From NCBI GenBank assembly GCA_035629175.1, contig DASPIL010000066.1, positions 1 through 64,000 on the forward strand: a stretch of 64,000 bases of DNA, given 5' to 3'. This DNA is from Verrucomicrobiia bacterium. GTDB taxonomy: Bacteria; Verrucomicrobiota; Verrucomicrobiia; Limisphaerales; DASXHY01. The notes under the pieces were generated by a model. The model searched no databases and was not told the DNA's origin. It saw only the letters and a program-made list of their open reading frames with translations. Positions 1 through 64,000 of this stretch are shown here, piece by piece. Position 1 is the stretch's first letter. Each line of letters begins with the position of its first letter. The position numbers were made by a program, and so were the translations under genes.

Positions 1-687
1 TGTCTGGAGGAACTCGAAGAAGCGAAGAAGACGAGAAGAAGGAAGAAGAGCTTTGGCGCGGGAAGAGCGAAGAAAATCAGCCGGAAGAAAACGGAATTTC
101 ATCCCGCCACTTTTCCACCGCTATCATTCCGCCGCTGACAAACAAGCCACGTAAAGTCTGCGACCACGTGGCAGGACGGGGAGAAAGCGGCGTGGCGGGT
201 CGGAGTTAGAGAATTGGCACTTGTGTTTGTGCCCTTGATCGCGGAAACAGCAGGAGGAGGAAGTTTTTCAGCAAATTTTCCAGCGTAGTGATCCCTCTAC
301 GTTCCCGTGTAACGGGTGACAAACTCAAGCCTATGGCGGAAGTTTCGCGCCGGTATTCTTTTTCCTGTTCTTCCAGCGGAACGTGACGGATTGGCCGGCA
401 ACATCGACCAGGCTCGCGTCGTTGATGGCGGTGCGGGCGACATAGCTGCCCGAGATATTTAAGCGTGCTGGCACCAGGTCCGGCAGCTTGAATGTGAACG
501 CCCCAGTCCGTATTCCAGACGGACGGATCGCCTTGCGCCCCCGCCCACGCGGTCCCGGCCGTACAACTGCATCCCCCATTCGGGGGAGCGGTCTGACACC
601 CGCTCGGGGGATGGTCAGATCACGGCAGAGAATTATCATTCAAACTCTGTCACGACGAGAAACCATTCAACAATCCCAACCGGTACT
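1..687. other. Leading intergenic region, mostly without recognisable genes
   Basis: This stretch precedes the first convincing gene. Bases 1-330 hold a purine-rich start and no open frame that looks like a protein. Bases about 331-450 hold a degraded transposase fragment, listed separately. The short frames at 450-690 are rich in Arg and Pro on both strands and look like chance frames in GC-rich DNA. The promoter of the gene at 688 should lie here, but I could not identify a clear -35/-10 pair. Confidence 0.5.
331..450 (-). pseudogene. Remnant of an IS91-family (Y2) transposase
   Basis: The minus-strand frame ending at 331 encodes about 38 residues containing SYVARTAINDASLVD followed by VTFRWKNRK. 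This resembles the segment of IS91/IS801-type transposases that reads roughly RYVHRTAI...L...VTFRWKD and precedes a conserved RRFL...HVLP block. Here the frame stops a few residues after the FRWK motif and the following block is missing. The upstream part of the frame (Arg/Pro-rich) does not look like transposase. I read this as an internal fragment of a decayed insertion sequence. No ends or target-site duplication are visible, and the match is recognised by eye over a short stretch only. Confidence 0.42.
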
Positions 688-3600
688 ATGAAAAGCTATC
701 ACCTGAAGACACGTTTGTGCGTTGTCGCGGCCGCTTTGGTCATCGGAAGTCCGCAGCTCAAGGCCGATCTTGTGGGACCTTACACGCCTGACGCCAACAC
801 GCTCTTTCTCTTTCACTTCAACGAACCCGCAGGCTCCTCAGCCACGGTGAACGCAGGTTCCAAGGGCGGCAATTCATACACGGTTCAGAACGACACGGCT
901 GGCACTGGGCAGCCGAATCCTCCCGCAGTGACGGACCTGCTCGGCGCGGCCGGCTATTCCAGCGGTCCAATCAATTTCGGAAACAGCGCGAACTTCCACA
1001 CAGCCGGATACCTGATTGGATACGACTTCAATGCGAATGGCGCCTACGAAGCCGATGTGCAGGGCGGACCCGTGAGTCCCGATCGCTTCGCGATGACCAA
1101 CTTGAACGTGGGAAATGGAGGGCAATCCCCTTTCACGATCGAGGCGCTGGTTGCGCCCACCCGCATTGACGGCGCGCAGCAGGAGATTGTCTGCACCGAC
1201 AGCTACGCGGGGGCGAACCGCGGATTCCAATTCCGCATCGTGGGCAGCCAGTTGCAGCTTCAGATGCTCGACGGCGCAACATTCTTCAATTCGTCGGCCC
1301 CCATTCCGACCACGGGGCCGCACGGGTTCACGAATGGTTTTTGGTATCACGTGGCGATCACGTACGACGGGTCATCTGTGAAGCTCTACTGGACCCGGTT
1401 AGATCCGAGCGTGAATGCCGCGAACCAGATTTCATCCGAAAATCGCGTGATCACCACGGGTCATGGAAACGTCCTGGCTCCGCTGGTTTTTGGAAATGAC
1501 AACCGTGGTGCATCCAGCGAAATGTTTTCAGGCAGCATCGATGAGTTGCGGATCAGCAATGTTGCGCGCGGGCCCGGCCAGATGCAGTTCTTCTCGCCTG
1601 CGGTGACCATCGTTGCGAATCCCATCAGCCAGAACATCGATTACACCGAAACCGTCCGGTTCTCCGTCGTTGCCGCAAGTCCGACCCCAATGGGTTTTCA
1701 ATGGCGTTTCGATGGCAATCCAATTTCGGGGGCGAACAGCAATGTTTATGTGATTTCACAAGTGGGTGCTGCGAATGCCGGGCTTTACGATGTCGTCGTT
1801 ACGAACTCTGCGGGCTTTGCTTCAACGAGCGCACCGGCGAATCTCGTTGTCGGCGCAGCCAACTTCCTGGCGCATCGCTATAGCTTCAACGGCAATCTCA
1901 ATGACAGCGTTGGCACGGCCCATGGCACCAACTTCGGGAATGCAACCGTGGTCGACGGCGCGCTCGTCCTCGACGGAACTGACAGCACCTACGCGCAATT
2001 GCCGGGCGGCCTGCTTGCGGGGTTGAACTCTGCGACTGTGGATTTCTGGGCAACGATCGGGACGACTCCGACTTCGTCACGCATCTTCGATTTCGGCAAC
2101 AGCCTGCCCGATTTCACGAGTGCGATCGTTGGGTTCAACTATCTGTTTTTCACCCCGAATTCCGGTGGAGCCCATCGGCTGACGATTTCTTCGGGCGACG
2201 TTTCGTTCGAGCAGAATGCCGCGGGCACGGGCACGCTGGAGAATCAGACGGTGCACGTCACGTGCGTGGTCGATCCTCCCAACCAGAGAATGCTGCTCTA
2301 CACGAATGGCGTCCTGGAAACGATCAACACGAACATGACCGCGCCTCTGTCGTCGCTGAATAACGTGCTGACCTATCTTGGCCGCTCTCTGTATGCGGTT
2401 GATCCGTATCTCAACGGCAGCATCGATGAGTTCCGCATCTACAACGGCGCGCTGTCGCCGATCACCGTGCAGCAGAATCACGAACAGGGGCCAAACATTG
2501 TTCTCAGCGATGGTCCCGTGGATTTCGTCGTGAACCCGGTCAGCACAAACATTCCTGTCGGCCAGACGGCGACCTTCACGGCAACTGCGGTCGGTTACCT
2601 GCCGATTCGGTATCAATGGTATAAGGGCGGTGTCCTGGTGCCGGGCGCGACGAATGCAAGCTACAGCCTCGTGTCGCAGCTGGCGGACAATGGCACATCG
2701 ATCCAGGTCTTCGCCACCAATGTGATTGGCTCAACCGTGTATTCCGATGCAAGCACCGTGGCGACGCTGAACACCTTTGTGCCGCCGACGCTTGTCTGGC
2801 TGGGCGCATCGCATGGCGACTGGGATATGGCCTCGCTCAACTGGACGAACCTCGCGGGCGGCGCCCTGACGGCTTACACCTCCTTCGCATCGGCTCTGTT
2901 TGATGCTCGTGGCAGCGCGGCACCGACGGTTAACGTAACGCAGCCCGTGAACCCGGATTTGCTGACGGTGAATTCCGGATCCGATTATCTGATCACGTCG
3001 TTTGCCTTGAATGGTTCTCTTGTCGGGCAGGGCCGGCTGGTGAAGCAGGGAGCAGGAAGGCTTACGATCGATGTCACCAACAATATGTCGGGCGGAATCT
3101 TGATTTCCGCAGGCACGTTGCAGATTGGAAATGGCACGGGCACGGGAACGCTAGGAGGCGGTGCGGTCACCAACAACAGCGTCCTCGCGTTCAACCGCGG
3201 GGATACGCTGGCAGTTCCGAATGCCATCACAGGCTCAGGTTCAGTGCGCCAGGATGGCAGCGGTGCGGCCGCGCTTTCCGGGAACAACACCTACACGGGC
3301 CAAACGCTCGTGAACAGCGGCGTGATGTTCGTGCAGAGCAGCAACGCGCTGGGAGCCACCTCAGCCGGCACGGTCGTGGCCGCGGGCGCGCAGGTGTACA
3401 TCACTGCCAACGTGAATCTCAGCGGCGAAGCGCTGACGATCAGCGGATCGGGCGCCGACAGTTCGGGATCACTTCGCAAGGGCGGAGCCGGAGCCACTAC
3501 GCTCGGCGGACCCATTGCGCTGGCTGCGGACGCAACCGTGGGAGTGGACGGAGGCGCCGTGCTGACCGTCAGCAACTCGGTTTCAGGCGCTGCGATTCTT

Positions 3601-5067
3601 ACAAAAAATGGAGACGGCACCCTGGCACTCAGCGGGCCGGGATCCTATACAGGCGGCACATTGCTCACGGCGGGCGCGCTGCAGTTGAATTCCAATAACA
3701 GCATAGGGCGGGGCAGCGTCACCGCTGAAGGCAACGGCCGGGTGATTCTCGGAAACGGAGTTACTCTGACGAATTCGGTGGTATTCAATGGCGTCAATCC
3801 CGGCGCTGCGCTTGGTGCCATCATGTTGCCGGACGGTTCCAATGCGATCGCGACTGTGAGTGGCCCCCTCACATTCCATGCGAACGCCGCGACCGGAGGG
3901 CACTTTGCCGGGCCGACAAATGGCCTGCTGAACGTCACGGGGCCGTTATCGTTTGAGAGCGGCGCCAATGTGCTGATGGTTCGATTGGGCAATGTCAGGT
4001 TGAGCGCGCCAGGGATTGGTTACACAGAACTGCAAATCCGGGCGAACACGACCAGCATCGGCGCCAACAACGCCATTGCACCGGGAACGGTTGTTGACAT
4101 CGCAGGCAATGGAACTGCGACCGATCCGACCAGTCTGGACCTCAACGGGTTTAACCAGACGGTGCTTGGCTTGCGAAATGAAGTGGCGCCGGCAAATCTG
4201 GCGTGGGTCACGAACAGCGCTGGCTCCTTGAGCACCCTTACAATCGATCCGCAGGGCGGCGCCTATCTGTTCAGCGGCAGCATCGTGGGGAATCTATCGC
4301 TCGTGCTTGCTTCAGGCTCGCAGACCTTCCTGACCAACGGTTCCGCTTTGAGCGGTCTTCATACTTACACCGGCAACACGCTCATCAATGGCGGAACCCT
4401 CTCGCTCGGAACTGGCGTCCGGCTCACCGGGACTCCAGTGATTCATGTGGCAAATGGGGCGTCGCTGGACGTGACTGCTGCGGGATTGGTGATCGGACCG
4501 GGTCAAACACTGCGCGGCGGCGACGGCGCCTTCATTGTGAACGGCAGCGTCACCAACAACGGCACAATCGAGCTCGATGTGAACAAGGCGGGCGCGACGT
4601 TGAGCAGCGACAGCATCCAGGGACTGAACCATATTCGATTCGGTGGGACGTTGAAGTTGAACGTCACTGCTTCGCCAGCCCTGACGGCGAGCGACAGCTT
4701 CAAGCTGTTCAACGCGGCTGGTTACTCGGGAACCTTTGCATCGTTCGTTCCGTTCAGGCCAGCCCCGGGTTTGTCTTGGGACCAGAGCACGCTCGCGGTG
4801 GATGGAATCTTGCGCATTGCAGTCGGCGGAGGACCTGACACGACGCCGACAAACATGGTGACTGCGGTGACGGGTGGCGGAACTCAGTTGGAACTCGCAT
4901 GGCCGGCATCGCATGTGGGATGGCGTCTGCAGGCACAAACCAATTCGCTGGCCACTGGCCTGAATGCAAGCTGGGTGGACGTCTCTTCTTCCACGGCCAC
5001 CAACCGCATCATTGTGCCGATCTCGAAAACGAGCGGCGCGGTGTTCTACCGGCTGGTTTATCCCTGA
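688..5067 (+). CDS. Giant secreted LamG/Ig-like/autotransporter-repeat surface protein
   Basis: A 1459-residue exported protein with a signal peptide (cleavage likely after Ala26, SPQLKA). The order is: a LamG-like concanavalin fold (about 35-295, ending in SGSIDELRISN); an Ig-like module (about 305-388); a second LamG (about 395-605, with GSIDEFRIYNGALS); a second Ig-like module (about 612-700, YQWYKGG); then a long Gly/Ser/Thr/Asn-rich region (about 705-1380). That region has repeated motifs such as LSGNNTYTGQTLVNSG and LSGPGSYTGGTLLTAG, the hallmark of autotransporter-associated beta-strand (PATR) repeats. The last 65 residues form a small beta domain ending FYRLVYP, a style common at the end of verrucomicrobial secreted proteins. 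No autotransporter barrel is present, so the export route is probably Sec followed by an unknown step. Binding of glycans is an inference from LamG. It is followed after 33 bp by a PEP-CTERM gene. Confidence 0.85.
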   Translation: MKSYHLKTRLCVVAAALVIGSPQLKADLVGPYTPDANTLFLFHFNEPAGSSATVNAGSKGGNSYTVQNDTAGTGQPNPPAVTDLLGAAGYSSGPINFGNSANFHTAGYLIGYDFNANGAYEADVQGGPVSPDRFAMTNLNVGNGGQSPFTIEALVAPTRIDGAQQEIVCTDSYAGANRGFQFRIVGSQLQLQMLDGATFFNSSAPIPTTGPHGFTNGFWYHVAITYDGSSVKLYWTRLDPSVNAANQISSENRVITTGHGNVLAPLVFGNDNRGASSEMFSGSIDELRISNVARGPGQMQFFSPAVTIVANPISQNIDYTETVRFSVVAASPTPMGFQWRFDGNPISGANSNVYVISQVGAANAGLYDVVVTNSAGFASTSAPANLVVGAANFLAHRYSFNGNLNDSVGTAHGTNFGNATVVDGALVLDGTDSTYAQLPGGLLAGLNSATVDFWATIGTTPTSSRIFDFGNSLPDFTSAIVGFNYLFFTPNSGGAHRLTISSGDVSFEQNAAGTGTLENQTVHVTCVVDPPNQRMLLYTNGVLETINTNMTAPLSSLNNVLTYLGRSLYAVDPYLNGSIDEFRIYNGALSPITVQQNHEQGPNIVLSDGPVDFVVNPVSTNIPVGQTATFTATAVGYLPIRYQWYKGGVLVPGATNASYSLVSQLADNGTSIQVFATNVIGSTVYSDASTVATLNTFVPPTLVWLGASHGDWDMASLNWTNLAGGALTAYTSFASALFDARGSAAPTVNVTQPVNPDLLTVNSGSDYLITSFALNGSLVGQGRLVKQGAGRLTIDVTNNMSGGILISAGTLQIGNGTGTGTLGGGAVTNNSVLAFNRGDTLAVPNAITGSGSVRQDGSGAAALSGNNTYTGQTLVNSGVMFVQSSNALGATSAGTVVAAGAQVYITANVNLSGEALTISGSGADSSGSLRKGGAGATTLGGPIALAADATVGVDGGAVLTVSNSVSGAAILTKNGDGTLALSGPGSYTGGTLLTAGALQLNSNNSIGRGSVTAEGNGRVILGNGVTLTNSVVFNGVNPGAALGAIMLPDGSNAIATVSGPLTFHANAATGGHFAGPTNGLLNVTGPLSFESGANVLMVRLGNVRLSAPGIGYTELQIRANTTSIGANNAIAPGTVVDIAGNGTATDPTSLDLNGFNQTVLGLRNEVAPANLAWVTNSAGSLSTLTIDPQGGAYLFSGSIVGNLSLVLASGSQTFLTNGSALSGLHTYTGNTLINGGTLSLGTGVRLTGTPVIHVANGASLDVTAAGLVIGPGQTLRGGDGAFIVNGSVTNNGTIELDVNKAGATLSSDSIQGLNHIRFGGTLKLNVTASPALTASDSFKLFNAAGYSGTFASFVPFRPAPGLSWDQSTLAVDGILRIAVGGGPDTTPTNMVTAVTGGGTQLELAWPASHVGWRLQAQTNSLATGLNASWVDVSSSTATNRIIVPISKTSGAVFYRLVYP

Positions 5068-5100
5068 CGAATCTCAGTTAACTCAAACCACAAAAACGAA

Positions 5101-5895
5101 ATGAAACACAGACTCAAACAGAACATGGGAGCGTCCCTGGTGCTCGCGGTTATCGCCTCATCGGCGGCAGCGGCCAGTGCGCAGATCACAATCTATTCGG
5201 ACAACTTCAGCGGGAGCGGCGGGGCATTAAACGGCAGCGCTGTTGATGTCGGCGGCCAGAACTGGCAGGCGGGAAGCGCGTTCCTCGACAACGGAACAGT
5301 TAACACCGTTGTCGCTGCTTCCGCGAACGGCCAGGCCGCCTGGCTGCCGTTTGCCCCCGTAAACGGAACTGTTTACACGGCGACGGCAACCATCCTGAAC
5401 ACAAATCCCGATTGGATTGCGTTCGGATTCATGCCGGCGCTTCCGGTCGGTGGCGACTGGACGGCAACTGACTTCGGCGTGCGTCACTCCAACAGCGGTG
5501 CACACGCGTGGGGTTTTTCGCGAAACAACGCGACGCAGAATGACCAGGAGTTCTTCAATGGCGTCAATACCAGCAACAACACGGGTCTTGGCGGGAATCT
5601 TGCAGATCCGGCGAATCCGATCACGCTGGGAATTGTTCTGGACACGACTGGCGCAACGTGGACTGCGCAGTATTTCTTGAACGGGGTGCAGCAGGGTGGC
5701 TCGTTCAATCTTCCAGCTACCGCGAACACAGGCATCGGAGGTATCGGTTTCAGCCGCGACCGCAACGCAACTGCAGGCACCGGCGGTGTGATCTCTGCCT
5801 TCTCCCTGACACAGGTTCCCGAGCCCACCACGTTTGCGATGCTGGCACTAGGGGCTAGTTTGCTTGGGATGCGGCTGCGCCGGAACTTGAAGTAG
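5101..5895 (+). CDS. PEP-CTERM sorting domain protein
   Basis: A 264-residue exported protein. The signal peptide runs to about Ala27 (AAAASA). The body is a beta-rich, Asn/Gly-rich domain (about 28-235) of the kind seen in PEP-CTERM proteins, starting ITIYSDNFSG. The C-terminus (239-264) is a canonical PEP-CTERM tail: VPEPTTFAML, a hydrophobic stretch, then a basic end (RLRRNLK). Such tails are recognised by an exosortase (EpsH/XrtA family), which is not in this window, and target proteins to the outer surface or exopolysaccharide matrix. The gene sits 33 bp after the giant surface protein and 81 bp before a prepilin-like gene, so the three may be co-transcribed. The role of the body domain is unknown. 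Confidence 0.88.
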   Translation: MKHRLKQNMGASLVLAVIASSAAAASAQITIYSDNFSGSGGALNGSAVDVGGQNWQAGSAFLDNGTVNTVVAASANGQAAWLPFAPVNGTVYTATATILNTNPDWIAFGFMPALPVGGDWTATDFGVRHSNSGAHAWGFSRNNATQNDQEFFNGVNTSNNTGLGGNLADPANPITLGIVLDTTGATWTAQYFLNGVQQGGSFNLPATANTGIGGIGFSRDRNATAGTGGVISAFSLTQVPEPTTFAMLALGASLLGMRLRRNLK

Positions 5896-5976
5896 TCGAA
5901 GGCAGAACAAGCGAGAGTCATTTGTTGAAAAAAGGGATTGGGTTCAATTCCCGGTCCCTTTCCAGTGAAAGTTGAA

Positions 5977-6777
5977 ATGAAAGTGATTGAGCGAAACAAG
6001 AGCGTCCGAAACGGTTTTACCCTGATTGAGTTGCTGGTGGTCATTGCAATTATCGCGATCCTTGCGGCGATGCTGCTTCCGGCGCTGGGCAAGGCGAAGG
6101 AAAAGGCCAAGCGCACCCAGTGCCTGAACAACCTGCGACAGGTCGGGGTGGGTGTGATGCTGTATGCGGGAGACTTCAACGACCGCGTGTTCACCAACAT
6201 TCATCCGCTCTCGCTCCATATCGGGCAGGCCGATGTCCTGAAGGCTTACGGAATGACGCTCAAGCAGGCGCCGAGTGAAGCAAACAACATTTGGAGCTGT
6301 CCCACCCGAAATTTTCTGCCGCGCCGCGACACGACCTATCCCAACGAAATTGCCCTGGGTTACCAATATTATGGAGGCATGAGGAACTGGCCGAACAACC
6401 CTGCGGGTCTTGGCAATTCCGGCAATGCACCCAGTCCCGTGAAGCTCGGAACTTCCCGCCCGAACTGGGCGATGGCGTCCGATGCCAATGCGCGGTTCAC
6501 AGACCAGACGGCAAACAATGGGTGGGGGTATGACGGCCTGACGCCGGGACAGCCTCCACGGGTTCCGCATCAACGCCAGGGAAAACGGCATCCTGACGGA
6601 GGCATGGTGTTGTATGTCGACGGTTCCGTTCGGTGGATCAAGTTCGAGAGCATGTACATGTTCACTACCTGGAACCCGACCCGCCGCCTTTTCAGTTACC
6701 AGGAGGATTGGGGATCCTTGAATCCCACTGCGGCTCAGCTGCAGTTGATGAAGCCCACCACGGCAGATTTGCAGTAG
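5977..6777 (+). CDS. Prepilin-like (type II pseudopilin) protein with H-X9-DG motif
   Basis: A protein of 266 residues from the ATG at 5977; an in-frame GTG at 5965 and TTG at 5938 lie upstream and are less likely. It begins with a basic leader and the class III signal [20 protein letters not shown], with prepilin peptidase cleavage expected between Gly13 and Phe14 and the usual Glu at +5. Near the C-terminus it carries [16 protein letters not shown], an exact H-X9-DG motif, typical of the large pseudopilin families of Planctomycetes and Verrucomicrobia (DUF1559 neighbourhood). These proteins are thought to be processed by PilD and assembled or anchored at the inner membrane, but their function is not established. 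The context between surface proteins and a glycoside hydrolase suggests a role in secretion or surface organisation. That is an inference. Confidence 0.88.
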
Positions 6778-6831
6778 CCCGCCTTGACCTTTGAAGCCAT
6801 CTCCAGTCGCATTCACCCTGTGCATACACTG

Positions 6832-9771
6832 ATGAGACGAATTGCGGGACTGTTCGCCGGGGCTGGCATGCTTTTGTCGTTGGCGGTTGTTTCGGCTGCG
6901 GACCTGGAGAGCGGTTTCGCGAACCCGCCGCGCGAGGCGAGGACGCGCGCTTATTGGTGGTGGTTGAATGGCAATGTCGACAAGGCCGCGATCACACGCG
7001 ACCTGGAGGAAATGAAAGCGAAAGGGTGGGGCGGCGCCCTGATCTGCGACGCCGGCGGAGCGGAGCAGGACGGCAACGATCGCGTGCCTGCGGGGCCCGC
7101 TTTCTTCAGCACCGAATGGCGCGAGCTTTACAGGCACACATTGAAAGAGGCGAATCGCCTGGAGCTTGAGTTGAGCTTGAACATCCAGAGTGGATGGAAC
7201 CTGGGCGGACCTGATGTTCTGGCTGAAGACTCCGCAAAAAAGGTGATCTGGTCTGAACTGGAGATTACCGGCCCCACGAATTTCAGTGGCGCACTTCCGC
7301 TGCCGCGCGTGCGGGATAATTATTCCCGGGAAATCGCCGTGCTCGCATATCGGATTCGTCCTGAAGTGCCCACCAACCGCCCCCCTCTTAAACACTGGCG
7401 CGAAAAGGCGATTCACAACGAGCTTCACTTTTCCGCGCCGGAAACAGCGATCCTCCACGAGGAGAACCAAGGTCTTCCAAATGAACACGACGCGCGGGTG
7501 GAGGACGTCGTTGACCTTCGCGGCAGGTTCGGTGCGGATGGTATTCTGCGCTGGGAAGTTCCGGCCGGCCGCTGGCAGGTGTTGCGCTTCGTCTGCACAA
7601 TCGGCGATCGTTCGTATGTTTCCACTTCGAGCGACGGGTGGAAGGGATATTCGCTCGACGTACTGGACCAGGAAGCCTTGAAGAAATACTGGGATTCGGT
7701 GGTTGAACCCTTGATCGCCGACGCGGGATCGTTCGCCGGCAGCACACTTAAATACCTGCATACCGACAGCTGGGAAGTGGAGCCGCTGAATTGGACCCTT
7801 AAGTTCCCGCGGAAATTCCTGCAGTATCGCGGATATGACGTCACGCCGTGGCTGCCTGTTCTCGCAGGTCGTATTATCAATTCGCGGGAAGACAGCAATC
7901 GCTTCCTGCATGATTTTCGGCGCACGTTGGGCGACCTGGCCGTGGCGGAGCATTACACGCCATTTCGCGATTGGGCGCATCGCCACGGAATCCTGATTCA
8001 TCCCGAGTCGGGCGGGCCGCACGCAGTTCCGATCGATGCGCAACAATGCCTTGGGATGAACGATGTGCCGATGTCTGAGTTCTGGGCGTGGTCGTGGCGG
8101 CATCGGGTCGGCGACCGCAATCGTTTTTTCCTGAAGCAGCCGGCTTCAGCGGCACACACCTATGGACGGAGGCTTGTCGCGGCGGAAGGATTTACCACGA
8201 TTGGGCCGCACTGGCAGGAAACCGTTTGGGACAATTTGCGGCCGTCGTTCGACCACGCCCTGACTGAGGGAATGAACCGCCTCGTGTGGCATGCGTTCGT
8301 CTGTTCGCCTGAATCGGCCGGGATGCCGGGGCAGCAGTATTTTGCGGGGACACATTTCAACCCGAACACAACGTGGTGGAACCAGTCGGGCCCCTTCATC
8401 CAGTACATGAATCGCTGCCAGTTCATGCTGCAGCAGGGATTGTTCATCGCCGACGCATTGTATTACTACGGTGATCACGTGCCGAACTTCACCCAATTGC
8501 GGAGTTCCGATCCTGCAAAGGTGGGGAAAGGTTATGACTACGACGTGATTACGGAGGAAGCCATTCTCACCCGTGTCAGCGTGAAGGACGGCTTGCTCAT
8601 ACTGCCGGACGGAATGAGCTACAGGCTCATGGTTTTGCCGGAACGCGAAGTCATATCGCTGCGCGTGCTGGAGAAAGTGCGTGAATTGGTGAACGACGGC
8701 GCCACGATCATCATGGTGCGGCCCAGCCGGGCGAGCGGGCTGGCTGGGCATGAAAAGGCGGATGCCCGCGTCAGGGAAATCGCTGCGGAACTTCTTGGAC
8801 GCGAGCCAGCGGCCGCCGCGCAGAGCGTGCGCAGATTCGGCAAGGGACGTGTTGTTTCCGGCCGCACAGCGCGCGAGGTTCTTCAGGCTGACGGGGTCGT
8901 TCCCGATTTTGAAGCGGCCGCCCCGAACGCCGATGCCGAGATCAACTACATCCATCGGCGTGATGGGCGTACCGACTTCTATTTTGTTGCGAACCGTTCG
9001 ACGAACGCTGAAGAGGTTTCGTTGACGTTCCGTATTGGAGATCGCGCGCCCGAACTGTGGGATGCAGTCACTGGGGAGCGGCGGTTTGCCGCGGACTATC
9101 AGCAGTCGCAGGGACGCACCATCATTCCCGTTCAGTTGCCGCCGTGTGGATCGATGTTCGTGGTGTTTCGCGAGAATGCGTCAGCCCCCCCGGCAGCGCG
9201 GAGCCGAAATTACGATGAATATTCTCCGGTTCACGAGATTGCGGGTTCGTGGACCGTTGCATTCGATTCCAGGTGGGGCGGCCCGGGAACCGTGACATTT
9301 GACGATCTGGTCAGCTGGCCGGAGCGGCCTGAATCGGGCGTTCGTTTCTATTCCGGAACCGCAACCTATCGACGCCAGTTCACACTGCCCGAGGACGAGG
9401 TGACGAGCGGGCAGGGGGATCTCTACCTGGACCTGGGCGATGTGCGCGAGATGGCGGAAGTGAAAGTGAATGGAAAATCATGTGGCATTGCGTGGACGCC
9501 TCCGTTTCGTGTGAATATTGCCGGGGCTGTTCGCGCCGGAGTTAACGAGTTGCAGATCGAGGTCGTGAATTTTTGGCCGAATCGGATTATCGGTGACAGT
9601 TCCCTTCCACGGAACGAGCGCCTCACCCGAACCAACGTCCGAAAATTTACTCCCCAGTCCGCGCTCATGCGCTCGGGTTTGTTCGGCCCGGTGAAGGTGG
9701 TTCGGCGCGACGCAGCGGGTGGCCCCCGTGTGAGCCTGTCGACGGAAAACTTCAACGAGCACATGAGGTGA
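6832..9771 (+). CDS. GH106-type alpha-L-rhamnosidase, secreted
   Basis: A protein of 979 residues from the ATG at 6832, which gives a compact signal peptide (MRRIAGLFAGAGMLLSL, cleavage near VVSAA). GTG 6820 and TTG 6784 are alternative starts. Mature residues begin FANPPREARTRAYWWWLNG, followed by a GGALICDAGG segment. This is the typical N-terminus of the glycoside hydrolase 106 family, whose characterised members remove alpha-L-rhamnose from pectic and other plant polysaccharides by an inverting, calcium-dependent mechanism. The long catalytic barrel region has the large size expected of GH106. The last 200 residues form a galactose-binding-like beta sandwich (YRRQFTLP, LDLGDVREMAEVKVNG, VNFWPNRIIGD). 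It probably works in the periplasm or at the surface. The neighbouring LamG/BNR-4 gene 49 bp downstream and the TonB receptor beyond suggest a small polysaccharide-use locus. Confidence 0.82.
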   Translation: MRRIAGLFAGAGMLLSLAVVSAADLESGFANPPREARTRAYWWWLNGNVDKAAITRDLEEMKAKGWGGALICDAGGAEQDGNDRVPAGPAFFSTEWRELYRHTLKEANRLELELSLNIQSGWNLGGPDVLAEDSAKKVIWSELEITGPTNFSGALPLPRVRDNYSREIAVLAYRIRPEVPTNRPPLKHWREKAIHNELHFSAPETAILHEENQGLPNEHDARVEDVVDLRGRFGADGILRWEVPAGRWQVLRFVCTIGDRSYVSTSSDGWKGYSLDVLDQEALKKYWDSVVEPLIADAGSFAGSTLKYLHTDSWEVEPLNWTLKFPRKFLQYRGYDVTPWLPVLAGRIINSREDSNRFLHDFRRTLGDLAVAEHYTPFRDWAHRHGILIHPESGGPHAVPIDAQQCLGMNDVPMSEFWAWSWRHRVGDRNRFFLKQPASAAHTYGRRLVAAEGFTTIGPHWQETVWDNLRPSFDHALTEGMNRLVWHAFVCSPESAGMPGQQYFAGTHFNPNTTWWNQSGPFIQYMNRCQFMLQQGLFIADALYYYGDHVPNFTQLRSSDPAKVGKGYDYDVITEEAILTRVSVKDGLLILPDGMSYRLMVLPEREVISLRVLEKVRELVNDGATIIMVRPSRASGLAGHEKADARVREIAAELLGREPAAAAQSVRRFGKGRVVSGRTAREVLQADGVVPDFEAAAPNADAEINYIHRRDGRTDFYFVANRSTNAEEVSLTFRIGDRAPELWDAVTGERRFAADYQQSQGRTIIPVQLPPCGSMFVVFRENASAPPAARSRNYDEYSPVHEIAGSWTVAFDSRWGGPGTVTFDDLVSWPERPESGVRFYSGTATYRRQFTLPEDEVTSGQGDLYLDLGDVREMAEVKVNGKSCGIAWTPPFRVNIAGAVRAGVNELQIEVVNFWPNRIIGDSSLPRNERLTRTNVRKFTPQSALMRSGLFGPVKVVRRDAAGGPRVSLSTENFNEHMR

Positions 9772-9820
9772 GGGAAAGGTTCACAGGATTCCCCAGTTCA
9801 AGGCAGGGAGCCATCGAGTT

Positions 9821-12601
9821 TTGAGAAATTCAATTCGTGCACTGTTGTTTTGGCTCACGCCATGTTCGGTCTTCAGTTCCGTTGCGCTCGGATGCGTCCT
9901 CCTTGCGGCCTCTATTGGGTGGCTGGGTGCCGCTCCGCAACCTTATGTGCCGGACGGATGGACGCTGCATCTATGGCATTTGGACGAAGCCACGACACCG
10001 TGCATCGATTCCGCGCCGGGAGGCACAAACCTGCTCGCACTGGCGGGAGGCGCAACGCTCGGGTATCCATCCCATGCAGGTTTTGGCACCGCGTTGAACA
10101 CGGCCGATGGCGGGCAGACAGCGACAGGCGCATCGGGCCGGAATGCTGTGTTGTCAGCACTGCCGTTGGCGGATGGTTTGGATGACAATGTGCGAACATC
10201 GTTTGCAGATCCAGTGACGGGTGCTTTCACCTTTGAGGCAATCGTGCTCCTGCAGTTCGATCCGGCTCTCAACCTCGCCGCACGCGGGTCCGCGATGCAA
10301 ATCCTCTCAGCAGATGCGGAAGATTCCGAAGAATCTTCGGGCCGTCTCTTCCAATGGCGTCTCGCGCCTGTCGGAGTTGGCTCAGGCGATGCCACGGTTC
10401 CGCGATTCGAATTCATCAACCTGCGGCAGGGCTTCGGCATCCAGACGCTGGTTGCGCCGATCCCAACAGTCGGACGCCACGCCATCGCGTCCAACGGCTG
10501 GTACCACGTCGCGGTGAGTTACAATGGCCTTGAGGGATCGGCCACCAACTTCAGTGTTTATTGGACGTCGATGAAAGCGACGAACGCAACGGCGAATCGT
10601 GTTTCGGCCTTGTCGCTGGATGATGATTTGGCCAGCGGCCTCGCAGCGGATCTCTGCATCGGGAACGAGGGCAGGGCGACGGGTGGATCAACTGATAACT
10701 TCATCGGGGCCATCGACGAGGTCCGCGTGAGCGGCATCGGCCGCAGTTCATCGCAGTTTTTCTGGAACGACGATTCCGACAATGACGGGCTCGCGGATGC
10801 GTGGGAACTGACGTTCTTCACGAATCTAACGCACGCGGCCGAGGGGGACTTCGATAACGACACGTACAGCAATCTCGAAGAATTCGAAGGCGAATCGAAT
10901 CCAGCCATCTCTGCTTCAATTCCCGGAGGCACCGATCCAGACACGTTGCCAGAAGCAGGGCCTAGTCTGCCCCATACGCGTTATGTCCCGGTGGATGATG
11001 GGGATTCCAACACGAGCGAGTACGCGTATGCGGGATCGTCTGCGATCAATGCCGTTTCGTTCATTTGTTCGGCGCTGACAACCGTTAGCAATCAACAGTT
11101 CATCGCGTATTACGGCAGGCACCAGACGAATCCGGCTTTTCCTTTTAACAACCGGATTTGGATTGGGCGGCGAACAGTGGGTTCCAGCCACTGGGAAGTT
11201 TTCCGCACGACGTTCGCCGCCAACGCGATCACTGATGGTCATGATGTGGTTTGTTTTGGCATCGATGGCCATGGATTCATGCACATGTCCTGGGGCATGC
11301 ATGGAGACGCATTTCATTATGCGCGCAGCCTGACGAATGTGATCGGAAGCGAACCCATCGCGTTCGGTCCCGATTCAACGATGACGGGAGCTGAGAATGC
11401 GGCGACATATCCGCAGTTCGTTGCAGTTCCTGGTGGCGATCTCTTGTATCTCTACAGGAAGGGAAGTTCTGGCGCGGGGGACACTTATTTGAACCGGTAC
11501 GTGCTCGAATCGCGCACCTGGACGAATGTTCACAGGAGCGGATCCAGCGCGGTCCCATTTATCAAAGGCACTGGATGGCCGCTGGATTACAACGCTTACG
11601 GACAAATGCCGTGCATCGACGAGTTCGGGCGGTTGCACCTTGTGTGGACATGGCGTTACACACCTGCCTTTCAATCGAACCATGACTTCGCCTACGCGAC
11701 GTCGCCGGACAGCGGCTTGAATTGGGAACGGAGCGACGGCAGCGCCTACGCCCTCCCGATTTCTGAGAGTCTCACCAACGGCGGTCCTGGTTCCGCGAAC
11801 GTAGCCGAGCGCATCCTGGCGATCGCGCCGAACTCGAGCTTGATCAACCAGGCGGGCATGTGCCTCGATGCCGGCGGGCGCCCCGTCATCGCGACCTGGT
11901 GGTCTCCTGGGGCGGCGACCAACAATCATCGGCGGCAGTACATGGTGGCATTTCCAGACGATGCGAATGTTTGGCAGGTCCGCCAGATTTCAAATCGGAC
12001 GAACGACCCTGTGGGAACCGTGCTGGGAGACTCCGCGGTTCGCGACCTTGGGCGCCCCGTTGTGGTATGCGATCGCGCAAACCGCATCGTGGTTCTCTAT
12101 CGAGACAATGCGGGGAGCAACGGCTTGACCATTGTCCATAGCCTGCCGAAAGCGATGGATCCGGACCGCCTTGCGTGGACAACTGTGGATTTGACGACGA
12201 CGAACCTTGGGAATTACGAGCCCGTCATTGACCTTGCGCGCTGGCAGCGGGACAACGTCCTGAGTGTGTTGTATCAGCCCAGCAGCGGCCTGGGCTACAC
12301 GCCACCCGCGAACACGGCCTCGGAAATCGGAGTTCTGGAATGGGACGCGGCCGATTGGTTTTCGCATCGCCCTGCTTTGGAAGCCACCCTGGGGCATTCA
12401 GGCGAACAGGTCTCAATTGGTTTTCGATCTCAGCCAGGGTGGGGATATCGGCTTCAAGCGAGCAACGACCTTTCGGCCTGGACGAATGAGACTGCGTTCG
12501 ACGGCACGGGCGGATTTCTGCGCCATGTGGAAACCAACGCGACCGCCAGCAGCCGTTATTGGCGGCTCATTGTTCGTGAAGGCGGATTGACCGGGTTGTG
12601 A
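9821..12601 (+). CDS. Secreted LamG + BNR-4 beta-propeller protein (possible polysaccharide lyase/hydrolase)
   Basis: A 926-residue exported protein starting at TTG, with a GGGAG-like ribosome site about 10 bp upstream. The N-terminal hydrophobic segment runs to about residue 37 (WLGA-AP). A LamG-like domain (about 45-310) is followed by a calcium-binding type motif, DSDNDGLADAWE with DFDNDTYSNLEEF (about 318-360). A large region (about 385-850) has repeated HxxP/W-rich blades, e.g. YAYAGSSAI, FGIDGHGFMHMSWGMHGD and EFGRLHLVWTWRY. That pattern fits BNR-4 family beta-propellers, which include glycan-active enzymes such as some ulvan-type lyases. The C-terminus (about 865-926, GWGYRLQASNDLSAW) is the small beta domain often ending verrucomicrobial secreted proteins. 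The substrate is unknown; the GH106 gene upstream makes a rhamnose-containing polysaccharide attractive but unproven. Confidence 0.75.
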   Translation: MRNSIRALLFWLTPCSVFSSVALGCVLLAASIGWLGAAPQPYVPDGWTLHLWHLDEATTPCIDSAPGGTNLLALAGGATLGYPSHAGFGTALNTADGGQTATGASGRNAVLSALPLADGLDDNVRTSFADPVTGAFTFEAIVLLQFDPALNLAARGSAMQILSADAEDSEESSGRLFQWRLAPVGVGSGDATVPRFEFINLRQGFGIQTLVAPIPTVGRHAIASNGWYHVAVSYNGLEGSATNFSVYWTSMKATNATANRVSALSLDDDLASGLAADLCIGNEGRATGGSTDNFIGAIDEVRVSGIGRSSSQFFWNDDSDNDGLADAWELTFFTNLTHAAEGDFDNDTYSNLEEFEGESNPAISASIPGGTDPDTLPEAGPSLPHTRYVPVDDGDSNTSEYAYAGSSAINAVSFICSALTTVSNQQFIAYYGRHQTNPAFPFNNRIWIGRRTVGSSHWEVFRTTFAANAITDGHDVVCFGIDGHGFMHMSWGMHGDAFHYARSLTNVIGSEPIAFGPDSTMTGAENAATYPQFVAVPGGDLLYLYRKGSSGAGDTYLNRYVLESRTWTNVHRSGSSAVPFIKGTGWPLDYNAYGQMPCIDEFGRLHLVWTWRYTPAFQSNHDFAYATSPDSGLNWERSDGSAYALPISESLTNGGPGSANVAERILAIAPNSSLINQAGMCLDAGGRPVIATWWSPGAATNNHRRQYMVAFPDDANVWQVRQISNRTNDPVGTVLGDSAVRDLGRPVVVCDRANRIVVLYRDNAGSNGLTIVHSLPKAMDPDRLAWTTVDLTTTNLGNYEPVIDLARWQRDNVLSVLYQPSSGLGYTPPANTASEIGVLEWDAADWFSHRPALEATLGHSGEQVSIGFRSQPGWGYRLQASNDLSAWTNETAFDGTGGFLRHVETNATASSRYWRLIVREGGLTGL

Positions 12602-12741
12602 TCGACCGAAGCTCCTGCGCCACAAGTTTCTCCTGAAGATTGCGCATCGGTGGCCGATGACCATCCGGTGCAACCTCTGGTTGATTGCATTTTTGATTTT
12701 GCCTTAGAGCCGCGCGCTCCCGATCGCCTGTCACAGGCCAT

Positions 12742-14802
12742 ATGAAACGCGCGCGCCTGCCTGTATTCTTATCTGCGGTGTGCCTGTTGCTGTGTGCAGC
12801 ATTCTCCGTTGCATCCGCGGACGGCGTGGCTGACTTCAGTCTGGAGGAATTGATCAACATTGAGGTGACTTCAGTTGGAAAAAAGGAGACTCGACTTCAC
12901 CGCGCTCCGGCTGCGATTGCTGTCCTCACGGACGAAGACCTTCGGACGCTGGGGGCGAACACCATTCCCGAAGCGCTGCGCGCCGTGCCTGGTGTCCATG
13001 TCGCGCGAATCAGCGGAAATCGCTGGGCAGTGTCAGCCCGCGGGATGAACGATGAGTATTCCAACAAGCTCCTGGTCCTTATGGACGGGAGGAGTGTCTA
13101 CAGTCCGATGTTCGGCGGGGTGCACTGGAACACCCCTGACCTTGTGCTGGAGGACCTTGATCGCATCGAGGTGATTCGCGGTCCCGGCGCCACATTGTGG
13201 GGAGCCAATTCGGTCAACGGCGTCATCAACATCATCAGCAAGAGCGCGCGCGAGACCCAGGGCGGACTCGTTTCCTCTTCATTTGGCACGGAAGAGCAGC
13301 CGTCCGTCAGTGCGCGTTACGGCGGAACCCTCAGTTCGAATTTCTTCTACCGGGTCTATACGAAATACTACAACCGCGAAGGTTTTGACGGCGCCAGCGG
13401 CAACAGCATGTCCGATGATTGGTCGCTTGCGCGCGGCGGGCTGCGGATGGATTGGGAGCCGGGAGACCAAAACCGGTTCACACTCCTTGGTGAGTATTAC
13501 GGCGGCGTTTTCGGTGAGCAGATCGGGAAGATCGCCATTTACCCGGCGCCGGCCTTTCGCAATATCGGAATTGAGGCTGACGCGTCGGGCGGAAATCTGC
13601 TGGGTCGCTGGATCAGTCACTTCTCTGACGAGTCTGAGTTGAGCCTCCAGGTTTATTATGACCGCTACCAACGTGAACATGCTGTTGGAGGCGGAACCCT
13701 GGTCGCATCGCCCAACGAGTTTGCACCGGGCCAGAATCACGTTACCGAAACGCGCGACACATGGGACGTGGATCTTCAGCATCGCTGGCACGGACTCGCA
13801 CGGCACGAGTTTGTGTGGGGCGCCGGTTTTCGCACCACGCGGGACTACGTTGATGCTGGCGGAGCAGAAGTGTCGTGGAATCCGGCGCGAACCAGCCAGA
13901 ACCTGTTCAACGCATTCGTTCAGGATGAGATCTCGATTGTTGAGAACGCTTTCTCGGTCACGATCGGTTCTAAAATCGAGCACAATGATTACACTGGATT
14001 TGAGTTTCAACCGGGCGGGCGGCTTCTCTGGACGCCAACGGAACAGCAGACAGTGTGGGCTTCCCTGGCCCGGGCAGTTCGAAATCCAACGCGATTGGAA
14101 AGAGACGGAAGGATCAACATCGGGGCAGTGCCCCCGATGGCGCCCACCGATCCTGCCGTGATTGTCACGGCCACCCCGAACCGCCACGCGGATTCTGAAA
14201 CGGTAATCGCTTATGAACTCGGCTATCGCATCGAGCCAAGCGCGTCGCTCTCGTTTGACGTGGCAGGCTTCTACAACGACTACGAACTGCTCGCAAACAG
14301 AGTGGGCGGCTTTTCATTCCAACCAACGCCCGTGCCGCATGTTGTACAGGATTACGGCCCGAAAAATGGCATCAGCGGCTACACGTACGGCGCTGAGTTG
14401 TTGTCGCGCTGGCAGGTCAGCCCGGCCTGGCGCCTCACGGCCTCCTACACCTGGTGGCGCAGTCACTTCGAGGTGAGTCCCTATTCCGACGTCACCAATC
14501 CAGAGCACCAGTTCAACGTTCGGTCGACCGTGTCGTTCGGCCGCGGATGGGAGATGCACGCGGCGGCATATTACGTCGGCTCTCTGGGAGCCGTGCCGCA
14601 AAACTCCCCAGGGCCCGTGCGCATTCCAGCGTATCTCCGGGGCGATCTCGGGCTGAGCTGGAAGCTGAGCGACAATTTTGAATTTTCTGTCTGGGGACAA
14701 AACCTTTTCGACGGCGGACACCCGGAATTCGGCGGCTACAAGTCGGCGCGTTTCGCGGAGATACCCCGATCGGTTTTTGGGAAGGTGACGGTGCGGTTTT
14801 GA
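12742..14802 (+). CDS. TonB-dependent outer membrane receptor
   Basis: A 686-residue protein with a signal peptide (cleavage near VASA-DG, residue 26). The plug domain (about 45-160) begins IEVTSVGKKETRLHRAPAAI and contains IPEALRAVPGVHVARISGN, VLMDGRSVYSP and IEVIRGPGATLWGANSVNG, the usual plug signature. The rest (about 170-686) is an aromatic-rich 22-strand barrel ending in KVTVRF, with a terminal Phe as expected for BAM-inserted barrels. The subfamily, whose mature N-terminus reads DFSLEELINIEVTSV, is one often found beside YfiR-like proteins and response regulators. Here the yfiR-like gene follows after 22 bp and a kinase pair after that, so a sensing or signal-coupled role is as likely as nutrient import. 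The ligand is unknown. Confidence 0.92.
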   Translation: MKRARLPVFLSAVCLLLCAAFSVASADGVADFSLEELINIEVTSVGKKETRLHRAPAAIAVLTDEDLRTLGANTIPEALRAVPGVHVARISGNRWAVSARGMNDEYSNKLLVLMDGRSVYSPMFGGVHWNTPDLVLEDLDRIEVIRGPGATLWGANSVNGVINIISKSARETQGGLVSSSFGTEEQPSVSARYGGTLSSNFFYRVYTKYYNREGFDGASGNSMSDDWSLARGGLRMDWEPGDQNRFTLLGEYYGGVFGEQIGKIAIYPAPAFRNIGIEADASGGNLLGRWISHFSDESELSLQVYYDRYQREHAVGGGTLVASPNEFAPGQNHVTETRDTWDVDLQHRWHGLARHEFVWGAGFRTTRDYVDAGGAEVSWNPARTSQNLFNAFVQDEISIVENAFSVTIGSKIEHNDYTGFEFQPGGRLLWTPTEQQTVWASLARAVRNPTRLERDGRINIGAVPPMAPTDPAVIVTATPNRHADSETVIAYELGYRIEPSASLSFDVAGFYNDYELLANRVGGFSFQPTPVPHVVQDYGPKNGISGYTYGAELLSRWQVSPAWRLTASYTWWRSHFEVSPYSDVTNPEHQFNVRSTVSFGRGWEMHAAAYYVGSLGAVPQNSPGPVRIPAYLRGDLGLSWKLSDNFEFSVWGQNLFDGGHPEFGGYKSARFAEIPRSVFGKVTVRF

Positions 14803-14824
14803 ACAGCCGATTACACGTTGACTG

Positions 14825-15421
14825 ATGTTGATACTGCCTGCCACGAACCTTCTGGTTCAGCGCGCTCTGCGACGCTGCTGGGCGTTCGTGCTTGCGTCCG
14901 CGATGCTCGGCGGCCTTGGGGCGCTGCCGAACGCAGCGGGTTCAGACCTGGTGATGACGGAGCCGCAGGTGAAGGCGCTCTGCCTCCTGAATTTCGCGAA
15001 ATACATCAGTTGGCCCGCAGAAGCCTTCGCGACAACGAATGCTCCCATCCGAATCGCGATTGCAGGCGACGAACGCATTCACCAGGAGCTCGAGCGCGCA
15101 GCGAAGAACAAGGTGATCTCGGGCCGGCCCGTGCTGGTGCTGGATTACGAGGACGGGCGTGTTCCGGAGAACTGCCACATGCTGTTCATCGGCGCGACGC
15201 AGAAGTCACGCACGCAGGAGATTCTTAAGGCAGTATCCGAAAAGCCAACGATCACGGTTGGCGATGCTGACGACTTCGCGGATCGCGGCGGGGTTATCAT
15301 GTTCGTAAAGCGGGAGAATAAAGTGCGTTTTGAGGTGAACCTGAAGGCGGCGCGCGCTGCCCAGCTGCAGATCAGTTCCCGTTTGCTGGCACTGGCGGAT
15401 GCCGTAAGGGGAAAGGAGTAG
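14825..15421 (+). CDS. YfiR-family (DUF4154) periplasmic protein
   Basis: A 198-residue protein with an N-terminal hydrophobic export segment (about 15-35). The mature part contains VKALCLLNFAKYISWPAEAF, the family hallmark, followed by IRIAIAGDERIHQEL, CHMLFIGATQKS and GGVIMFVKRENKVRFEVNLK, then a helical end (QISSRLLALA). This matches YfiR/DUF4154. In Pseudomonas, YfiR is a periplasmic repressor that binds the CHASE8-type periplasmic domain of the diguanylate cyclase YfiN. Here the gene ends 4 bp before a histidine kinase whose periplasmic domain also looks CHASE8-like, and it lies 22 bp after a TonB receptor. I infer that YfiR modulates this kinase instead of a cyclase. The gene is tightly coupled to the kinase and probably part of one operon. 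Confidence 0.88.
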   Translation: MLILPATNLLVQRALRRCWAFVLASAMLGGLGALPNAAGSDLVMTEPQVKALCLLNFAKYISWPAEAFATTNAPIRIAIAGDERIHQELERAAKNKVISGRPVLVLDYEDGRVPENCHMLFIGATQKSRTQEILKAVSEKPTITVGDADDFADRGGVIMFVKRENKVRFEVNLKAARAAQLQISSRLLALADAVRGKE

Positions 15422-15425
15422 ACGC

Positions 15426-17828
15426 ATGCGATTCTTCACCAACGCATCCATCAAGCGCAAGCAGGTCCTGATCATCCTGCTGACCAGCGCTGCCACGCTG
15501 CTCCTCGCGTGCACGGCATTTGTGTGGTACGACGCAACGACATTCCGCAAGGAACTCGTTGAACAAGCCAGCAGCCTTGCTGACATCATCGGACGCAACT
15601 GCACTGCTGCAGTTGATTTTAATGACACCGAATCGGCGGAGGAAACCCTTGGCGCGCTCCACGGCGAACGCAACATCCTGGCGGCTGCTGTTTTCAAACG
15701 CGACGGGGCGCGTTTCGCGATGTTCCAGCGCATACCCTCGGCGCCCGTTGAACTTGCCGCTCCACGGTATCTGCACGCGGACCACCAGTTCACCAATGAT
15801 TCCCTGATCCTCATCCGCCCTATGCTGCATCAGAAGGAGGCGATCGGGACCATCGTGGTCGTGTATGATCTGAAGGAGCTTTCAGAACGTCTGAAGCGTT
15901 ATTTGTGGATCGTCGCCGCCGTCTTTGCAGTATCGCTGCTCGTTGCATTCGTGCTCTCCGCGCAACTTCAACGCGTGATCTCGCAACCGATCCAGAGCCT
16001 TGCACGCGCTGCCCGGGCGGTCGCGATCGAAAAGGATTATTCGGTCCGGGTGAAGAAGGAGAGCGAGGACGAACTGGGACAGCTGATCGTCGGATTCAAT
16101 GAAATGCTTTCGCAGATCCAGGAGCGCGATTGCCAGCTTCAGAGCGCGCGGGATCAGTTGGAGAACCGTGTGCACGCGCGAACTGCGGAGCTCGCCAGCT
16201 CGCTCTCCTTGCTGAATGCAACGCTGGAATCGACCGCGGACGGCATTCTTGTCGTTGCCGAGAACGGCCGGGTCACGAAATACAACACCAAGTTCCTTAA
16301 GATGTGGAGCATCGGCGACGAGCTCATTTCGCAGCGGGATGACTCCAGGCTGCTTGAGTTTGTGACGTCACAGGTCAAGGATTCCGAGGCATTCCTGAGC
16401 CATGTCCGCGAGCTGTATGACAATCGGGAGGCGCAAAGTTCCGATATCATTGAGCTCACGGATGGACGTGTTTTTGAGAGGCACACGCAACCGCAGAACG
16501 TGAGCGGCAAGTATGTCGGCCGCGTTTGGTGTTTCCGCGACATCACGGAACGCAAGAAGGCTGAGGAGGCGTTGCGCGAGCGGCTTTCCATGCAGGAGCG
16601 CCTTGCGCGGATTGCGGCAACGGTTCCCGGCGTGATCCACACCTTCCGATTGAATGCCGACGGCACGACCTGCATGCCCTACGCAAGTCCGCGAGTGGAG
16701 GAAGTTTATGGCGTCAGCCCGCAGGAAGTTGAACATGACGCATCGGTGATCTTCAGCCGGATTCATCCTGACGACACCGGGCGCGTGCGCGCGTCCATTG
16801 AGGAATCAAAGCAGGCGATGACACCGTGGCGCGACGAGTTCCGCGTGCGCCATCCGGATGTTGGCGAAATCTGGGTGGAACTGCATTCGGTTCCGACATG
16901 TGATTCCGACGGCGCAGTGGTCTGGCATGGGTTTCTAAGTAACATTACCGAGCGGAAAAAGTCCGAGGCCAAGATCGCCGCGCTCAACAAGGAACTGATT
17001 GAAACATCGCGCCAGGCGGGCATGGCAGAAGTCGCGACCGGGGTGCTGCACAACGTTGGCAATGTGCTCAACAGCGTTAACATCTCCGCCACGCTGGTCG
17101 CCGACGGCATCCAAAAATCCAAGGCCGCCAATTTGCCGAAGGTGGTTGCGTTGTTCGAGGAGCATGGCGAGCGCATTGGAGAATTCATAGCTCGTGATCC
17201 GCGCGGCCAGCAACTGCCGCGGTATCTGCAACAACTCTCCCAGCAGCTGATCCTGGAACAGAAGAAGAATGTTGCCGAACTGGACCTGTTGCGGAAGAAC
17301 ATCGAACACATCAAGGACATCGTCGCGATGCAGCAAAGCTATGCGAAGGTGTCAGGGATCACCGAGACAGTCGCGGTGGTTGAGCTTGTGGAGGATGCCC
17401 TGCAAATGAATGCCGGCGCGCTGTCGCGGCACGAGGTGGAGGTTGTCCGTGAATTCTCTCCTGTGCCCACCGTCACCCTTGAGAAGCATAAGGTGCTTCA
17501 AATCCTCGTGAACCTCATCCGCAACGCCAAGTTCGCGTGCGATGAGTCGGGACGCTCTGATAAACGCATCACGGTTCGCGTCGCCGAATCGGGCGGGACG
17601 ATCAGCATTGCCGTTGCAGACAACGGGATTGGAATCCCGCCTGAAAACATGACGCGAATCTTCAGCCATGGGTTCACCACCCGCAAGCAGGGCCATGGTT
17701 TTGGCCTGCACAGCGGCGCACTGGTGGCGAAGGAAATGGGTGGCATCCTGCGGGTTTGCAGCGATGGCCTGGGACGCGGCGCAACTTTTATTCTCGAATT
17801 GCCCATCGCAGTTCCCAAAGCCCGATGA
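15426..17828 (+). CDS. CHASE8-HAMP-PAS-PAS sensor histidine kinase
   Basis: An 800-residue inner-membrane kinase. TM1 spans about 13-34. A periplasmic domain (about 35-155) has the look of CHASE8: SLADIIGRNCTAAVDFNDTE, LHGERNILAAAVFKRDG and IRPMLHQKEAIGTIVVVYDL. TM2 is about 159-180. A HAMP domain follows (about 180-235, ISQPIQSLARAAR), then a coiled coil, PAS (about 262-380, ending WCFRDITERKKAEE) and a PAS_3-like domain (about 395-515, ending FLSNITERKKSEA). The phosphoacceptor is probably His542 in ATGVLHNVGNVLNSV, an atypical H-box seen in a distinct kinase group. The ATPase domain (about 640-795) has VNLIRNAKFA, VADNGIGI and TTRKQGHGFGLHSGA. There is no receiver domain. Its stop overlaps the ATG of the next gene (ATGA), so it is translationally coupled to the hybrid regulator, its likely phosphoryl acceptor. 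Confidence 0.9.
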   Translation: MRFFTNASIKRKQVLIILLTSAATLLLACTAFVWYDATTFRKELVEQASSLADIIGRNCTAAVDFNDTESAEETLGALHGERNILAAAVFKRDGARFAMFQRIPSAPVELAAPRYLHADHQFTNDSLILIRPMLHQKEAIGTIVVVYDLKELSERLKRYLWIVAAVFAVSLLVAFVLSAQLQRVISQPIQSLARAARAVAIEKDYSVRVKKESEDELGQLIVGFNEMLSQIQERDCQLQSARDQLENRVHARTAELASSLSLLNATLESTADGILVVAENGRVTKYNTKFLKMWSIGDELISQRDDSRLLEFVTSQVKDSEAFLSHVRELYDNREAQSSDIIELTDGRVFERHTQPQNVSGKYVGRVWCFRDITERKKAEEALRERLSMQERLARIAATVPGVIHTFRLNADGTTCMPYASPRVEEVYGVSPQEVEHDASVIFSRIHPDDTGRVRASIEESKQAMTPWRDEFRVRHPDVGEIWVELHSVPTCDSDGAVVWHGFLSNITERKKSEAKIAALNKELIETSRQAGMAEVATGVLHNVGNVLNSVNISATLVADGIQKSKAANLPKVVALFEEHGERIGEFIARDPRGQQLPRYLQQLSQQLILEQKKNVAELDLLRKNIEHIKDIVAMQQSYAKVSGITETVAVVELVEDALQMNAGALSRHEVEVVREFSPVPTVTLEKHKVLQILVNLIRNAKFACDESGRSDKRITVRVAESGGTISIAVADNGIGIPPENMTRIFSHGFTTRKQGHGFGLHSGALVAKEMGGILRVCSDGLGRGATFILELPIAVPKAR

Positions 17829-19606
17829 AATCGAATTCCATTCACATTCCGCACCGATTGCTTGTCGTCGACGACAACCCGGCCATTCACGCAGATTTTC
17901 GTAAGATCCTGGAACCGGCGGCGGGGGCGCCGCACGTCATGATCGACATGGAGCAGCAGCTATTCGGGCCGGTTGATTCACGGGACGCATGCAGCCAGCC
18001 GTTCCTGCTATCATGCGCCAGCAGCGGGCAGGAAGGCCTCGCCCTGGTGCAATCGGGCGTGGCTGCAGGGAAGCCGTTTGCCATTGCGTTTATCGACGTG
18101 CGGATGCCGATTGGCTGGGATGGAATTGAGACCGCGTCGCGGGTGTTGCAGGAGGATCCGAACATCCAGATCGTGATGTGCACCGCGTTTTCGGATTATT
18201 CCTGGGGTGAAATGATGGAGAAGCTCGGCCAGAGCGACCGTATTCTGATTTTGAAGAAGCCGTTCGACAGCATTGAAGTGCTGCAATTGGCGCATGCGCT
18301 TGGCGAAAAGTGGCAGTTGGGCCAGCGCGCGAAATTACACCTGGCAGATCTCGAGGACACGGTGCGGCGGCGCACCGAGGAGCTGCAGAACGCCAATGCG
18401 CAATTGAAACTGGAGATGGAGGAGCGGGCGCGGGCAGAGGAGGCGCTTCGGCAATCGCAGAAAATGGACGCGCTCGGCCAGCTGGCTGGCGGAGTCGCCC
18501 ACGACTTCAACAATCTCCTCACGGTGATTCGCGGCTACGCTCAGTGCCTGCTCGCGGACCCAGCGCAGGGAAACTCCGCGCTGGAAGCGTTGTCGCAAAT
18601 CGACATCGCCGCGGAAAGGGCTGCGAATCTCACGTCGCAAATGCTGGTATTCAGCCGCAAGAAACGGATGCACAGGGAATTCCTGGACTTGAACGAGGTG
18701 ATCACGCATTTGAACAAGATGTTGCGCCGCCTCTTGGGTGAGGACATCTGTCTGCAGTTCCAGCCTTCTGGCGCGAAGCTGGGCGTCAAGGCCGATCGCG
18801 CCATGGTTGAGCAGGTGATCATGAACCTCGTTGTGAACGCGCGCGATGCGATGCCGTCGGGCGGCTCGCTGATGATCCGGACTGACGAGGTGGTCATCAG
18901 CGATCCAGCGCGAATGACACTGCCCGCGGCGCGGGCTGGCGTTTTTGCCTGCATCACGGTCATCGATACGGGCTGCGGAATATCACCTGACGCATTGCCG
19001 CACCTGTTCGAACCTTTTTACACCACGAAGGAGCCGGGGAAGGGCACGGGCCTGGGTCTCGCCACGGTCTATGGGATTGTGAAGCAGCATGACGGCTGGA
19101 TTGATGTGCAGAGCCGGCCCGGACGCGGCTCGACATTCAACGTGTTCCTGCCGTTGATTGCTGAAGATCGCCTGATGACGCATCACCATCGTCGAACCGA
19201 GAGCCCGGCCGGAGGAGACGAAACGATTCTGCTGGTCGAAGACGAGGAAGCATTGCGCGAGTTTGCCGCGAATCTGTTGAGGCAGAGCGGCTATCGCGTT
19301 ATTCCGGCGGGTTCGGGCGTGGAAGCCCTGAAAATATGGGAGCAACGCGGTCATGAGATCGACCTGTTGTTGACGGATATGGTCATGCCTGAGGGGATTT
19401 CGGGCTGGTCACTCGCACAGCAGCTGCAACTCGCCAAGGCGGAGTTGAAGGTAGTTTATACGACTGGATACAGTCTCGAGGCGGTCGACCAGGAACACGC
19501 CCTTGCAGAGGGAGCCAACTTTCTGTCCAAGCCGTACCATCCGATTGATCTCATCTCCATCGTTCGGCGAAACCTGGATCAGCGGGCGCTCGAGCTTGCG
19601 ATGTGA
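17825..19606 (+). CDS. REC-HisKA-HATPase-REC hybrid signalling protein
   Basis: A soluble protein of 593 residues. The ATG at 17825 overlaps the stop of the upstream kinase (ATGA), which decides the start. The first receiver domain (about 10-150) starts LLVVDDNPAIHADF and has the acceptor region IAFIDVRMP; it carries an extra loop of about 30 residues after the first helix. A coiled coil (about 165-215) leads to the HisKA domain, GQLAGGVAHDFNNLLTVI, with phosphoacceptor His226. The ATPase domain (about 330-440) shows VNARDAMPSGG, DTGCGI and GKGTGLGLATVYGIV. A second receiver (about 463-585) has LLVEDEEALREFA and LLLTDMVMP. No output DNA-binding domain is present. It most likely takes phosphate from the CHASE8 kinase, acts as a kinase itself, and passes phosphate on. 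The single-domain regulator transcribed toward it is a candidate partner. Confidence 0.9.
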   Translation: MKSNSIHIPHRLLVVDDNPAIHADFRKILEPAAGAPHVMIDMEQQLFGPVDSRDACSQPFLLSCASSGQEGLALVQSGVAAGKPFAIAFIDVRMPIGWDGIETASRVLQEDPNIQIVMCTAFSDYSWGEMMEKLGQSDRILILKKPFDSIEVLQLAHALGEKWQLGQRAKLHLADLEDTVRRRTEELQNANAQLKLEMEERARAEEALRQSQKMDALGQLAGGVAHDFNNLLTVIRGYAQCLLADPAQGNSALEALSQIDIAAERAANLTSQMLVFSRKKRMHREFLDLNEVITHLNKMLRRLLGEDICLQFQPSGAKLGVKADRAMVEQVIMNLVVNARDAMPSGGSLMIRTDEVVISDPARMTLPAARAGVFACITVIDTGCGISPDALPHLFEPFYTTKEPGKGTGLGLATVYGIVKQHDGWIDVQSRPGRGSTFNVFLPLIAEDRLMTHHHRRTESPAGGDETILLVEDEEALREFAANLLRQSGYRVIPAGSGVEALKIWEQRGHEIDLLLTDMVMPEGISGWSLAQQLQLAKAELKVVYTTGYSLEAVDQEHALAEGANFLSKPYHPIDLISIVRRNLDQRALELAM

Positions 19607-19612
19607 TGAAGA

Positions 19613-20107
19613 TCAACGGGCGACCGGAGCGGCCGCTGGAAGTTCATTGAACAGCACCCAATACATTCCAACGTGCCCCACGGCTTCGACAAACTTTTCG
19701 AAGTCCACAGGCTTGTAGAGGTAGCTGTTGGCGCCAAGATCATAAACGTCGGCGAGGTCCCGTTCTTCTTTTGAGCTGGTGAGCACCACGACAGGCAAGT
19801 GATGTGTGCGGGCGTGGCCGCGAATCTCACGCAACACTTCAATGCCGCTGACCTTGGGCAGCTTGAGATCAAGCAACACAACTGCAGGAAGAAACTCGCT
19901 GTCGGCGGTGTGGGCGGAATTGCCCTGTCCAAACAGGTATTCAAGAGCCTCGGCGCCGTCGCGCGCGACGATGACCTCATTCATGATATGGCTTTTGCGG
20001 AGCGCCCGCAGCGTGAGTTCTTCGTCATCGCGGTTGTCCTCCACCAGCAGGATTGTCTTGCGCGTGAGCGTGCGGTCCTCAACGGGTACAGTGATCTTTG
20101 TTGCCAT
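19613..20107 (-). CDS. Single-domain CheY/Rcp1-like response regulator
   Basis: A protein of 164 residues from the ATG at 20107; a longer frame to 20149 adds unsupported residues. One receiver domain fills the protein: ILLVEDNRDDEELTLRAL with the acidic pocket, VVLLDLKLPKVSGIEVL with the acceptor Asp, VVLTSSKEERD, and SYLYKPVDFEKF with the conserved Lys. The NRDDE/RAL style and the insert LFGQGNSAHTA place it with Rcp1-type regulators that pair with phytochrome-like or hybrid kinases. It has no output domain. It is convergent with the hybrid kinase, with stops 7 bp apart. It is a plausible relay partner of that system. The start region lies about 180 bp from the tRNA gene on the other strand. 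Confidence 0.88.
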   Translation of the reverse strand: MATKITVPVEDRTLTRKTILLVEDNRDDEELTLRALRKSHIMNEVIVARDGAEALEYLFGQGNSAHTADSEFLPAVVLLDLKLPKVSGIEVLREIRGHARTHHLPVVVLTSSKEERDLADVYDLGANSYLYKPVDFEKFVEAVGHVGMYWVLFNELPAAAPVAR

Positions 20108-20241
20108 AATGTTCGGAGCTTGCTGCACCTTATGGGAATCGTTCCTCACGCCACAACCCGGAGTTCACCCCATCAACGATGGGCTTTGCGCCCCCCGGAA
20201 AACGGATTCCGCAGCGCGGGCGCATCGAGCGAAAACTTGTT

Positions 20242-20269
20242 TTGACAATTCAAGGGCGGCCCTTAGATT
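20242..20269 (+). promoter_or_regulatory. Sigma-70-type promoter of tRNA-Ala
   Basis: A perfect -35 hexamer TTGACA (20242-20247), a 16-bp spacer and a -10-like TAGATT (20264-20269, 4 of 6 to consensus) lie just upstream of the tRNA. The expected start near 20276 is about 9 bp before the mature 5' end. The spacing and position make this the likely tRNA promoter. Confidence 0.7.
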
Positions 20270-20284
20270 TCCGTCGCTCTGGAT

Positions 20285-20360
20285 GGGGTCGTAGCTCAGT
20301 TGGTAGAGCACCACAATGGCATTGTGGGGGTCAGGGGTTCGAATCCCCTCGGCTCCACCA
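20285..20360 (+). tRNA. tRNA-Ala (anticodon GGC)
   Basis: A 76-nt cloverleaf. The acceptor strands GGGGTCG and CGGCTCC pair over 7 bp with one G-U and one U-G. The D-arm contains GCTCAGTTGGTAGAGC. The anticodon stem CCACA/TGTGG encloses loop ATGGCAT, giving anticodon GGC (Ala). The T-arm is GGGGTTCGAATCCCC, and the discriminator A is followed by an encoded CCA. All arms fold, so the gene should be functional. No integrated element is seen at its 3' end. Confidence 0.96.
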
Positions 20361-20761
20361 TCCACGCCTGCTTGGGTTTCCCTGCGATTTCGCATTCTCC
20401 GTTTTCGCCCGGCTTCCGTGTGTCAGGATTCTTCTCCGTGATCGATCTCCCGTTCCATCCTCCGCCCGATCGCGTCAACGCAAGCGATGCGCCCGCCTGT
20501 AACGAGCGCTGATGGACATCATCAGACAGAAAGAATCGGCTTGTTCTTTTTTAAGACAACACCGCGGCATGATGTCTTGAAACGGCGGTTCAACCGTGTC
20601 TCTCCACATGGGGAACTGGAGCTGTTCGCGTCCGTGTTTGAGACAGATTTGGCGCGGATCGGCGAAGGTTTTTGGGACGCGGCGGTACACTGAACGTTTC
20701 TTCAACCTTGCTGACGAATTCCGCACCGTTGGCAGCCCTTATGCAATGGGGAGTCCTCGTG
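20361..20761. other. Spacer between tRNA-Ala and surface protein gene
   Basis: About 400 bp without a convincing gene. The short frames are Arg/Pro-rich shadows of the tRNA flank. A weak A/T-only inverted repeat, AAAGAA...TTCTTT followed by T residues near 20530-20555, could end tRNA transcription but is poor. The 3' part should contain the promoter of the gene at 20762; I see no clear hexamers. Confidence 0.4.
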
Positions 20762-23700
20762 ATGGACTCGAATGTATTTTGTCGCTGCTGGACACGCCTT
20801 GCACTTCTGCTGGTTGCCATCAGTTCTCTCGTGCTCGGCGCTTCAAACGCGCGCGCCGCTCAAAGCGTAACCCTTATCTGGAATGCGAGCGCCGATACCA
20901 ACGTCATCGGATACAACGTCTACTACGGCGTCGCCAGCCGCACTTACACGAACCGCATTGATGCCGGTGCGACGACAAACCTGGTCGTCAACGGGCTGCT
21001 TCCGGGCGTGACTTACTATTTTGCAGCGACCGCCTACAACATTCTCGGAATGGAAAGCGAATACTCCAGCGAGGTTTCCTACACGGTTCCGGTTCCTGTG
21101 AACACGCCGCCGACTTTGGACTCGCTTCCCAATCTGAACATTGTTGAGGACTTCGGCCTGCGCACAGTGCAGCTTTCCGGAATCAGTTCGGGTTCCGCCA
21201 GCGAAGTCCAATCCTTAATCGTCACCGCCTCTTCAAGCAATCCATCCCTGATTCCGCATCCTGTCGTAACCTATACTTCGTCGCAGACCGCCGGGTCGTT
21301 AAGTTTCACTCCTGTAGCCAATGGGTTCGGAACGGCGACGATCACTGTAACCGTCGATGACGGCGCCGGCACAAACCGAATCACGACCCGCTCTTTCCTT
21401 GTGACAGTTTCTGCTGTGAATGACACACCGACGCTGAACGCGATCAGTGCGATAACCATTAACGAAGACGCGGCCGCGCAAACGGTGGCGCTCAGTGGCA
21501 TTTCATCAGGTGCGGCAAACGAGGCTCAGGTTCTGGTCGTCAGCGCAACGTCCAGCAATCCCTCTCTCATTCCCAATCCCACGGTTTCGTATGGCTCCCC
21601 GGCCGCTGCGGGTTCATTGACCTTCAGCCCCGTTGCAAACGCGTTTGGAAACGCAACGATTTCCGTGACGGTCAATGATGGCAGCGCGAACGTGACCCGG
21701 ACGTTTGTGGTGACCGTGAACGCGGTGAACGATTCGCCGACGCTGAACTCAATTGCCAATCTTTCTGTTCCGCAGAATGCAGAAACGCGCATCGTGAACC
21801 TGGCTGGAATTTCTTCGGGCGCCCCCAATGAAAATCAGACCCTTGTCGTGTCCGCTGCTTCAAGCAACCCCGGGTTGATTCCAACGCCAGATGTTTCCTA
21901 TGCCAGTCCGTCTGCGTCGGGGACACTGACGTTCACGCCCGTGACGGGCGCCAGCGGCACCGCGACGATTACTGTCACGGTGAATGACGGCGGTGGAAAC
22001 AACAGCTCGGTTTCACGCAGCTTCGTGGTGTCCGTGGCGCAGGTGAATCAGGTGCCAACGCTCGAGCCGCTTGCAAACCTTTCTATCCCCGAGAATGCCG
22101 GCCAGCGCATCGTGCAGCTCAACGGCATCTCATCAGGATCTTCGACTGAAGTGCAGACGCTTACCATCACTGCTTCATCGAGCAACACTAACCTAATTGC
22201 GACCCCTGTTGTGACATACACCAGTCCTGACACAACAGGCACGCTGCGATTCTCGCCCGCCACCAACGCGCACGGGACCTCCACCATCACGGTTTCTGTG
22301 CGCGATGGCGGGTTGAGCAACAACATTGTCACCCGCAGCTTCACGGTCACCGTTTATCCGGTCAATACGCCGCCCACGTTGCAGCCTCTGGCCAATCTCG
22401 TTATTCCCCGCAATTCGGGCCAGCAAACCGTCAACCTTGCTGGAATCAGTTCGGGTGCCGCGAATGAAACGCAGGTGTTGTCAGTCAATGCCGTGTCCAG
22501 CGTCCCCGGAATCATTCCTAACCCCACGGTCAGTTATTCCAGTCCTGCGGCGACGGGCAAACTTACCTTCTCCCCGCAGTTCCTGGCAACGGGCACGACG
22601 CTCATCACCGTTACTGTCAATGACAACGCCGGGAGCAATAACATCGTGCAACGCTCGTTCTCCGTAACAGTTACGGCGCCGCCCACGATCAGCGATATTC
22701 CCGACCAACTGGTTGGAATCAACTCCAACACCGCACCCATAGCGTTCACCGTTGCAAGTGCTGATGTCGATCTGGGCGCGCTGACAATTACTGCAACGTC
22801 CACTGCTCCGGGATTGATTCCCACGACGAACATCGTCTTCGCCGGAACTGGCGCAGCCCGGACCGTGCGGCTGATGCCGATCAAAGGGCAATATGGCAAA
22901 GCCACAATCACAATCAGTGTGAGCGACGGCGTTGCCACTTCCAGCACATCCTTTGTATTGGAGGTCGTTGCTCCGCCTTCAGCCCCGGGTATGTTGATGA
23001 TCCTCACCGCAGGGGACGGGACCGTCTCGGGCGCCAAGAGCGGACAACCGCTGGTGGCGGGAAAGGTTTATTCGCTCACAGCTGTCCCCGCCAAAGGCCA
23101 GGAGTTTGCCGGCTGGAGCGGCAGTTTTAGTTCGTCAGCCACAAAGATTCGTTTCACTGCGCGCTCCAACATGGTGGTGCAGGCCAACTTTGTTCCGTCG
23201 CCGTATCGAACTGGCGTTTACAGCGGGCTCATTCACGAAGAGGAAGGTATTCGCGTGGGAAGTTCCGGCATGTTCAACCTGGTGGTGGCGAATCACGGCC
23301 GATATTCAGGCAGGATTCAAGTAGGCACGACACGCGTCGCTTTCAGTGGAAAGCTGGATCTGCAATGCCGCGCAACGAATATCATCAACAGGCCCGGTAT
23401 CGCTCCCATGGTCCTGACTCTGCAAATGGGTGAAGACGCCACGGTAGACCAGGTGTTTGGAATGCTGGAAGGCTCGGTCAACATGGTCTTGCGAGGTGAT
23501 CGTTCCGTTTTCAATCGCACCAATCCGGCTCCTTTCGCCGGCAACTACACCATGGTGCTGCCTGGATCGGAAACATCCGGCGGGCCTGAAGGACATGGAC
23601 ACGGGATCATTAAAGTGAATGCGCTGGGCAAGGCGATGTTCGCCGGGTTGCTCGGCGACGGCACCAAGGTCACACAGAGCGCAGCGCTGTCGAAGGATGG

Positions 23701-24190
23701 CACATGGCCCTTCTTCGCAGCCCTCAATCGCGGACAAGGCGCGGTGATCAGCTGGCTTCAATTTACAAACCGCATCAACGATGACATCTCAGGTACGGTG
23801 TATTGGGTGCGGAACGCGGCTCAAGCGCGGTATTTCCCCTCTGGCATCAGCCACACCACGGAAGCAATGGGATCGCGCTACACGGCCATTCCCGGCACAA
23901 ACGTGTTGAACAGCCCAGTGGCAACCATCGGATTCTTTGGTGGAAACCTGGAAGCTCCCGTTCAGAATGCCCTCGAAATCTCGCCTTTGAATCAGGTGTT
24001 GAATTTGAGCACGAACGCGATCGCCCTGCGATTCGCGCCGGGCAGTGGTTTGTTTAGCGGAAAAGTTTCGGTGCCCGGACAATCCAAGCCTCTGGCGTTC
24101 TCCGGCGTGGTGCTGCAAAAGCAGGGCGTTGGATACGGCTTCATGCTGGGAACCGACTCATTGAGCGCCGTTGAATTGAACGGGAACTAA
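20762..24190 (+). CDS. Large secreted protein: FN3, tandem cadherin/Ig-like repeats, divergent InlB-type repeat
   Basis: A protein of 1142 residues from the ATG at 20762, chosen because it directly precedes a good signal peptide (cleavage near SNARA-AQ, residue 32). Upstream in-frame starts add non-signal sequence. A fibronectin-III domain (about 35-110, VTLIWNASADTNVIGYNVYYG) is followed by five tandem modules of about 92 residues (about 115-575). Each runs roughly PTLxxIxNLxI..., ISSGxxNExQxLxVxASSN, LIPxPxVxY, xSPxAxGTLxF and TITVTVxDG. A related sixth module extends to about 670-750. Then comes a divergent InlB/Flg_new-like repeat (about 755-825, AGDGTVSGAKSGQ, GWSGSFSS, VQANFVPSP). The C-terminal 320 residues form two related beta domains (YRTGVYSGLI...YSGRIQVG; FAGNYTMVLPG). 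No sorting tail is seen. It is probably an adhesive or matrix protein; the ligand is unknown. Confidence 0.85.
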   Translation: MDSNVFCRCWTRLALLLVAISSLVLGASNARAAQSVTLIWNASADTNVIGYNVYYGVASRTYTNRIDAGATTNLVVNGLLPGVTYYFAATAYNILGMESEYSSEVSYTVPVPVNTPPTLDSLPNLNIVEDFGLRTVQLSGISSGSASEVQSLIVTASSSNPSLIPHPVVTYTSSQTAGSLSFTPVANGFGTATITVTVDDGAGTNRITTRSFLVTVSAVNDTPTLNAISAITINEDAAAQTVALSGISSGAANEAQVLVVSATSSNPSLIPNPTVSYGSPAAAGSLTFSPVANAFGNATISVTVNDGSANVTRTFVVTVNAVNDSPTLNSIANLSVPQNAETRIVNLAGISSGAPNENQTLVVSAASSNPGLIPTPDVSYASPSASGTLTFTPVTGASGTATITVTVNDGGGNNSSVSRSFVVSVAQVNQVPTLEPLANLSIPENAGQRIVQLNGISSGSSTEVQTLTITASSSNTNLIATPVVTYTSPDTTGTLRFSPATNAHGTSTITVSVRDGGLSNNIVTRSFTVTVYPVNTPPTLQPLANLVIPRNSGQQTVNLAGISSGAANETQVLSVNAVSSVPGIIPNPTVSYSSPAATGKLTFSPQFLATGTTLITVTVNDNAGSNNIVQRSFSVTVTAPPTISDIPDQLVGINSNTAPIAFTVASADVDLGALTITATSTAPGLIPTTNIVFAGTGAARTVRLMPIKGQYGKATITISVSDGVATSSTSFVLEVVAPPSAPGMLMILTAGDGTVSGAKSGQPLVAGKVYSLTAVPAKGQEFAGWSGSFSSSATKIRFTARSNMVVQANFVPSPYRTGVYSGLIHEEEGIRVGSSGMFNLVVANHGRYSGRIQVGTTRVAFSGKLDLQCRATNIINRPGIAPMVLTLQMGEDATVDQVFGMLEGSVNMVLRGDRSVFNRTNPAPFAGNYTMVLPGSETSGGPEGHGHGIIKVNALGKAMFAGLLGDGTKVTQSAALSKDGTWPFFAALNRGQGAVISWLQFTNRINDDISGTVYWVRNAAQARYFPSGISHTTEAMGSRYTAIPGTNVLNSPVATIGFFGGNLEAPVQNALEISPLNQVLNLSTNAIALRFAPGSGLFSGKVSVPGQSKPLAFSGVVLQKQGVGYGFMLGTDSLSAVELNGN

Positions 24191-24197
24191 GCGCGAT

Positions 24198-24746
24198 CTA
24201 CTCGAGGCCGAGGACCCGGCGGCCCTGCTCGGTGATCATCGAGTGATGCCACTGGGGATCCCAAACAATATCGACTTGGGCATCCTCCACCCCGGGCAAA
24301 CCCAGAAGTTTCTGCTGCGCATCCCCCGCGATCACGCCACCCATTCCGCAACCTGGCGCGGTCAAGGTCATCTTCACCTGCACTGAGCACCCGCCGCTGG
24401 GGCGCGGTTCACGTTTCATTTCGTAAACTAGGCCGAGGTCCACGATGTTTACGGGGATTTCGGGGTCGTAACACGATTTTAACGTTTCCCACACCTGCTC
24501 ATCCGTGGCGCATTCCCCGCTCGCTTTCGTGACAGATTGCTGCTCCCGAACATCGGCAAGGCCCAGTGCATCGGCATCGCCGCTTGCAATGCGAAACAAA
24601 CCCCCACCCGTGTGCACGGTGTAGGTGCCGCCCAGCGTTTGCGTTATGTCGACCGCTGTTCCAGCAGGCAGGATGACGGAGTGGCCAGCGGGAATCTGGA
24701 CTGCCGGGCAATCGCGCTTTAATTCAACTGTGGTGACCTGATGCAT
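24198..24746 (-). CDS. sufT: Fe-S cluster assembly factor SufT (DUF59/MIP18 family)
   Basis: A 182-residue cytosolic protein. The N-terminal half (1-85) includes PAVQIPAGHSVILPAGTAVDI and the small beta fold typical of SufT. The C-terminal half (about 90-180) is the DUF59 domain, with CYDPEIPVNIVDLGLVYEM and MTLTAPGCGMGGVIAGDAQ; the TAPGC cysteine motif is intact. SufT proteins help mature Fe-S proteins, including lipoyl synthase in characterised Gram-positive bacteria. Other suf genes are not adjacent. It is convergent with the surface protein gene (8 bp apart) and divergent from a glycosyltransferase (about 100 bp). The presence of lipA elsewhere in the window is a possible client link. The family call is secure; the client is inference. 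Confidence 0.9.
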   Translation of the reverse strand: MHQVTTVELKRDCPAVQIPAGHSVILPAGTAVDITQTLGGTYTVHTGGGLFRIASGDADALGLADVREQQSVTKASGECATDEQVWETLKSCYDPEIPVNIVDLGLVYEMKREPRPSGGCSVQVKMTLTAPGCGMGGVIAGDAQQKLLGLPGVEDAQVDIVWDPQWHHSMITEQGRRVLGLE

Positions 24747-24847
24747 AATCTGGGATGGCTGAACTTAACCAACCAAGACGCGGATGCAATGCAGATTCGG
24801 AACTTTGAACTTTCAACTGCGAACACGATCTCCCTAGCCTGCAGTCC

Positions 24848-25840
24848 GTGAGCGACGACCTGCCCAGCGTCTCTGTGATCATCGCCGCCCGGCCCGATCA
24901 GTCCGAGATCAAGGCCGTGGCGGCGGCGCGCTGCCTGGAGTACCCGAAGGAACAACTGGAGATTCTTGTGGCGCGCGGACGTCAGCCATCAGTGCAGCGC
25001 AACACAGCGGTCCGCGCCGCGAGAGGGGAGCTTATCTATTTCCTGGATGACGATTCCGTTCCAGCTGTGACGAACCTGTTGCGAGCTGCGGCGCATTTTC
25101 GCGATCCCAAGGTGCAAATGGTTGGCGGGCCGAACCTGTGTCCGCCTGATGCCCCGCACATCGAGAAGGTTTTTGGCGTGGTGCTCTCGAGCTGGATTGC
25201 ATTTGGTCCCAGCCGCGCGCGGTATGTGAAGACGGGGAAAGTCCGGGCCAGTGGAGAAAAGGAATTGATCCTGTGCAACCTCATGGCACGGCGCAGCGCG
25301 CTTTTGGACGCGGGCGGATTCAACGAGGCGCTCTATCCGAACGAGGAGAACGCGTTGATGGATGCATTGCAAAAACGCGGTTCAACTTTGCTGTACGATC
25401 CCGACATCTTCGTTCTTCGGCGGCCGCGACCTTCCCTGCGTTCGTTCGCACGCATGTTGCGGACGTATGGCCGGGGCCGCGCGGAACAATTCCGCCTTCA
25501 CCCAACATTCGGCTCGGCGCCGAATTTTGTGCCGCCGTTGTTCGTGCTGTACCTGCTGTCGCTTGCGGCGATGGTTTTTGCGCCCGGAAATTTCCGGGAT
25601 GCTGCGTGGAAGATTATTTGGGCGGCGCCGCTCGCAGGGTACGGACTTGCGTTGCTCCTCCAAACAATCGGCTCCATCCCAGCGCACGGCATGATCCGCA
25701 GCCTGTTCGCGCTTCCGTTGCTCTTGCTGAGCCACGTGTTCTATGGGATCGGATTCTGGCGTGGATTGTTCACGGACTTAAAACGCGATGCCGCCGATCG
25801 TCCACAAGTTCCCGTGATGCTTGAAACCGTGGCGCGATAG
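24848..25840 (+). CDS. Family 2 glycosyltransferase with C-terminal membrane segments
   Basis: A 330-residue protein with a GTG start. The GT-A domain (about 5-225) begins PSVSVIIAARPDQSEIKAV and contains FLDDDSVPA (nucleotide-sugar/metal DxD region), MVGGPNLCPP and RSALLDAGGFNEALYPNEEN (acceptor-binding ED-like motif). Residues about 235-315 contain two or three hydrophobic segments (FVPPLFVLYLLSLAAMVFA, LAGYGLALLLQTIG, LFALPLLLLSHVFYG), so it is attached to the inner membrane. This layout matches ExoA-like transferases that extend exopolysaccharide or glycolipid. No other polysaccharide genes are adjacent, so the product cannot be stated. Confidence 0.88.
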   Translation: MSDDLPSVSVIIAARPDQSEIKAVAAARCLEYPKEQLEILVARGRQPSVQRNTAVRAARGELIYFLDDDSVPAVTNLLRAAAHFRDPKVQMVGGPNLCPPDAPHIEKVFGVVLSSWIAFGPSRARYVKTGKVRASGEKELILCNLMARRSALLDAGGFNEALYPNEENALMDALQKRGSTLLYDPDIFVLRRPRPSLRSFARMLRTYGRGRAEQFRLHPTFGSAPNFVPPLFVLYLLSLAAMVFAPGNFRDAAWKIIWAAPLAGYGLALLLQTIGSIPAHGMIRSLFALPLLLLSHVFYGIGFWRGLFTDLKRDAADRPQVPVMLETVAR

Positions 25841-25859
25841 GCGTTGCAGATTCAATCCG

Positions 25860-26744
25860 TCATTCGGCTTTGGCCGGCGACGGCATCAATACCATTCGGC
25901 TCACAACGGGAAAGTGGTCACTTGGCCATTTGCCATCGGGACGTGTTGTGACGATCTCAGTCGAATCGACGCGAACATTGCCGCGGGTGAGAATCCAGTC
26001 GATCCGTGCGCCATTCGTGCGGATGGCTTGAAAACCGTTGAACGTCGCAATGCCTTCGCCGATGCGTTTGGCGGCTTCTGTCCAAGTGTCCTTGAGGAAA
26101 CCCTCCCCCGTGAGCGCGTCGTAGACAGGGTTTGACTCAGCGTTGGTATTGAAATCCCCAACCAGGAGAACAAACGGGGAATTCACCTTGCCCAGCCGTT
26201 CGCGGATGAGTTGTGCGCTGCGGACGCGGGCGACCGGCACCTCATGGTCGAAATGCGTGTTTACAAAGTCGAAGGTGATTCCCGTTTGCCGGTCTCGAAA
26301 TGCGACCGACGTCACCATGCGGCGGGTTCGGTTGCCCCATGAAGTGGACGCGGGCACTTCGGGTGTGTCGGACAGCCAGTAATGATTCGTCGACAACGGC
26401 TGAAGCCGGTTGGTGCGATAGAACACGGCCATGAACTCTCCGTTCATGCCGCCGTCGCGGCCCGCGCCAATCCAATGATATTGCGGTAATGCTTCGGCAA
26501 TATCGTTCAGCTGAGGCAGGAGCCCTTCCTGCGTGCCCATGACGTCAGGATTCATGGCGCGAATGACATCGCACACCAGCGGCCGCCGCTCAGGCCAGGC
26601 GTTAGCGCCGGTGGGGCTTGCGTAGCGGATGTTGTAGGTGGCGACGCAGAGTTCGTTGGTTGGGCTTTCCGCTGCGTTCGCAGCGATGCACGACAGCAAA
26701 CACGCGCTCCATGCAAGGGAGATTTGTTGAATGAATCGTTTCAT
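25860..26744 (-). CDS. Secreted endonuclease/exonuclease/phosphatase-family protein
   Basis: A protein of 294 residues from the ATG at 26744, which directly precedes a signal peptide (MKRFIQQISLAWSACLLS, cleavage near ANAA). The EEP fold is clear: LCVATYNIRYASPTGANAW, VMGTQEGLLPQLNDIAEAL (metal Glu), WIGAGRDGG, VNTHFDHE, LLVGDFNTNAES (catalytic Asp/Asn) and KWPSDHFPVVS (catalytic Asp-His). Family members cleave phosphodiesters in nucleic acids, inositol phosphates or lipids; the exported location favours an extracellular or periplasmic hydrolase. It is the last gene of a three-gene minus-strand cluster, 10 bp after the methyltransferase gene. Its substrate is not readable from sequence. Confidence 0.88.
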   Translation of the reverse strand: MKRFIQQISLAWSACLLSCIAANAAESPTNELCVATYNIRYASPTGANAWPERRPLVCDVIRAMNPDVMGTQEGLLPQLNDIAEALPQYHWIGAGRDGGMNGEFMAVFYRTNRLQPLSTNHYWLSDTPEVPASTSWGNRTRRMVTSVAFRDRQTGITFDFVNTHFDHEVPVARVRSAQLIRERLGKVNSPFVLLVGDFNTNAESNPVYDALTGEGFLKDTWTEAAKRIGEGIATFNGFQAIRTNGARIDWILTRGNVRVDSTEIVTTRPDGKWPSDHFPVVSRMVLMPSPAKAE

Positions 26745-26754
26745 AGTTGTTGGA

Positions 26755-27573
26755 TCATACATTGCGGCGTTGGCGGCTGGCTTCATAGAGAAAAACCGCG
26801 GCTGCGGCGTTGACGTTCAAGGAATCGACGTTGGGCGGCATTGGAATCGCCACGCAGCTGTCGCAGATCTTCAGCACCTCGGGCGACAGCCCGCTGCCTT
26901 CGCTGCCGAAGACGAGGCAGCAATCGCCCGCGAACTGCGCATCCCAAAGCAAAGAGCCCGACACGTGCGGATGAGCGCCGATGACGCGAACGCCTTCCCG
27001 TCGAAGTGTCTGCAGGCTGTCGACGAGGTTGCGGCTTTCGATGATGGGAAGGTGAAAGATGGCACCCATGGAGTTGCGAACGGCGCGGCGGAGGTAGGGA
27101 CTGGACGAATTCTCGCCGACCAGCAGCGCGTGGGCATTGAACGCGGCGCAGTTGCGCACAATCGTTCCCACGTTCTCCGCGCTGGTGAGTCCGTCAATCG
27201 CCACCCACAAACGCGGTGCAGCGGTTCGATCCAGCACATCGCTGAGGCTGGCGCGCTCCGGGATTTTTCCAACGGCCAGAACTCCCTGGAACATTGGGAA
27301 ACCCACCAGTTGCTCCAGCACCTGCATTTCCGTGACGAATACCTGGAGGTCCTTTTCCGGCCTGGCCCGAACCAATGGTTCGTAATCGGCGACCCATTTT
27401 TGCGGCAGGAGCAACGAGACCACCTCGAATCCGCTCTCAAGCAACCGCCGCACGACCTTTTCACCTTCGGCCACAAAGATTCCGCGGTCGCAATGCTCCT
27501 GTGGACGCCGCATTGTGCGATAAGGTTCCAGTTCGGGGAGCTCGAGCGAGTCGATGGTGCGAACCGTAAACAT
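26755..27573 (-). CDS. SpoU/TrmH-family RNA 2'-O-methyltransferase
   Basis: A 272-residue protein. The N-terminal substrate-binding domain (about 20-100) has CDRGIFVAEGEKVVRRLLES. The SPOUT domain (about 115-265) has the three motifs: DGLTSAENVGTIVRNCAAF, CCLVFGSEGSGLSPEVLKIC and IPMPPNVDSLNVNAAAAVFLYE. This knot binds S-adenosylmethionine and methylates ribose 2'-OH in rRNA or tRNA. The length and domain order resemble RlmB/TsnR-like rRNA enzymes, but the exact target cannot be assigned. It lies 18 bp after the metallo-beta-lactamase gene and 10 bp before the EEP gene, suggesting co-transcription. Confidence 0.9.
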   Translation of the reverse strand: MFTVRTIDSLELPELEPYRTMRRPQEHCDRGIFVAEGEKVVRRLLESGFEVVSLLLPQKWVADYEPLVRARPEKDLQVFVTEMQVLEQLVGFPMFQGVLAVGKIPERASLSDVLDRTAAPRLWVAIDGLTSAENVGTIVRNCAAFNAHALLVGENSSSPYLRRAVRNSMGAIFHLPIIESRNLVDSLQTLRREGVRVIGAHPHVSGSLLWDAQFAGDCCLVFGSEGSGLSPEVLKICDSCVAIPMPPNVDSLNVNAAAAVFLYEASRQRRNV

Positions 27574-27591
27574 GCCGGGCCGTGTGCCCCT

Positions 27592-28374
27592 TCAAAGGCT
27601 GAGCGTGGGGCAGGGAGTGTCCTGGCTGGCGACGGTTGTCGGAAGGTGGCTTGCGCCGATCTGTTCCAGCCGTTGCATCACGGCGGCATGCGCCAGGGCT
27701 GGCTTGTTGCATTCGCGGCTTAAATGACCAAGGAACAGATGCTGCAGGTTCGCGGACATCACGTCTGCGATCGCATCCGCTGCCGCCGCATTCGACAGAT
27801 GCCCGTGTCTTCCAAGAATCCGCTGCTTCAGGCTCCAGGGCCGATGAGGGCAATCCTGCAGCAGCTTGACGTCGTGATTTGCTTCCAGCACGAGAACGTT
27901 TGCCGTGCGGACCCGTTCCGTCACCAGCTTCGTCATGTGGCCGAGATCCGTAAGGAACGCAACGCTCGCGCTCCCCGCCCGCAGCACATAGCCCACGGGA
28001 TCCTGCGCGTCGTGGGGGATCGAAAAAGTCTCCACGTGGACATCGCCGAGGTCGAAGGATCCGCCTGTCGCAAAAAGGCGGCAATCAATCTTCACGTTGA
28101 ACTGGAAACGAATGGCGTCGTGCGTGGCGCGATTGCAATACACGGGGATGTTTAACTTGTGCGCGAGAACTCCAAGGCCGTGGATATGATCGATGTGCTC
28201 GTGGGTGACGAGGATCCCGGTGAGATTCTCGGGCGTGCGGCCTATGGAGGCGAGGCGCTGTCGGATCTGCTTGGCGCTGAATCCGCAGTCGATCAGCACA
28301 CGCGTTTCGGGTGTTTCCAGATACGCGCAATTTCCGGCCGAACCGCTGCCGAGAATGGTGAATTGCACAGGCAC
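27592..28374 (-). CDS. MBL-fold metallohydrolase of the YycJ/WalJ type
   Basis: A 260-residue cytosolic protein. Motifs of the metallo-beta-lactamase fold are clear: FTILGSGSAGNCAYLE at the N-terminus, VLIDCGFSAKQIRQRLASIG, the metal site THEHIDHIHGL, SIPHDAQDPVGYVL, FLTDLGHMT and LEANHDV, then LSRECN. The N-terminal SGSAGN and the CGFS element are characteristic of the YycJ/WalJ group, which in Firmicutes sits with the WalRK system and is a proposed exonuclease linked to DNA metabolism. No WalRK genes are adjacent here. It is the first gene of a minus-strand trio and is divergent from a LuxR-type regulator about 128 bp away. Confidence 0.88.
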   Translation of the reverse strand: MPVQFTILGSGSAGNCAYLETPETRVLIDCGFSAKQIRQRLASIGRTPENLTGILVTHEHIDHIHGLGVLAHKLNIPVYCNRATHDAIRFQFNVKIDCRLFATGGSFDLGDVHVETFSIPHDAQDPVGYVLRAGSASVAFLTDLGHMTKLVTERVRTANVLVLEANHDVKLLQDCPHRPWSLKQRILGRHGHLSNAAAADAIADVMSANLQHLFLGHLSRECNKPALAHAAVMQRLEQIGASHLPTTVASQDTPCPTLSL

Positions 28375-28502
28375 GGTTGACGTTATTCACCGCGTGAAAT
28401 CGGGGCAATCAATTTCGCCAAAACGCGAGCGGCTACTCAGTTTGGGGTCGTCACCCTATTTGTGCGGCAACATCGTCCTGTTAGAACACTCGCAACAAAC
28501 CT

Positions 28503-29180
28503 ATGAGAAAAATCTCCGTGCTACTCGTTGATGATCACACTGTTGTTCGCCAGGGCCTCAAGGCTCTGCTCCGCCCTGAAGAGGATATTGAGGTAATTGG
28601 CGAAGCTGAAAATGGCCGCGTCGCTGTCCAGATGGTCCGCAAGACCCCGCCGGACGTTGTCGTCATGGATGTCGCGATGCCGCTGCTGAATGGACTCGAG
28701 GCAACCCGTCAGATTCTGAAGGCGGTGCCTTCCACGAAGGTTCTGGTTTTGACATCCTACAGCGATGACGATTGTGTGCAGCAGATGACGGAGGCTGGAG
28801 TTTCCGGTTACCTGTTGAAACAGACCGCGGCGAACGACCTGCTGAAGGCGATCCGCGAAGTCCAGAAGGGCAACGCCTTTTTCAGCCCGACGATCGCCAA
28901 GCGCCTGCGCGACCAATGCCGCGAAGCCTTTGCAAACGGCCAGCCTGTGAAGAAGAGCATTGAGCTCACCTCGCGCGAGGCGGAAGTTCTGCAACTGATT
29001 GCCGAGGGATTTTCCAACAAGCAGATTGCCGCCGAGCTCTGCATCAGCATCAAGACTGTTGAAAAGCATCGGCAGCAAGTCATGAACAAGTTGAACATTC
29101 ATGATGTGGCCGGATTGACCCGGTATGCCTTGTCCAAGGGACTGGTCGATCGCGGTGTGCCGGCTGGCGTTCTTGCCTGA
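28503..29180 (+). CDS. NarL/LuxR-family response regulator
   Basis: A 225-residue DNA-binding regulator. The receiver domain (1-120) has VLLVDDHTVVRQGLKALL, VVVMDVAMPLLNGLEAT (acceptor Asp), VLVLTSYSDDD and SGYLLKQTAANDLL. After a linker of about 30 residues, the LuxR helix-turn-helix (about 155-215) reads LTSREAEVLQLIAEGFSNKQ and ISIKTVEKHRQQVMNKLNI. No kinase is adjacent, so its partner is unknown; the window contains two candidate kinases elsewhere. It has its own terminator at about 29204 and lies upstream of rpoN by 170 bp, so the two are probably separate units. Confidence 0.93.
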   Translation: MRKISVLLVDDHTVVRQGLKALLRPEEDIEVIGEAENGRVAVQMVRKTPPDVVVMDVAMPLLNGLEATRQILKAVPSTKVLVLTSYSDDDCVQQMTEAGVSGYLLKQTAANDLLKAIREVQKGNAFFSPTIAKRLRDQCREAFANGQPVKKSIELTSREAEVLQLIAEGFSNKQIAAELCISIKTVEKHRQQVMNKLNIHDVAGLTRYALSKGLVDRGVPAGVLA

Positions 29181-29203
29181 GCGGGGATATCCTGAACTTT
29201 GCG

Positions 29204-29234
29204 AAAAGCGCGTCCGCAGCCGGGCGCGCTTTTT
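29204..29234 (+). terminator. Rho-independent terminator after the LuxR-type regulator
   Basis: AAAAGCGCG (29204-29212) pairs with CGCGCTTTT (29225-29233) across a 12-nt loop, and the run of five T residues (29230-29234) completes the terminator. It lies 24 bp after the regulator stop. Confidence 0.8.
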
Positions 29235-29350
29235 CGTGTCAAGATGCGGTTCTCCTGGCCTTTTCTTTAGGAAAATATGCAGGGAAAAGCGAAAGCCGTG
29301 CCAATTGATGCTTGTGCTTTATTGGCAGGCCTTTAGATTACCGGCCATAC

Positions 29351-30847
29351 ATGGCACAGGGCTTACAACTGTCGCAAAGATTGACGCAGTCGCTGGTGCT
29401 GGCGCCGCAGCTCCAGCAGTCGCTTGCGCTGCTTCAAGCGCCGACCCTGGAACTCAAGGCTTTGGTTGAGCAGGAGCTTCAGCAGAATCCGGTTCTTGAG
29501 GAGATTGCTGATACGGACATGGATATGCAGGAGCGGGAACGGGAGAGCGACGCCGCAGCTGAAGCCGCGGATCCCAGCGAGCCGCCTGCAGACTTGAATT
29601 TTGATCCCGCGACGGAACAGCCCTCCAGCGAGCCTGTCGACGACTTCCAGGCGGAGTTTGAGCGGCTTGTTCAATTGGACCAGGAGTGGCGCGACCATTT
29701 TTCCCAGACGAACACGCCAACGCGCATGTCGCCTGAAGATGAAGAGAAGCGGCAGTTTATGTTCGATTCGCTGGTTGCGGGCACTTCGCTCCAGGAAATC
29801 CTGATGGAACAGCTTCGGGAATCCGCCCTTCCAGAGTCCGACCGGCCGATTGCCGAAAATATCATCGGCAACATCGATGACTATGGTTATCTGAAGGCCA
29901 CGGCGGAGGAATTGGCAGCCAGTTCGAATGTCCCCGTGGAGAAGGTGCTGGAGGTTCTCAAGGCCGTGCAGGCGTTTGACCCGCCTGGCGTCGCTGCGCG
30001 GGACCTGCAGGAATGCATGCTCATCCAGCTCAGCCGCTCCGGCAAGGAGACCACGCTGGAATTTCAGATCATTCGCGATTACATGGAAGCCTTGGGCAAA
30101 CGCCGCATCCCCGAAATCGCGAAAGGAATCGGCATTGAGGTCGACGAAGTTCAGGATGCGCTGGAAAACATCGCGCGGCTTGAGCCGCGTCCTGGGCGTG
30201 CCTTTCTTCCCGACAACGATCAGTACGTGCTGCCTGAGGTCTTCGTTTTGCGATCGGGCGATGAATTTGTAGTCACCACCAACAACGAGCACATTCCTCA
30301 CCTGCGCATCAGCAACACCTACAAGGATCTGATGTCCCAGGGAGAAAACTCCAGCGAGGTTCGCAATTACATTCGCGAGAAGATCCGTGCCGGGAAATTT
30401 CTGATCAAGAGCCTGCACCAGCGGCAGCAAACCATTCTCAACATCGGCCGCGAGATCGTGAAGCGTCAGCGCGAGTTTATGGAGAAGGGCGTCGCGCACC
30501 TCAAGCCTCTCACAATGGTGCAGGTCGCGGAGGTGGTGGGTGTCCACGAAACAACCGTGAGCCGCGCGGTGTCAGGCAAGTACATGGATACGCCGCAAGG
30601 CATATTCGAAATGAAGTATTTCTTCACTGCCGGCATCCAGACTGAGAGCGGCGCGGGAATGTCGAACACGAGCGTGAAGGACATGATTTCCGAGATCTTC
30701 AGCAAGGAAAACACAGCGAAGCCGCTGTCAGACCAGGAAGTTGTGAAGATGCTGAAGGAAAAGGGCATTGTGATTGCCCGGCGGACCGTCGCCAAGTATC
30801 GCACCGAGTTGAACATCCTGCCGTCGAACCTGCGGAAGGTTTACTGA
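29351..30847 (+). CDS. rpoN: RNA polymerase sigma-54 factor RpoN
   Basis: A protein of 498 residues from the ATG at 29351, which gives the standard start MAQGLQLSQRLTQSLVLAPQ (region I, interacts with enhancer-binding proteins). An acidic region II follows (about 50-130). The core-binding domain (about 135-330) has AENIIGNIDDYGYL and PPGVAARDLQECMLIQLSR. The DNA-binding domain has a helix-turn-helix (MVQVAEVVGVHETTVSRAV) and, at the C-terminus, the RpoN box IARRTVAKYRTELNILP that reads the -24 element. All regions are present. It directs transcription from -24/-12 promoters with AAA+ activators; none of those activators is in this window. It is convergent with def. Confidence 0.96.
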   Translation: MAQGLQLSQRLTQSLVLAPQLQQSLALLQAPTLELKALVEQELQQNPVLEEIADTDMDMQERERESDAAAEAADPSEPPADLNFDPATEQPSSEPVDDFQAEFERLVQLDQEWRDHFSQTNTPTRMSPEDEEKRQFMFDSLVAGTSLQEILMEQLRESALPESDRPIAENIIGNIDDYGYLKATAEELAASSNVPVEKVLEVLKAVQAFDPPGVAARDLQECMLIQLSRSGKETTLEFQIIRDYMEALGKRRIPEIAKGIGIEVDEVQDALENIARLEPRPGRAFLPDNDQYVLPEVFVLRSGDEFVVTTNNEHIPHLRISNTYKDLMSQGENSSEVRNYIREKIRAGKFLIKSLHQRQQTILNIGREIVKRQREFMEKGVAHLKPLTMVQVAEVVGVHETTVSRAVSGKYMDTPQGIFEMKYFFTAGIQTESGAGMSNTSVKDMISEIFSKENTAKPLSDQEVVKMLKEKGIVIARRTVAKYRTELNILPSNLRKVY

Positions 30848-30855
30848 CGCGCGGA

Positions 30856-31431
30856 TTACTTCTTCCTCGCCTTCAATTCCGCCTTCGTCTCGGCCTGGAG
30901 CATGTCCAGCTCATCCTGCACTTCCGCCTTCGCGGTCTTGTCCATCCGATCTATAAACAGAATTCCGTGCAGGTGATCGGTTTCATGCTGGACAGCGCGC
31001 GCGAGCAGGCCGCCGCAGCGGAACTCGAATGGATTTCCATCCTTGTCGAGCGCCTTCACATCCACGCTTTCCGGCCGCAAGACATCGGCATACACCTCGG
31101 GGAAACTCAGGCATCCCTCCGGCCCTGGCACGGGTTCGTTGATGGGCTTCACTTCAGGATTGATAAGGACCAGCGGCATGAAGTCTTCGGGGACCGCCGG
31201 TTTGCCATCCAGTTCCAGGGTGGACGGACGGTCGGTAACGCCGCGGATGTCGATGACTGTGAGTTGAACCGCCACGCCGATTTGCTGCGCTGCAAGACCG
31301 ACGCCCTTGTAGGCGTACATCGTTTCAAACATGTCCGCGATCAACTGCCGAATCTCCGGCGTGATTTTTTCGATGCGGCTGCCCTTTTTGCGCAGGATAG
31401 GTTCTCCGTATTTGACGACTTTTAAGATCAT
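30856..31431 (-). CDS. def: Peptide deformylase
   Basis: A 191-residue enzyme that removes the formyl group from the initiating Met of new proteins. The three motifs are intact: GVGLAAQQIG (motif 1), EGCLSFPE (motif 2, metal Cys) and QHETDHLHGILF (motif 3, two metal His and catalytic Glu). The C-terminal tail is Lys/Ala/Glu-rich (AETKAELKARKK). It lies 15 bp downstream of parB on the minus strand, and the two are probably co-transcribed. In many bacteria def is next to fmt; no fmt is seen here. Confidence 0.95.
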   Translation of the reverse strand: MILKVVKYGEPILRKKGSRIEKITPEIRQLIADMFETMYAYKGVGLAAQQIGVAVQLTVIDIRGVTDRPSTLELDGKPAVPEDFMPLVLINPEVKPINEPVPGPEGCLSFPEVYADVLRPESVDVKALDKDGNPFEFRCGGLLARAVQHETDHLHGILFIDRMDKTAKAEVQDELDMLQAETKAELKARKK

Positions 31432-31446
31432 CCCGTCTCCTCGATG

Positions 31447-32376
31447 CTAATCCGTGGTCACGCCGACAATCTGCAAAATCCGTTCGAGATCGTCGTCGTT
31501 AAAAAATGCTATTTCCAGCGCTCCTTTTCCCGAGGCGTATCGCAGCTGCACCTTGGTTCCGAATCGTTCGCGCAGCTTGCCTTCAAGGCTGGTGATGTTG
31601 GCGTCCCGGATCGGTGTCTTGCCAGGCTTTCGGGGATCGGTGCCGCGTGCCTGCAGCTTGGCGACAAGGCCTTCCGTCTGGCGCACGTTCAAACCGTCCT
31701 TGATGACCCGTTCCGCCGCGCCCTGCTGTTCTCGATCCGTGGGCAAGCCGAGGATCACTTTTGCATGGCCCACCGAAAGGCGATTTTCACGGAGGTAACT
31801 TTGCAGCGCCGCGGGAAGCTTGAGCAGCCGCAACGCATTCGCGACCACCGCGCGGCTTTTGCCAACCTTCTGCGCAACTTCCTCCTGGGTGAGTTGAAAC
31901 TGGCTGACCAGCTGCGAATAGCCGAGTGCCTCTTCCATCGGGTTCAGGTTCTCGCGCTGCAGGTTTTCGATGAGCGCAAGTTCAAGAACCGCGCGATCAT
32001 CGGCCTCACGCAGAATCACTGGAACCTCCGTCAATCCCGCAAGCTGTGCGGCACGCCAGCGGCGTTCCCCGGCGATGAGTTCGAGGTGATGACCCACGTC
32101 GCGGACGATCAGCGGTTGAACGATGCCTTGCTCCCGGATGGAATCGGCGAGCTCCTGCAGTGCTTCGGGCGCGAAATCCTTTCGCGGCTGAAACGCGCAG
32201 GGCTGGATGCGATTCAGGGGCACCCGTTGCACGCGTTCACGATCGTCGGCGACAATGGCAGCGGAAGGAGCGGATGCGGGGGACGCCTGGGCAGGGGACG
32301 GCGATGGCGGTTTCGCCGCTGTGGGCGCACCGCCCAGAAGAGCGCCGAGACCTCGGCCCAAAGCTGGTTTTGCCAT
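31447..32376 (-). CDS. parB: Chromosome partitioning protein ParB
   Basis: A protein of 309 residues from the ATG at 32376, which gives the typical chromosomal ParB start MAKPALGRGLGALLGG; the frame extends upstream without support. A Pro/Ala-rich linker (about 18-50) leads to the N-terminal CTPase/ParB-N domain, with IQPCAFQPRKDF, SIREQGIVQPLIVR and IAGERRWRAAQLAG. The central helix-turn-helix domain contains NPMEEALGYSQLV and LTQEEVAQKVGKSRAVVANA. A C-terminal dimerisation region ends the protein. It binds parS and loads SMC near the origin. No parA gene is adjacent, which is unusual. The smc gene lies about 24 kb away in this window. It is divergent from lpxC/fabZ across 62 bp. Confidence 0.94.
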   Translation of the reverse strand: MAKPALGRGLGALLGGAPTAAKPPSPSPAQASPASAPSAAIVADDRERVQRVPLNRIQPCAFQPRKDFAPEALQELADSIREQGIVQPLIVRDVGHHLELIAGERRWRAAQLAGLTEVPVILREADDRAVLELALIENLQRENLNPMEEALGYSQLVSQFQLTQEEVAQKVGKSRAVVANALRLLKLPAALQSYLRENRLSVGHAKVILGLPTDREQQGAAERVIKDGLNVRQTEGLVAKLQARGTDPRKPGKTPIRDANITSLEGKLRERFGTKVQLRYASGKGALEIAFFNDDDLERILQIVGVTTD

Positions 32377-32438
32377 GCACGCAGAGTGTCGCAGCATGGA
32401 AGCGATGTCAACGCGACGCGAGCATCTCGCCGCTTGCA

Positions 32439-33809
32439 ATGGTCTCCTTGCGTTTGTTTAATCCCGGCGTGTTACATCAGCAGACACTCAGTCGCCCTGC
32501 AGAGTTCTCCGGTGTTGGCCTGCACAGCGGCAACCGGGTGAACATGACCTTCCTGCCCGCGCCCCCCAATTCCGGCATCCGATTCCGCCGCATCGACCTT
32601 GATGGCAAGCCGGAGATTGAAGCGCGCGTTGAGAATGTCGCGGAAACAAACCGCTCCACAACGCTGGCCAAGGGCAACACGCGAATTCACACCGTCGAAC
32701 ACGTGCTTGCTGCGTTCGCTGGTTACGGGGTCGACAACGCAGTGGTGGAGCTGGATTCAAATGAACCCCCCATTGCGGATGGCAGTTCACGCGAGTTTTG
32801 CCGCATGATCCAGGATGCAGGCTTCGCGCCGCAGAACGAACGGCGCGATGTTTACAAGGTGTCAGCGCCGATCGAACTGCAATTGGGCGAAACGGAAATG
32901 ACGTTGTTTCCGTACGACGGCTTTAAAATTACTTGCACCAGTTCGGATCGCGGCGGGCGATTCACGCAGTTCTACAGCGTGGAGTTGACCCCCAAGACGT
33001 GGGAGGAGGAACTCTCCAACGCGCGCACGTTCTGCTTCTACGAAGAGATCGAATACCTGATCAAGAACGGACTGATCCGCGGCGGCAGCCTTGAGAATGC
33101 GGTTGTCATTCGCGATGACGCCGTGCTGACGACTGAACCGCTGCGTTATGCGGAAGAATTTGTTCGCCACAAGATTTTGGACATCGTGGGCGACCTGTCA
33201 CTCGTCGGGCGTCCGCTGCAGGGACATTTGATCGCGGTCAAACCGAGCCACATGGCGAACTGTGAATTGGCGCGCCTTGTGACCGCGCAAATGCAGAAAC
33301 CCTTGCGGGCCGCCCAGGCTTTCGGGCCGCCGCCACCGAGCGATGGCAAGGAGTCCCTGGTTGAAATCATGGACGAGCAGGGGGCGCTCGATGCCAACCA
33401 GGTGATGCGAATTCTGCCGCATCGCTATCCGTTCCTCATGGTCGATCGCATCACGAAGATCGAGGGGAATTTGATTGTCGGCGTGAAGAACGTCACAATC
33501 AACGAACCGTTTTTTCAGGGCCATTTTCCCGGGCACCCCATCATGCCGGGCGTTCTGCAGCTCGAGGCGATGGCGCAGGTTGCAGGCATCCTGATGTTGC
33601 GCCGGGCAGAGAATGTCGGCCAAATCGCCTATTTCATGGCTGCTGAAGACGTCAAATGGCGCAAGCCCGTGGTGCCTGGAGACGTGCTGGTCATGGAAGT
33701 GCAGATGACAAAGATTCGAGGGAAGCTCGGAAAGGCGAAGGGCGTCTGCAAGGTGCGGGGCGACATTGTGAGCGAAGCGGAAGTCACGTTCATGCTGGTT
33801 GAAGCCTGA
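32439..33809 (+). CDS. lpxC/fabZ: Bifunctional LpxC-FabZ fusion
   Basis: A protein of 456 residues from the ATG at 32439 (GTG 32469 is an alternative; the frame further upstream runs through the parB start region). The N-terminal half (about 10-300) is UDP-3-O-acyl-N-acetylglucosamine deacetylase: LHQQTLSRPAEFSGVGLHSG, the zinc motif IHTVEHVLAAFAGYG, PPIADGSS, and FVRHKILDIVGDLSLVGRPL with GHLIAVKPSH. The C-terminal half (about 315-456) is beta-hydroxyacyl-ACP dehydratase: LPHRYPFLMVDRI with the catalytic His, and GHFPGHPIMPGVLQLEAMAQ with the catalytic Glu. Both sites look intact. The fusion is known in Bacteroidetes and some other lineages. It joins the committed step of lipid A synthesis to fatty acid elongation. 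lpxA follows after 2 bp. Confidence 0.95.
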   Translation: MVSLRLFNPGVLHQQTLSRPAEFSGVGLHSGNRVNMTFLPAPPNSGIRFRRIDLDGKPEIEARVENVAETNRSTTLAKGNTRIHTVEHVLAAFAGYGVDNAVVELDSNEPPIADGSSREFCRMIQDAGFAPQNERRDVYKVSAPIELQLGETEMTLFPYDGFKITCTSSDRGGRFTQFYSVELTPKTWEEELSNARTFCFYEEIEYLIKNGLIRGGSLENAVVIRDDAVLTTEPLRYAEEFVRHKILDIVGDLSLVGRPLQGHLIAVKPSHMANCELARLVTAQMQKPLRAAQAFGPPPPSDGKESLVEIMDEQGALDANQVMRILPHRYPFLMVDRITKIEGNLIVGVKNVTINEPFFQGHFPGHPIMPGVLQLEAMAQVAGILMLRRAENVGQIAYFMAAEDVKWRKPVVPGDVLVMEVQMTKIRGKLGKAKGVCKVRGDIVSEAEVTFMLVEA

Positions 33810-33811
33810 GT

Positions 33812-34582
33812 ATGTCCGACATTCATCCTTCCGCCGTCATCCATCCCTCCGCGCAGGTCGGCGAAGGCTGCAGGATTGGGCCGTATTGCATCGTCGGTGA
33901 GCACGTGAAGCTCGGCGCGCGCTGCAGGCTCCACTCGCACGTGGTGATCGATGGCCATACCACGCTGGACGCCGAGAATGAAGTGTATCCGTTCTGCAGC
34001 ATTGGGTTGCAGACGCAGGATTTGAAGTGGAAGGGCGGGTTAACGCGAACCGTCATCGGCAGCAACAACACGTTTCGCGAATACGTGACGATCCATAGCG
34101 CGACAAGCGACGGCAATGCAACGACGCTGGGTTCGCACAATCACGTCCTTGCATACTGTCACATCGCTCATGACTGCCGCGTGGGCAGCCATATCATCAT
34201 GTCCAACGCCGCCACGCTTGGCGGCCACGTGACTGTTGAGGATCATGCGGTGATCAGCATCTCCGCCGTTCATCAGTTCTGCCGGGTTGGCAGGCTGTCG
34301 ATGATTGGGGGTTGCTCCAAGGTGGTGCAGGATGTCCCGCCATTTATGCTCGCGGATGGCAACCCGGCCGAGACCCGCACGATCAACAAGATAGGTTTGG
34401 AACGCCATGGCGTTGCCGATGAAACCATCAGCGCGCTGCGGCAGGCCTACAAACTTCTCTTTCGGGAAGGGCTTACGTTGACGAACGCAATTGCCCGGAT
34501 CGAAAAGGAACTGCCGCAATCTCCGGAGATGGCGCACCTTGTGCAATTCGTCCGCACGAGTGAACGTGGCATCAGCAAGTGA
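33812..34582 (+). CDS. lpxA: UDP-N-acetylglucosamine acyltransferase LpxA
   Basis: A 256-residue enzyme catalysing the first step of lipid A synthesis, acylation of UDP-GlcNAc at O-3. The N-terminal 190 residues are a left-handed beta helix built of hexapeptide repeats (IHPSAVIHPSAQVGEGCRIG and onward), with the conserved SNNTFREYVTIHSAT, the catalytic His region LAYCHIAHDCRVG and SAVHQFCRVGRLSMIGG. The C-terminal helical part contains NKIGLERHGV and LTNAIARIEKEL. Length and motifs are standard. It follows lpxC/fabZ by 2 bp and is clearly in the same operon; rsmI follows after 40 bp. Confidence 0.96.
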   Translation: MSDIHPSAVIHPSAQVGEGCRIGPYCIVGEHVKLGARCRLHSHVVIDGHTTLDAENEVYPFCSIGLQTQDLKWKGGLTRTVIGSNNTFREYVTIHSATSDGNATTLGSHNHVLAYCHIAHDCRVGSHIIMSNAATLGGHVTVEDHAVISISAVHQFCRVGRLSMIGGCSKVVQDVPPFMLADGNPAETRTINKIGLERHGVADETISALRQAYKLLFREGLTLTNAIARIEKELPQSPEMAHLVQFVRTSERGISK

Positions 34583-34622
34583 CAGCGCCGGCGGGCTGAA
34601 GCCTTTCGCCACTGAGTCAACC

Positions 34623-35342
34623 ATGCCGAATGACCTTCCCCCATTGGCGCCAGGAACGCTTTACCTCGTCGCGACGCCCATCGGCAATCTTGAGGACATC
34701 ACCTTGCGCGCTCTTCGGGTGCTGCGGGAATGTGATGTGGTTGCCGCCGAGGACACCCGCCGTTCCGGGCAATTGCTGAGGCATTTTGAAATCAGCAAGC
34801 CGATGTTGAGCTACTTCCAATTCAACGAGGCGCGCCGCAGCGAAGAGATCATTGAACGCCTGCGTCGTGGCGAAAAGGTCGCGCTCGTGACCGATGCTGG
34901 CAGCCCTGGAATCAGCGATCCGGGCGGACGCGTGGTGAAGGCGGCAATCGCTGCAGGCTTGCGGGTTGAGTCCGTTCCCGGCGCGAGCGCGTTGGTGGCG
35001 GCGCTTACTGCGAGCGGGCTGCCGACTGACGAGTTTCATTTCGTGGGCTTCCTCCCGCACAAATCAGGGCAGCGGCGCAATCAGTTGCGGGGACTGGCAA
35101 CGGTTCCCGGAACTCTGGTGTTTTACGAATCACCTTACCGCGTGGAAAAGTTGCTGGGCGAATTGCTCGAAGTCATGCCGGAGCGGCAGGTGGTGCTTGC
35201 GCGCGAACTCACAAAGAAATTCGAGGAATACCTTCGCGGCACTCCCGCCGAACTGCAGGAGAAGCTGAAGACGCGATCGCTCAAGGGCGAATTTGTCGTC
35301 TTGGCCGCACCCAGCCTTGCGCCCGCACGCGCGGCGGAGTAG
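34623..35342 (+). CDS. rsmI: 16S rRNA (cytidine1402-2'-O)-methyltransferase RsmI
   Basis: A protein of 239 residues from the ATG at 34623; the longer frame overlaps lpxA and is unsupported. It belongs to the tetrapyrrole methylase fold: GTLYLVATPIGNLEDITLRA at the start, VAAEDTRRSGQLLRHF, VALVTDAGSPGISDPGG, VPGASALVAALTASGL and FVGFLPHKSGQR, then FYESPYRVEKLL. These are the RsmI signatures. The enzyme uses S-adenosylmethionine to methylate the ribose of C1402 in the ribosomal decoding centre. The last residues (SLAPARAAE) follow the domain and carry no motif. It sits 40 bp after lpxA and 9 bp before a DUF6498 membrane protein gene. Confidence 0.95.
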   Translation: MPNDLPPLAPGTLYLVATPIGNLEDITLRALRVLRECDVVAAEDTRRSGQLLRHFEISKPMLSYFQFNEARRSEEIIERLRRGEKVALVTDAGSPGISDPGGRVVKAAIAAGLRVESVPGASALVAALTASGLPTDEFHFVGFLPHKSGQRRNQLRGLATVPGTLVFYESPYRVEKLLGELLEVMPERQVVLARELTKKFEEYLRGTPAELQEKLKTRSLKGEFVVLAAPSLAPARAAE

Positions 35343-35351
35343 TTCTCTGCC

Positions 35352-36032
35352 GTGGTCCAACTGCAGGCATTGAGGCAGATTTCGCGGGACGATTGGCTGC
35401 GCCCGTCCGTGATCGCGCTGCTCGCCGCCAACCTCGTTCCGATCTTCGGCGTGCTGCTCCTCAAGTGGGACGTCTTCTCACTGATGTTCCTGTTCTGGGT
35501 CGAGAACGTCGTCATCGGCTTGTTCAATGTATTACGGATGGCTGTCGTTCCTCCGACGCCCGGTTTTCCCCGCGCCACGAAACTGTTCCTCATCCCGTTC
35601 TTCTGCTTTCACTTCGGGATGTTCACGCTGGTCCACGGAATCTTCGTCCTGGCGCTGTTCGGTGAGGAACCGGGCGGCGGCATGAGTTCACCCAACCCGA
35701 TGCTATTCTTGAACGTCATCCGCGAGTATCACCTGTTCTGGGCTGTCGTCGGTCTCGTGGCCAGCCACGGGGTGTCTTTCGTCTCGAACTTTTTGCGCGG
35801 AGGCGAATACAAACGCGCCGATCTCGGACGTCTCATGGCTCAACCGTATGCGCGGATTTTCGTGCTGCACGTAACAATTCTTGGCGGCGGACTGCTCATG
35901 GCTGCGCTGAAGGAGCCGTTCGCAGGCCTCATCGTCCTCATTGTCCTGAAGATCATGATCGACCTCGCCAGCCACCTCGCTGAACGGAAGAAGTTTGAAT
36001 CCGATCCCGCGACCGCTGCATCCAGGCACTGA
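35352..36032 (+). CDS. DUF6498 family integral membrane protein
   Basis: A 226-residue protein with a GTG start 9 bp after rsmI. It has about five hydrophobic segments: SVIALLAANLVPIFGVLLL, FSLMFLFWVENVVIGLFNVL, LFLIPFFCFHFGMFTLVHGI, YHLFWAVVGLVASHGVSF and PFAGLIVLIVLKIMIDLASH, plus a possible one at VLHVTILGGGLLMA. The WDVFSLMFLFWVENVV motif matches the DUF6498 family, which has no known function. The His-rich and Glu residues inside the membrane segments (WVEN, CFHFGMF, HGIF) are conserved-looking and could bind metal or a cofactor; that is inference. Close spacing places it last in the lpx operon. Confidence 0.8.
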   Translation: MVQLQALRQISRDDWLRPSVIALLAANLVPIFGVLLLKWDVFSLMFLFWVENVVIGLFNVLRMAVVPPTPGFPRATKLFLIPFFCFHFGMFTLVHGIFVLALFGEEPGGGMSSPNPMLFLNVIREYHLFWAVVGLVASHGVSFVSNFLRGGEYKRADLGRLMAQPYARIFVLHVTILGGGLLMAALKEPFAGLIVLIVLKIMIDLASHLAERKKFESDPATAASRH

Positions 36033-36051
36033 CGATCAGCTTTGAAGCGGG

Positions 36052-37536
36052 TTATTTCGGCTTCAATTGCGGGAACAGGATCACGTCGCGAATGCTCTCC
36101 TGGCCGAGCAGCATCATGCACAGGCGATCGATCCCAATTCCGATCCCGCCTGCGGGCGGCATCCCATGCTCGAGCGCGATCAGGAAATCCTCGTCGACCT
36201 TCTGTTGTTCGCCTCCCGCCTGATGCTCCAGGCGGTCGCGCTGGACGATCGGATCGTTCTGCTCGGTATAGCCCGGGGAAATCTCCTGGCCGTTGATGCA
36301 GCATTCGAAGACTTCAACACACGTGGGATCCTCAGGCGACAGTTTCGCGAGCGGCACGAGTTCCTTGGGCAGATGCGTGACGAACGTTGGCTGAATCAGG
36401 GTCGGTTCAATCAGCTTTTCGAACACCGCACCCGTGACTTCAAAATCCTCGTAGCCCTTGGCAATGTCGCCGGCGAGCTTCAGATCTTCCATGGCCCGGC
36501 GGCGGCGTTCTTCGGGCGTGACGTCAAACCAATCATTCCCCGCCACACCACGGACGAGATCCTTGTACTTCGCGCGCTTCCAATGCGGCGTCAGGTCGAT
36601 CGTCTTTTGCACGCCGCCTTCAGCGTCCTTGTGCTCGATCACCAATGTTCCAAGGACTTTCTCAGCCACGTGGCAGATCAGCGATTCCACGGTCTCAAGC
36701 ATCACCTCATAATCCGCAAACGCGTGATACGCCTCGAGCATTGTGAATTCCGGATTGTGCCGCCGCGATAATCCCTCATTGCGAAAGTTCTTTCCGATCT
36801 CGAACAGTTTGTCGATTCCGCCGACGAGCAGCCGCTTGTGGTAGAGCTCGGGCGCGATCCGCAAATAGAAATCGCTGCCAAGCGCGTTGTGAAACGTCTT
36901 GAACGGCTGGGCCGCGGCGCCGCCGGGGATCGGCTGCATCGCGGGGGTCTCCACCTCGATGTAACCGCGGCTGGCGAAGAACTGCCGGATCTCGTGCACA
37001 ATGGCGCTGCGCTTCAGGAAGACGTTCTTCACGTCAGGGTTTCCGATCAGGTCGAGATACCGCTGGCGATAGCGAATCTCCATGTCTTCAACCCCGTGCC
37101 ACTTTGCCGGAGGAGGCCGCAGGGCCTTTGAAAGGATGGTGAAGGATTCCAGCTTGATGCTTGGCTCGTTTGTCTTGGTGCGGAACAGCGTGCCCGTGAC
37201 GCCAATGAAATCACCCAGGTCGAGATGCGTGAAGATGCTGAACTGCTCGTCGCCAATGACGTTCTTCTGCGCGTAGACCTGGATTCGGCCGCTTTGATCG
37301 CGCACGTCGATGAACATGCTCTTGCCCATGTCACGGTGCGCGGTGATCCGGCCAGCGACGGAGACACGTGTGCCTTCGGGCAGTTCGCCCTGGTCGAACC
37401 GCGAGCGGGCGTCGTTGCAGGAACGGTCAGGCGTGAACTTGTTCCTGAATGGATCAATGCCCTTGCTGCGCAAAGCCTCGAGCTTCGCCTTCCGCTGCGC
37501 CATCAGCGCGTCCAAAGATTGATGCTGCTGTTCCAT
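36052..37536 (-). CDS. lysS: Lysyl-tRNA synthetase, class II
   Basis: A protein of 494 residues from the ATG at 37536, giving MEQQHQSLDALMAQRKAKLE; the frame to 37578 is unsupported. The N-terminal OB-fold anticodon domain (about 55-150) has RVSVAGRITAHRDMGKSMF and DFIGVTGTLFRTKTNE. The class II catalytic domain (about 165-494) has RYRQRYLDLI (motif 1 region), FEIGKNFRNEGLSRRHNPEF (motif 2) and GIGIGIDRLCMMLLGQESI (motif 3), ending ILFPQLKPK. All are intact and length is typical. It charges tRNA-Lys. It is convergent with the DUF6498 gene (20 bp apart). Confidence 0.96.
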   Translation of the reverse strand: MEQQHQSLDALMAQRKAKLEALRSKGIDPFRNKFTPDRSCNDARSRFDQGELPEGTRVSVAGRITAHRDMGKSMFIDVRDQSGRIQVYAQKNVIGDEQFSIFTHLDLGDFIGVTGTLFRTKTNEPSIKLESFTILSKALRPPPAKWHGVEDMEIRYRQRYLDLIGNPDVKNVFLKRSAIVHEIRQFFASRGYIEVETPAMQPIPGGAAAQPFKTFHNALGSDFYLRIAPELYHKRLLVGGIDKLFEIGKNFRNEGLSRRHNPEFTMLEAYHAFADYEVMLETVESLICHVAEKVLGTLVIEHKDAEGGVQKTIDLTPHWKRAKYKDLVRGVAGNDWFDVTPEERRRRAMEDLKLAGDIAKGYEDFEVTGAVFEKLIEPTLIQPTFVTHLPKELVPLAKLSPEDPTCVEVFECCINGQEISPGYTEQNDPIVQRDRLEHQAGGEQQKVDEDFLIALEHGMPPAGGIGIGIDRLCMMLLGQESIRDVILFPQLKPK

Positions 37537-37585
37537 AAATGCAGCGGGCAGGAAACACCAAAGCGAAGGCGAATCCAAGAAGCGA

Positions 37586-37800
37586 ATCGCTGGAGCGCCG
37601 GCTTGCAGCCTAATGCCTTACGATGATCAAGGAACCGATCGCGCGCGAATTGGCGAATGGCGGATGCCACAAAGGAGAAACGTGTCGCAAGGTTTTTAGG
37701 TGCCCGCATTCACAGCAGCCTGCCGGCTTGGAAGCGCGGCGATACAGTCCCGACTCGTCGCGAGAAACCGGCGCCACGGCCGGACGCTGCGCAGTCCCGC
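37586..37800. repeat. Spacer with dispersed imperfect repeat units
   Basis: The 308-bp spacer between lysS and the flavoprotein gene carries no convincing gene. It contains units related to other spacers of this window. A core at about 37722-37767 starts GCCGGCTTGGAAGCGCGGCG and ends TCGTCGCGAGAAAC; it matches 42513-42552 over about 40 bp with few changes. Another unit near 37593-37612 (GGAGCGCCGGCTTGCAGCC) resembles motifs at 52930. Short frames here are chance readings of the repeat. Confidence 0.6.
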
Positions 37801-37844
37801 TTTGACACCTTTGTCGAAACGGGCTTTGCTACGGGCATCCAGAT

Positions 37845-38558
37845 ATGAGCCGTGAAGCAACTGAAATGACTGTGGAGTCAGTGACAAGTGAAGTTTCCGA
37901 CACGAAAACCGTTCGGCTCAAGTGGCCTGACCGTTACAACCCCGACTTCAAAACAGGCCAGTTCATCACCTGCTTTTGGCCCGACGAACCGAATTACAAG
38001 CGCGCCTATTCGCTTTCCTCCTGCGCGCTGGATCGCGGCTTTTATGAGTTCACTGTTCGGCGCGATGGCAAGATGGGCACGCGCATTGTGGATTGGATCA
38101 AGCCGGGCCAGAGGATGATGGTCCTTCCGCCGACGGGACGATTCCTTCCTGTTTACGAGCCGGGCAAGCATCTCATCTGCATCGCGGGCGGCTCGGGTGT
38201 TACCCCCTTCCGCAGCTTTGTCCGTGAAGCCACATGGCGAAAGCTGGAGACGAAGATCACCATTCTCTACAGCGTTCGCACAACAAACGACGTCATTTTC
38301 AACGAGGAATTTCGCCGCTTGGAACAGGAGAACCCCAACTTCAAGTTCCTGGTGACCTGCACGCGCCTGGCAGCGCAGGACCCTTGGATCGGCCGCCGCG
38401 GCCGCATCGAACCTGCATGGCTCCGCGAGCATACAACGGACCTCGCCAACACAGTTTTTTATGCATGCGGGCCCAACGCGCTTGTCGAGTTTGCCGAGGG
38501 CATCGTCTTTGAACTGGGTGCAACGAAGCAGCAGATGAAGACCGAAAAGTGGGGATAA
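37845..38558 (+). CDS. Ferredoxin/flavodoxin reductase-like FAD oxidoreductase
   Basis: A 237-residue soluble flavoprotein. The FAD-binding barrel (about 8-105) contains FKTGQFITCFWP and KRAYSLSSCALD, the RxYSxxS motif that binds FAD, then FTVRRDGKMGTRIVDWI. The NAD(P)-binding domain (about 110-237) has ICIAGGSGVTPFRSFVREA, ILYSVRTTNDVIFNEEF and VFYACGPNALVEF, and ends KTEKWG. This is the minimal ferredoxin-NADP reductase fold without an attached ferredoxin. It probably passes electrons between NAD(P)H and a separate carrier. The terminal aromatic (Trp-Gly) lies where NADP-dependent reductases stack on FAD. Its partner is unknown. It stands alone between lysS and gcvT. Confidence 0.87.
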   Translation: MSREATEMTVESVTSEVSDTKTVRLKWPDRYNPDFKTGQFITCFWPDEPNYKRAYSLSSCALDRGFYEFTVRRDGKMGTRIVDWIKPGQRMMVLPPTGRFLPVYEPGKHLICIAGGSGVTPFRSFVREATWRKLETKITILYSVRTTNDVIFNEEFRRLEQENPNFKFLVTCTRLAAQDPWIGRRGRIEPAWLREHTTDLANTVFYACGPNALVEFAEGIVFELGATKQQMKTEKWG

Positions 38559-38599
38559 GCGTCCTTCCCGTGGCGCACACGAATCAGCGAAGCCGTTGA

Positions 38600-38790
38600 T
38601 GATCAGACAGAAGGGTGAGTCGCCCAGGCTCAGCTCCATCTTAACTCCCTCTCTTCCGCTCGGAGCGGAGGAGAGGGGCTGGCGAAAGGAGGAGCGTTTA
38701 GACCTGAAATTGACGTCACGCTGTAGGATGAATCAGAGCTCCCTCTCCCCCGACCCCTGGATGCTGTGGGAGAAACCGGCTTTTCATTTC
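38600..38790. repeat. Spacer with CCCTCTC-type palindromic repeat
   Basis: The spacer before gcvT contains a strong inverted repeat at about 38647-38677, where CCCTCTcttCCGCTC faces GCGGaggAGAGGGG. A second half unit, CTCCCTCTCCCCCGACCCC, lies near 38741-38758. This looks like a REP/MITE-like intergenic element, not a gene or a glycine riboswitch. The upstream reading frame of gcvT runs through it by chance. Confidence 0.5.
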
Positions 38791-38817
38791 CCGTCTTCAA
38801 ACCTACCTTCAACCGCC

Positions 38818-39969
38818 ATGTTGAAACGAACACCCCTGTTTGAGTCGCACCAGAAGCTTGGCGGCAAGCTGATCGAATTCGGAGGCTGGGAAATGCCCGT
38901 GCAATACACTAGCATCAGCGACGAACATCTCGCCGTGCGAAACGGGGCAGGGGTTTTCGACATCTCACACATGGGCGAGATCACCGTGAGCGGCGACGCA
39001 GCGTCGGAGTTTCTGAATTCGGTCCTCACCAACGACATAAAAAAACTCTCCCCAGGTGAGGGCCAATACACCTTGATGTGCAACGAACGGGGCGGCGTTG
39101 TGGATGACCTGTATGCCTATCAGTTGTCGGAAAACGTTTTCCTGCTCGTCGTCAATGCCTCGCGAACTGTCGGTGATGTCGCATGGTTGCAGCAGCGGCT
39201 TCAGGCATTCGCGAATCAAGCCAGCGTGAAGATGACGGACGCATCGCATAATTATGCGGCCATCGCCGTTCAGGGGCCACGCGTGGCTGAGTTCATCAAC
39301 GAATGCATTCAAGGCCCGTCCACGTGCGGGCTTCGCGTGGGGCGGGTAACCGACCTGAAGAAAAACCAGATCGGCGGCTTTCCCTGGCACGGTGCCACGG
39401 TGCTGGTCTCGCGCACGGGCTATACCGGCGAGGACGGTTTTGAAATCGTCGGTCGCGATGAGTCGATCCAGCAGATTTGGGATTCCTTGCTCCTGCATGG
39501 CCAGCCGTTCGGTATCAAGCCGTGCGGCTTGGGGGCGCGCGACACGCTTCGAACCGAAGTGTGTTATCCGCTTTACGGCCATGAGCTCGATGAAAACACC
39601 ACGCCGATCGAGGCGGGACTCGCCTTTTTCGTAGCGCTCGACAAGGGAGATTTCGTTGGCCGGACTGTGTTGGCTGAGCAAAAAGCGAACGGCGTCGCGA
39701 AAAAATGCGTGGCCTTCAAGATGTCGGACAAATCCGCTCCGCCGCGGCCGCATTATCCGATCTGGATCAATGGCAAGCAGGCCGGCGAAGTTGTCAGCGG
39801 AACGCAGAGTCCTTCCCTCAACGCCGGGATAGGTCTTGGATACGTCCCGGCTCAATTCGCGAAGGCAGGAACCGCGATTGAAATTGAAATCCGCGGCAAA
39901 CGCTTTCCCGCTGTCACGGTGAAAAAACCGATTCTAACGAAACGCGTTTCGGGTAGTCCCGCTACGTAG
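38818..39969 (+). CDS. gcvT: Glycine cleavage system T protein (aminomethyltransferase)
   Basis: A protein of 383 residues from the ATG at 38818, giving MLKRTPLFESHQKLGGKLIE, the usual T-protein start. The longer frame runs through a repeat. Motifs include FGGWEMPVQYTSISDEHLAV, GVFDISHMGEI (catalytic Asp region), LTNDIKKLSPGEGQYTLMCN, LVVNASRTVGDVAWL, VSRTGYTGEDGFEI and GARDTLRTEVCYPLYGHELD. It transfers the methylene group of lipoyl-bound aminomethyl to tetrahydrofolate, releasing ammonia. gcvH follows after about 220 bp that hold a repeat, and lipA lies further on. gcvP is not in the window. Length and motifs are standard. Confidence 0.95.
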   Translation: MLKRTPLFESHQKLGGKLIEFGGWEMPVQYTSISDEHLAVRNGAGVFDISHMGEITVSGDAASEFLNSVLTNDIKKLSPGEGQYTLMCNERGGVVDDLYAYQLSENVFLLVVNASRTVGDVAWLQQRLQAFANQASVKMTDASHNYAAIAVQGPRVAEFINECIQGPSTCGLRVGRVTDLKKNQIGGFPWHGATVLVSRTGYTGEDGFEIVGRDESIQQIWDSLLLHGQPFGIKPCGLGARDTLRTEVCYPLYGHELDENTTPIEAGLAFFVALDKGDFVGRTVLAEQKANGVAKKCVAFKMSDKSAPPRPHYPIWINGKQAGEVVSGTQSPSLNAGIGLGYVPAQFAKAGTAIEIEIRGKRFPAVTVKKPILTKRVSGSPAT

Positions 39970-40170
39970 CGCAGGTCTCCGAACCTGTCCCGCCCTCCGC
40001 AGTAGCTGCTACGAAGGACGGGCCGCATCGCCGCGCGTCCAGGCCGGCTGGGGGTGAATCTCGCCGGGCAGAAGAAAATCTGCGAAACACGCACCTTGGA
40101 AACCGGCCTGGAAATCTGCCCGGCGTTCGAATTGAAGAATTCAGTTTCCAAACGAGATGCAAGGCGTAAT
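39955..40170. repeat. Dispersed repeat unit between gcvT and gcvH
   Basis: The spacer starts with GTAGCGCAGGTCTCCGAACC at about 39965, related to CTGTAGCGCCGACTTCCGAG at 42562. Inverted elements are present (CCGTCCTTCGTAGCAGCTACT is the complement of about 39999-40022). Units of this style (TAGCGC, cytosine-rich CCGA..CTG) look like members of the same dispersed family as at 37586 and 42420. No gene is seen. Confidence 0.5.
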
Positions 40171-40192
40171 CTGCTGCGGCTTTTAAACTGTT

Positions 40193-40576
40193 ATGAGCAA
40201 CGTTCCTTCCGATTTGAAATATACGAAATCGCATGAATGGGTGCGGATTGCGGGCGATGTCGCCACCGTCGGCATCACCGACCACGCCCAGCATGAACTG
40301 ACCGATGTGGTATTTGTCGAGCTGCCTGAAGCTGGCCGCAAGGTCAAGGCAGGTGAGCCGTGCGCCGTGGTGGAGTCGGTCAAGACAGCGAGCGACATCT
40401 ATTCTCCCGTGACTGGCGAGATCACCGAGATCAACAAATCGGTCACGGACAATCCCGCGCTTGTAAACACAGATCCTTACGCTGGCGGCTGGTTCTACAA
40501 GGTGCGGCTCTCCAACACGGGCGAACTCGACGGCCTCATGGCTGCCGCAGAATACCAGGCGCAGATCGGCGGATGA
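40193..40576 (+). CDS. gcvH: Glycine cleavage system H protein
   Basis: A 127-residue lipoyl carrier. It starts MSNVPSDLKYTKSHEWVRIA and has GITDHAQHELTDVVFVELPE and the lipoylation motif CAVVESVKTASDIYSPVTGE, with Lys64 as the attachment site. The C-terminus (NPALVNTDPYAGGWFYKVRL) is standard. It shuttles aminomethyl and reducing equivalents between the P, T and L proteins. lipA, which completes its lipoyl group, lies only about 300 bp downstream, with a glutaredoxin-like gene between. This arrangement makes metabolic sense and suggests a common unit. Confidence 0.96.
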   Translation: MSNVPSDLKYTKSHEWVRIAGDVATVGITDHAQHELTDVVFVELPEAGRKVKAGEPCAVVESVKTASDIYSPVTGEITEINKSVTDNPALVNTDPYAGGWFYKVRLSNTGELDGLMAAAEYQAQIGG

Positions 40577-40628
40577 ATTTTCCAGCGAACACCCGTTGCA
40601 TTTTTATCGGGCGTGGCGAGTTTATACC

Positions 40629-40892
40629 GTGAATGCGAAAAGGATCCGACTTTTCATCAAGCCGTATTGCGGCTGGTGTCACAAGGCAATGCGATGGCTC
40701 GACGATCACGACATCGAATACGAAACCATTGATGTCATGGCGGATGAATCTGCCTACGACGAAATGATCCGCATTTCCGATCAGGAGCTGGCGCCCGTCA
40801 TCGATGTGAACGGCGAGGTGCTCGCCGACTTTGGGCCGGATCAGCTCGAAGCGTTCTGGAACAAACTGGAAAAGAAAAATGCCCGCGCCTAG
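40629..40892 (+). CDS. Glutaredoxin-like protein (CGWC)
   Basis: A protein of 87 residues from the GTG at 40629 (MNAKRIRLFIKPYCGWCHKA); a TTG-initiated frame from 40596 adds 11 poorly supported residues. The thioredoxin fold is short, with an active site PYCGWC at the end of the first strand, DIEYETIDV, ELAPVIDVNGEVLADF (cis-Pro region APVI) and a C-terminal helix. The CGWC site differs from the usual CPYC and CGFS. It overlaps the start of lipA by 14 bp and follows gcvH by 52 bp. A role in redox or Fe-S supply to LipA is an inference from the overlap. Confidence 0.85.
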   Translation: MNAKRIRLFIKPYCGWCHKAMRWLDDHDIEYETIDVMADESAYDEMIRISDQELAPVIDVNGEVLADFGPDQLEAFWNKLEKKNARA

Positions 40893-41787
40893 TTCGACGG
40901 AAATCCGCCCGCGTCCGCGCCTGCCGGAATGGCTGCGCATCAAGCTGCCGACGTCCGACACGTTTTCCCATACCCGCTCGCTGCTCGACGAGTTGAAGCT
41001 GCACACGGTTTGCGAAAGCGCCAAGTGCCCAAATCATTGGGAATGCTGGAGCAAGGGAACGGCGACGTTCATGATCGCAGGCGATCGATGCACCCGTGCT
41101 TGCGGTTTTTGTGCGGTCTCCACGGCCAAGCCATTGGCGCTCGAGGCGGATGAACCGCAGCGGGTCGCTGAGGCCGCGCGGCGGATGCGATTGCGGCACG
41201 TGGTGATCACGGCCGTGGCGCGGGACGACTTGAAGGACGGCGGGGCGGAACATTTCCGGAGAACAATCGAGGCAGTGCGCCAGTTGAGCCCTGGAATCGT
41301 GATTGAAGTGCTCACGCCTGATTTCAACGACAGCGACGCGTGCATTGAGAATGTTCTTCACGCACGGCCGCAGATATTCAATCACAACCTGGAAACTGTG
41401 CGCCGCCTCACGCCCGCCGTCCGGCATCGCGCCACCTACGATCGCTCACTGAGCGTGTTGCAAAAGGCCAAGTCGCGAGCGGACTATGCCCTGCACACGA
41501 AGTCGGGGATGATGCTTGGTCTTGGCGAGCGGGAGGACGAGGTTGTCGAAGCGATGCGCGACTTGCGCGCTGCGGGTTGCGACATCCTCACGCTTGGCCA
41601 ATATCTGCAGCCGACGTTGAAACATCTGCAGGTCGTTGAATTTGTCAGCCCCGCCCAATTTGAACGGCTGGGTGCGATCGCGAGGGAAATGGGATTCGTG
41701 CACGTCGCGAGCGGCCCGATGGTGCGGAGTTCGTATCATGCGGACGAGTTTCACGGAGCCGAGCAATCTGCTGAACCGCGCTGCTAG
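40879..41787 (+). CDS. lipA: Lipoyl synthase
   Basis: A protein of 302 residues from the ATG at 40879, which overlaps the 3' end of the glutaredoxin gene by 14 bp. LipA inserts two sulfurs into protein-bound octanoyl groups, using S-adenosylmethionine and a sacrificial Fe-S cluster. The auxiliary cluster motif CESAKCPNHWEC (C-x4-C-x5-C) and the radical SAM motif CTRACGFC (C-x3-C-x2-C) are both intact, and the terminal RSSYHADEF supplies the Ser ligand. Other conserved parts are EVLTPDF, NHNLETVRRL, KSGMMLGLGE and TLGQYLQPT. lipB is not in the window. The client GcvH is encoded just upstream. Confidence 0.96.
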   Translation: MPAPSSTEIRPRPRLPEWLRIKLPTSDTFSHTRSLLDELKLHTVCESAKCPNHWECWSKGTATFMIAGDRCTRACGFCAVSTAKPLALEADEPQRVAEAARRMRLRHVVITAVARDDLKDGGAEHFRRTIEAVRQLSPGIVIEVLTPDFNDSDACIENVLHARPQIFNHNLETVRRLTPAVRHRATYDRSLSVLQKAKSRADYALHTKSGMMLGLGEREDEVVEAMRDLRAAGCDILTLGQYLQPTLKHLQVVEFVSPAQFERLGAIAREMGFVHVASGPMVRSSYHADEFHGAEQSAEPRC

Positions 41788-42398
41788 CCGGCAGCCGCAT
41801 TTCGGCGCAGCAGGAAGATCATTGCGGCCAGCACCAGCAGGCCGAAGATCAATGCGATCACGGTTGCGATGGTTTTGACGGTCTTCGCCTTGTTCAGCGC
41901 CCGCGCTGTGCGCTGCTTTTCTGCCTGCATGAAGAGCGCCAATTCCTTCTCCAATGAAACGATTGAGTCCTCGTCCTTGAGCGACAGGGTCAGCCAGGGG
42001 GTTGATGAACTTCCAATTTCGGCTGGCAGGCGCTTCAAGACTTCAGCCGACGCAGGCTGAAATCCATTTTGCTTCCAAAAGGGAGCGTCTTCACGCGTCC
42101 AGAGCCGTGCGATCCCGTGGTTCAACGCCAGCGACTGCATGCGTTCCCAGAACATTGGACGCACGGTCTCTGCGAGGCTGAAATCGGGGAACGCTTCCCC
42201 GCGCAACACAGCGTGCCGTTGAACGATCTGAAACCCAATTCCGCCCACAACGTTTTCTGCGCCGTCCACGGCGACCTGATACTCGGTCAGGCGGCGTTCC
42301 ATGTCTGGCACGTCGAATCGCATGCTGTTCCATAGCGGACGCAGGGCAGGGAGGTCATCCAGAGTGGCGCGGCGCACGCGCAGGGGACCCGGGTTCAT
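41784..42398 (-). CDS. GNAT-like protein with a C-terminal membrane anchor
   Basis: A 204-residue protein. The N-terminal 130 residues (VRRATLDDLPALRPLWNSMR, YQVAVDGAENVVGGIGFQIV, LALNHGIARLWTREDA, FWKQNGFQPA) follow the GNAT acetyltransferase strand and helix order. The acetyl-CoA loop (R/Q-x-x-G-x-G/A) is not obvious, so it may be inactive or divergent. A helical linker (about 150-175) leads to one C-terminal transmembrane segment, TIATVIALIFGLLVLAAMIF, followed by a basic tail RRNAAAG. This predicts a tail-anchored protein with a cytosolic GNAT-like domain. It is convergent with lipA (stops overlap by 4 bp). Function is unknown; the fold call rests on weak motifs. Confidence 0.68.
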   Translation of the reverse strand: MNPGPLRVRRATLDDLPALRPLWNSMRFDVPDMERRLTEYQVAVDGAENVVGGIGFQIVQRHAVLRGEAFPDFSLAETVRPMFWERMQSLALNHGIARLWTREDAPFWKQNGFQPASAEVLKRLPAEIGSSSTPWLTLSLKDEDSIVSLEKELALFMQAEKQRTARALNKAKTVKTIATVIALIFGLLVLAAMIFLLRRNAAAG

Positions 42399-42419
42399 GA
42401 TTTGTGATCTTAGGCAACC

Positions 42420-42700
42420 CAGTTGCGAGGTTCAATAGCTGGGTCGCGGAGAGTTCCAGGGCGGTGGTCTGTCGCGAGTATTGCACGTGTGGGAGTTGTC
42501 CATGTGAAGCCCGCTTGGAAGCCAGCGATAGTCCCGACTCATCGGGAGAAACGCGCGCTACCTGTAGCGCCGACTTCCGAGTCTGCTGTGTCGCAGGATT
42601 CCCTACCTGTCCGGCGCGATTCACGCAGTACCGCTTTAGAAGCGCGGCGATACTGCCCTGTCGTCGGCAGCGGGGTTTTGTGAATGGCAGGAAAGGTTTG
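42420..42700. repeat. Spacer built of dispersed repeat units
   Basis: The 368-bp spacer before mqnD holds no real gene; the long frame reading into mqnD crosses it by chance. Units include GCTTGGAAGCCAGCGATAGT at 42513 followed by an element ending CATCGGGAGAAAC, matching 37727-37767. GTAGCGCCGACTTCCGAGTC at 42563 is related to 39965. GTCGCAGGATTCCCTACCTG at 42591 and a partial copy of the first unit, GCGGCGATACTGCC, are at about 42643. Several units occur head to tail here, so this is the clearest member of the family in the window. Confidence 0.62.
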
Positions 42701-42766
42701 GAAAGGTGCGCTGCGCTTGTTGGAAACGGCTTGCTTCAGGTGCGTCCGGGTCTAAGTTTTGCGCCC

Positions 42767-43618
42767 ATGCAGAATCAGACGTTGACGCTTGGCCACTCGC
42801 CCGACCCGGATGACGCTTTCATGTTTTACGCCCTGGCGAAGGACTTGATCCCAACGAGCGGATTCCGTTTCGAACATATACTCCAGGATATTCAAACCTT
42901 GAACGAGCGGGCCACGCGCGGGGAGTTGGACATTTCCGCCGTGAGCATTCATGCGTATGCATATGTGAGTGATCAATACGCGCTGCTGCCGAGCGGTGCC
43001 AGCATGGGTGACGGTTACGGACCCATGCTCGTCGCGAAGCAGCCGTTTACGAAGTCCGAGATTTCGAAGCGCCGGATCGCCGTCCCCGGAACAATGACGA
43101 GCGCGTTCCTTGCCCTGCAACTCTGGCTGGGAAAACCTGCGAAGGAATTTGAGTTTGTCGTCGTGCCGTTTGACCAGATTTTCGAGGCTGTCCGATCGGG
43201 GAAGGCGGATGTGGGCCTGATCATTCACGAGGGGCAGTTGACGTATCAAAACGAAGGGCTCGTTGTCTGCGAAGACCTCGGCGTGTGGTGGGGTCGCGAA
43301 AACGATGGCTTGCCGCTGCCGCTCGGCGGGAATGTGATACACAAGCGTTTCGCGCCCGAGGTTCGCAGCACGATTTCCGAAGTTCTCACGGCAAGCATTC
43401 AGTTCAGCCTGGATCATCGCGCTGAAGCAGTGCAACACGCGCTCCAGTTTGCGCGCGACATGGGCCGCGATCTTGCCGACAGGTTTGTTGGAATGTACGT
43501 AAACCATTGGACCCTGGACTATGGCAAGCGCGGACGGGAATCGATCCGCCGTTTCCTGCATCGCGGATTCGAGCAGGGGCTCATCCCACATCGGCAGGAG
43601 TTGGAGTTTGTGCACTGA
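42767..43618 (+). CDS. mqnD: 1,4-dihydroxy-6-naphthoate synthase MqnD
   Basis: A protein of 283 residues from the ATG at 42767, giving MQNQTLTLGHSPDPDDAFMF, the family start. Periplasmic-binding-like fold motifs follow: FEHILQDIQTLNERATRGEL, DISAVSIHAYAYVSDQYALL, PSGASMGDGYGPMLVAK, IAVPGTMTSAFLALQLW, VPFDQIFEAVRSGKADVGLI, HEGQLTYQ and LGVWWGRENDGLPLPLGGNV. The enzyme converts cyclic dehypoxanthinyl futalosine to 1,4-dihydroxy-6-naphthoate in the futalosine route to menaquinone. Partners MqnA, MqnB, MqnC and MqnE are not in the window. It stands alone, with a repeat-filled spacer upstream. Confidence 0.94.
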   Translation: MQNQTLTLGHSPDPDDAFMFYALAKDLIPTSGFRFEHILQDIQTLNERATRGELDISAVSIHAYAYVSDQYALLPSGASMGDGYGPMLVAKQPFTKSEISKRRIAVPGTMTSAFLALQLWLGKPAKEFEFVVVPFDQIFEAVRSGKADVGLIIHEGQLTYQNEGLVVCEDLGVWWGRENDGLPLPLGGNVIHKRFAPEVRSTISEVLTASIQFSLDHRAEAVQHALQFARDMGRDLADRFVGMYVNHWTLDYGKRGRESIRRFLHRGFEQGLIPHRQELEFVH

Positions 43619-43724
43619 GTGGGAATAAGTTTTTGAGAATCCTTTTGACTCACAAGGACATGGGAGTACGGTTGTCGGCATCACCGGAAGAACCACCTGA
43701 TCCCGGTATTATTTTTTTCGCGGA

Positions 43725-44210
43725 ATGAATGAACGAGACGCGACATCAACATCGGCTGATTTCGACAGCGGCGGGACCAAGCCCCGAGAGGGCATCACGG
43801 TCCTGCATGTCGACGATGACCCCAATGACACTGCGCTTCTGCAGGCGGCCAGCCGCAACGCGCGGGTCGACTTTCGTTTGCATAATGTCGAGGACGGCGA
43901 GCAGGCGATCGCCTACTTGAGCGACGCCCAGCAGGCGCGTGGGCCGATGCCATCCCTGGTGCTGCTGGACATGAAGATGCCGAGAGCGACGGGCTTGGAA
44001 ATTCTTCAATGGATCCGAAAGCATCCTGACTTGAATCGGCTTCCAGTGATCGTCTTGTCGGGATCGGAACTTCAAGAGGATATTCGCAAGGCCTACGCCG
44101 AAGGTGCGAATTCGTATTTTGTAAAGCCTCTGGGATTTGATGCGCTCGTGGACCTGATCCGCAACATCAGCAGTGTTTGGCTGGCGGAGAAGGACGGCAC
44201 GTCGGTGTAG
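43725..44210 (+). CDS. Single-domain Rcp1-like response regulator
   Basis: A 161-residue protein. After an unstructured N-terminus of about 22 residues (ATSTSADFDSGGTKPREG), a receiver domain starts ITVLHVDDDPNDTALLQAA. It shows the acidic pair, the acceptor region LVLLDMKMPRATGLEIL, VIVLSGSELQEDI and NSYFVKPLGFDALVDL with the conserved Lys. No output domain follows. It belongs to the same Rcp1-like class as the regulator at 19613. No kinase is adjacent; the nearest is at 50810. It is followed by a long noncoding stretch. The role is presumably phosphorelay or kinase control. Confidence 0.88.
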   Translation: MNERDATSTSADFDSGGTKPREGITVLHVDDDPNDTALLQAASRNARVDFRLHNVEDGEQAIAYLSDAQQARGPMPSLVLLDMKMPRATGLEILQWIRKHPDLNRLPVIVLSGSELQEDIRKAYAEGANSYFVKPLGFDALVDLIRNISSVWLAEKDGTSV

Positions 44211-44685
44211 ATCTTCAAGGTGCTGAGCGTTGCGCCGCTTCAACGCGCGAACAGTGCACGTGTCCGGCGTGGTTTCAAGAGCTTCAAGGAACTCCCGGTG
44301 GTGAACCCGGCAACGCCCCGGGACTGACATCCGTTTTAGTGCGAATTGCTGAAGCCGCTTGCTTTGTGATGGAGTGGGCGGCACATGAAAACCCGTTTTG
44401 ATTCCGCCTTGCACAAGCCCGTTTCGGGCAGCGGCGTTGTCGGGTTTTCTACGCAGAAGACCCGTTGGAAACCTTTCCATTCCAACGGCTTAGGCCGGAA
44501 CGACACAGGCGACATTACCGAAAAGAATCGGTGTAAAGTGTTGATCCACAAGCAACTGCGGCAACTAATCATCTGGGGTGTTCACCCCGGTATGGAATCC
44601 GCTAACGCGTTAATGTCCCCTTCTGCCCAATTGTGTCGGGCGCTTGGGATTTTTATCTGATCGAAACCAAAGAACAAAAAGTCAA
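44211..44685 (+). other. 475-bp structured noncoding leader upstream of a mini surface protein
   Basis: No credible protein is encoded here. Inverted repeats cluster in the second half: CCGTTGGAA/TTCCAACGG (44462-44470 with 44480-44488), then CGGC-TTAG-GCCG (44486-44497, overlapping the first, so the two are mutually exclusive). ACCGA/TCGGT is at 44517-44532, GGGGTG-TT-CACCCC at 44575-44588, and the palindrome TAACGCGTTA at 44603-44612. The density and the overlap of alternative stems suggest a folded RNA, possibly a long leader of the gene at 44686 or an independent small RNA. I cannot match it to a known riboswitch class. Confidence 0.4.
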
Positions 44686-44856
44686 ATGAAACACTCCATA
44701 GTTATCGCTGCGCTCGCACTCATGGCTACCGTGCCCAGTGCCCTCGCTGTTGCACCTCCCCCGAGCGTTCCCGATGCGGGAGCAAGCGGGCTCCTCCTCG
44801 CAATTGCCTGCGGCGGCTTGATGGTAGTCCGACGCTTTGTGTCTAAGCGCGACTAA
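44686..44856 (+). CDS. 56-aa mini protein: signal peptide plus VPD-type sorting tail
   Basis: A very short exported protein. Residues 1-21 are a signal peptide (MKHSIVIAALALMATVPSAL, cleavage near Ala21). Only about six residues (VAPPPS) separate it from VPDAGASGLLLAIACGGLMV, a hydrophobic segment ending in a basic tail RRFVSKRD. The VPD-x-G + hydrophobic + basic plan is that of VPDSG-CTERM/PEP-CTERM sorting signals read by exosortases. So the mature product would be almost only a sorting tag. It has its own terminator (44870-44899), and the giant surface protein starts 107 bp later. The start is set by the export signal; the gene may be a minimal surface lipid/matrix peptide. Function is unknown. 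Confidence 0.75.
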   Translation: MKHSIVIAALALMATVPSALAVAPPPSVPDAGASGLLLAIACGGLMVVRRFVSKRD

Positions 44857-44869
44857 ACAAAGCACGACT

Positions 44870-44899
44870 GAGGATTCCCGCTGGAAAGCGGGAATCCTC
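44870..44899 (+). terminator. Terminator after the mini sorting-tail protein
   Basis: A perfect 13-bp stem, GAGGATTCCCGCT (44870-44882) with AGCGGGAATCCTC (44887-44899), encloses a GGAA tetraloop. It is followed by GGTTTCG, so the T tract is poor. Its position 13 bp after a stop codon supports termination. Confidence 0.78.
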
Positions 44900-44962
44900 G
44901 GTTTCGCTCCTCCAGAATTTTGATCACGGTTTTTCAGAAGGTTAGTTGAACTCTACGGACTC

Positions 44963-47900
44963 ATGAAAACAATCCAGTCACTCCGGGCGCTTTTTCTCGG
45001 CCTACTTTTACCTTTCGCTACTGTTCCCACAACCCAAGCCATGACGAATGGCTGCTGCCTTGAACTCCCGGCCATTCCGAATAACGAGGCGGATGGTTTG
45101 GTAAAGGTCGCTTGGGGCAATCAACCTAATTTTCCAGGAGTTGCTCCGGAATTCAGCTGGTTTACCGTCGACATTCAGCCGGGCGGACCAGGCGTTCCAA
45201 CGCCACCGATTCCCGCTGGCCGCTATGCCGCGTGGTGTTTCGATGTCGCGACCGAGCTCGCCCCGCCTCCCAATGGAATCCTCTTCGGCGGCTATTTGTT
45301 TTCCAGTTGCGATCCCTCCGTTGCGTTCAATCAGTACCTCCCCGGTCACCCGAACGTGCAAAAAGATGCCGCAACATGGAAACGCATCAATTACCTGATA
45401 AACCATCGGTTTCAAGCATGTGGTGGTCTTGTACCCCGGATGTGGGAAGTGCAACGCGCGATCTGGACGCTCATGGGTCAGCCCCTTACGACTGTTCCCA
45501 GTCCGCCGTATCCTCCTTATAGGGCTAACGTAGTTCAATGCCTGGTTGACAGTGCCATTGCGAATGCTCCGAGCTGGCAACTATCCTGCGGCGACAAAAT
45601 CGCTGTTATTTACAACGTCGATGTAAACTGGGACACAGTCGCGCCTGAAGTTCAGCTTATCTTCCTTGAAGTCCCGTACTGCCCCCCGATCAGCTGCCCG
45701 CCCGACGTCACAGTTAATTGCGAACAGGTCGCAAGCGGCGCGCTCACGAACCTGACACTCCTCGGCCAACCCACCACCGATCCTTGCTGCCCGATCACAA
45801 ATCGGTACGTTGATGTGATCACCCCCGGCAACTGCCCGAACAGCTACACGATCACGCGCACCTGGACTTCGATTATTTCCTGCGCAACGAAGACATGCGT
45901 GCAAACGATCACAGTCGTCGACAACACGCCTCCCACCCTGACGGTTCCCCAAGGTGCCGCTTTGGGATGTAATCCGACCCTCGTTCCGACCGACGATCTC
46001 ATTCGATCCCTCGTGACAGCGACTGACCTCTGCGGCCAGGTGATCACCAACGTTTCACACATTGATGAACCGAACGGTTGTAGCATTACCCGCACGTTCA
46101 CCGTGACTGCTGTCGACGAATGCGGCAACACCGCAGGTCCGAAGACAATCGTCTTCACGTGGAAGGTCGACAAGGAAGCTCCTGTTCTGATCGGTCTGCC
46201 CCCGGCAACCGCGACATATTCCTGTGAGATGCCGGTCCCTGCGGCTCCGACAGTCACCGCGCTGGACAACTGCGATACCAATCTCACGGTCCATTTCACC
46301 GAAACGCCCTCTGGCGACGCCTGCAGCCGCACCCTTACGCGTGTCTGGTCTGCGGTGGACGGCTGCGGAAACCCTGTTTCGTTCACCCAGGTAGTCACCG
46401 TTCGTGACACCACGGGTCCTGTGCTGACGATCCCCGACAATGTTGAAGTTGAGTGTGATTCCATCCCTGAAGTCGGCATCGCCACCGCGACCGACAACTG
46501 CGACAGCAATCCTGTCATCACATTCGTTGGCGAAACCAACATGCTCCAGAGCTGCACGAACTTCCTGCTGCGCACCTGGAAGGCAGTGGATGCTTGCGGC
46601 AATCCTTCGTTCAAGACCCAGACCATCACATTGGTCGACACCACGGCGCCTGTGCTCGACGGCGTCCCGGATGATGTAGCGGTCGAATGCACGGATGTGC
46701 CCGCAGTTCCGGAAGTGACCGCGACGGATGCGTGTGACACGAACACGATCGCTGTCATCTTCAGCCAGTTGCGCACCAACGGCGACTGCACCAACAACTA
46801 CACGCTTCTGCGCACCTGGATTGCCACGGACATCTGCGGCAACTCCGTCACCAACACGCAGACGATCGTCGTGACGGATACAACAGAGCCTGTGATTACC
46901 GCGCCGGCCGACCGGACAGTCGAGTGCGGCCAGTCCTGGGCCTTCGGAAATCCGACGGCAACCGACACTTGCGGCAAAGCCGTTGTGACCATCCTCGGCA
47001 CCGAAACGAATCGCACGGGCTGCGGTTTTACGGCCACGCGCACATGGGTCGCGACCGACGCCTGCGGTAACACTGCGACAGCGACACAAACGGTCTCGGT
47101 TGTTGATAACACTCCTCCCGTGATCACGTGCAGCCCGAACAAGACGGTTGCCTGCGGCTCAGCCCTGTCGTTCGACGCTCCGACGGCGACTGATAATTGC
47201 GGCACAGTCACGATCAAGATCATCAGCACTGTGACAGCAACGAACAAATGCGTCGTCACATCCACGCGCACCTGGAAAGCCACAGATGCTTGCGGCAACG
47301 TTGCGCAATGCAGCCAGACGCTGACCAGCGATTGCGGATCACTCTGCGTCAAGAAGGTCTTCAAGTTCGACGGCAGCACGTCGTCCTACGGAACCTGCGG
47401 AAACGTCCGCACCTACACGGTCAACGGCCTCTCAGTCCGCGTTAGCGCATTCAGCCGCGTGAAATCGACCGGCGCATGGGCAACGGCGTTCCTCGGAGCG
47501 TATAGCGGCGGGCTTGGCGTGACCGACACCAGTGAAGGCACAGGTTCCGGCAACTCGCACACGGTTGATAACATTGGCCGCGACAACTTTGTCCTGTTCG
47601 AATTCTCGGAGCCCGTCGCTGTCAAGAAGGCGACCCTCGGCTACGTGGTTGATGACAGTGACTTCATGCTCTGGGTCGGCAACTTCGCCAATCCTTACGC
47701 CAACCACATGACGCTGAGCGATGCCCTTCTGGGAAGTTTCTCGCATGTTGAGACAAACCTGACGGGCAGCTCCTCGGCCCGCACGGCCCTGTTCAACAAC
47801 GACGACGTCGTCGGGAATGCGTTCGTCGTGGCAGCACTGCCGGGCACGAGCTGGTGCGATGATCAATTCAAGATCTCGATGCTCGAGATTTGCCAGAGCA

Positions 47901-49384
47901 CCTGCGAACCGCCTCCTCCTCCATGCTCGGGAAGCATCTGCGGCAAGATCCTTCGCGACTGCAATGCCGACGGATCGCTCTACGGCGAAGAAGGCCTGGA
48001 AGGCATGACCGTCAAGTTGCGCAATTCGGCTGGAACGATCGTGGGTTCCACAATGAGTGAGCCCGATGGCGAGTTCTGCTTCAGCGGCCTCAGCGCCGGA
48101 TCCTACACGGTTGAAGTCGTCCCTGGCGACTACTGCCAGACCTACGACCCCGATTCATACAAGAACGACAAGACCACGGTTACGCTCGGTGCGTGCGAGG
48201 CGAAGAGCGGCATCAAGTTCGGTTACACGGGAACAGATGCTTCGGTTTACCTGGTCAAGACTGGTCCGGCCACCGCCAAGGTGGGCGAAACCATCACGTT
48301 CAAGTTCGCCGTGACCAACACGGGCAACACCTGCCTCTACGGCGGCATGAGCATCTATGATCCGATGCTGGGCGGAACGATCTGGCAGCAGAGCCCTGTT
48401 GTTCCGGGCGAAGGATTCGTCATCACCAAGACCTACACGGTGAAATCCACCGATCCAAAACTGTTGTGCAACACAGCGACTGCCATCGGCCACCCGCCGA
48501 CCGGTTACGCGGTGAAGCATCAGTCCAGCTGGACAGTATCCATCAGCAATGTTGCGTCGCTGCCGAAGCCGAACTGCCCAGTGGTGCAATCCGGCAACTG
48601 CTACGTGAAGCTGAACTTCAGCGGCATCTCTGGGTGCACGAGCTTCAAGATCAAGCGCTCCCTGACGTCGGGTGGACCTTACACCGTCATCAAGAGCGGT
48701 TATACCTCGACCAGCTATACGGACACGACCTGCGACAACGGGAAGCTGTATTACTATGTGATCTCCTGCATGGTGAACGGCGTCGAAAGCCCGAACTCGG
48801 ATGAGGCATGCGCGGTGCCGAGCGCCGGATTGCCGAGCCCGTGGCAGACCCGCGACATCGGTAATGTCGGCTTGTCAGGCAACGCCAGCTACGCCTCCGG
48901 CACGCGCAAGTTCACGCTCATCGGTTCCGGAGAAGACATCTGGAACGGTTCGGATGAATTCCGCTTCGCCTACCAGGTCGCCAGCGGCAACTGCACCATC
49001 GTGGCCCGGGTGGCCAGCGTTGGAAACACCGACCCATGGGCGAAGGCCGGCATCATGATCCGTGACAACCTCACGTCCGGATCGGAGCACGCCTCACTGT
49101 TCGTGACGCCTGGGAATGGTGTTGCGGCCCAATACCGCGACAACACTGGCGGCAGCAGCGAAAACGTGAACACCACCGGCCTATCGGCGCCTTACTGGGT
49201 GAAGCTGATTCGCAGTGGAAACACATTCACTGCCTATCGCTCAGCGAATGGATCTTCCTGGACCCACATCGGATCCAAGACGATCTACATGTCGAGCACC
49301 GTCTACATCGGCCTGGCGGTCACCAGCCATAAGGACGGCACAGCGTGCACGGCCACGTTTGATAACGTGACGGTCTCGCCTTAA
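44963..49384 (+). CDS. Giant Cys-rich surface protein with thioester-like (TED) head and HYR repeats
   Basis: A 1473-residue exported protein. The signal peptide ends near Ala26. Residues about 45-200 fit the thioester domain plan: Cys92 in AAWCFDVATEL, WKRINYLINH, and Gln164 in EVQRAIWTLMGQ, the pair that forms an internal thioester in Gram-positive TED adhesins. About seven Cys-rich HYR-like modules (about 240-790) follow, with motifs VTATDxCD, TRTWxAxDxCGN and VVDTTxPV. A beta domain lies at about 794-985, an SdrD-B-like module at about 988-1088 (CGKILRDCNADGSLYGEEGL), a DUF11-like module at about 1089-1195, FN3 at about 1202-1285, and a concanavalin-like end at about 1292-1473 (FRFAYQVASGNCTIVARVAS). 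No sorting tail is present. It is ended by a strong terminator. The thioester is inferred from motif spacing. Confidence 0.82.
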   Translation: MKTIQSLRALFLGLLLPFATVPTTQAMTNGCCLELPAIPNNEADGLVKVAWGNQPNFPGVAPEFSWFTVDIQPGGPGVPTPPIPAGRYAAWCFDVATELAPPPNGILFGGYLFSSCDPSVAFNQYLPGHPNVQKDAATWKRINYLINHRFQACGGLVPRMWEVQRAIWTLMGQPLTTVPSPPYPPYRANVVQCLVDSAIANAPSWQLSCGDKIAVIYNVDVNWDTVAPEVQLIFLEVPYCPPISCPPDVTVNCEQVASGALTNLTLLGQPTTDPCCPITNRYVDVITPGNCPNSYTITRTWTSIISCATKTCVQTITVVDNTPPTLTVPQGAALGCNPTLVPTDDLIRSLVTATDLCGQVITNVSHIDEPNGCSITRTFTVTAVDECGNTAGPKTIVFTWKVDKEAPVLIGLPPATATYSCEMPVPAAPTVTALDNCDTNLTVHFTETPSGDACSRTLTRVWSAVDGCGNPVSFTQVVTVRDTTGPVLTIPDNVEVECDSIPEVGIATATDNCDSNPVITFVGETNMLQSCTNFLLRTWKAVDACGNPSFKTQTITLVDTTAPVLDGVPDDVAVECTDVPAVPEVTATDACDTNTIAVIFSQLRTNGDCTNNYTLLRTWIATDICGNSVTNTQTIVVTDTTEPVITAPADRTVECGQSWAFGNPTATDTCGKAVVTILGTETNRTGCGFTATRTWVATDACGNTATATQTVSVVDNTPPVITCSPNKTVACGSALSFDAPTATDNCGTVTIKIISTVTATNKCVVTSTRTWKATDACGNVAQCSQTLTSDCGSLCVKKVFKFDGSTSSYGTCGNVRTYTVNGLSVRVSAFSRVKSTGAWATAFLGAYSGGLGVTDTSEGTGSGNSHTVDNIGRDNFVLFEFSEPVAVKKATLGYVVDDSDFMLWVGNFANPYANHMTLSDALLGSFSHVETNLTGSSSARTALFNNDDVVGNAFVVAALPGTSWCDDQFKISMLEICQSTCEPPPPPCSGSICGKILRDCNADGSLYGEEGLEGMTVKLRNSAGTIVGSTMSEPDGEFCFSGLSAGSYTVEVVPGDYCQTYDPDSYKNDKTTVTLGACEAKSGIKFGYTGTDASVYLVKTGPATAKVGETITFKFAVTNTGNTCLYGGMSIYDPMLGGTIWQQSPVVPGEGFVITKTYTVKSTDPKLLCNTATAIGHPPTGYAVKHQSSWTVSISNVASLPKPNCPVVQSGNCYVKLNFSGISGCTSFKIKRSLTSGGPYTVIKSGYTSTSYTDTTCDNGKLYYYVISCMVNGVESPNSDEACAVPSAGLPSPWQTRDIGNVGLSGNASYASGTRKFTLIGSGEDIWNGSDEFRFAYQVASGNCTIVARVASVGNTDPWAKAGIMIRDNLTSGSEHASLFVTPGNGVAAQYRDNTGGSSENVNTTGLSAPYWVKLIRSGNTFTAYRSANGSSWTHIGSKTIYMSSTVYIGLAVTSHKDGTACTATFDNVTVSP

Positions 49385-49402
49385 CCACCAACGAATGAAC
49401 AA

Positions 49403-49428
49403 CGCCCCCGGCTTTCGAGCCGGGGGCG
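49403..49428 (+). terminator. Strong hairpin terminator after the giant surface protein
   Basis: A perfect 11-bp GC-rich stem, CGCCCCCGGCT (49403-49413) with AGCCGGGGGCG (49418-49428), closes a stable TTCG tetraloop 18 bp after the stop codon. A short CTTTG follows. The next gene starts 8 bp later, so it may reduce but not abolish read-through. Confidence 0.82.
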
Positions 49429-49435
49429 CTTTGCA

Positions 49436-50716
49436 ATGAAGCAACGCGCAATCATCGGAATTTGCCTCGGGGTTCTTGTCATCGGCTGCTATCTGGCATG
49501 GCGATCCACCCCGGCCACAGCCCCGATCGAACCTTCGGTGGTTGCATTGGAAAACGAAAAGCAAATAGAGAAAGTCGAAGCCGCGGTGCCTGTGATCCCA
49601 GCTGACGGGTCCGAGCCGACCGCCGCAAATCTTCCGCAGACGCAATTGTTGCGGGATGTCCTGACCGCCATTGAAGGCGTGCAATCCACGGCCGACGCAC
49701 TGGAGCGCGAAGCTCGTCTGGCGAAGGCCGCTGCTGAAGTTGCTGTTGAGGATATTCCTGAAGTCATGGCCTTCCTTTGGAACAAGGAACACATTTCTAC
49801 ACATGGGGATGAGCTGCGCAAACGATTGCTGCAGCGGTGGGCCGAACTGGATCCGAAGGCGGCCGCAGAATGGGTTAAGAACCAGCCGCAGGACGCGCGG
49901 CAAACCGATGCCATGAGCCGCATCGCGGGAATCTGGAGCGGCCAAAATTTTGAAGAGGCAAATGCCTGGGCGGGTGCGCTTCCCGAAGGCGACCTGAGGA
50001 ACGAAGCGCAGGCCCATATCGCGTACGAGGTCGCAACGACCTCGCCCATGGACGCAATGCAGCTGGCGGTGGCGATGCCACCCGGGGCAACGCGCGATGA
50101 CCTGCTTGCGCATGTGGCGAGCATGTGGGCGGCGGCAGATTCGGCAGGCGCGCTGGCCTGGACCAAACAGATTGAAGATGTGGAACTGCGCGAGCGATTG
50201 CTCGTGAGCGTAATCACTGCGATGGGCAATGCCACTCCCGCTGAAGCCGCGAAACTCGCGCTGGAGCTGCTGCCGCAGGGCAGAAACCAGGAGGACGCGG
50301 TGATGTCGCTGATCCAGGTTTGGGCGCAGCGCGAGCCCGAAACGGTCGCACAATGGGTGGCCAGCTTTTCCGTTGGAGAGCTGCAGCAAACGGGCGTGCA
50401 GAACCTGGTGAAGATCTGGGCGGATGCGGACATGCAGCGCGTGGGGCAATGGCTGAATGGTTTGGGAGAAGGCGCTGTTCGCGACGCCGGCATTTGCGCG
50501 CTCATCGAGAAGATTCTGCCTCAGGATCCAAAAATCGCGGCTGATTGGACGCGCAGCATCAGCGACGTCAAATTGCGCCAGCAGGAAATTGAGAATCTTG
50601 GCGAGGTGTGGCTGACCATCAATCCAGCGGCTGCGCGCGAGTTCCTTGAAAAGGCGCCCATTACTCCAGAAGCCCGCCAACGCCTGCTTCAGCCCCCTGC
50701 ACCTGCCTCGGCGTAA
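49436..50716 (+). CDS. Membrane-anchored helical-repeat (solenoid) protein
   Basis: A 426-residue protein. The N-terminus MKQRAIIGICLGVLVIGCYL is either a single membrane anchor or a lipoprotein signal (VIGC, Cys18). A Pro/Glu/Val-rich linker (about 25-75) leads to an all-helical domain. From about residue 135 it is built of repeats of about 35 residues with the pattern W..A..DP.AAAEWV...P.G..R..A: RWAELDPKAAAEWVKNQP, IAGIWSGQNFEEANAWAGAL, WAAADSAGALAWTKQI, QVWAQREPETVAQWVASF, IWADADMQRVGQWLNGL. Such Trp/Ala repeats occur widely in Verrucomicrobia proteins of unknown function, resembling TPR/Sel1 scaffolds. It lies just after the surface protein terminator. It probably binds another protein in the periplasm. 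Confidence 0.75.
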   Translation: MKQRAIIGICLGVLVIGCYLAWRSTPATAPIEPSVVALENEKQIEKVEAAVPVIPADGSEPTAANLPQTQLLRDVLTAIEGVQSTADALEREARLAKAAAEVAVEDIPEVMAFLWNKEHISTHGDELRKRLLQRWAELDPKAAAEWVKNQPQDARQTDAMSRIAGIWSGQNFEEANAWAGALPEGDLRNEAQAHIAYEVATTSPMDAMQLAVAMPPGATRDDLLAHVASMWAAADSAGALAWTKQIEDVELRERLLVSVITAMGNATPAEAAKLALELLPQGRNQEDAVMSLIQVWAQREPETVAQWVASFSVGELQQTGVQNLVKIWADADMQRVGQWLNGLGEGAVRDAGICALIEKILPQDPKIAADWTRSISDVKLRQQEIENLGEVWLTINPAAAREFLEKAPITPEARQRLLQPPAPASA

Positions 50717-50809
50717 AAGCTGGAATCCGCCTCCTGCCTGAGTAGGCAAGTTCCCCGTCGCATTTTCCCCGGATCGACTTACGGTTACCTCGAGATTTCG
50801 GAGGAACTA

Positions 50810-52900
50810 ATGCCGTGGACACGTTCGCAGGGATGGCTGCTGCGCTTTGCGCAATTCAGCGGCATCGCGCTGGTGTGCATTGGGACGGTCGTGCTCTGCG
50901 GCTGGGTCGCGAACCTTCCCGGTCTTGCGAGCTGGACCGCAAGCGGGAGCCCCATGAACCCCCTCTCTGCCCTGTTGTTCATGCTCGGCGGCATGACACT
51001 GTTGCGTCGGACGGCGCGCCTTCGGAAGGAAGGACGCGATTGGTTTTCGGGGATCGCCTCAGCCATTCTGATCGTCGGTGGCGCCATCAAGTTCGGTGAA
51101 TGCTTCGGATGGCAAAGCACCGCCGCGGCCGCCTTGTACCAGATGCTCAACGGGATCAATGCGGGTTTCCCTACGCATGAGATCGCGACCGCCAGCGCCC
51201 TGGGTTTTGTTCTCTGCGGGTTGGGCCTTGGATTGATGGATTATCGAACCTCCGCAGGATACGGCCCGGCGCGGGCATGCCTCCTGGCGAGCCTGTTCCT
51301 CAGTCTTCTGGCACTCGTCGGTTACGCATTCCGGGTCCTGCCACTCTACAGCATCGGTTCAACAATCCCCATGCCCCTCGCATCAGCAGTGAGTCTGGGA
51401 TTAATCAGCGCGGGCGGACTTGCAGCGCGGCCAGATTCCGGCTTCATGCGGCTGATCACTAGCGATACCACTGCGGGGGCAACCGCGCGGCGTCTCCTGC
51501 CAGCGGCGTTGTTGATTCCGCTGATCCTCGGCGCAATCCGTTTCACAGGAGCGCGGCATGGCGTTCTTGAATCGGAATTCGGCACATCGCTTTTTGTCGT
51601 CGCAAACATCGTGCTGTTTGCGCTGCTGATCTGGTGGAACTCGCGGATGTTGTTCGCCGCTGAGCAGGAACGGACCCGGGCCGAACGCCGGCTCGCCGTG
51701 CAATATGGAGTCACACGCATCCTGGCCGAAGCAACCGATGTGAGTGCCGCGATGCAATCGATCGTGCGATCCATCTGCGATTGCATGGGCTGGGACGTGG
51801 GGGAGGTGTGGCGCGTTGATGATAACGGGAAGTTGATCCGTTGCGAACACGTTTACACCCGCTCACTCGAATTTGATCATTTCGCGGAAATCACCTGCAG
51901 GCTGGCGTTGTCGCAGGGAACCGGGCTTCCAGGGCGCTCATGGGAAAAGCGTGAAGCGATATGGCTCGCGGACATCAACAGCAGTTCGCAGCAGTTCTCC
52001 CGCGCGATTGCTGTCACTGAAGCAGGATTGCGCAGCGCCATCGTTTTTCCCATCCGATTCAATGGAAGCGTGTGCGGCGTGTTTGAGTTCTTCAGCGCCC
52101 GTTCGCAGCAGCCCGACGACGCATTGCTGCAGACGCTCACTGCGATCGGCTATCAGATTGGGCAGTTTGCCGATCGCAAGCAGGCCGAGGATCAGTTGAA
52201 ACGGACCAGCGCCGACCTTGCGCGTTCGAACACGGAACTGCAGCAGTTTGCTTACGTCGCGTCGCACGATTTGTCAGAACCGTTGCGCATGATCGTCAGC
52301 TACCTGCAACTTCTTGTTTCCCGCCACCGGGCCCGCCTGGACGCAGAGGCGATGGAGTTCATCGGGTATGCAGTCGACGGCGCCGAACGCATGCAGAAGC
52401 TGATTCACGATCTGCTGGCTTATGCCCGCGTGGATAGCAAGGCGCGGGAGTTTCAACCGACAGACTGCAACCAGGTTCTGGCGGGAGTGCTGTTAAACCT
52501 GAAGGTAATCATCGATGAAACGGCGGCCGCCATTGAACACGAAACGTTGCCCACGGTGTTGGGCGACGCCATTCAATTGACCCAGGTCTTCCAGAACCTG
52601 ATCAGCAACGCCATCAAGTTTCGAGGTCCGCGGCCACCGCACATTACGATTTCAGCTGAACCGCGAGAGGGTGAATGGCTATTCAAAGTGGCCGACAACG
52701 GAATCGGGATTGATGCCCGAAATTTCGAGCGCGTCTTTGTGATCTTCCAGCGACTGCATACGCGGCAGGAATATCCCGGCACGGGAATTGGGCTGGCGAT
52801 TTGCAAGAAAATCATCGAGCGGCATGGAGGAAGGATCTGGGTGGAGTCCGAGCCGGGGCAGGGAACCACTTTTTGGTTCACAATTCCCGCGCGAACGTAA
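50810..52900 (+). CDS. Membrane histidine kinase: multi-TM sensor, GAF, HisKA, HATPase
   Basis: A 696-residue protein with a GGAGG ribosome site just upstream of ATG 50810. The N-terminal 280 residues hold about eight transmembrane segments (FAQFSGIALVCIGTVVLCGW ... FVVANIVLFALLIWWN), a MASE-like sensory domain. A GAF domain (about 300-455) follows, with CDCMGWDVGEVWRV and AGLRSAIVFPIRFNG. HisKA has QQFAYVASHDLSEPLRMIVS with phosphoacceptor His486. The ATPase region has VFQNLISNAIKFRG, VADNGIGID and GTGIGLAICKKIIERHGG, the group typical of bacteriophytochrome-like kinases. No receiver domain is present. A REC-PP2C gene lies 227 bp downstream in the same direction and is its likely partner. 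Confidence 0.92.
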   Translation: MPWTRSQGWLLRFAQFSGIALVCIGTVVLCGWVANLPGLASWTASGSPMNPLSALLFMLGGMTLLRRTARLRKEGRDWFSGIASAILIVGGAIKFGECFGWQSTAAAALYQMLNGINAGFPTHEIATASALGFVLCGLGLGLMDYRTSAGYGPARACLLASLFLSLLALVGYAFRVLPLYSIGSTIPMPLASAVSLGLISAGGLAARPDSGFMRLITSDTTAGATARRLLPAALLIPLILGAIRFTGARHGVLESEFGTSLFVVANIVLFALLIWWNSRMLFAAEQERTRAERRLAVQYGVTRILAEATDVSAAMQSIVRSICDCMGWDVGEVWRVDDNGKLIRCEHVYTRSLEFDHFAEITCRLALSQGTGLPGRSWEKREAIWLADINSSSQQFSRAIAVTEAGLRSAIVFPIRFNGSVCGVFEFFSARSQQPDDALLQTLTAIGYQIGQFADRKQAEDQLKRTSADLARSNTELQQFAYVASHDLSEPLRMIVSYLQLLVSRHRARLDAEAMEFIGYAVDGAERMQKLIHDLLAYARVDSKAREFQPTDCNQVLAGVLLNLKVIIDETAAAIEHETLPTVLGDAIQLTQVFQNLISNAIKFRGPRPPHITISAEPREGEWLFKVADNGIGIDARNFERVFVIFQRLHTRQEYPGTGIGLAICKKIIERHGGRIWVESEPGQGTTFWFTIPART

Positions 52901-53127
52901 GGGCGGGCCGCCGCGCATGTCCCTTAAGTGCTGGAGCGCACGCCGGAGCGCAGCCTTCAAGTTGCTTGAACGTGACGAATGCGAGAGTGTTGGAATTGTC
53001 GGCGCGCCTCACTCCACGCGCGCTGGAGCGGCAGGAATTCCGCGCGCCTGGAAGGAAGGTATCCTGCCCATGTCCGCCGCCGCAGCCGAGCTTATAGACT
53101 TCGCCCAATACCCGACTTCAACATGCG
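52901..53127. repeat. Spacer with weak dispersed repeat units
   Basis: No gene is seen. Units such as GGAGCGCACGCCGGAGCGCA (about 52933) and CTGGAGCGGCAGGAATTCCG (about 53023) resemble the GGAGCGCCGGCTTGCAGCC unit at 37593. The match is weaker than among the other spacers, so membership of the family is tentative. Confidence 0.35.
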
Positions 53128-54408
53128 ATGCACTCGCTTGAAACAACCCGGATGCCATCCGAGCAGAACCTGAAAGCTTTCGCCCCGCAGATTCGCGCTC
53201 TGCTGGTCGAGGACAATCCTGCCGACGCCCGTCTCATTGAGGCAATGCTCAGCGAAGCCGAGGGCGGCTCATTTCGCCTCGAGCGAGTCGACCGCGTCAG
53301 TCGCGGCATAGAGCGGCTTCAGCAGGGAGGCATTGACGTCGTGTTGTCCGACCTGTCGCTTCCCGACAGTCACGGCCTTGAGACATTCACTCAACTCCAT
53401 GCCGCAGCGCCGCGGATTCCCATCATCGTTCTGAGCGGGTTGAGCGACACGACCATCGCCGTCAAAGCGGTGCATGAAGGCGCGCAGGATTTTCTCGTGA
53501 AAGGTGAGGTGGATGGCCGGCTCCTCGCGCGTTCCATTCGTTACGCAATCGAACGGAAGGCCATGTCCGAGCAATTGCATCGCTACGCAGATGAACTTCG
53601 CAAAAAGAACGCCCAACTTGAGGCGGACTTCAGCATGGCGCGTGAGATCCAGCAGATCTTCCTGCCGAACCAGTATCCTACGTTTCCGCAGTGGGAAACC
53701 CCTGAGCGGAGCGCCCTTGGTTTTTCGCATCGATACTTGTCGGCCGAAGCCGTCGGCGGGGATTTCTTTGATTTCTTCGCGATCAACGATTCCACATGCG
53801 GCGTGTTGATCTGCGATGTCATGGGCCATGGGATGCGGGCGGCGCTGATCACGGCAATCATGCGGGGCCTGATCGAGGAGTTGATGCTGACGGCGGGAGA
53901 CGCGGGCCGGTTTCTCACGGAGATCAACCGCAGTCTGCGTGCGATTCTGCGGCAGACGCGGGAGCCGTTTCTTGCCACGGCTTTTTACGGCGTGCTGGAC
54001 GTTGGGGCAGCCGAAATGCGCTTTGCCAATGCTGGACATCCGAGCCCGTTTTTCCTGAGTTGGAACCGCCGGCTTGTGGAGCCGTTGAAACATTTCGATG
54101 CGCGACATGGGCCTGCGTTGGGATTGTTTGAGCGATCGGTTTACCCGACGTGCAGGATTGAATTGAGCGGACGTGATCGGCTGATCCTGTTCACGGACGG
54201 CATTTACGAAGTGAACAACGAAGCCGGCGAAGAGTGGGGCCAACAACGGTTGCTGGAAATGGTGCAATCTGGATTGGATTCGCCGACTGAAAAGATTTTT
54301 GACGACCTGTTGCGGGAGGCGCAGCGGTTTTCGGGCACGAGCACTTTTGAAGATGATGTCTGCCTCGCGGGCGTTGAGGTGCGCGCCCTGATGACGCATG
54401 GAACTTAG
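53128..54408 (+). CDS. REC-PP2C (RsbU/SpoIIE-type) phosphatase response regulator
   Basis: A 426-residue cytosolic protein; an internal ATG at 53152 (MPSEQNLKAFAP) could also be the start. The receiver (about 20-145) has IRALLVEDNPADARLIEAML, IDVVLSDLSLPDSHGLET (acceptor Asp) and IIVLSGLSD, then FLVKGEVDGRLL. A coiled coil (about 150-175) joins it to the PP2C-type serine phosphatase domain (about 175-425), with MAREIQQIFLP, AVGGDFFDFFAIND (metal Asp), LICDVMGHGMRAALI (metal Asp), FANAGHPSPF, ILFTDGIYEVNN and TFEDDVCLAG. Such proteins dephosphorylate anti-anti-sigma factors in partner-switching cascades. No STAS or anti-sigma gene is adjacent. The upstream kinase at 50810 is the natural phosphodonor candidate. 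Confidence 0.93.
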   Translation: MHSLETTRMPSEQNLKAFAPQIRALLVEDNPADARLIEAMLSEAEGGSFRLERVDRVSRGIERLQQGGIDVVLSDLSLPDSHGLETFTQLHAAAPRIPIIVLSGLSDTTIAVKAVHEGAQDFLVKGEVDGRLLARSIRYAIERKAMSEQLHRYADELRKKNAQLEADFSMAREIQQIFLPNQYPTFPQWETPERSALGFSHRYLSAEAVGGDFFDFFAINDSTCGVLICDVMGHGMRAALITAIMRGLIEELMLTAGDAGRFLTEINRSLRAILRQTREPFLATAFYGVLDVGAAEMRFANAGHPSPFFLSWNRRLVEPLKHFDARHGPALGLFERSVYPTCRIELSGRDRLILFTDGIYEVNNEAGEEWGQQRLLEMVQSGLDSPTEKIFDDLLREAQRFSGTSTFEDDVCLAGVEVRALMTHGT

Positions 54409-54466
54409 GCCGGGAGCCGGGTTTGACCCTAATGCCGGCGGGGCAAACTGCGGTTATGTTCAACAC

Positions 54467-54691
54467 ATGCAGCAGCCTGCTCTCACCCGTTTGCTCGTGC
54501 GAAATGCGCGATCGCAAAAGTTCCTTAAAGCCGCCGGGGGGTGGACAAAAGAGGCTGAGGCTGCATGGAATTTTCCGAATCCCGTCAATGCCATCCACAC
54601 TTGCATGGCAAAGGGATTGCGCCAGGTGGAGTTGGTGGTGCGGTTTGAAGGCGACAGCGGCGACCGCCGCCTGGTGGTGAATTGCCGTTGA
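54467..54691 (+). CDS. Small conserved-looking hypothetical protein
   Basis: A protein of 74 residues from the ATG at 54467 (MQQPALTRLLVRNARSQKFL); a longer frame from 54398 overlaps the PP2C gene and adds unlikely sequence. The pattern FLKAAGGWTKEAEAAWNFPN followed by AIHTCMAKGLRQVELVVRF is of a type I have seen in small verrucomicrobial proteins (a strand, a GGW turn, a helix, a VELVVRF strand). It is probably a small alpha-beta cytosolic protein. No signal peptide is present and no function is known. It lies 58 bp after the PP2C gene and is convergent with the YggS-family gene. Confidence 0.68.
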   Translation: MQQPALTRLLVRNARSQKFLKAAGGWTKEAEAAWNFPNPVNAIHTCMAKGLRQVELVVRFEGDSGDRRLVVNCR

Positions 54692-54711
54692 ACGTTGGGC
54701 GGGTGAATTGT

Positions 54712-55404
54712 TCAGGCCGCAGTTCTCTTGCGTTCACCGAACAACGCGGTTCCGATCCGTACAATCGTCGCGCCTTCCTCGATCGCCAGTTCAAAATCCC
54801 CGGACATTCCCATGCTCAAGTGCGGGAGGGGCGCGCCGAGAACGTCTTCGCAACGCTGTTTGAGTTCCCGCAGTTGCCGAAAGATCGGCCGCAATCGCTG
54901 CGCGTCTGTCGTGTAAGGCGGAATCGTCATCAGCCCATGAATTTCCAGTCGCGGCAGGGCATTGATCGAAGCCAGGTCGGCGAGCAGCTGTTCTGAACGG
55001 TAGCCAAACTTGCTCGCCTCGCCCGCCAGATTTATTTCCAGGAGAATCGGCATCCTGCGTGCGGCCTGGTCGCAGCGCTTGTTGATTTCCTCCGCAAGAG
55101 GGAGGCTGTCGACGCTTTGAATCATCTCAAACAGTTGCACCGCCTCGCGTACCTTATTCGTTTGCAGGTGGCCGATCATGTGCCATCGGACCGACGCCGT
55201 GCAGAGGGGGATTTTCGAGCGGGCTTCCTGCACCTTGTTTTCGCCGATGAACCTTATTCCGAGCCTGGCGGCTTCGTTTACCGCTTCAGGAGGCTGTCCC
55301 TTTGAAACGGCGAGCAGCAGGACGCCCGAGGGTTCCCGGGCGCTGCGTTCGCACGCTTCGCGAATGCGTTGTTGAATCGATTCAAGGTTCTTGTCCAAAC
55401 TCAC
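54712..55404 (-). CDS. YggS/PROSC-family PLP homeostasis protein
   Basis: A 230-residue protein of the alanine-racemase-like PLP-barrel fold without catalysis. Motifs: VLLLAVSKGQPPEAVNEAAR with the PLP-binding Lys, IRFIGENKVQEARSKI, VRWHMIGHLQTNKVREAVQL, VDSLPLAEEINKRC, ILLEINLAGEASKFGY, LEIHGLMTIPPY and PLPHLSMGMSGDFELAIEEG with ATIVRIGTALFGER at the end. These are the YggS hallmarks. The family buffers pyridoxal phosphate and keeps amino acid pools balanced. It is divergent from the EVE-domain gene across 34 bp. Confidence 0.94.
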   Translation of the reverse strand: MSLDKNLESIQQRIREACERSAREPSGVLLLAVSKGQPPEAVNEAARLGIRFIGENKVQEARSKIPLCTASVRWHMIGHLQTNKVREAVQLFEMIQSVDSLPLAEEINKRCDQAARRMPILLEINLAGEASKFGYRSEQLLADLASINALPRLEIHGLMTIPPYTTDAQRLRPIFRQLRELKQRCEDVLGAPLPHLSMGMSGDFELAIEEGATIVRIGTALFGERKRTAA

Positions 55405-55438
55405 GAGGCAATCGTAGATCGACCATTGCGGATCGTAA

Positions 55439-55858
55439 ATGCCTATGAACTACTGGCTCGTGAAACAGGAACCCGAATCGTATTCGTGGGAAGACTTTGT
55501 GGGAGACGGGAGGACTGCCTGGACGGGGGTTCGGAATTTCCAGGCGCGAAACAACCTGCGCGCGATGAAACGCGGCGACCTCGTTTGCTTTTATCACAGC
55601 GTTTCTGAAAAGCAGGTAATGGGCATCGCCCGCGTCGATAGGGAAGCGTATGCCGATCCCACTGCGGATGAGGGAGATTGGTCCTGCGTGGATCTCAAAC
55701 CCGTCAAACCACTGAAGAAACCCGTGACGCTGGACACAATCAAGGGCGACAAGGCATTGCAGACGCTTCCATTGGTCAAGCAGTCGCGACTCTCGGTCAC
55801 CCCGATGAATGAAGCGCAATTTGCGCGCATTCTGGAACTCGGCGGCACGAAGGCCTAA
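55439..55858 (+). CDS. EVE domain-containing protein
   Basis: A 139-residue cytosolic protein that consists only of an EVE (PUA-like) domain: MNYWLVKQEPESYSWEDFVG, TAWTGVRNFQARNNLRAMKR, DLVCFYHSVSEKQVMGIARV, DWSCVDLKPVKPL and SRLSVTPMNEAQFARILELG. The domain binds modified bases in DNA or RNA. Single-domain members are common and are related to the human thymocyte protein Thy28. An internal ATG at 55445 fits the family start even better. The role here is unknown; no restriction or defence genes are adjacent. Confidence 0.92.
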   Translation: MPMNYWLVKQEPESYSWEDFVGDGRTAWTGVRNFQARNNLRAMKRGDLVCFYHSVSEKQVMGIARVDREAYADPTADEGDWSCVDLKPVKPLKKPVTLDTIKGDKALQTLPLVKQSRLSVTPMNEAQFARILELGGTKA

Positions 55859-56065
55859 AAGACCAACGATTTCCCCTTGCAGAACGGTAAAACAGGAGTA
55901 AAAACGCTGATGTAGTCGTTTTGATTGGGAATGTTAGGGTCCGGTAGAAGCACACAATCAAATCTCGGTTCCTCACCAATTAGTTGTGCTTTGGGAATAA
56001 CTTTTGCCCATATGTAGTGGTTTTTCACTTTACTGCTCTGGGCAGCTTTGAAAGTGTAGGCGCCA

Positions 56066-59000
56066 ATGTATCTCAAAAACTTAACCGTTTTAGGATTCAA
56101 GTCCTTCGCGGACAAGACTTCCCTCAATTTCGAACCGGGAGTGACAGGAATAGTAGGCCCCAATGGGTGTGGTAAGTCCAATGTGTCAGACGCTATACGT
56201 TGGGTACTGGGAGAACAGTCGGCCAAGGCGTTGCGTGGTGGCGAGATGGCGGACGTTATCTTTAACGGAACCGACGGCCGAAAACCGCTCAGCATGGCTG
56301 AGGTGTCGATCACCCTGGGGGATGTCGACGAGGAACATCTCCGCGCGGCCGGGGTGGAGGTGTCCTATAGCGAGGTGACCGTCACCCGCCGGATTTTTCG
56401 CGATGGCGGAAGCGAGTATTTCATCAACAAAATCCCCTGCAGGCTTAAGGACATCCAGCAGCTTTTCATGGGCACGGGCATGGGCAAGACCAGCTACAGC
56501 ATTCTGGCGCAGGGGCACATCACGCAGATTCTTTCCAGCAAGCCGGAAGACCGCCGTTTAATTTTCGAGGAAGCCGCGGGCATCACGAAGTTCAAGGCGC
56601 AAAAGAAGGAATCGCTGCGGAAGCTCGAATACACCGAACAGAACCTGTTGCGTGTCGCCGACCTGATCAAGGAAGTGAAGCGCCAGATCGGATCGCTCCA
56701 GCGCCAGGCGGGCAAGGCACGCCGATACAAGGAACTGGCGCAGAAGCTCCAGCATCTCGATACCCAGCTCGCGCGGCATCAGTTTGACCAACTGCAAACT
56801 GAGATTTCGGAGCGCCAGGACGCGGCCGAGCGGCTGCGCGGGGAAATCGAGGAAGGCTCCGCGAATGTGCTGCGTTGCGAGGACGAGATTCTTCAGTTGC
56901 GCGCGCGCCTCTCCGAATTGGAGCACGAGATCGCGGCGATGCAACAGCGCGGTTTGGAGCTGAAAGGCGAAGCCGATCGTCATGAGAGCCGGATTCATTT
57001 TAACGAGGAACGCTTGCGCGAGTTGGAGTCGCAAAACTCCCGCGCGCTGGCTGAAATTGCGCAGGCTGAAGAGCGGCGCCAGGGAGCTGCGGATGAGCTG
57101 ACCTCGATCACCGAACGGCTAGCAGTGAGTGAAGCGGCCATGGCGCAGCATCGCGAAGCGCTGGAGACGCGGCAGGAAACATTGCGGCAGGTGGAAAACG
57201 AACTGCGGGAGCGGCAGGAGGAATTGCGGCGCGCGCAGTCGGCTGCATTCAGCGCAGCGCAGGATTTGACCCGCGTTCGCAACGAAATCACCGCGCTGGA
57301 CCTGCAGAAGCAGGGTAATACGGTGCGGCTCGAAAAACTTTCCGCGGAAAAGATCCAGCTCGAAGAAGAGCGGAATCGGCTGGAGGTGAGGCTCGAGGAG
57401 TTCGCGCTGAACGTCGAAGCCGAGAAGTTAAACGTGCAGACGACCCGCGGCACCGTCGAGGAACGCCAGCAGCGCTTGCGGGAAATCCAGGAGGAACTGA
57501 ATCGCGCCGCGCAGGAACAGGAGAAACTGCTGCACGCGCAGGCCGACAAACGTTCGCGCCTCAATGTTCTCGAACAACTTGAAGGATCGCACGAGGGATT
57601 CAGCGCGGGTGCGTTGGCGGCTTTGCGACGCTCGCAATCCGTCATTGGATCGCTGGCGGAACGCATTCGGGTTCCCGACCAGTTTGTTACCGCCATTGAA
57701 AATGCGTTGGGACACCACCTTCAGATCGTGCTGACCGAGCAGCCGGAATCCGCCCAGCAGATTCTGGCGGATCTCACGACCAGCAAAGCAGGACGCGCGA
57801 GCGTGGCTGCCCTTTCGGTGCAGGTGCCCGAAGCGCAACTTGCGTTTGCAGGGGACATGGCGCCGGGGAGCGACGCGGATGCGCTCGAAACCCGGCTGAC
57901 CAAGGGCGAAGTCGTGCACGCGTTGCAGGTCGTGAAGGCGGAGCCTCAGGTGGAAAAGCTGATCAACAGCCTGCTTGAGCGCACGTTTATCGCGCCCGAC
58001 CTTTCGTCCGCGACGAAGCAGTTGCAGAACGGGCACGCGGGCTGCGATTTCGTCACGCTTTCGGGCGATCTATTGAACCGCCACGGCATCTACACGGGCG
58101 GCTACCTGAACGGCGCGGGCAACGGCAAGGCGCCTTCGAGCATCCTTGGACGCAAAAACCAGATCGCAGAACTGCAGATTGCCCTCGCGGAATTGCAGGA
58201 GCAGGTTGCAGACGTGAGCCGCAGGAAGGGCGCGCTGCAAGGGGAGCAAACTGAACTGCAGGCGAGCCTTCAACAGGCGCAAACGGAATTGCGCCAGCAG
58301 GAGGTCGCCATAGCGACAAGGCAGGGGGAATTCACGGCGCTTGAAAATTCCCGCCGGCTGCTGCACCAGAAAATTGATACGGTTGTTTATGAAGTGCAAA
58401 GCCTGGCGGACGGTGAACGCGAGGGCATGGAGAAGCGTTCAGCACTCGCGACGCGGGCCGGCGAGTGTGAAGCGCGCGAGCGTTCCAGCCAGGAACAAGT
58501 AAGTTCACTGACAACCCTGCTCGAGGAGTTGCGCCAGGGACGCGATTCCGCCACGGCGGAGTTGAACGAAAGCAAAGTGGGCCTGGCAGGCGAGGAGCAG
58601 TTGTTCGCGTCGTTTCGCCAGCAGAAGAACACGCTCGAGAACCGCATTCGCGAACTCGGCCAGATTGTTGAATTGCGGCGCTCCGAATGCGCATCGTTCC
58701 TCGGCCGCCGCGAACAGGCGGAACAGGAAATCGAGACTTCGCGCTCGCATATCAACCGCCTTCAGCACGACCGCGAGCAGGTCAACGCGCAGGTTGCGGA
58801 ATTGCTGACGCAGAAACAGGCGCAGGATGCTGATGTCTCAACCCGTGAGGAGGACCTCCGCGACCAGCGGCGAAGGCTCAGCGACATTCAGCAGCAGCGC
58901 GGCACGATCGAAGTCGAGCTTGCGCAGAAAAACATGGGTGTGCAGAACCTGCGGGAACGGATTCAGCAGAAGTATCACGTCAACCTGGACAACGTCCGCA

Positions 59001-59851
59001 GCGAATGCATCACCATCACCATTGCCGATGAAGGCCAGCCGCGCGTCGAGACGCTATCGCCCGAGGAGATGGCCGCCGCCGGTGCAGCGACAGATTGGAC
59101 TGCGGTTGCGCAGGAAGTGGAAGGGCTGCAGAAGCGGCTCGACGAGATGGGGCCTGTCAACCTTGTGGCCATTGAGGAATACGAGGAAACAGAGCAGCGT
59201 TATGAGTTCCTGACGAAGCAGCATGAAGACCTGGTCCAAGCCAAGGCGCAGTTGCTTGAAGTCATCAACCGCATCAACACCCAGACGCGTGAGATGTTCA
59301 AGCAGACGTTCGAACAGATTCGCGACAACTTCCGCGCCATGTTCACGGAGGTCTTTGGCGGCGGCAAAGCTGATTTGATCCTGGTCGATGAGAACGACGT
59401 GCTGGAAAGCGGCATTGATATTGTGGCGAAGCCGCCGGGCAAACAGCTGCAAACGATCTCGCTGCTTTCCGGCGGCGAGCAGACGATGACAGCAGTGTCG
59501 CTGCTGTTCTCAATCTACCAGGTCAAGCCAAGTCCATTCTGTGTGCTGGATGAGTTGGACGCACCGCTCGACGAGTCCAACATCAACCGCTTCATCCGCG
59601 TGTTGCAGCGCTTCATCACGGAGTCGCAGTTCATCATCATCACGCATAACAAGCGGACGATCGGCATGTGCGATGTGTTGTACGGGGTGACGATGGAGGA
59701 ACATGGCGTGAGCAAGATCGTGAGCGTGAAGTTTCACAAATCGCAGGTGAAGGATCTGACCCCGGAACCCGCAGGCGAAGGAAAGCCGCTGGTGCCTCCG
59801 CCGGCGTCCGCGCCCATGGCGCCGCCAGTTGAGCAAACAGTGCCCGCCTGA
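56066..59851 (+). CDS. smc: Chromosome segregation ATPase SMC
   Basis: A 1261-residue protein. The N-terminal head (1-165) has the Walker A motif GIVGPNGCGKSNVSDAIRWV and GMGKTSYSILAQGHITQIL. Long coiled coils (about 170-500 and 660-1000) surround the hinge (about 505-655; EGSHEGFSAGALAALRRS, HAGCDFVTLSGDLLNRHGIY). The C-terminal head (about 1050-1220) carries FGGGKADLILVDENDVLESG, the ABC signature LLSGGEQTMTAVSLLFSIYQ and Walker B PFCVLDELDAPLDESNINRF. The Pro-rich tail (PEPAGEGKPLVPPPASAPMA) is not part of the fold. SMC condenses and separates chromosomes after loading by ParB, encoded at 31447. The upstream 200 bp is AT-richer than the rest and probably holds the promoter. scpA and scpB are not in the window. 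Confidence 0.96.
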   Translation: MYLKNLTVLGFKSFADKTSLNFEPGVTGIVGPNGCGKSNVSDAIRWVLGEQSAKALRGGEMADVIFNGTDGRKPLSMAEVSITLGDVDEEHLRAAGVEVSYSEVTVTRRIFRDGGSEYFINKIPCRLKDIQQLFMGTGMGKTSYSILAQGHITQILSSKPEDRRLIFEEAAGITKFKAQKKESLRKLEYTEQNLLRVADLIKEVKRQIGSLQRQAGKARRYKELAQKLQHLDTQLARHQFDQLQTEISERQDAAERLRGEIEEGSANVLRCEDEILQLRARLSELEHEIAAMQQRGLELKGEADRHESRIHFNEERLRELESQNSRALAEIAQAEERRQGAADELTSITERLAVSEAAMAQHREALETRQETLRQVENELRERQEELRRAQSAAFSAAQDLTRVRNEITALDLQKQGNTVRLEKLSAEKIQLEEERNRLEVRLEEFALNVEAEKLNVQTTRGTVEERQQRLREIQEELNRAAQEQEKLLHAQADKRSRLNVLEQLEGSHEGFSAGALAALRRSQSVIGSLAERIRVPDQFVTAIENALGHHLQIVLTEQPESAQQILADLTTSKAGRASVAALSVQVPEAQLAFAGDMAPGSDADALETRLTKGEVVHALQVVKAEPQVEKLINSLLERTFIAPDLSSATKQLQNGHAGCDFVTLSGDLLNRHGIYTGGYLNGAGNGKAPSSILGRKNQIAELQIALAELQEQVADVSRRKGALQGEQTELQASLQQAQTELRQQEVAIATRQGEFTALENSRRLLHQKIDTVVYEVQSLADGEREGMEKRSALATRAGECEARERSSQEQVSSLTTLLEELRQGRDSATAELNESKVGLAGEEQLFASFRQQKNTLENRIRELGQIVELRRSECASFLGRREQAEQEIETSRSHINRLQHDREQVNAQVAELLTQKQAQDADVSTREEDLRDQRRRLSDIQQQRGTIEVELAQKNMGVQNLRERIQQKYHVNLDNVRSECITITIADEGQPRVETLSPEEMAAAGAATDWTAVAQEVEGLQKRLDEMGPVNLVAIEEYEETEQRYEFLTKQHEDLVQAKAQLLEVINRINTQTREMFKQTFEQIRDNFRAMFTEVFGGGKADLILVDENDVLESGIDIVAKPPGKQLQTISLLSGGEQTMTAVSLLFSIYQVKPSPFCVLDELDAPLDESNINRFIRVLQRFITESQFIIITHNKRTIGMCDVLYGVTMEEHGVSKIVSVKFHKSQVKDLTPEPAGEGKPLVPPPASAPMAPPVEQTVPA

Positions 59852-59877
59852 GCAACCGCCTGCGCAAACGGCCTGCT

Positions 59878-60468
59878 CTATTCGCGTCGATCCGGCCCAT
59901 CAGCCAAACGTTTCGCCGTCGCGCGCAGGTGGCGCGTGACATCGCGATGAAGGTCCAGCAAGTCTGTCCGCATCCGAAGCAATTGCGCGGCGCGCTCCGG
60001 ATTCGGTGCATGATTGGAAGCCACCAACGCGAGGTGTGTTCCGTAGTTCAGGGCTTCAACCTGCGTCAACAGGACTTCAAATTCGAACTCGACTCCGGAT
60101 GCAGCCAGCAGCGCGTCCTGCTTGGTTTTTGCAATCGCCTTCCGCGTCGCGGTTTCCCCGGGCGGCAGCACCAGCGCGCCGGATTGTTTTCCCATTTGTA
60201 CCACCATGTTTTCCAGCGTCGGAACGTGCTCTGCCGCTGTTTTCGAAATGCTTTTTACAAGCTCCTCCAAGGCGTCCGATTCTTTCTTGATCAGCAGCAG
60301 TTTGCTCAAATGCTGTTCCTCGCTGAGCAATTGGTGGAGCAGGAGAATGCAATCGAGATGCGAGGACTCTCCCCCCGCGCGAATGGATGTTTCATCCGGG
60401 GACCGCGTGCAGCCGGCGATCAGGAACAGTGCAGCAAGAAGGCAGAACAGCGAGAGTCGAAGGGTCAT
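59878..60468 (-). CDS. Putative lipoprotein, function unknown
   Basis: A 196-residue protein with a clear lipoprotein signal: LRLSLFCLLAALFLIAGCTR, lipobox IAGC with Cys19. The mature part is strongly helical (HLDCILLLHQLLSEEQHLSK, KTAAEHVPTLENMVVQMGKQ, ATRKAIAKTKQDALLAASGV, LLRMRTDLLDLHRDVTRHLR) with no catalytic motif. This resembles small four-helix-bundle lipoproteins. It is convergent with smc (26 bp from the smc stop) and has no operon partner. No family name can be given. Confidence 0.82.
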   Translation of the reverse strand: MTLRLSLFCLLAALFLIAGCTRSPDETSIRAGGESSHLDCILLLHQLLSEEQHLSKLLLIKKESDALEELVKSISKTAAEHVPTLENMVVQMGKQSGALVLPPGETATRKAIAKTKQDALLAASGVEFEFEVLLTQVEALNYGTHLALVASNHAPNPERAAQLLRMRTDLLDLHRDVTRHLRATAKRLADGPDRRE

Positions 60469-60670
60469 GCAGGATGTTCGGTCGCCGGTGCCAGGGGCTC
60501 AATGGGCTGTTTAGCGGACCGGGAAAAAGAAATGTTCGATGCACGAACAGCGAGGCCGCGTCGCTTTATCGAGGGAAGCACCGGTTTTTACAGTCCACCC
60601 TCAGAAATTTTTGAGTGCCACACCAGATTTCTCCTAGCATTTCAGCTATGGGGTCTTATCCTACGCTACC

Positions 60671-61009
60671 GTGACTGTAGACATGTTTAAGGAAGAGATG
60701 GCGCAAGCCATGAAGGCGTATGAGATGTATGTCATTTGCATCGAGAAGACGCCGGAAGAGTTCCAGGCCTCTTTGGTTTCTCTGCTTGTAAAAGCACTGA
60801 AGGCTTTTGAAACCCGGGGACCGCAATTGCGCCACGGGATTGCCTTGGACAAACACATGACGGTCATCCTCAGCCAGAGCGACGGCCCCCGGCCGTTGTG
60901 CGGCATTTATTTCAACCTGCATTCACCCTACCAGAAGCCGGCACCGGCTCGCCCGGGCAAGCCTGTCGTGCAGGCGATTGGCGACGGCCGTCAGAGCGCG
61001 GAAAGCTGA
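60671..61009 (+). CDS. Small hypothetical protein
   Basis: A 112-residue protein. GTG 60671 is an alternative to ATG 60683 (MFKEEMAQAMKAYEMYVICI), which may be the true start. The N-terminal part is helical (EEMAQAMKAYEMYVICIEKT, EEFQASLVSLLVKALKAFET), followed by a beta part (KHMTVILSQSDGPRPLCGIY, FNLHSPY) and a Pro/Arg-rich tail. It has no signal peptide or known motif. It is flanked by the lipoprotein gene (other strand, about 200 bp of spacer without features) and aroC (convergent). I recognise no family. Confidence 0.65.
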   Translation: MTVDMFKEEMAQAMKAYEMYVICIEKTPEEFQASLVSLLVKALKAFETRGPQLRHGIALDKHMTVILSQSDGPRPLCGIYFNLHSPYQKPAPARPGKPVVQAIGDGRQSAES

Positions 61010-61014
61010 TTTAG

Positions 61015-61036
61015 CCTGGGATTTGAAAGTCCCAGG
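61015..61036. terminator. Hairpin between convergent genes
   Basis: CCTGGGA (61015-61021) pairs with TCCCAGG (61030-61036) across an 8-nt loop. It sits in the 37-bp gap between the convergent small gene and aroC and could end both transcripts. There is no clear T tract on either side, so confidence is moderate. Confidence 0.5.
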
Positions 61037-61046
61037 ACTCCCGTGG

Positions 61047-62138
61047 TCAGTGGCAGGGCGCGCCGCATTGCGCCACATGACGCAATGCGTGGTCCACGAG
61101 CACCAGGGCAGCCATGGCTTCGACCATCGGCACAGCGCGTGGCAGAACGCAGGGATCGTGGCGCCCGCGGCCCTTCAAGGTCGTATTCTGCAGATCGGTA
61201 TTCACAGTATCCTGCTCGGTCATGACGGTCGCCACGGGCTTGAACGGCACTCGAAGATAAATCACTTCGCCGTTCGAGATTCCACCCTGGATCCCGCCCG
61301 AACGATTCGAAGTCGTGAAGACCCTGCCGCCTTCCGCGCGGATCGGATCGTTGTGCTGCGTGCCTGTTAGCAGGATGCTGTCAAAGCCCGACCCGAACTC
61401 AAAGCCACGCGACGCAGGAAGGCTCAACATGGCTTTTGCCAGATCAGCTTCCAGACGATCAAAGACGGGTTCGCCCCAGCCAGCCGGAACACCCCGCGCG
61501 ATGCACTCGACAATGCCCCCCACGGTGTCCCCGGCCGAACGCATCGCTTCAATCAGTGTGATCATGTGATCCGCTGCGGTGGCGTCGGGACAGCGAACGA
61601 TGTTTGATTCCACCGCGGCAAACGTGACCGTTTCGGGATCGATCTTCGCCTTGATGTGCTGCACCTGCGTGACATAGGCGAGCACCTCGACATTGAAACG
61701 CTCGCGCAGAATCTTCTTTGCGACTGCGCCTGCAGCCACGCGTCCAATCGTTTCACGCGCGCTCGTGCGGCCGCCGCCCTGCCAGTTTCGGATTCCGTAT
61801 TTCGCGGTATAGGTGTAGTCCGCGTGTGAAGGCCGAAACTTTGTTGCCATTTCAGAGTAAGCTTCCGGCCGCGCGTCCTCGTTCTTAACCCACATGGAAA
61901 TCGGGGTTCCCAAAGTCTTTCCCTCAAAGGTGCCTGACAGGATTTGAACGGTATCCGACTCCTTCCGCGGCGTGACGATCCTAGATTGCCCGGGACGGCG
62001 GCGGTCAAGATCGGGCTGAATGTCCGATTCGGTCAACAGGAGCCGCGGGGGACAGCCATCCACCACGACGCCAACACCGCCGCCGTGCGATTCGCCCCAG
62101 GTGGTGATGCGGAACAGTTGACCGAAAGAATTAGCCAT
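61047..62138 (-). CDS. aroC: Chorismate synthase
   Basis: A protein of 363 residues from the ATG at 62138, giving [20 protein letters not shown], the family start; the longer frame is unsupported. It converts 5-enolpyruvylshikimate-3-phosphate to chorismate with reduced FMN. Conserved blocks: [96 protein letters not shown] and [20 protein letters not shown]. All are intact and the length is normal. It is divergent from serA across 128 bp; this connects two biosynthetic genes but not one pathway. Confidence 0.96.
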
Positions 62139-62266
62139 GGCCGGGAGTATGAGAAAAACCGCGATGAGGTCAAACTTCCGTATGTGGCTTCGACGTCTGC
62201 GCCCCGCCCCAGTGGCAGGAAGGCTTTGACCTGTTCTGGACCAATCCCTATGCTCCCGCCTCATTT

Positions 62267-63865
62267 ATGAAAGTTCTCGTCTGTGACCCGATCTCGCCAA
62301 GGGGAATCGCTCTTCTGCAACAACGTCCCGAATTCCAGGTAACGGTTCTTCCCAAGCGCCTGTCCGAAGCCGAACTGCTTCCGCTGCTTTCCGATGTCTC
62401 TGCAATGCTCGTGCGGTCCGAGACGAAGGTGACGCGCAAAATCATGGAGGCCGCGCCGCAGTTGCGTGTGGTCGGCCGTGCCGGTGTTGGCGTCGACAAC
62501 ATTGACGTCGAAGCCGCGACGCAACGAGGCGTCGTGGTCATGAACACGCCCGGCGGAAATACCATCACGACGGCGGAACTCACGTTCACGATGATTCTGA
62601 GCCTCGCCCGCAAGGTGCCGCAGGCGCATGGATCGATGGTGGCGGGCAAGTGGGATCGGAAACTCTTTCAGGGCGTTGAACTGCATGGGAAGACGCTGGG
62701 TGTTTTGGGAATGGGGCGCATTGGCGGCGAGACCGCAAAACGGGCTCTCGCATTCGGCATGCGGGTTCTTGCCTACGATCCTTTCCTGACCGAGGCGCGT
62801 GCGAAGTCCATCGGCGTCGAATTGGTTGCTGAACTCGATGCTGTTTATCGCGACGCGGATTTCATCACGGTGCACATGCCTGTCACCGAGCAGACGCGCG
62901 GCATGTTGAACGCCGCTGCGTTTGCCAAGATGAAACCCAAGGTGAACATCGTGAATTGCGCGCGCGGCGAAATCATCGTCGATGAAGACCTGATCGCCGC
63001 GCTCGATTCAGGCAAGGTCGCCGGCGCTGCTCTCGATGTGTTTCATGCCGAGCCGCTTCCTGCGGATCATCCGTTTCGCAAGCACCCCGGCTTGATACTC
63101 ACGCCGCACCTTGGCGCCAGCACGAACGAGGCGCAGGAGAAATGCGGTATTGAGGTGGCGGAGGTTGTTGCGGGATACCTGCTGACAGGGGAAGTCCGCA
63201 ACTCGATCAACCTGCCCTATCTCGACGCCAAGACTTACGAGGAGGTGAAGCCTTACCTCACGCTGGGTGAAAAGCTCGGGAAACTGCTGGCGCAACTGGC
63301 CCCGCCGCAGGTGGACACGCTGCACATCACGTATGGCGGCAAGGCGCGGGAACTGCCGAACATCGATCCCATCACGCGCTCGATTTTGCAGGGATTTCTT
63401 TCTAGGGCGGCAGTGAAGGATTTGAACAACATCAACGTGCGGAGTGTGGCATCTACGCTGGGTGTCTCGGTTGAAGAGAAACGTTCCAGCGAGCCCGTGA
63501 CGTTCAATGAATGGCTGCATGTGCAGGCGTTCAGCGCCGGAAAGAAAGTGATCTCCGCGGGCGGCACGTTCTTTGGTTCGCCCGAAAACCCGCGCATTGT
63601 CCGCGTGTTCAGCCAGCCGACTGAAATTGTGCCTTCGGGCGTCGTGCTGTTATTGAATAACAAGGACCGGCCTGGGATCGTGGGTTACCTGGGATCCCTG
63701 CTGGCAAAGTACAACGTAAACATTGCCAGCATGAGCCTCACCCGGGATACTGCGGGCGGATTTGCCCTGACCGCTTTAAATTTGGATAGCGTCCCGCCGA
63801 ATGACTTCATGGACGAGATTCGAAAAGATCCGGACATCAGCAACGTGATGGTGGTTAAACTGTAG
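62267..63865 (+). CDS. serA: D-3-phosphoglycerate dehydrogenase (long form)
   Basis: A 532-residue enzyme for the first step of serine synthesis, oxidising 3-phosphoglycerate with NAD. The substrate domain starts MKVLVCDPISPRGIALLQQR, and VGRAGVGVDNIDVEAATQRG is conserved. The nucleotide-binding domain has the GxGxxG motif GVLGMGRIGGETAKRALAFG, then VNCARGEIIVDEDLIAALDS and the catalytic His in LTPHLGASTNEAQEKCGIEV. After it come the intervening (ASB) domain (about 320-450) and a C-terminal ACT domain (about 455-532, RPGIVGYLGSLLAKYNVNIA) that senses serine. Order and length match the long form found in many bacteria. A secreted-protein gene starts 26 bp downstream. Confidence 0.96.
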   Translation: MKVLVCDPISPRGIALLQQRPEFQVTVLPKRLSEAELLPLLSDVSAMLVRSETKVTRKIMEAAPQLRVVGRAGVGVDNIDVEAATQRGVVVMNTPGGNTITTAELTFTMILSLARKVPQAHGSMVAGKWDRKLFQGVELHGKTLGVLGMGRIGGETAKRALAFGMRVLAYDPFLTEARAKSIGVELVAELDAVYRDADFITVHMPVTEQTRGMLNAAAFAKMKPKVNIVNCARGEIIVDEDLIAALDSGKVAGAALDVFHAEPLPADHPFRKHPGLILTPHLGASTNEAQEKCGIEVAEVVAGYLLTGEVRNSINLPYLDAKTYEEVKPYLTLGEKLGKLLAQLAPPQVDTLHITYGGKARELPNIDPITRSILQGFLSRAAVKDLNNINVRSVASTLGVSVEEKRSSEPVTFNEWLHVQAFSAGKKVISAGGTFFGSPENPRIVRVFSQPTEIVPSGVVLLLNNKDRPGIVGYLGSLLAKYNVNIASMSLTRDTAGGFALTALNLDSVPPNDFMDEIRKDPDISNVMVVKL

Positions 63866-63890
63866 AATTGTGGTAGACTGACAAACTTTT

Positions 63891-64000
63891 ATGAAAACAT
63901 TAGCAGTATCTCTCGCGGTGCTCTGTGCGGCTGCGCCGTTGGCCTCAGCGGCCCCGGCAGAGGGAACAAACTCCCGTCCCGCATTGCGCGCGAGCGATCT
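63891..64000 (+). CDS. Start of a secreted protein, cut by the window edge
   Basis: An ATG at 63891 opens a frame that stays open to the end of the window (36 codons). It encodes a clear signal peptide (MKTLAVSLAVLCAAAPLASA, cleavage near residue 20) followed by APAEGTNSRPALRASD. It lies 25 bp after serA. Too little is visible to name a family. Confidence 0.6.
   Translation, partial: MKTLAVSLAVLCAAAPLASAAPAEGTNSRPALRASD

Follow-up and report, generated by a model that had tools for sequence, protein, structure and literature searches.

The amino-terminal domain of a secreted, fibrillar protein from an uncultured verrucomicrobial bacterium is most probably a class I-like thioester domain (TED), located at the tip of the protein and carrying an internal thioester between Cys92 and Gln231. 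We give this reading a probability of about 0.82. The protein P0001 is encoded in the window, the stretch of 64,000 nucleotides of DNA that was analysed, and starts with the Sec-type signal MKTIQSLRALFLGLLLPFATVPTTQA. Its features are collected in Table 1. The original prediction had placed a TED-like thioester head on a Gram-negative-type secreted protein with a Cys-rich stalk, and its motifs were all found: WCFD at residues 91-94, INYLINH at 142-148 and VQRAIW at 163-168, with a spacing of 72 residues between Cys92 and Gln164. The secretion signal, the Cys-rich repeats and the downstream SdrD-B-like and DUF11-like modules (the latter being DUF7507) were also recovered, and the ConA-like module gave a weak match. 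The head itself is supported by the fold comparison and by conservation. A third invariant motif at the end of the domain had been overlooked, VQLIF at residues 230-234, which contains Gln231.

Table 1. Features of the gene and its protein (window positions)
Feature	Position	Strand	Size or evidence
Whole gene, secreted multidomain protein P0001	44963..49384	+	1473 aa, ORF translation
Signal peptide, residues 1-26	44963..45040	+	Sequence; cleavage site inferred by eye
Class I-like TED (predicted), residues 27-240	45041..45682	+	AlphaFold pLDDT 82, pTM 0.85; PDB fold matches all TEDs
Cys92 of WCFD, predicted thioester Cys	45236..45238	+	Invariant in 31/31 relatives; sole domain Cys in some
Asn147 of the INYLINH helix, invariant	45401..45403	+	31/31 relatives; A3 column N121
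Gln164 of EVQRAIW, helix TQxxΦW type; predicted hydrogen bond at the thioester, non-bonding	45452..45454	+	31/31 relatives; PMC4450167, PMC6194298
Gln231 of VQLIFLEVP, last β-strand, predicted thioester-forming	45653..45655	+	31/31 relatives; aligned-range ends on solved TEDs
Cys-rich HYR_4C/HYR repeats, stalk	45683..47332	+	PF23237 E 7e-33; PF02494
XDP1-like region (exosortase-dependent surface protein), residues 794-984	47342..47914	+	NCBIfam NF041927 62 bits, E 7e-17; below whole-protein cut-off of 125
SdrD_B, residues 995-1062	47945..48148	+	PF17210 E 3e-10
DUF7507 (CLIPPER_2), residues 1094-1186, predicted isopeptide-bond stalk domain	48242..48520	+	PF24346 E 3.5e-11
ConA/DUF1349-like domain, C-terminal	48830..49381	+	PF07081 E 1.7e-4, below cut-off

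The structure of residues 27-245 was modelled with AlphaFold, which gave a pLDDT of 82 and a pTM of 0.85 from a shallow alignment of 14 sequences, TED structures having already been seen by AlphaFold. When the model was compared to the PDB with Foldseek, ranks 1-16 were all TED chains (best E 4.8e-5). VIA-align returned 13 TED entries with Z scores from 12.1 to 8.4, and the next, unrelated entry scored 2.2. The best match was 5a0g (Z 12.1, rmsd 3.4, 162 residues aligned), followed by Cpa (11.2), BaTIE (9.7), SfbI (9.6), PnTIE (9.1) and SaTIE (8.4). A second model was made for the acidobacterial relative L017a, which is 28% identical. It matched the same TED family with Z scores of 9.5-6.6 and a best unrelated score of 3.9; the two models are not fully independent because their alignments have members in common. 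Both models contain the β-barrel and the three-helix bundle of the TED fold. In the window model four strands are followed by three main helices and two strands, an order that fits class I. Helix α3 ends at model residue 178 and the next strand starts at residue 186, and with only about 7 residues between them the class II insert is absent. Where class I TEDs have helix α0, between strand D and α1, there is just a helix of 5 residues (model residues 93-97).

By sequence, the domain is far from the known family. The original prediction had pointed to PF08341, and here it failed: the window protein is not a member at the curated cut-off of 22 bits and showed no match even at E 10. TQXA did not match it either, the Pfam search found nothing within residues 1-251, and sequence searches with the domain alone against Pfam, NCBIfam and PDB yielded nothing useful. 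Among 29 relatives, PF08341 was the commonest Pfam match, with 6 members, all below the cut-off (best E 0.014). The best score among the relatives checked was 15.9 bits, and the matched stretches in the checked members begin at the Cys motif or span the helix motif. TIGR03934 (TQXA) matched 3 of the 29, with a best E of 0.0017. As judged from these sequence matches, distant homology to PF08341 is likely, and formal membership fails. A profile of 14 sequences searched against PDB placed the SaTIE TED second (E 0.57) in the expected register; this match was given no weight because it was no longer found with the 29-sequence profile. In a local hhalign comparison with class II plasmid TEDs (Bacillus and relatives), the Cys motif was the only part that aligned. 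Given that PF08341 does not match the window protein and scores below the cut-off in the six relatives, the domain belongs to a divergent TED branch of diderm bacteria that is class I-like.

The order, the phylum and a public genome set were searched for this branch. Of 320 genomes from the same order, 22 carried it, and it also occurred in two MAGs that their record titles assign to Terriglobia (Acidobacteriota) and to Deltaproteobacteria; the relatives from the contig set are likewise MAGs by their titles. When 199 genomes were sampled from the phylum to which the Terriglobia MAG belongs, this MAG was the only one with the domain. A tblastn search of plasmids with the window domain, two relatives and one verrucomicrobial PF08341 domain as queries found nothing. 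Among 288 genomes of the verrucomicrobial phylum, 3 had a match to PF08341 itself above the cut-off, so TEDs are not wholly unprecedented in Verrucomicrobiota. One of these cases, L019, looks Firmicutes-like by its CnaB-type context and could be a contamination. Our literature search, which had incomplete coverage, found no report of TEDs in Verrucomicrobiota, Acidobacteriota or deltaproteobacteria. Two further proteins were observed. In L013, the ORF from position 1255 (+) encodes a single giant protein in which some 1800 residues separate two TED-like domains. In L024, from the relative genome G311, positions 1258-1935 (+) encode a 226-residue PEP-CTERM protein with the motifs AFCVEP, AAVQWAIWEV and YQNVV and a PF08341 match of E 0.005, below the cut-off. 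It may represent a further TED-like branch that depends on exosortase for its display.

TIE proteins (thioester, isopeptide, ester) combine a TED head with a stalk that contains isopeptide or ester domains. In the window protein, DUF7507 could take this part, a family that was renamed CLIPPER_2 and is a predicted isopeptide-bond carrier (PMC12617251). Its candidate residues, assigned by motif, are Lys1099, Asp1133 and Asn1170. Their order agrees with the Lys-Asp-Asn sequence of residues in the solved CLIPPER domain, and the pattern is also present in the relative L011. At the C-terminus, which ends with ...TATFDNVTVSP, neither the LPXTG sortase anchor usual in TIE proteins nor a PEP-CTERM signal was found. 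PEP-CTERM matches that pass the cut-off number 29 in the same genome, and one PEP-CTERM protein is encoded in the window at 5101-5895 with its tail at 5812-5883. The XDP1-like region stands in a protein that has no PEP-CTERM tail, although such a tail would be expected of the XDP1 family. A PEP-CTERM-like tail, REPSSLLLLATGLLGLLSVW, was observed in the deltaproteobacterial relative L016 (1-863, +). Six copies of the C-terminal ConA-like domain occur in the same genome with 28-47% identity to the copy in P0001, and the relative in L009 ends in a similar domain. Just upstream of the gene, at 44870-44899, lies a perfect 12-bp inverted repeat, GAGGATTCCCGC-tggaaa-GCGGGAATCCTC, that has no clear T run.

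We propose that Cys92 in a β-strand of the barrel and Gln231 in the last strand would condense with loss of ammonia to a buried internal thioester. The central-helix residues Gln164 and Trp168 would be packed against this bond and make hydrogen bonds to the backbone of the Cys. HYR_4C, SdrD_B and CLIPPER_2 would form a stalk, stiffened by disulphides and probably by isopeptides, that keeps the head off the cell. A primary amine or another nucleophile on a target surface could then open the thioester, which would leave the protein covalently joined via Gln231. A working thioester between Cys92 and Gln231 is likely; that it serves to join the protein covalently to a foreign target is plausible, at roughly even odds, and the attachment to a host, alga or matrix named in the original prediction would be of this kind. 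The thioester might instead form and have no role at foreign surfaces, cross-linking neighbouring proteins in the matrix or sheath of its own species or serving cell-cell contact. The TED that is needed for efficient conjugation of the Bacillus subtilis plasmid pLS20 (PMC8092201) is a precedent for such a role, and the relatives are environmental MAGs, but the layout of head plus stalk resembles the TIE adhesins, and we regard this alternative as rather unlikely. Returning to attachment outside the species, we tentatively suggest a diderm family, comprising the Verrucomicrobiota, Acidobacteriota and deltaproteobacterial MAG relatives, with a thioester head, an isopeptide-locked stalk and sortase-free display that fixes free-living cells to environmental polymers.

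The conservation of the domain was analysed in an alignment of 33 domains, of which 31 are informative at each key column; the relatives come from Verrucomicrobiota, an Acidobacteriota MAG and a deltaproteobacterial MAG. Only four columns show no variation at all: the Cys of the WC motif (Cys92), an Asn of the first helix (Asn147), the helix Gln (Gln164) and the terminal Gln (Gln231), each conserved 31 out of 31 times, although these related sequences are not 31 independent events. On this alignment, the conservation of Cys92 and Gln164 is not a matter of chance. The Trp168 column of the helix motif is Trp in 24 of the 31. The distance from the Cys to the terminal Gln varies from 103 to 149 residues among the relatives, and the window protein has 139 from residue 92 to residue 231; from the residue numbers, the same spacing is 129 in CpTIE, 152 in SfbI and 153 in PnTIE. 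A common fold proves no function, and the domain could be a binding or structural head that has no thioester and puts Cys92 to another use, such as a disulphide. This would be chemically possible in such a Cys-rich domain (Cys31, 32, 92, 116, 153, 193, 209 and 240). The other Cys columns are variable, however, whereas Cys92 is invariant, and its counterpart is the sole Cys of the mature domain in three relatives (L046, L049 and L017a), which argues against a disulphide. A disulphide would also leave the strict co-conservation with the terminal Gln unexplained, and we consider this reading improbable.

The preferred reading, a thioester between Cys92 and Gln231, departs from the original prediction in the choice of the glutamine. 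The TED motifs described by Walden et al. (PMC4450167) and Miller et al. (PMC6194298) are one around the Cys, a TQxxΦW motif in a helix and, in a β-strand, the Gln that forms the bond; the Gln and Trp of the helical motif are not essential for the thioester (same references). The solved pairs are Cys138-Gln267 in CpTIE, Cys109-Gln261 in SfbI and Cys94-Gln247 in PnTIE. In the window protein, WCFD corresponds to the TED motif [YFL]C-hydrophobic-hydrophilic only when W replaces Y/F/L, and EVQRAIW is of the TQxxΦW type, found in most but not all TEDs, with V replacing the leading T. The last β-strand, PEVQLIFLEVP, carries Gln231. In the structural alignments Gln231 (model residue 205) falls on Gln267 of 5a0g, Gln261 of 5a0l and Gln247 of 5a0n, a register that was deduced from where the aligned ranges end and assumes a gap-free last strand. 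By the same aligned-range ends, Gln167 of L017a falls on these three residues, and the alignment to 5a0d is one residue out of register in both models. Gln164, the bonding partner proposed originally, is invariant and its equivalent adjoins the thioester in solved TEDs (PMC4450167), but it was rejected as highly improbable, given that the cited TEDs bond via the Gln of the last strand and Gln231 is equally invariant and matches this position in three of them.

Thioester adhesins have so far been described as a Gram-positive feature, mostly in pathogens. If the bond forms as predicted, covalent adhesion of the TED kind has a wider distribution than has been assumed. A branch of uncultured Verrucomicrobiota and further diderms that shares this predicted reactive centre would bring it to free-living Gram-negative-type bacteria and raise the question of what its members bind. 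The named residues Cys92 and Gln231 allow a sharp test, and the domain offers a fresh start for protein-ligation tools.

Compared to known systems, the complement proteins C3/C4 and α-2-macroglobulin use the Cys-Gln thioester chemistry that is predicted here but are unrelated in fold and sequence (PMC6194298). The stalk is like the DUF7507/CLIPPER_2 isopeptide domains in its PF24346 match and its candidate Lys, Asp and Asn, and unlike them in that the window protein has only one copy, with a predicted bond. The class II TEDs (BaTIE 6fwv, EfmTIE86 6fwy, SaTIE 6fx6 and the pLS20 TIE) share the fold of the upper lobe (Z 9.7-8.4), whereas their β-sandwich insert between α3 and strand P is absent from the window domain. 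The class I TEDs (CpTIE 5a0g, SfbI 5a0l, PnTIE 5a0n and Cpa 2xi9) differ by a sequence identity of only 8-14% in the structural alignments, by PF08341, which does not match the window protein, and by its WC instead of [YFL]C, its diderm host, its extra cysteines and its lack of LPXTG. Yet they have in common with it the fold (Z 12.1-9.1), the order of Cys strand, helix Q motif and terminal-strand Gln, and the amino-terminal place behind the signal peptide as a head on a stalk.
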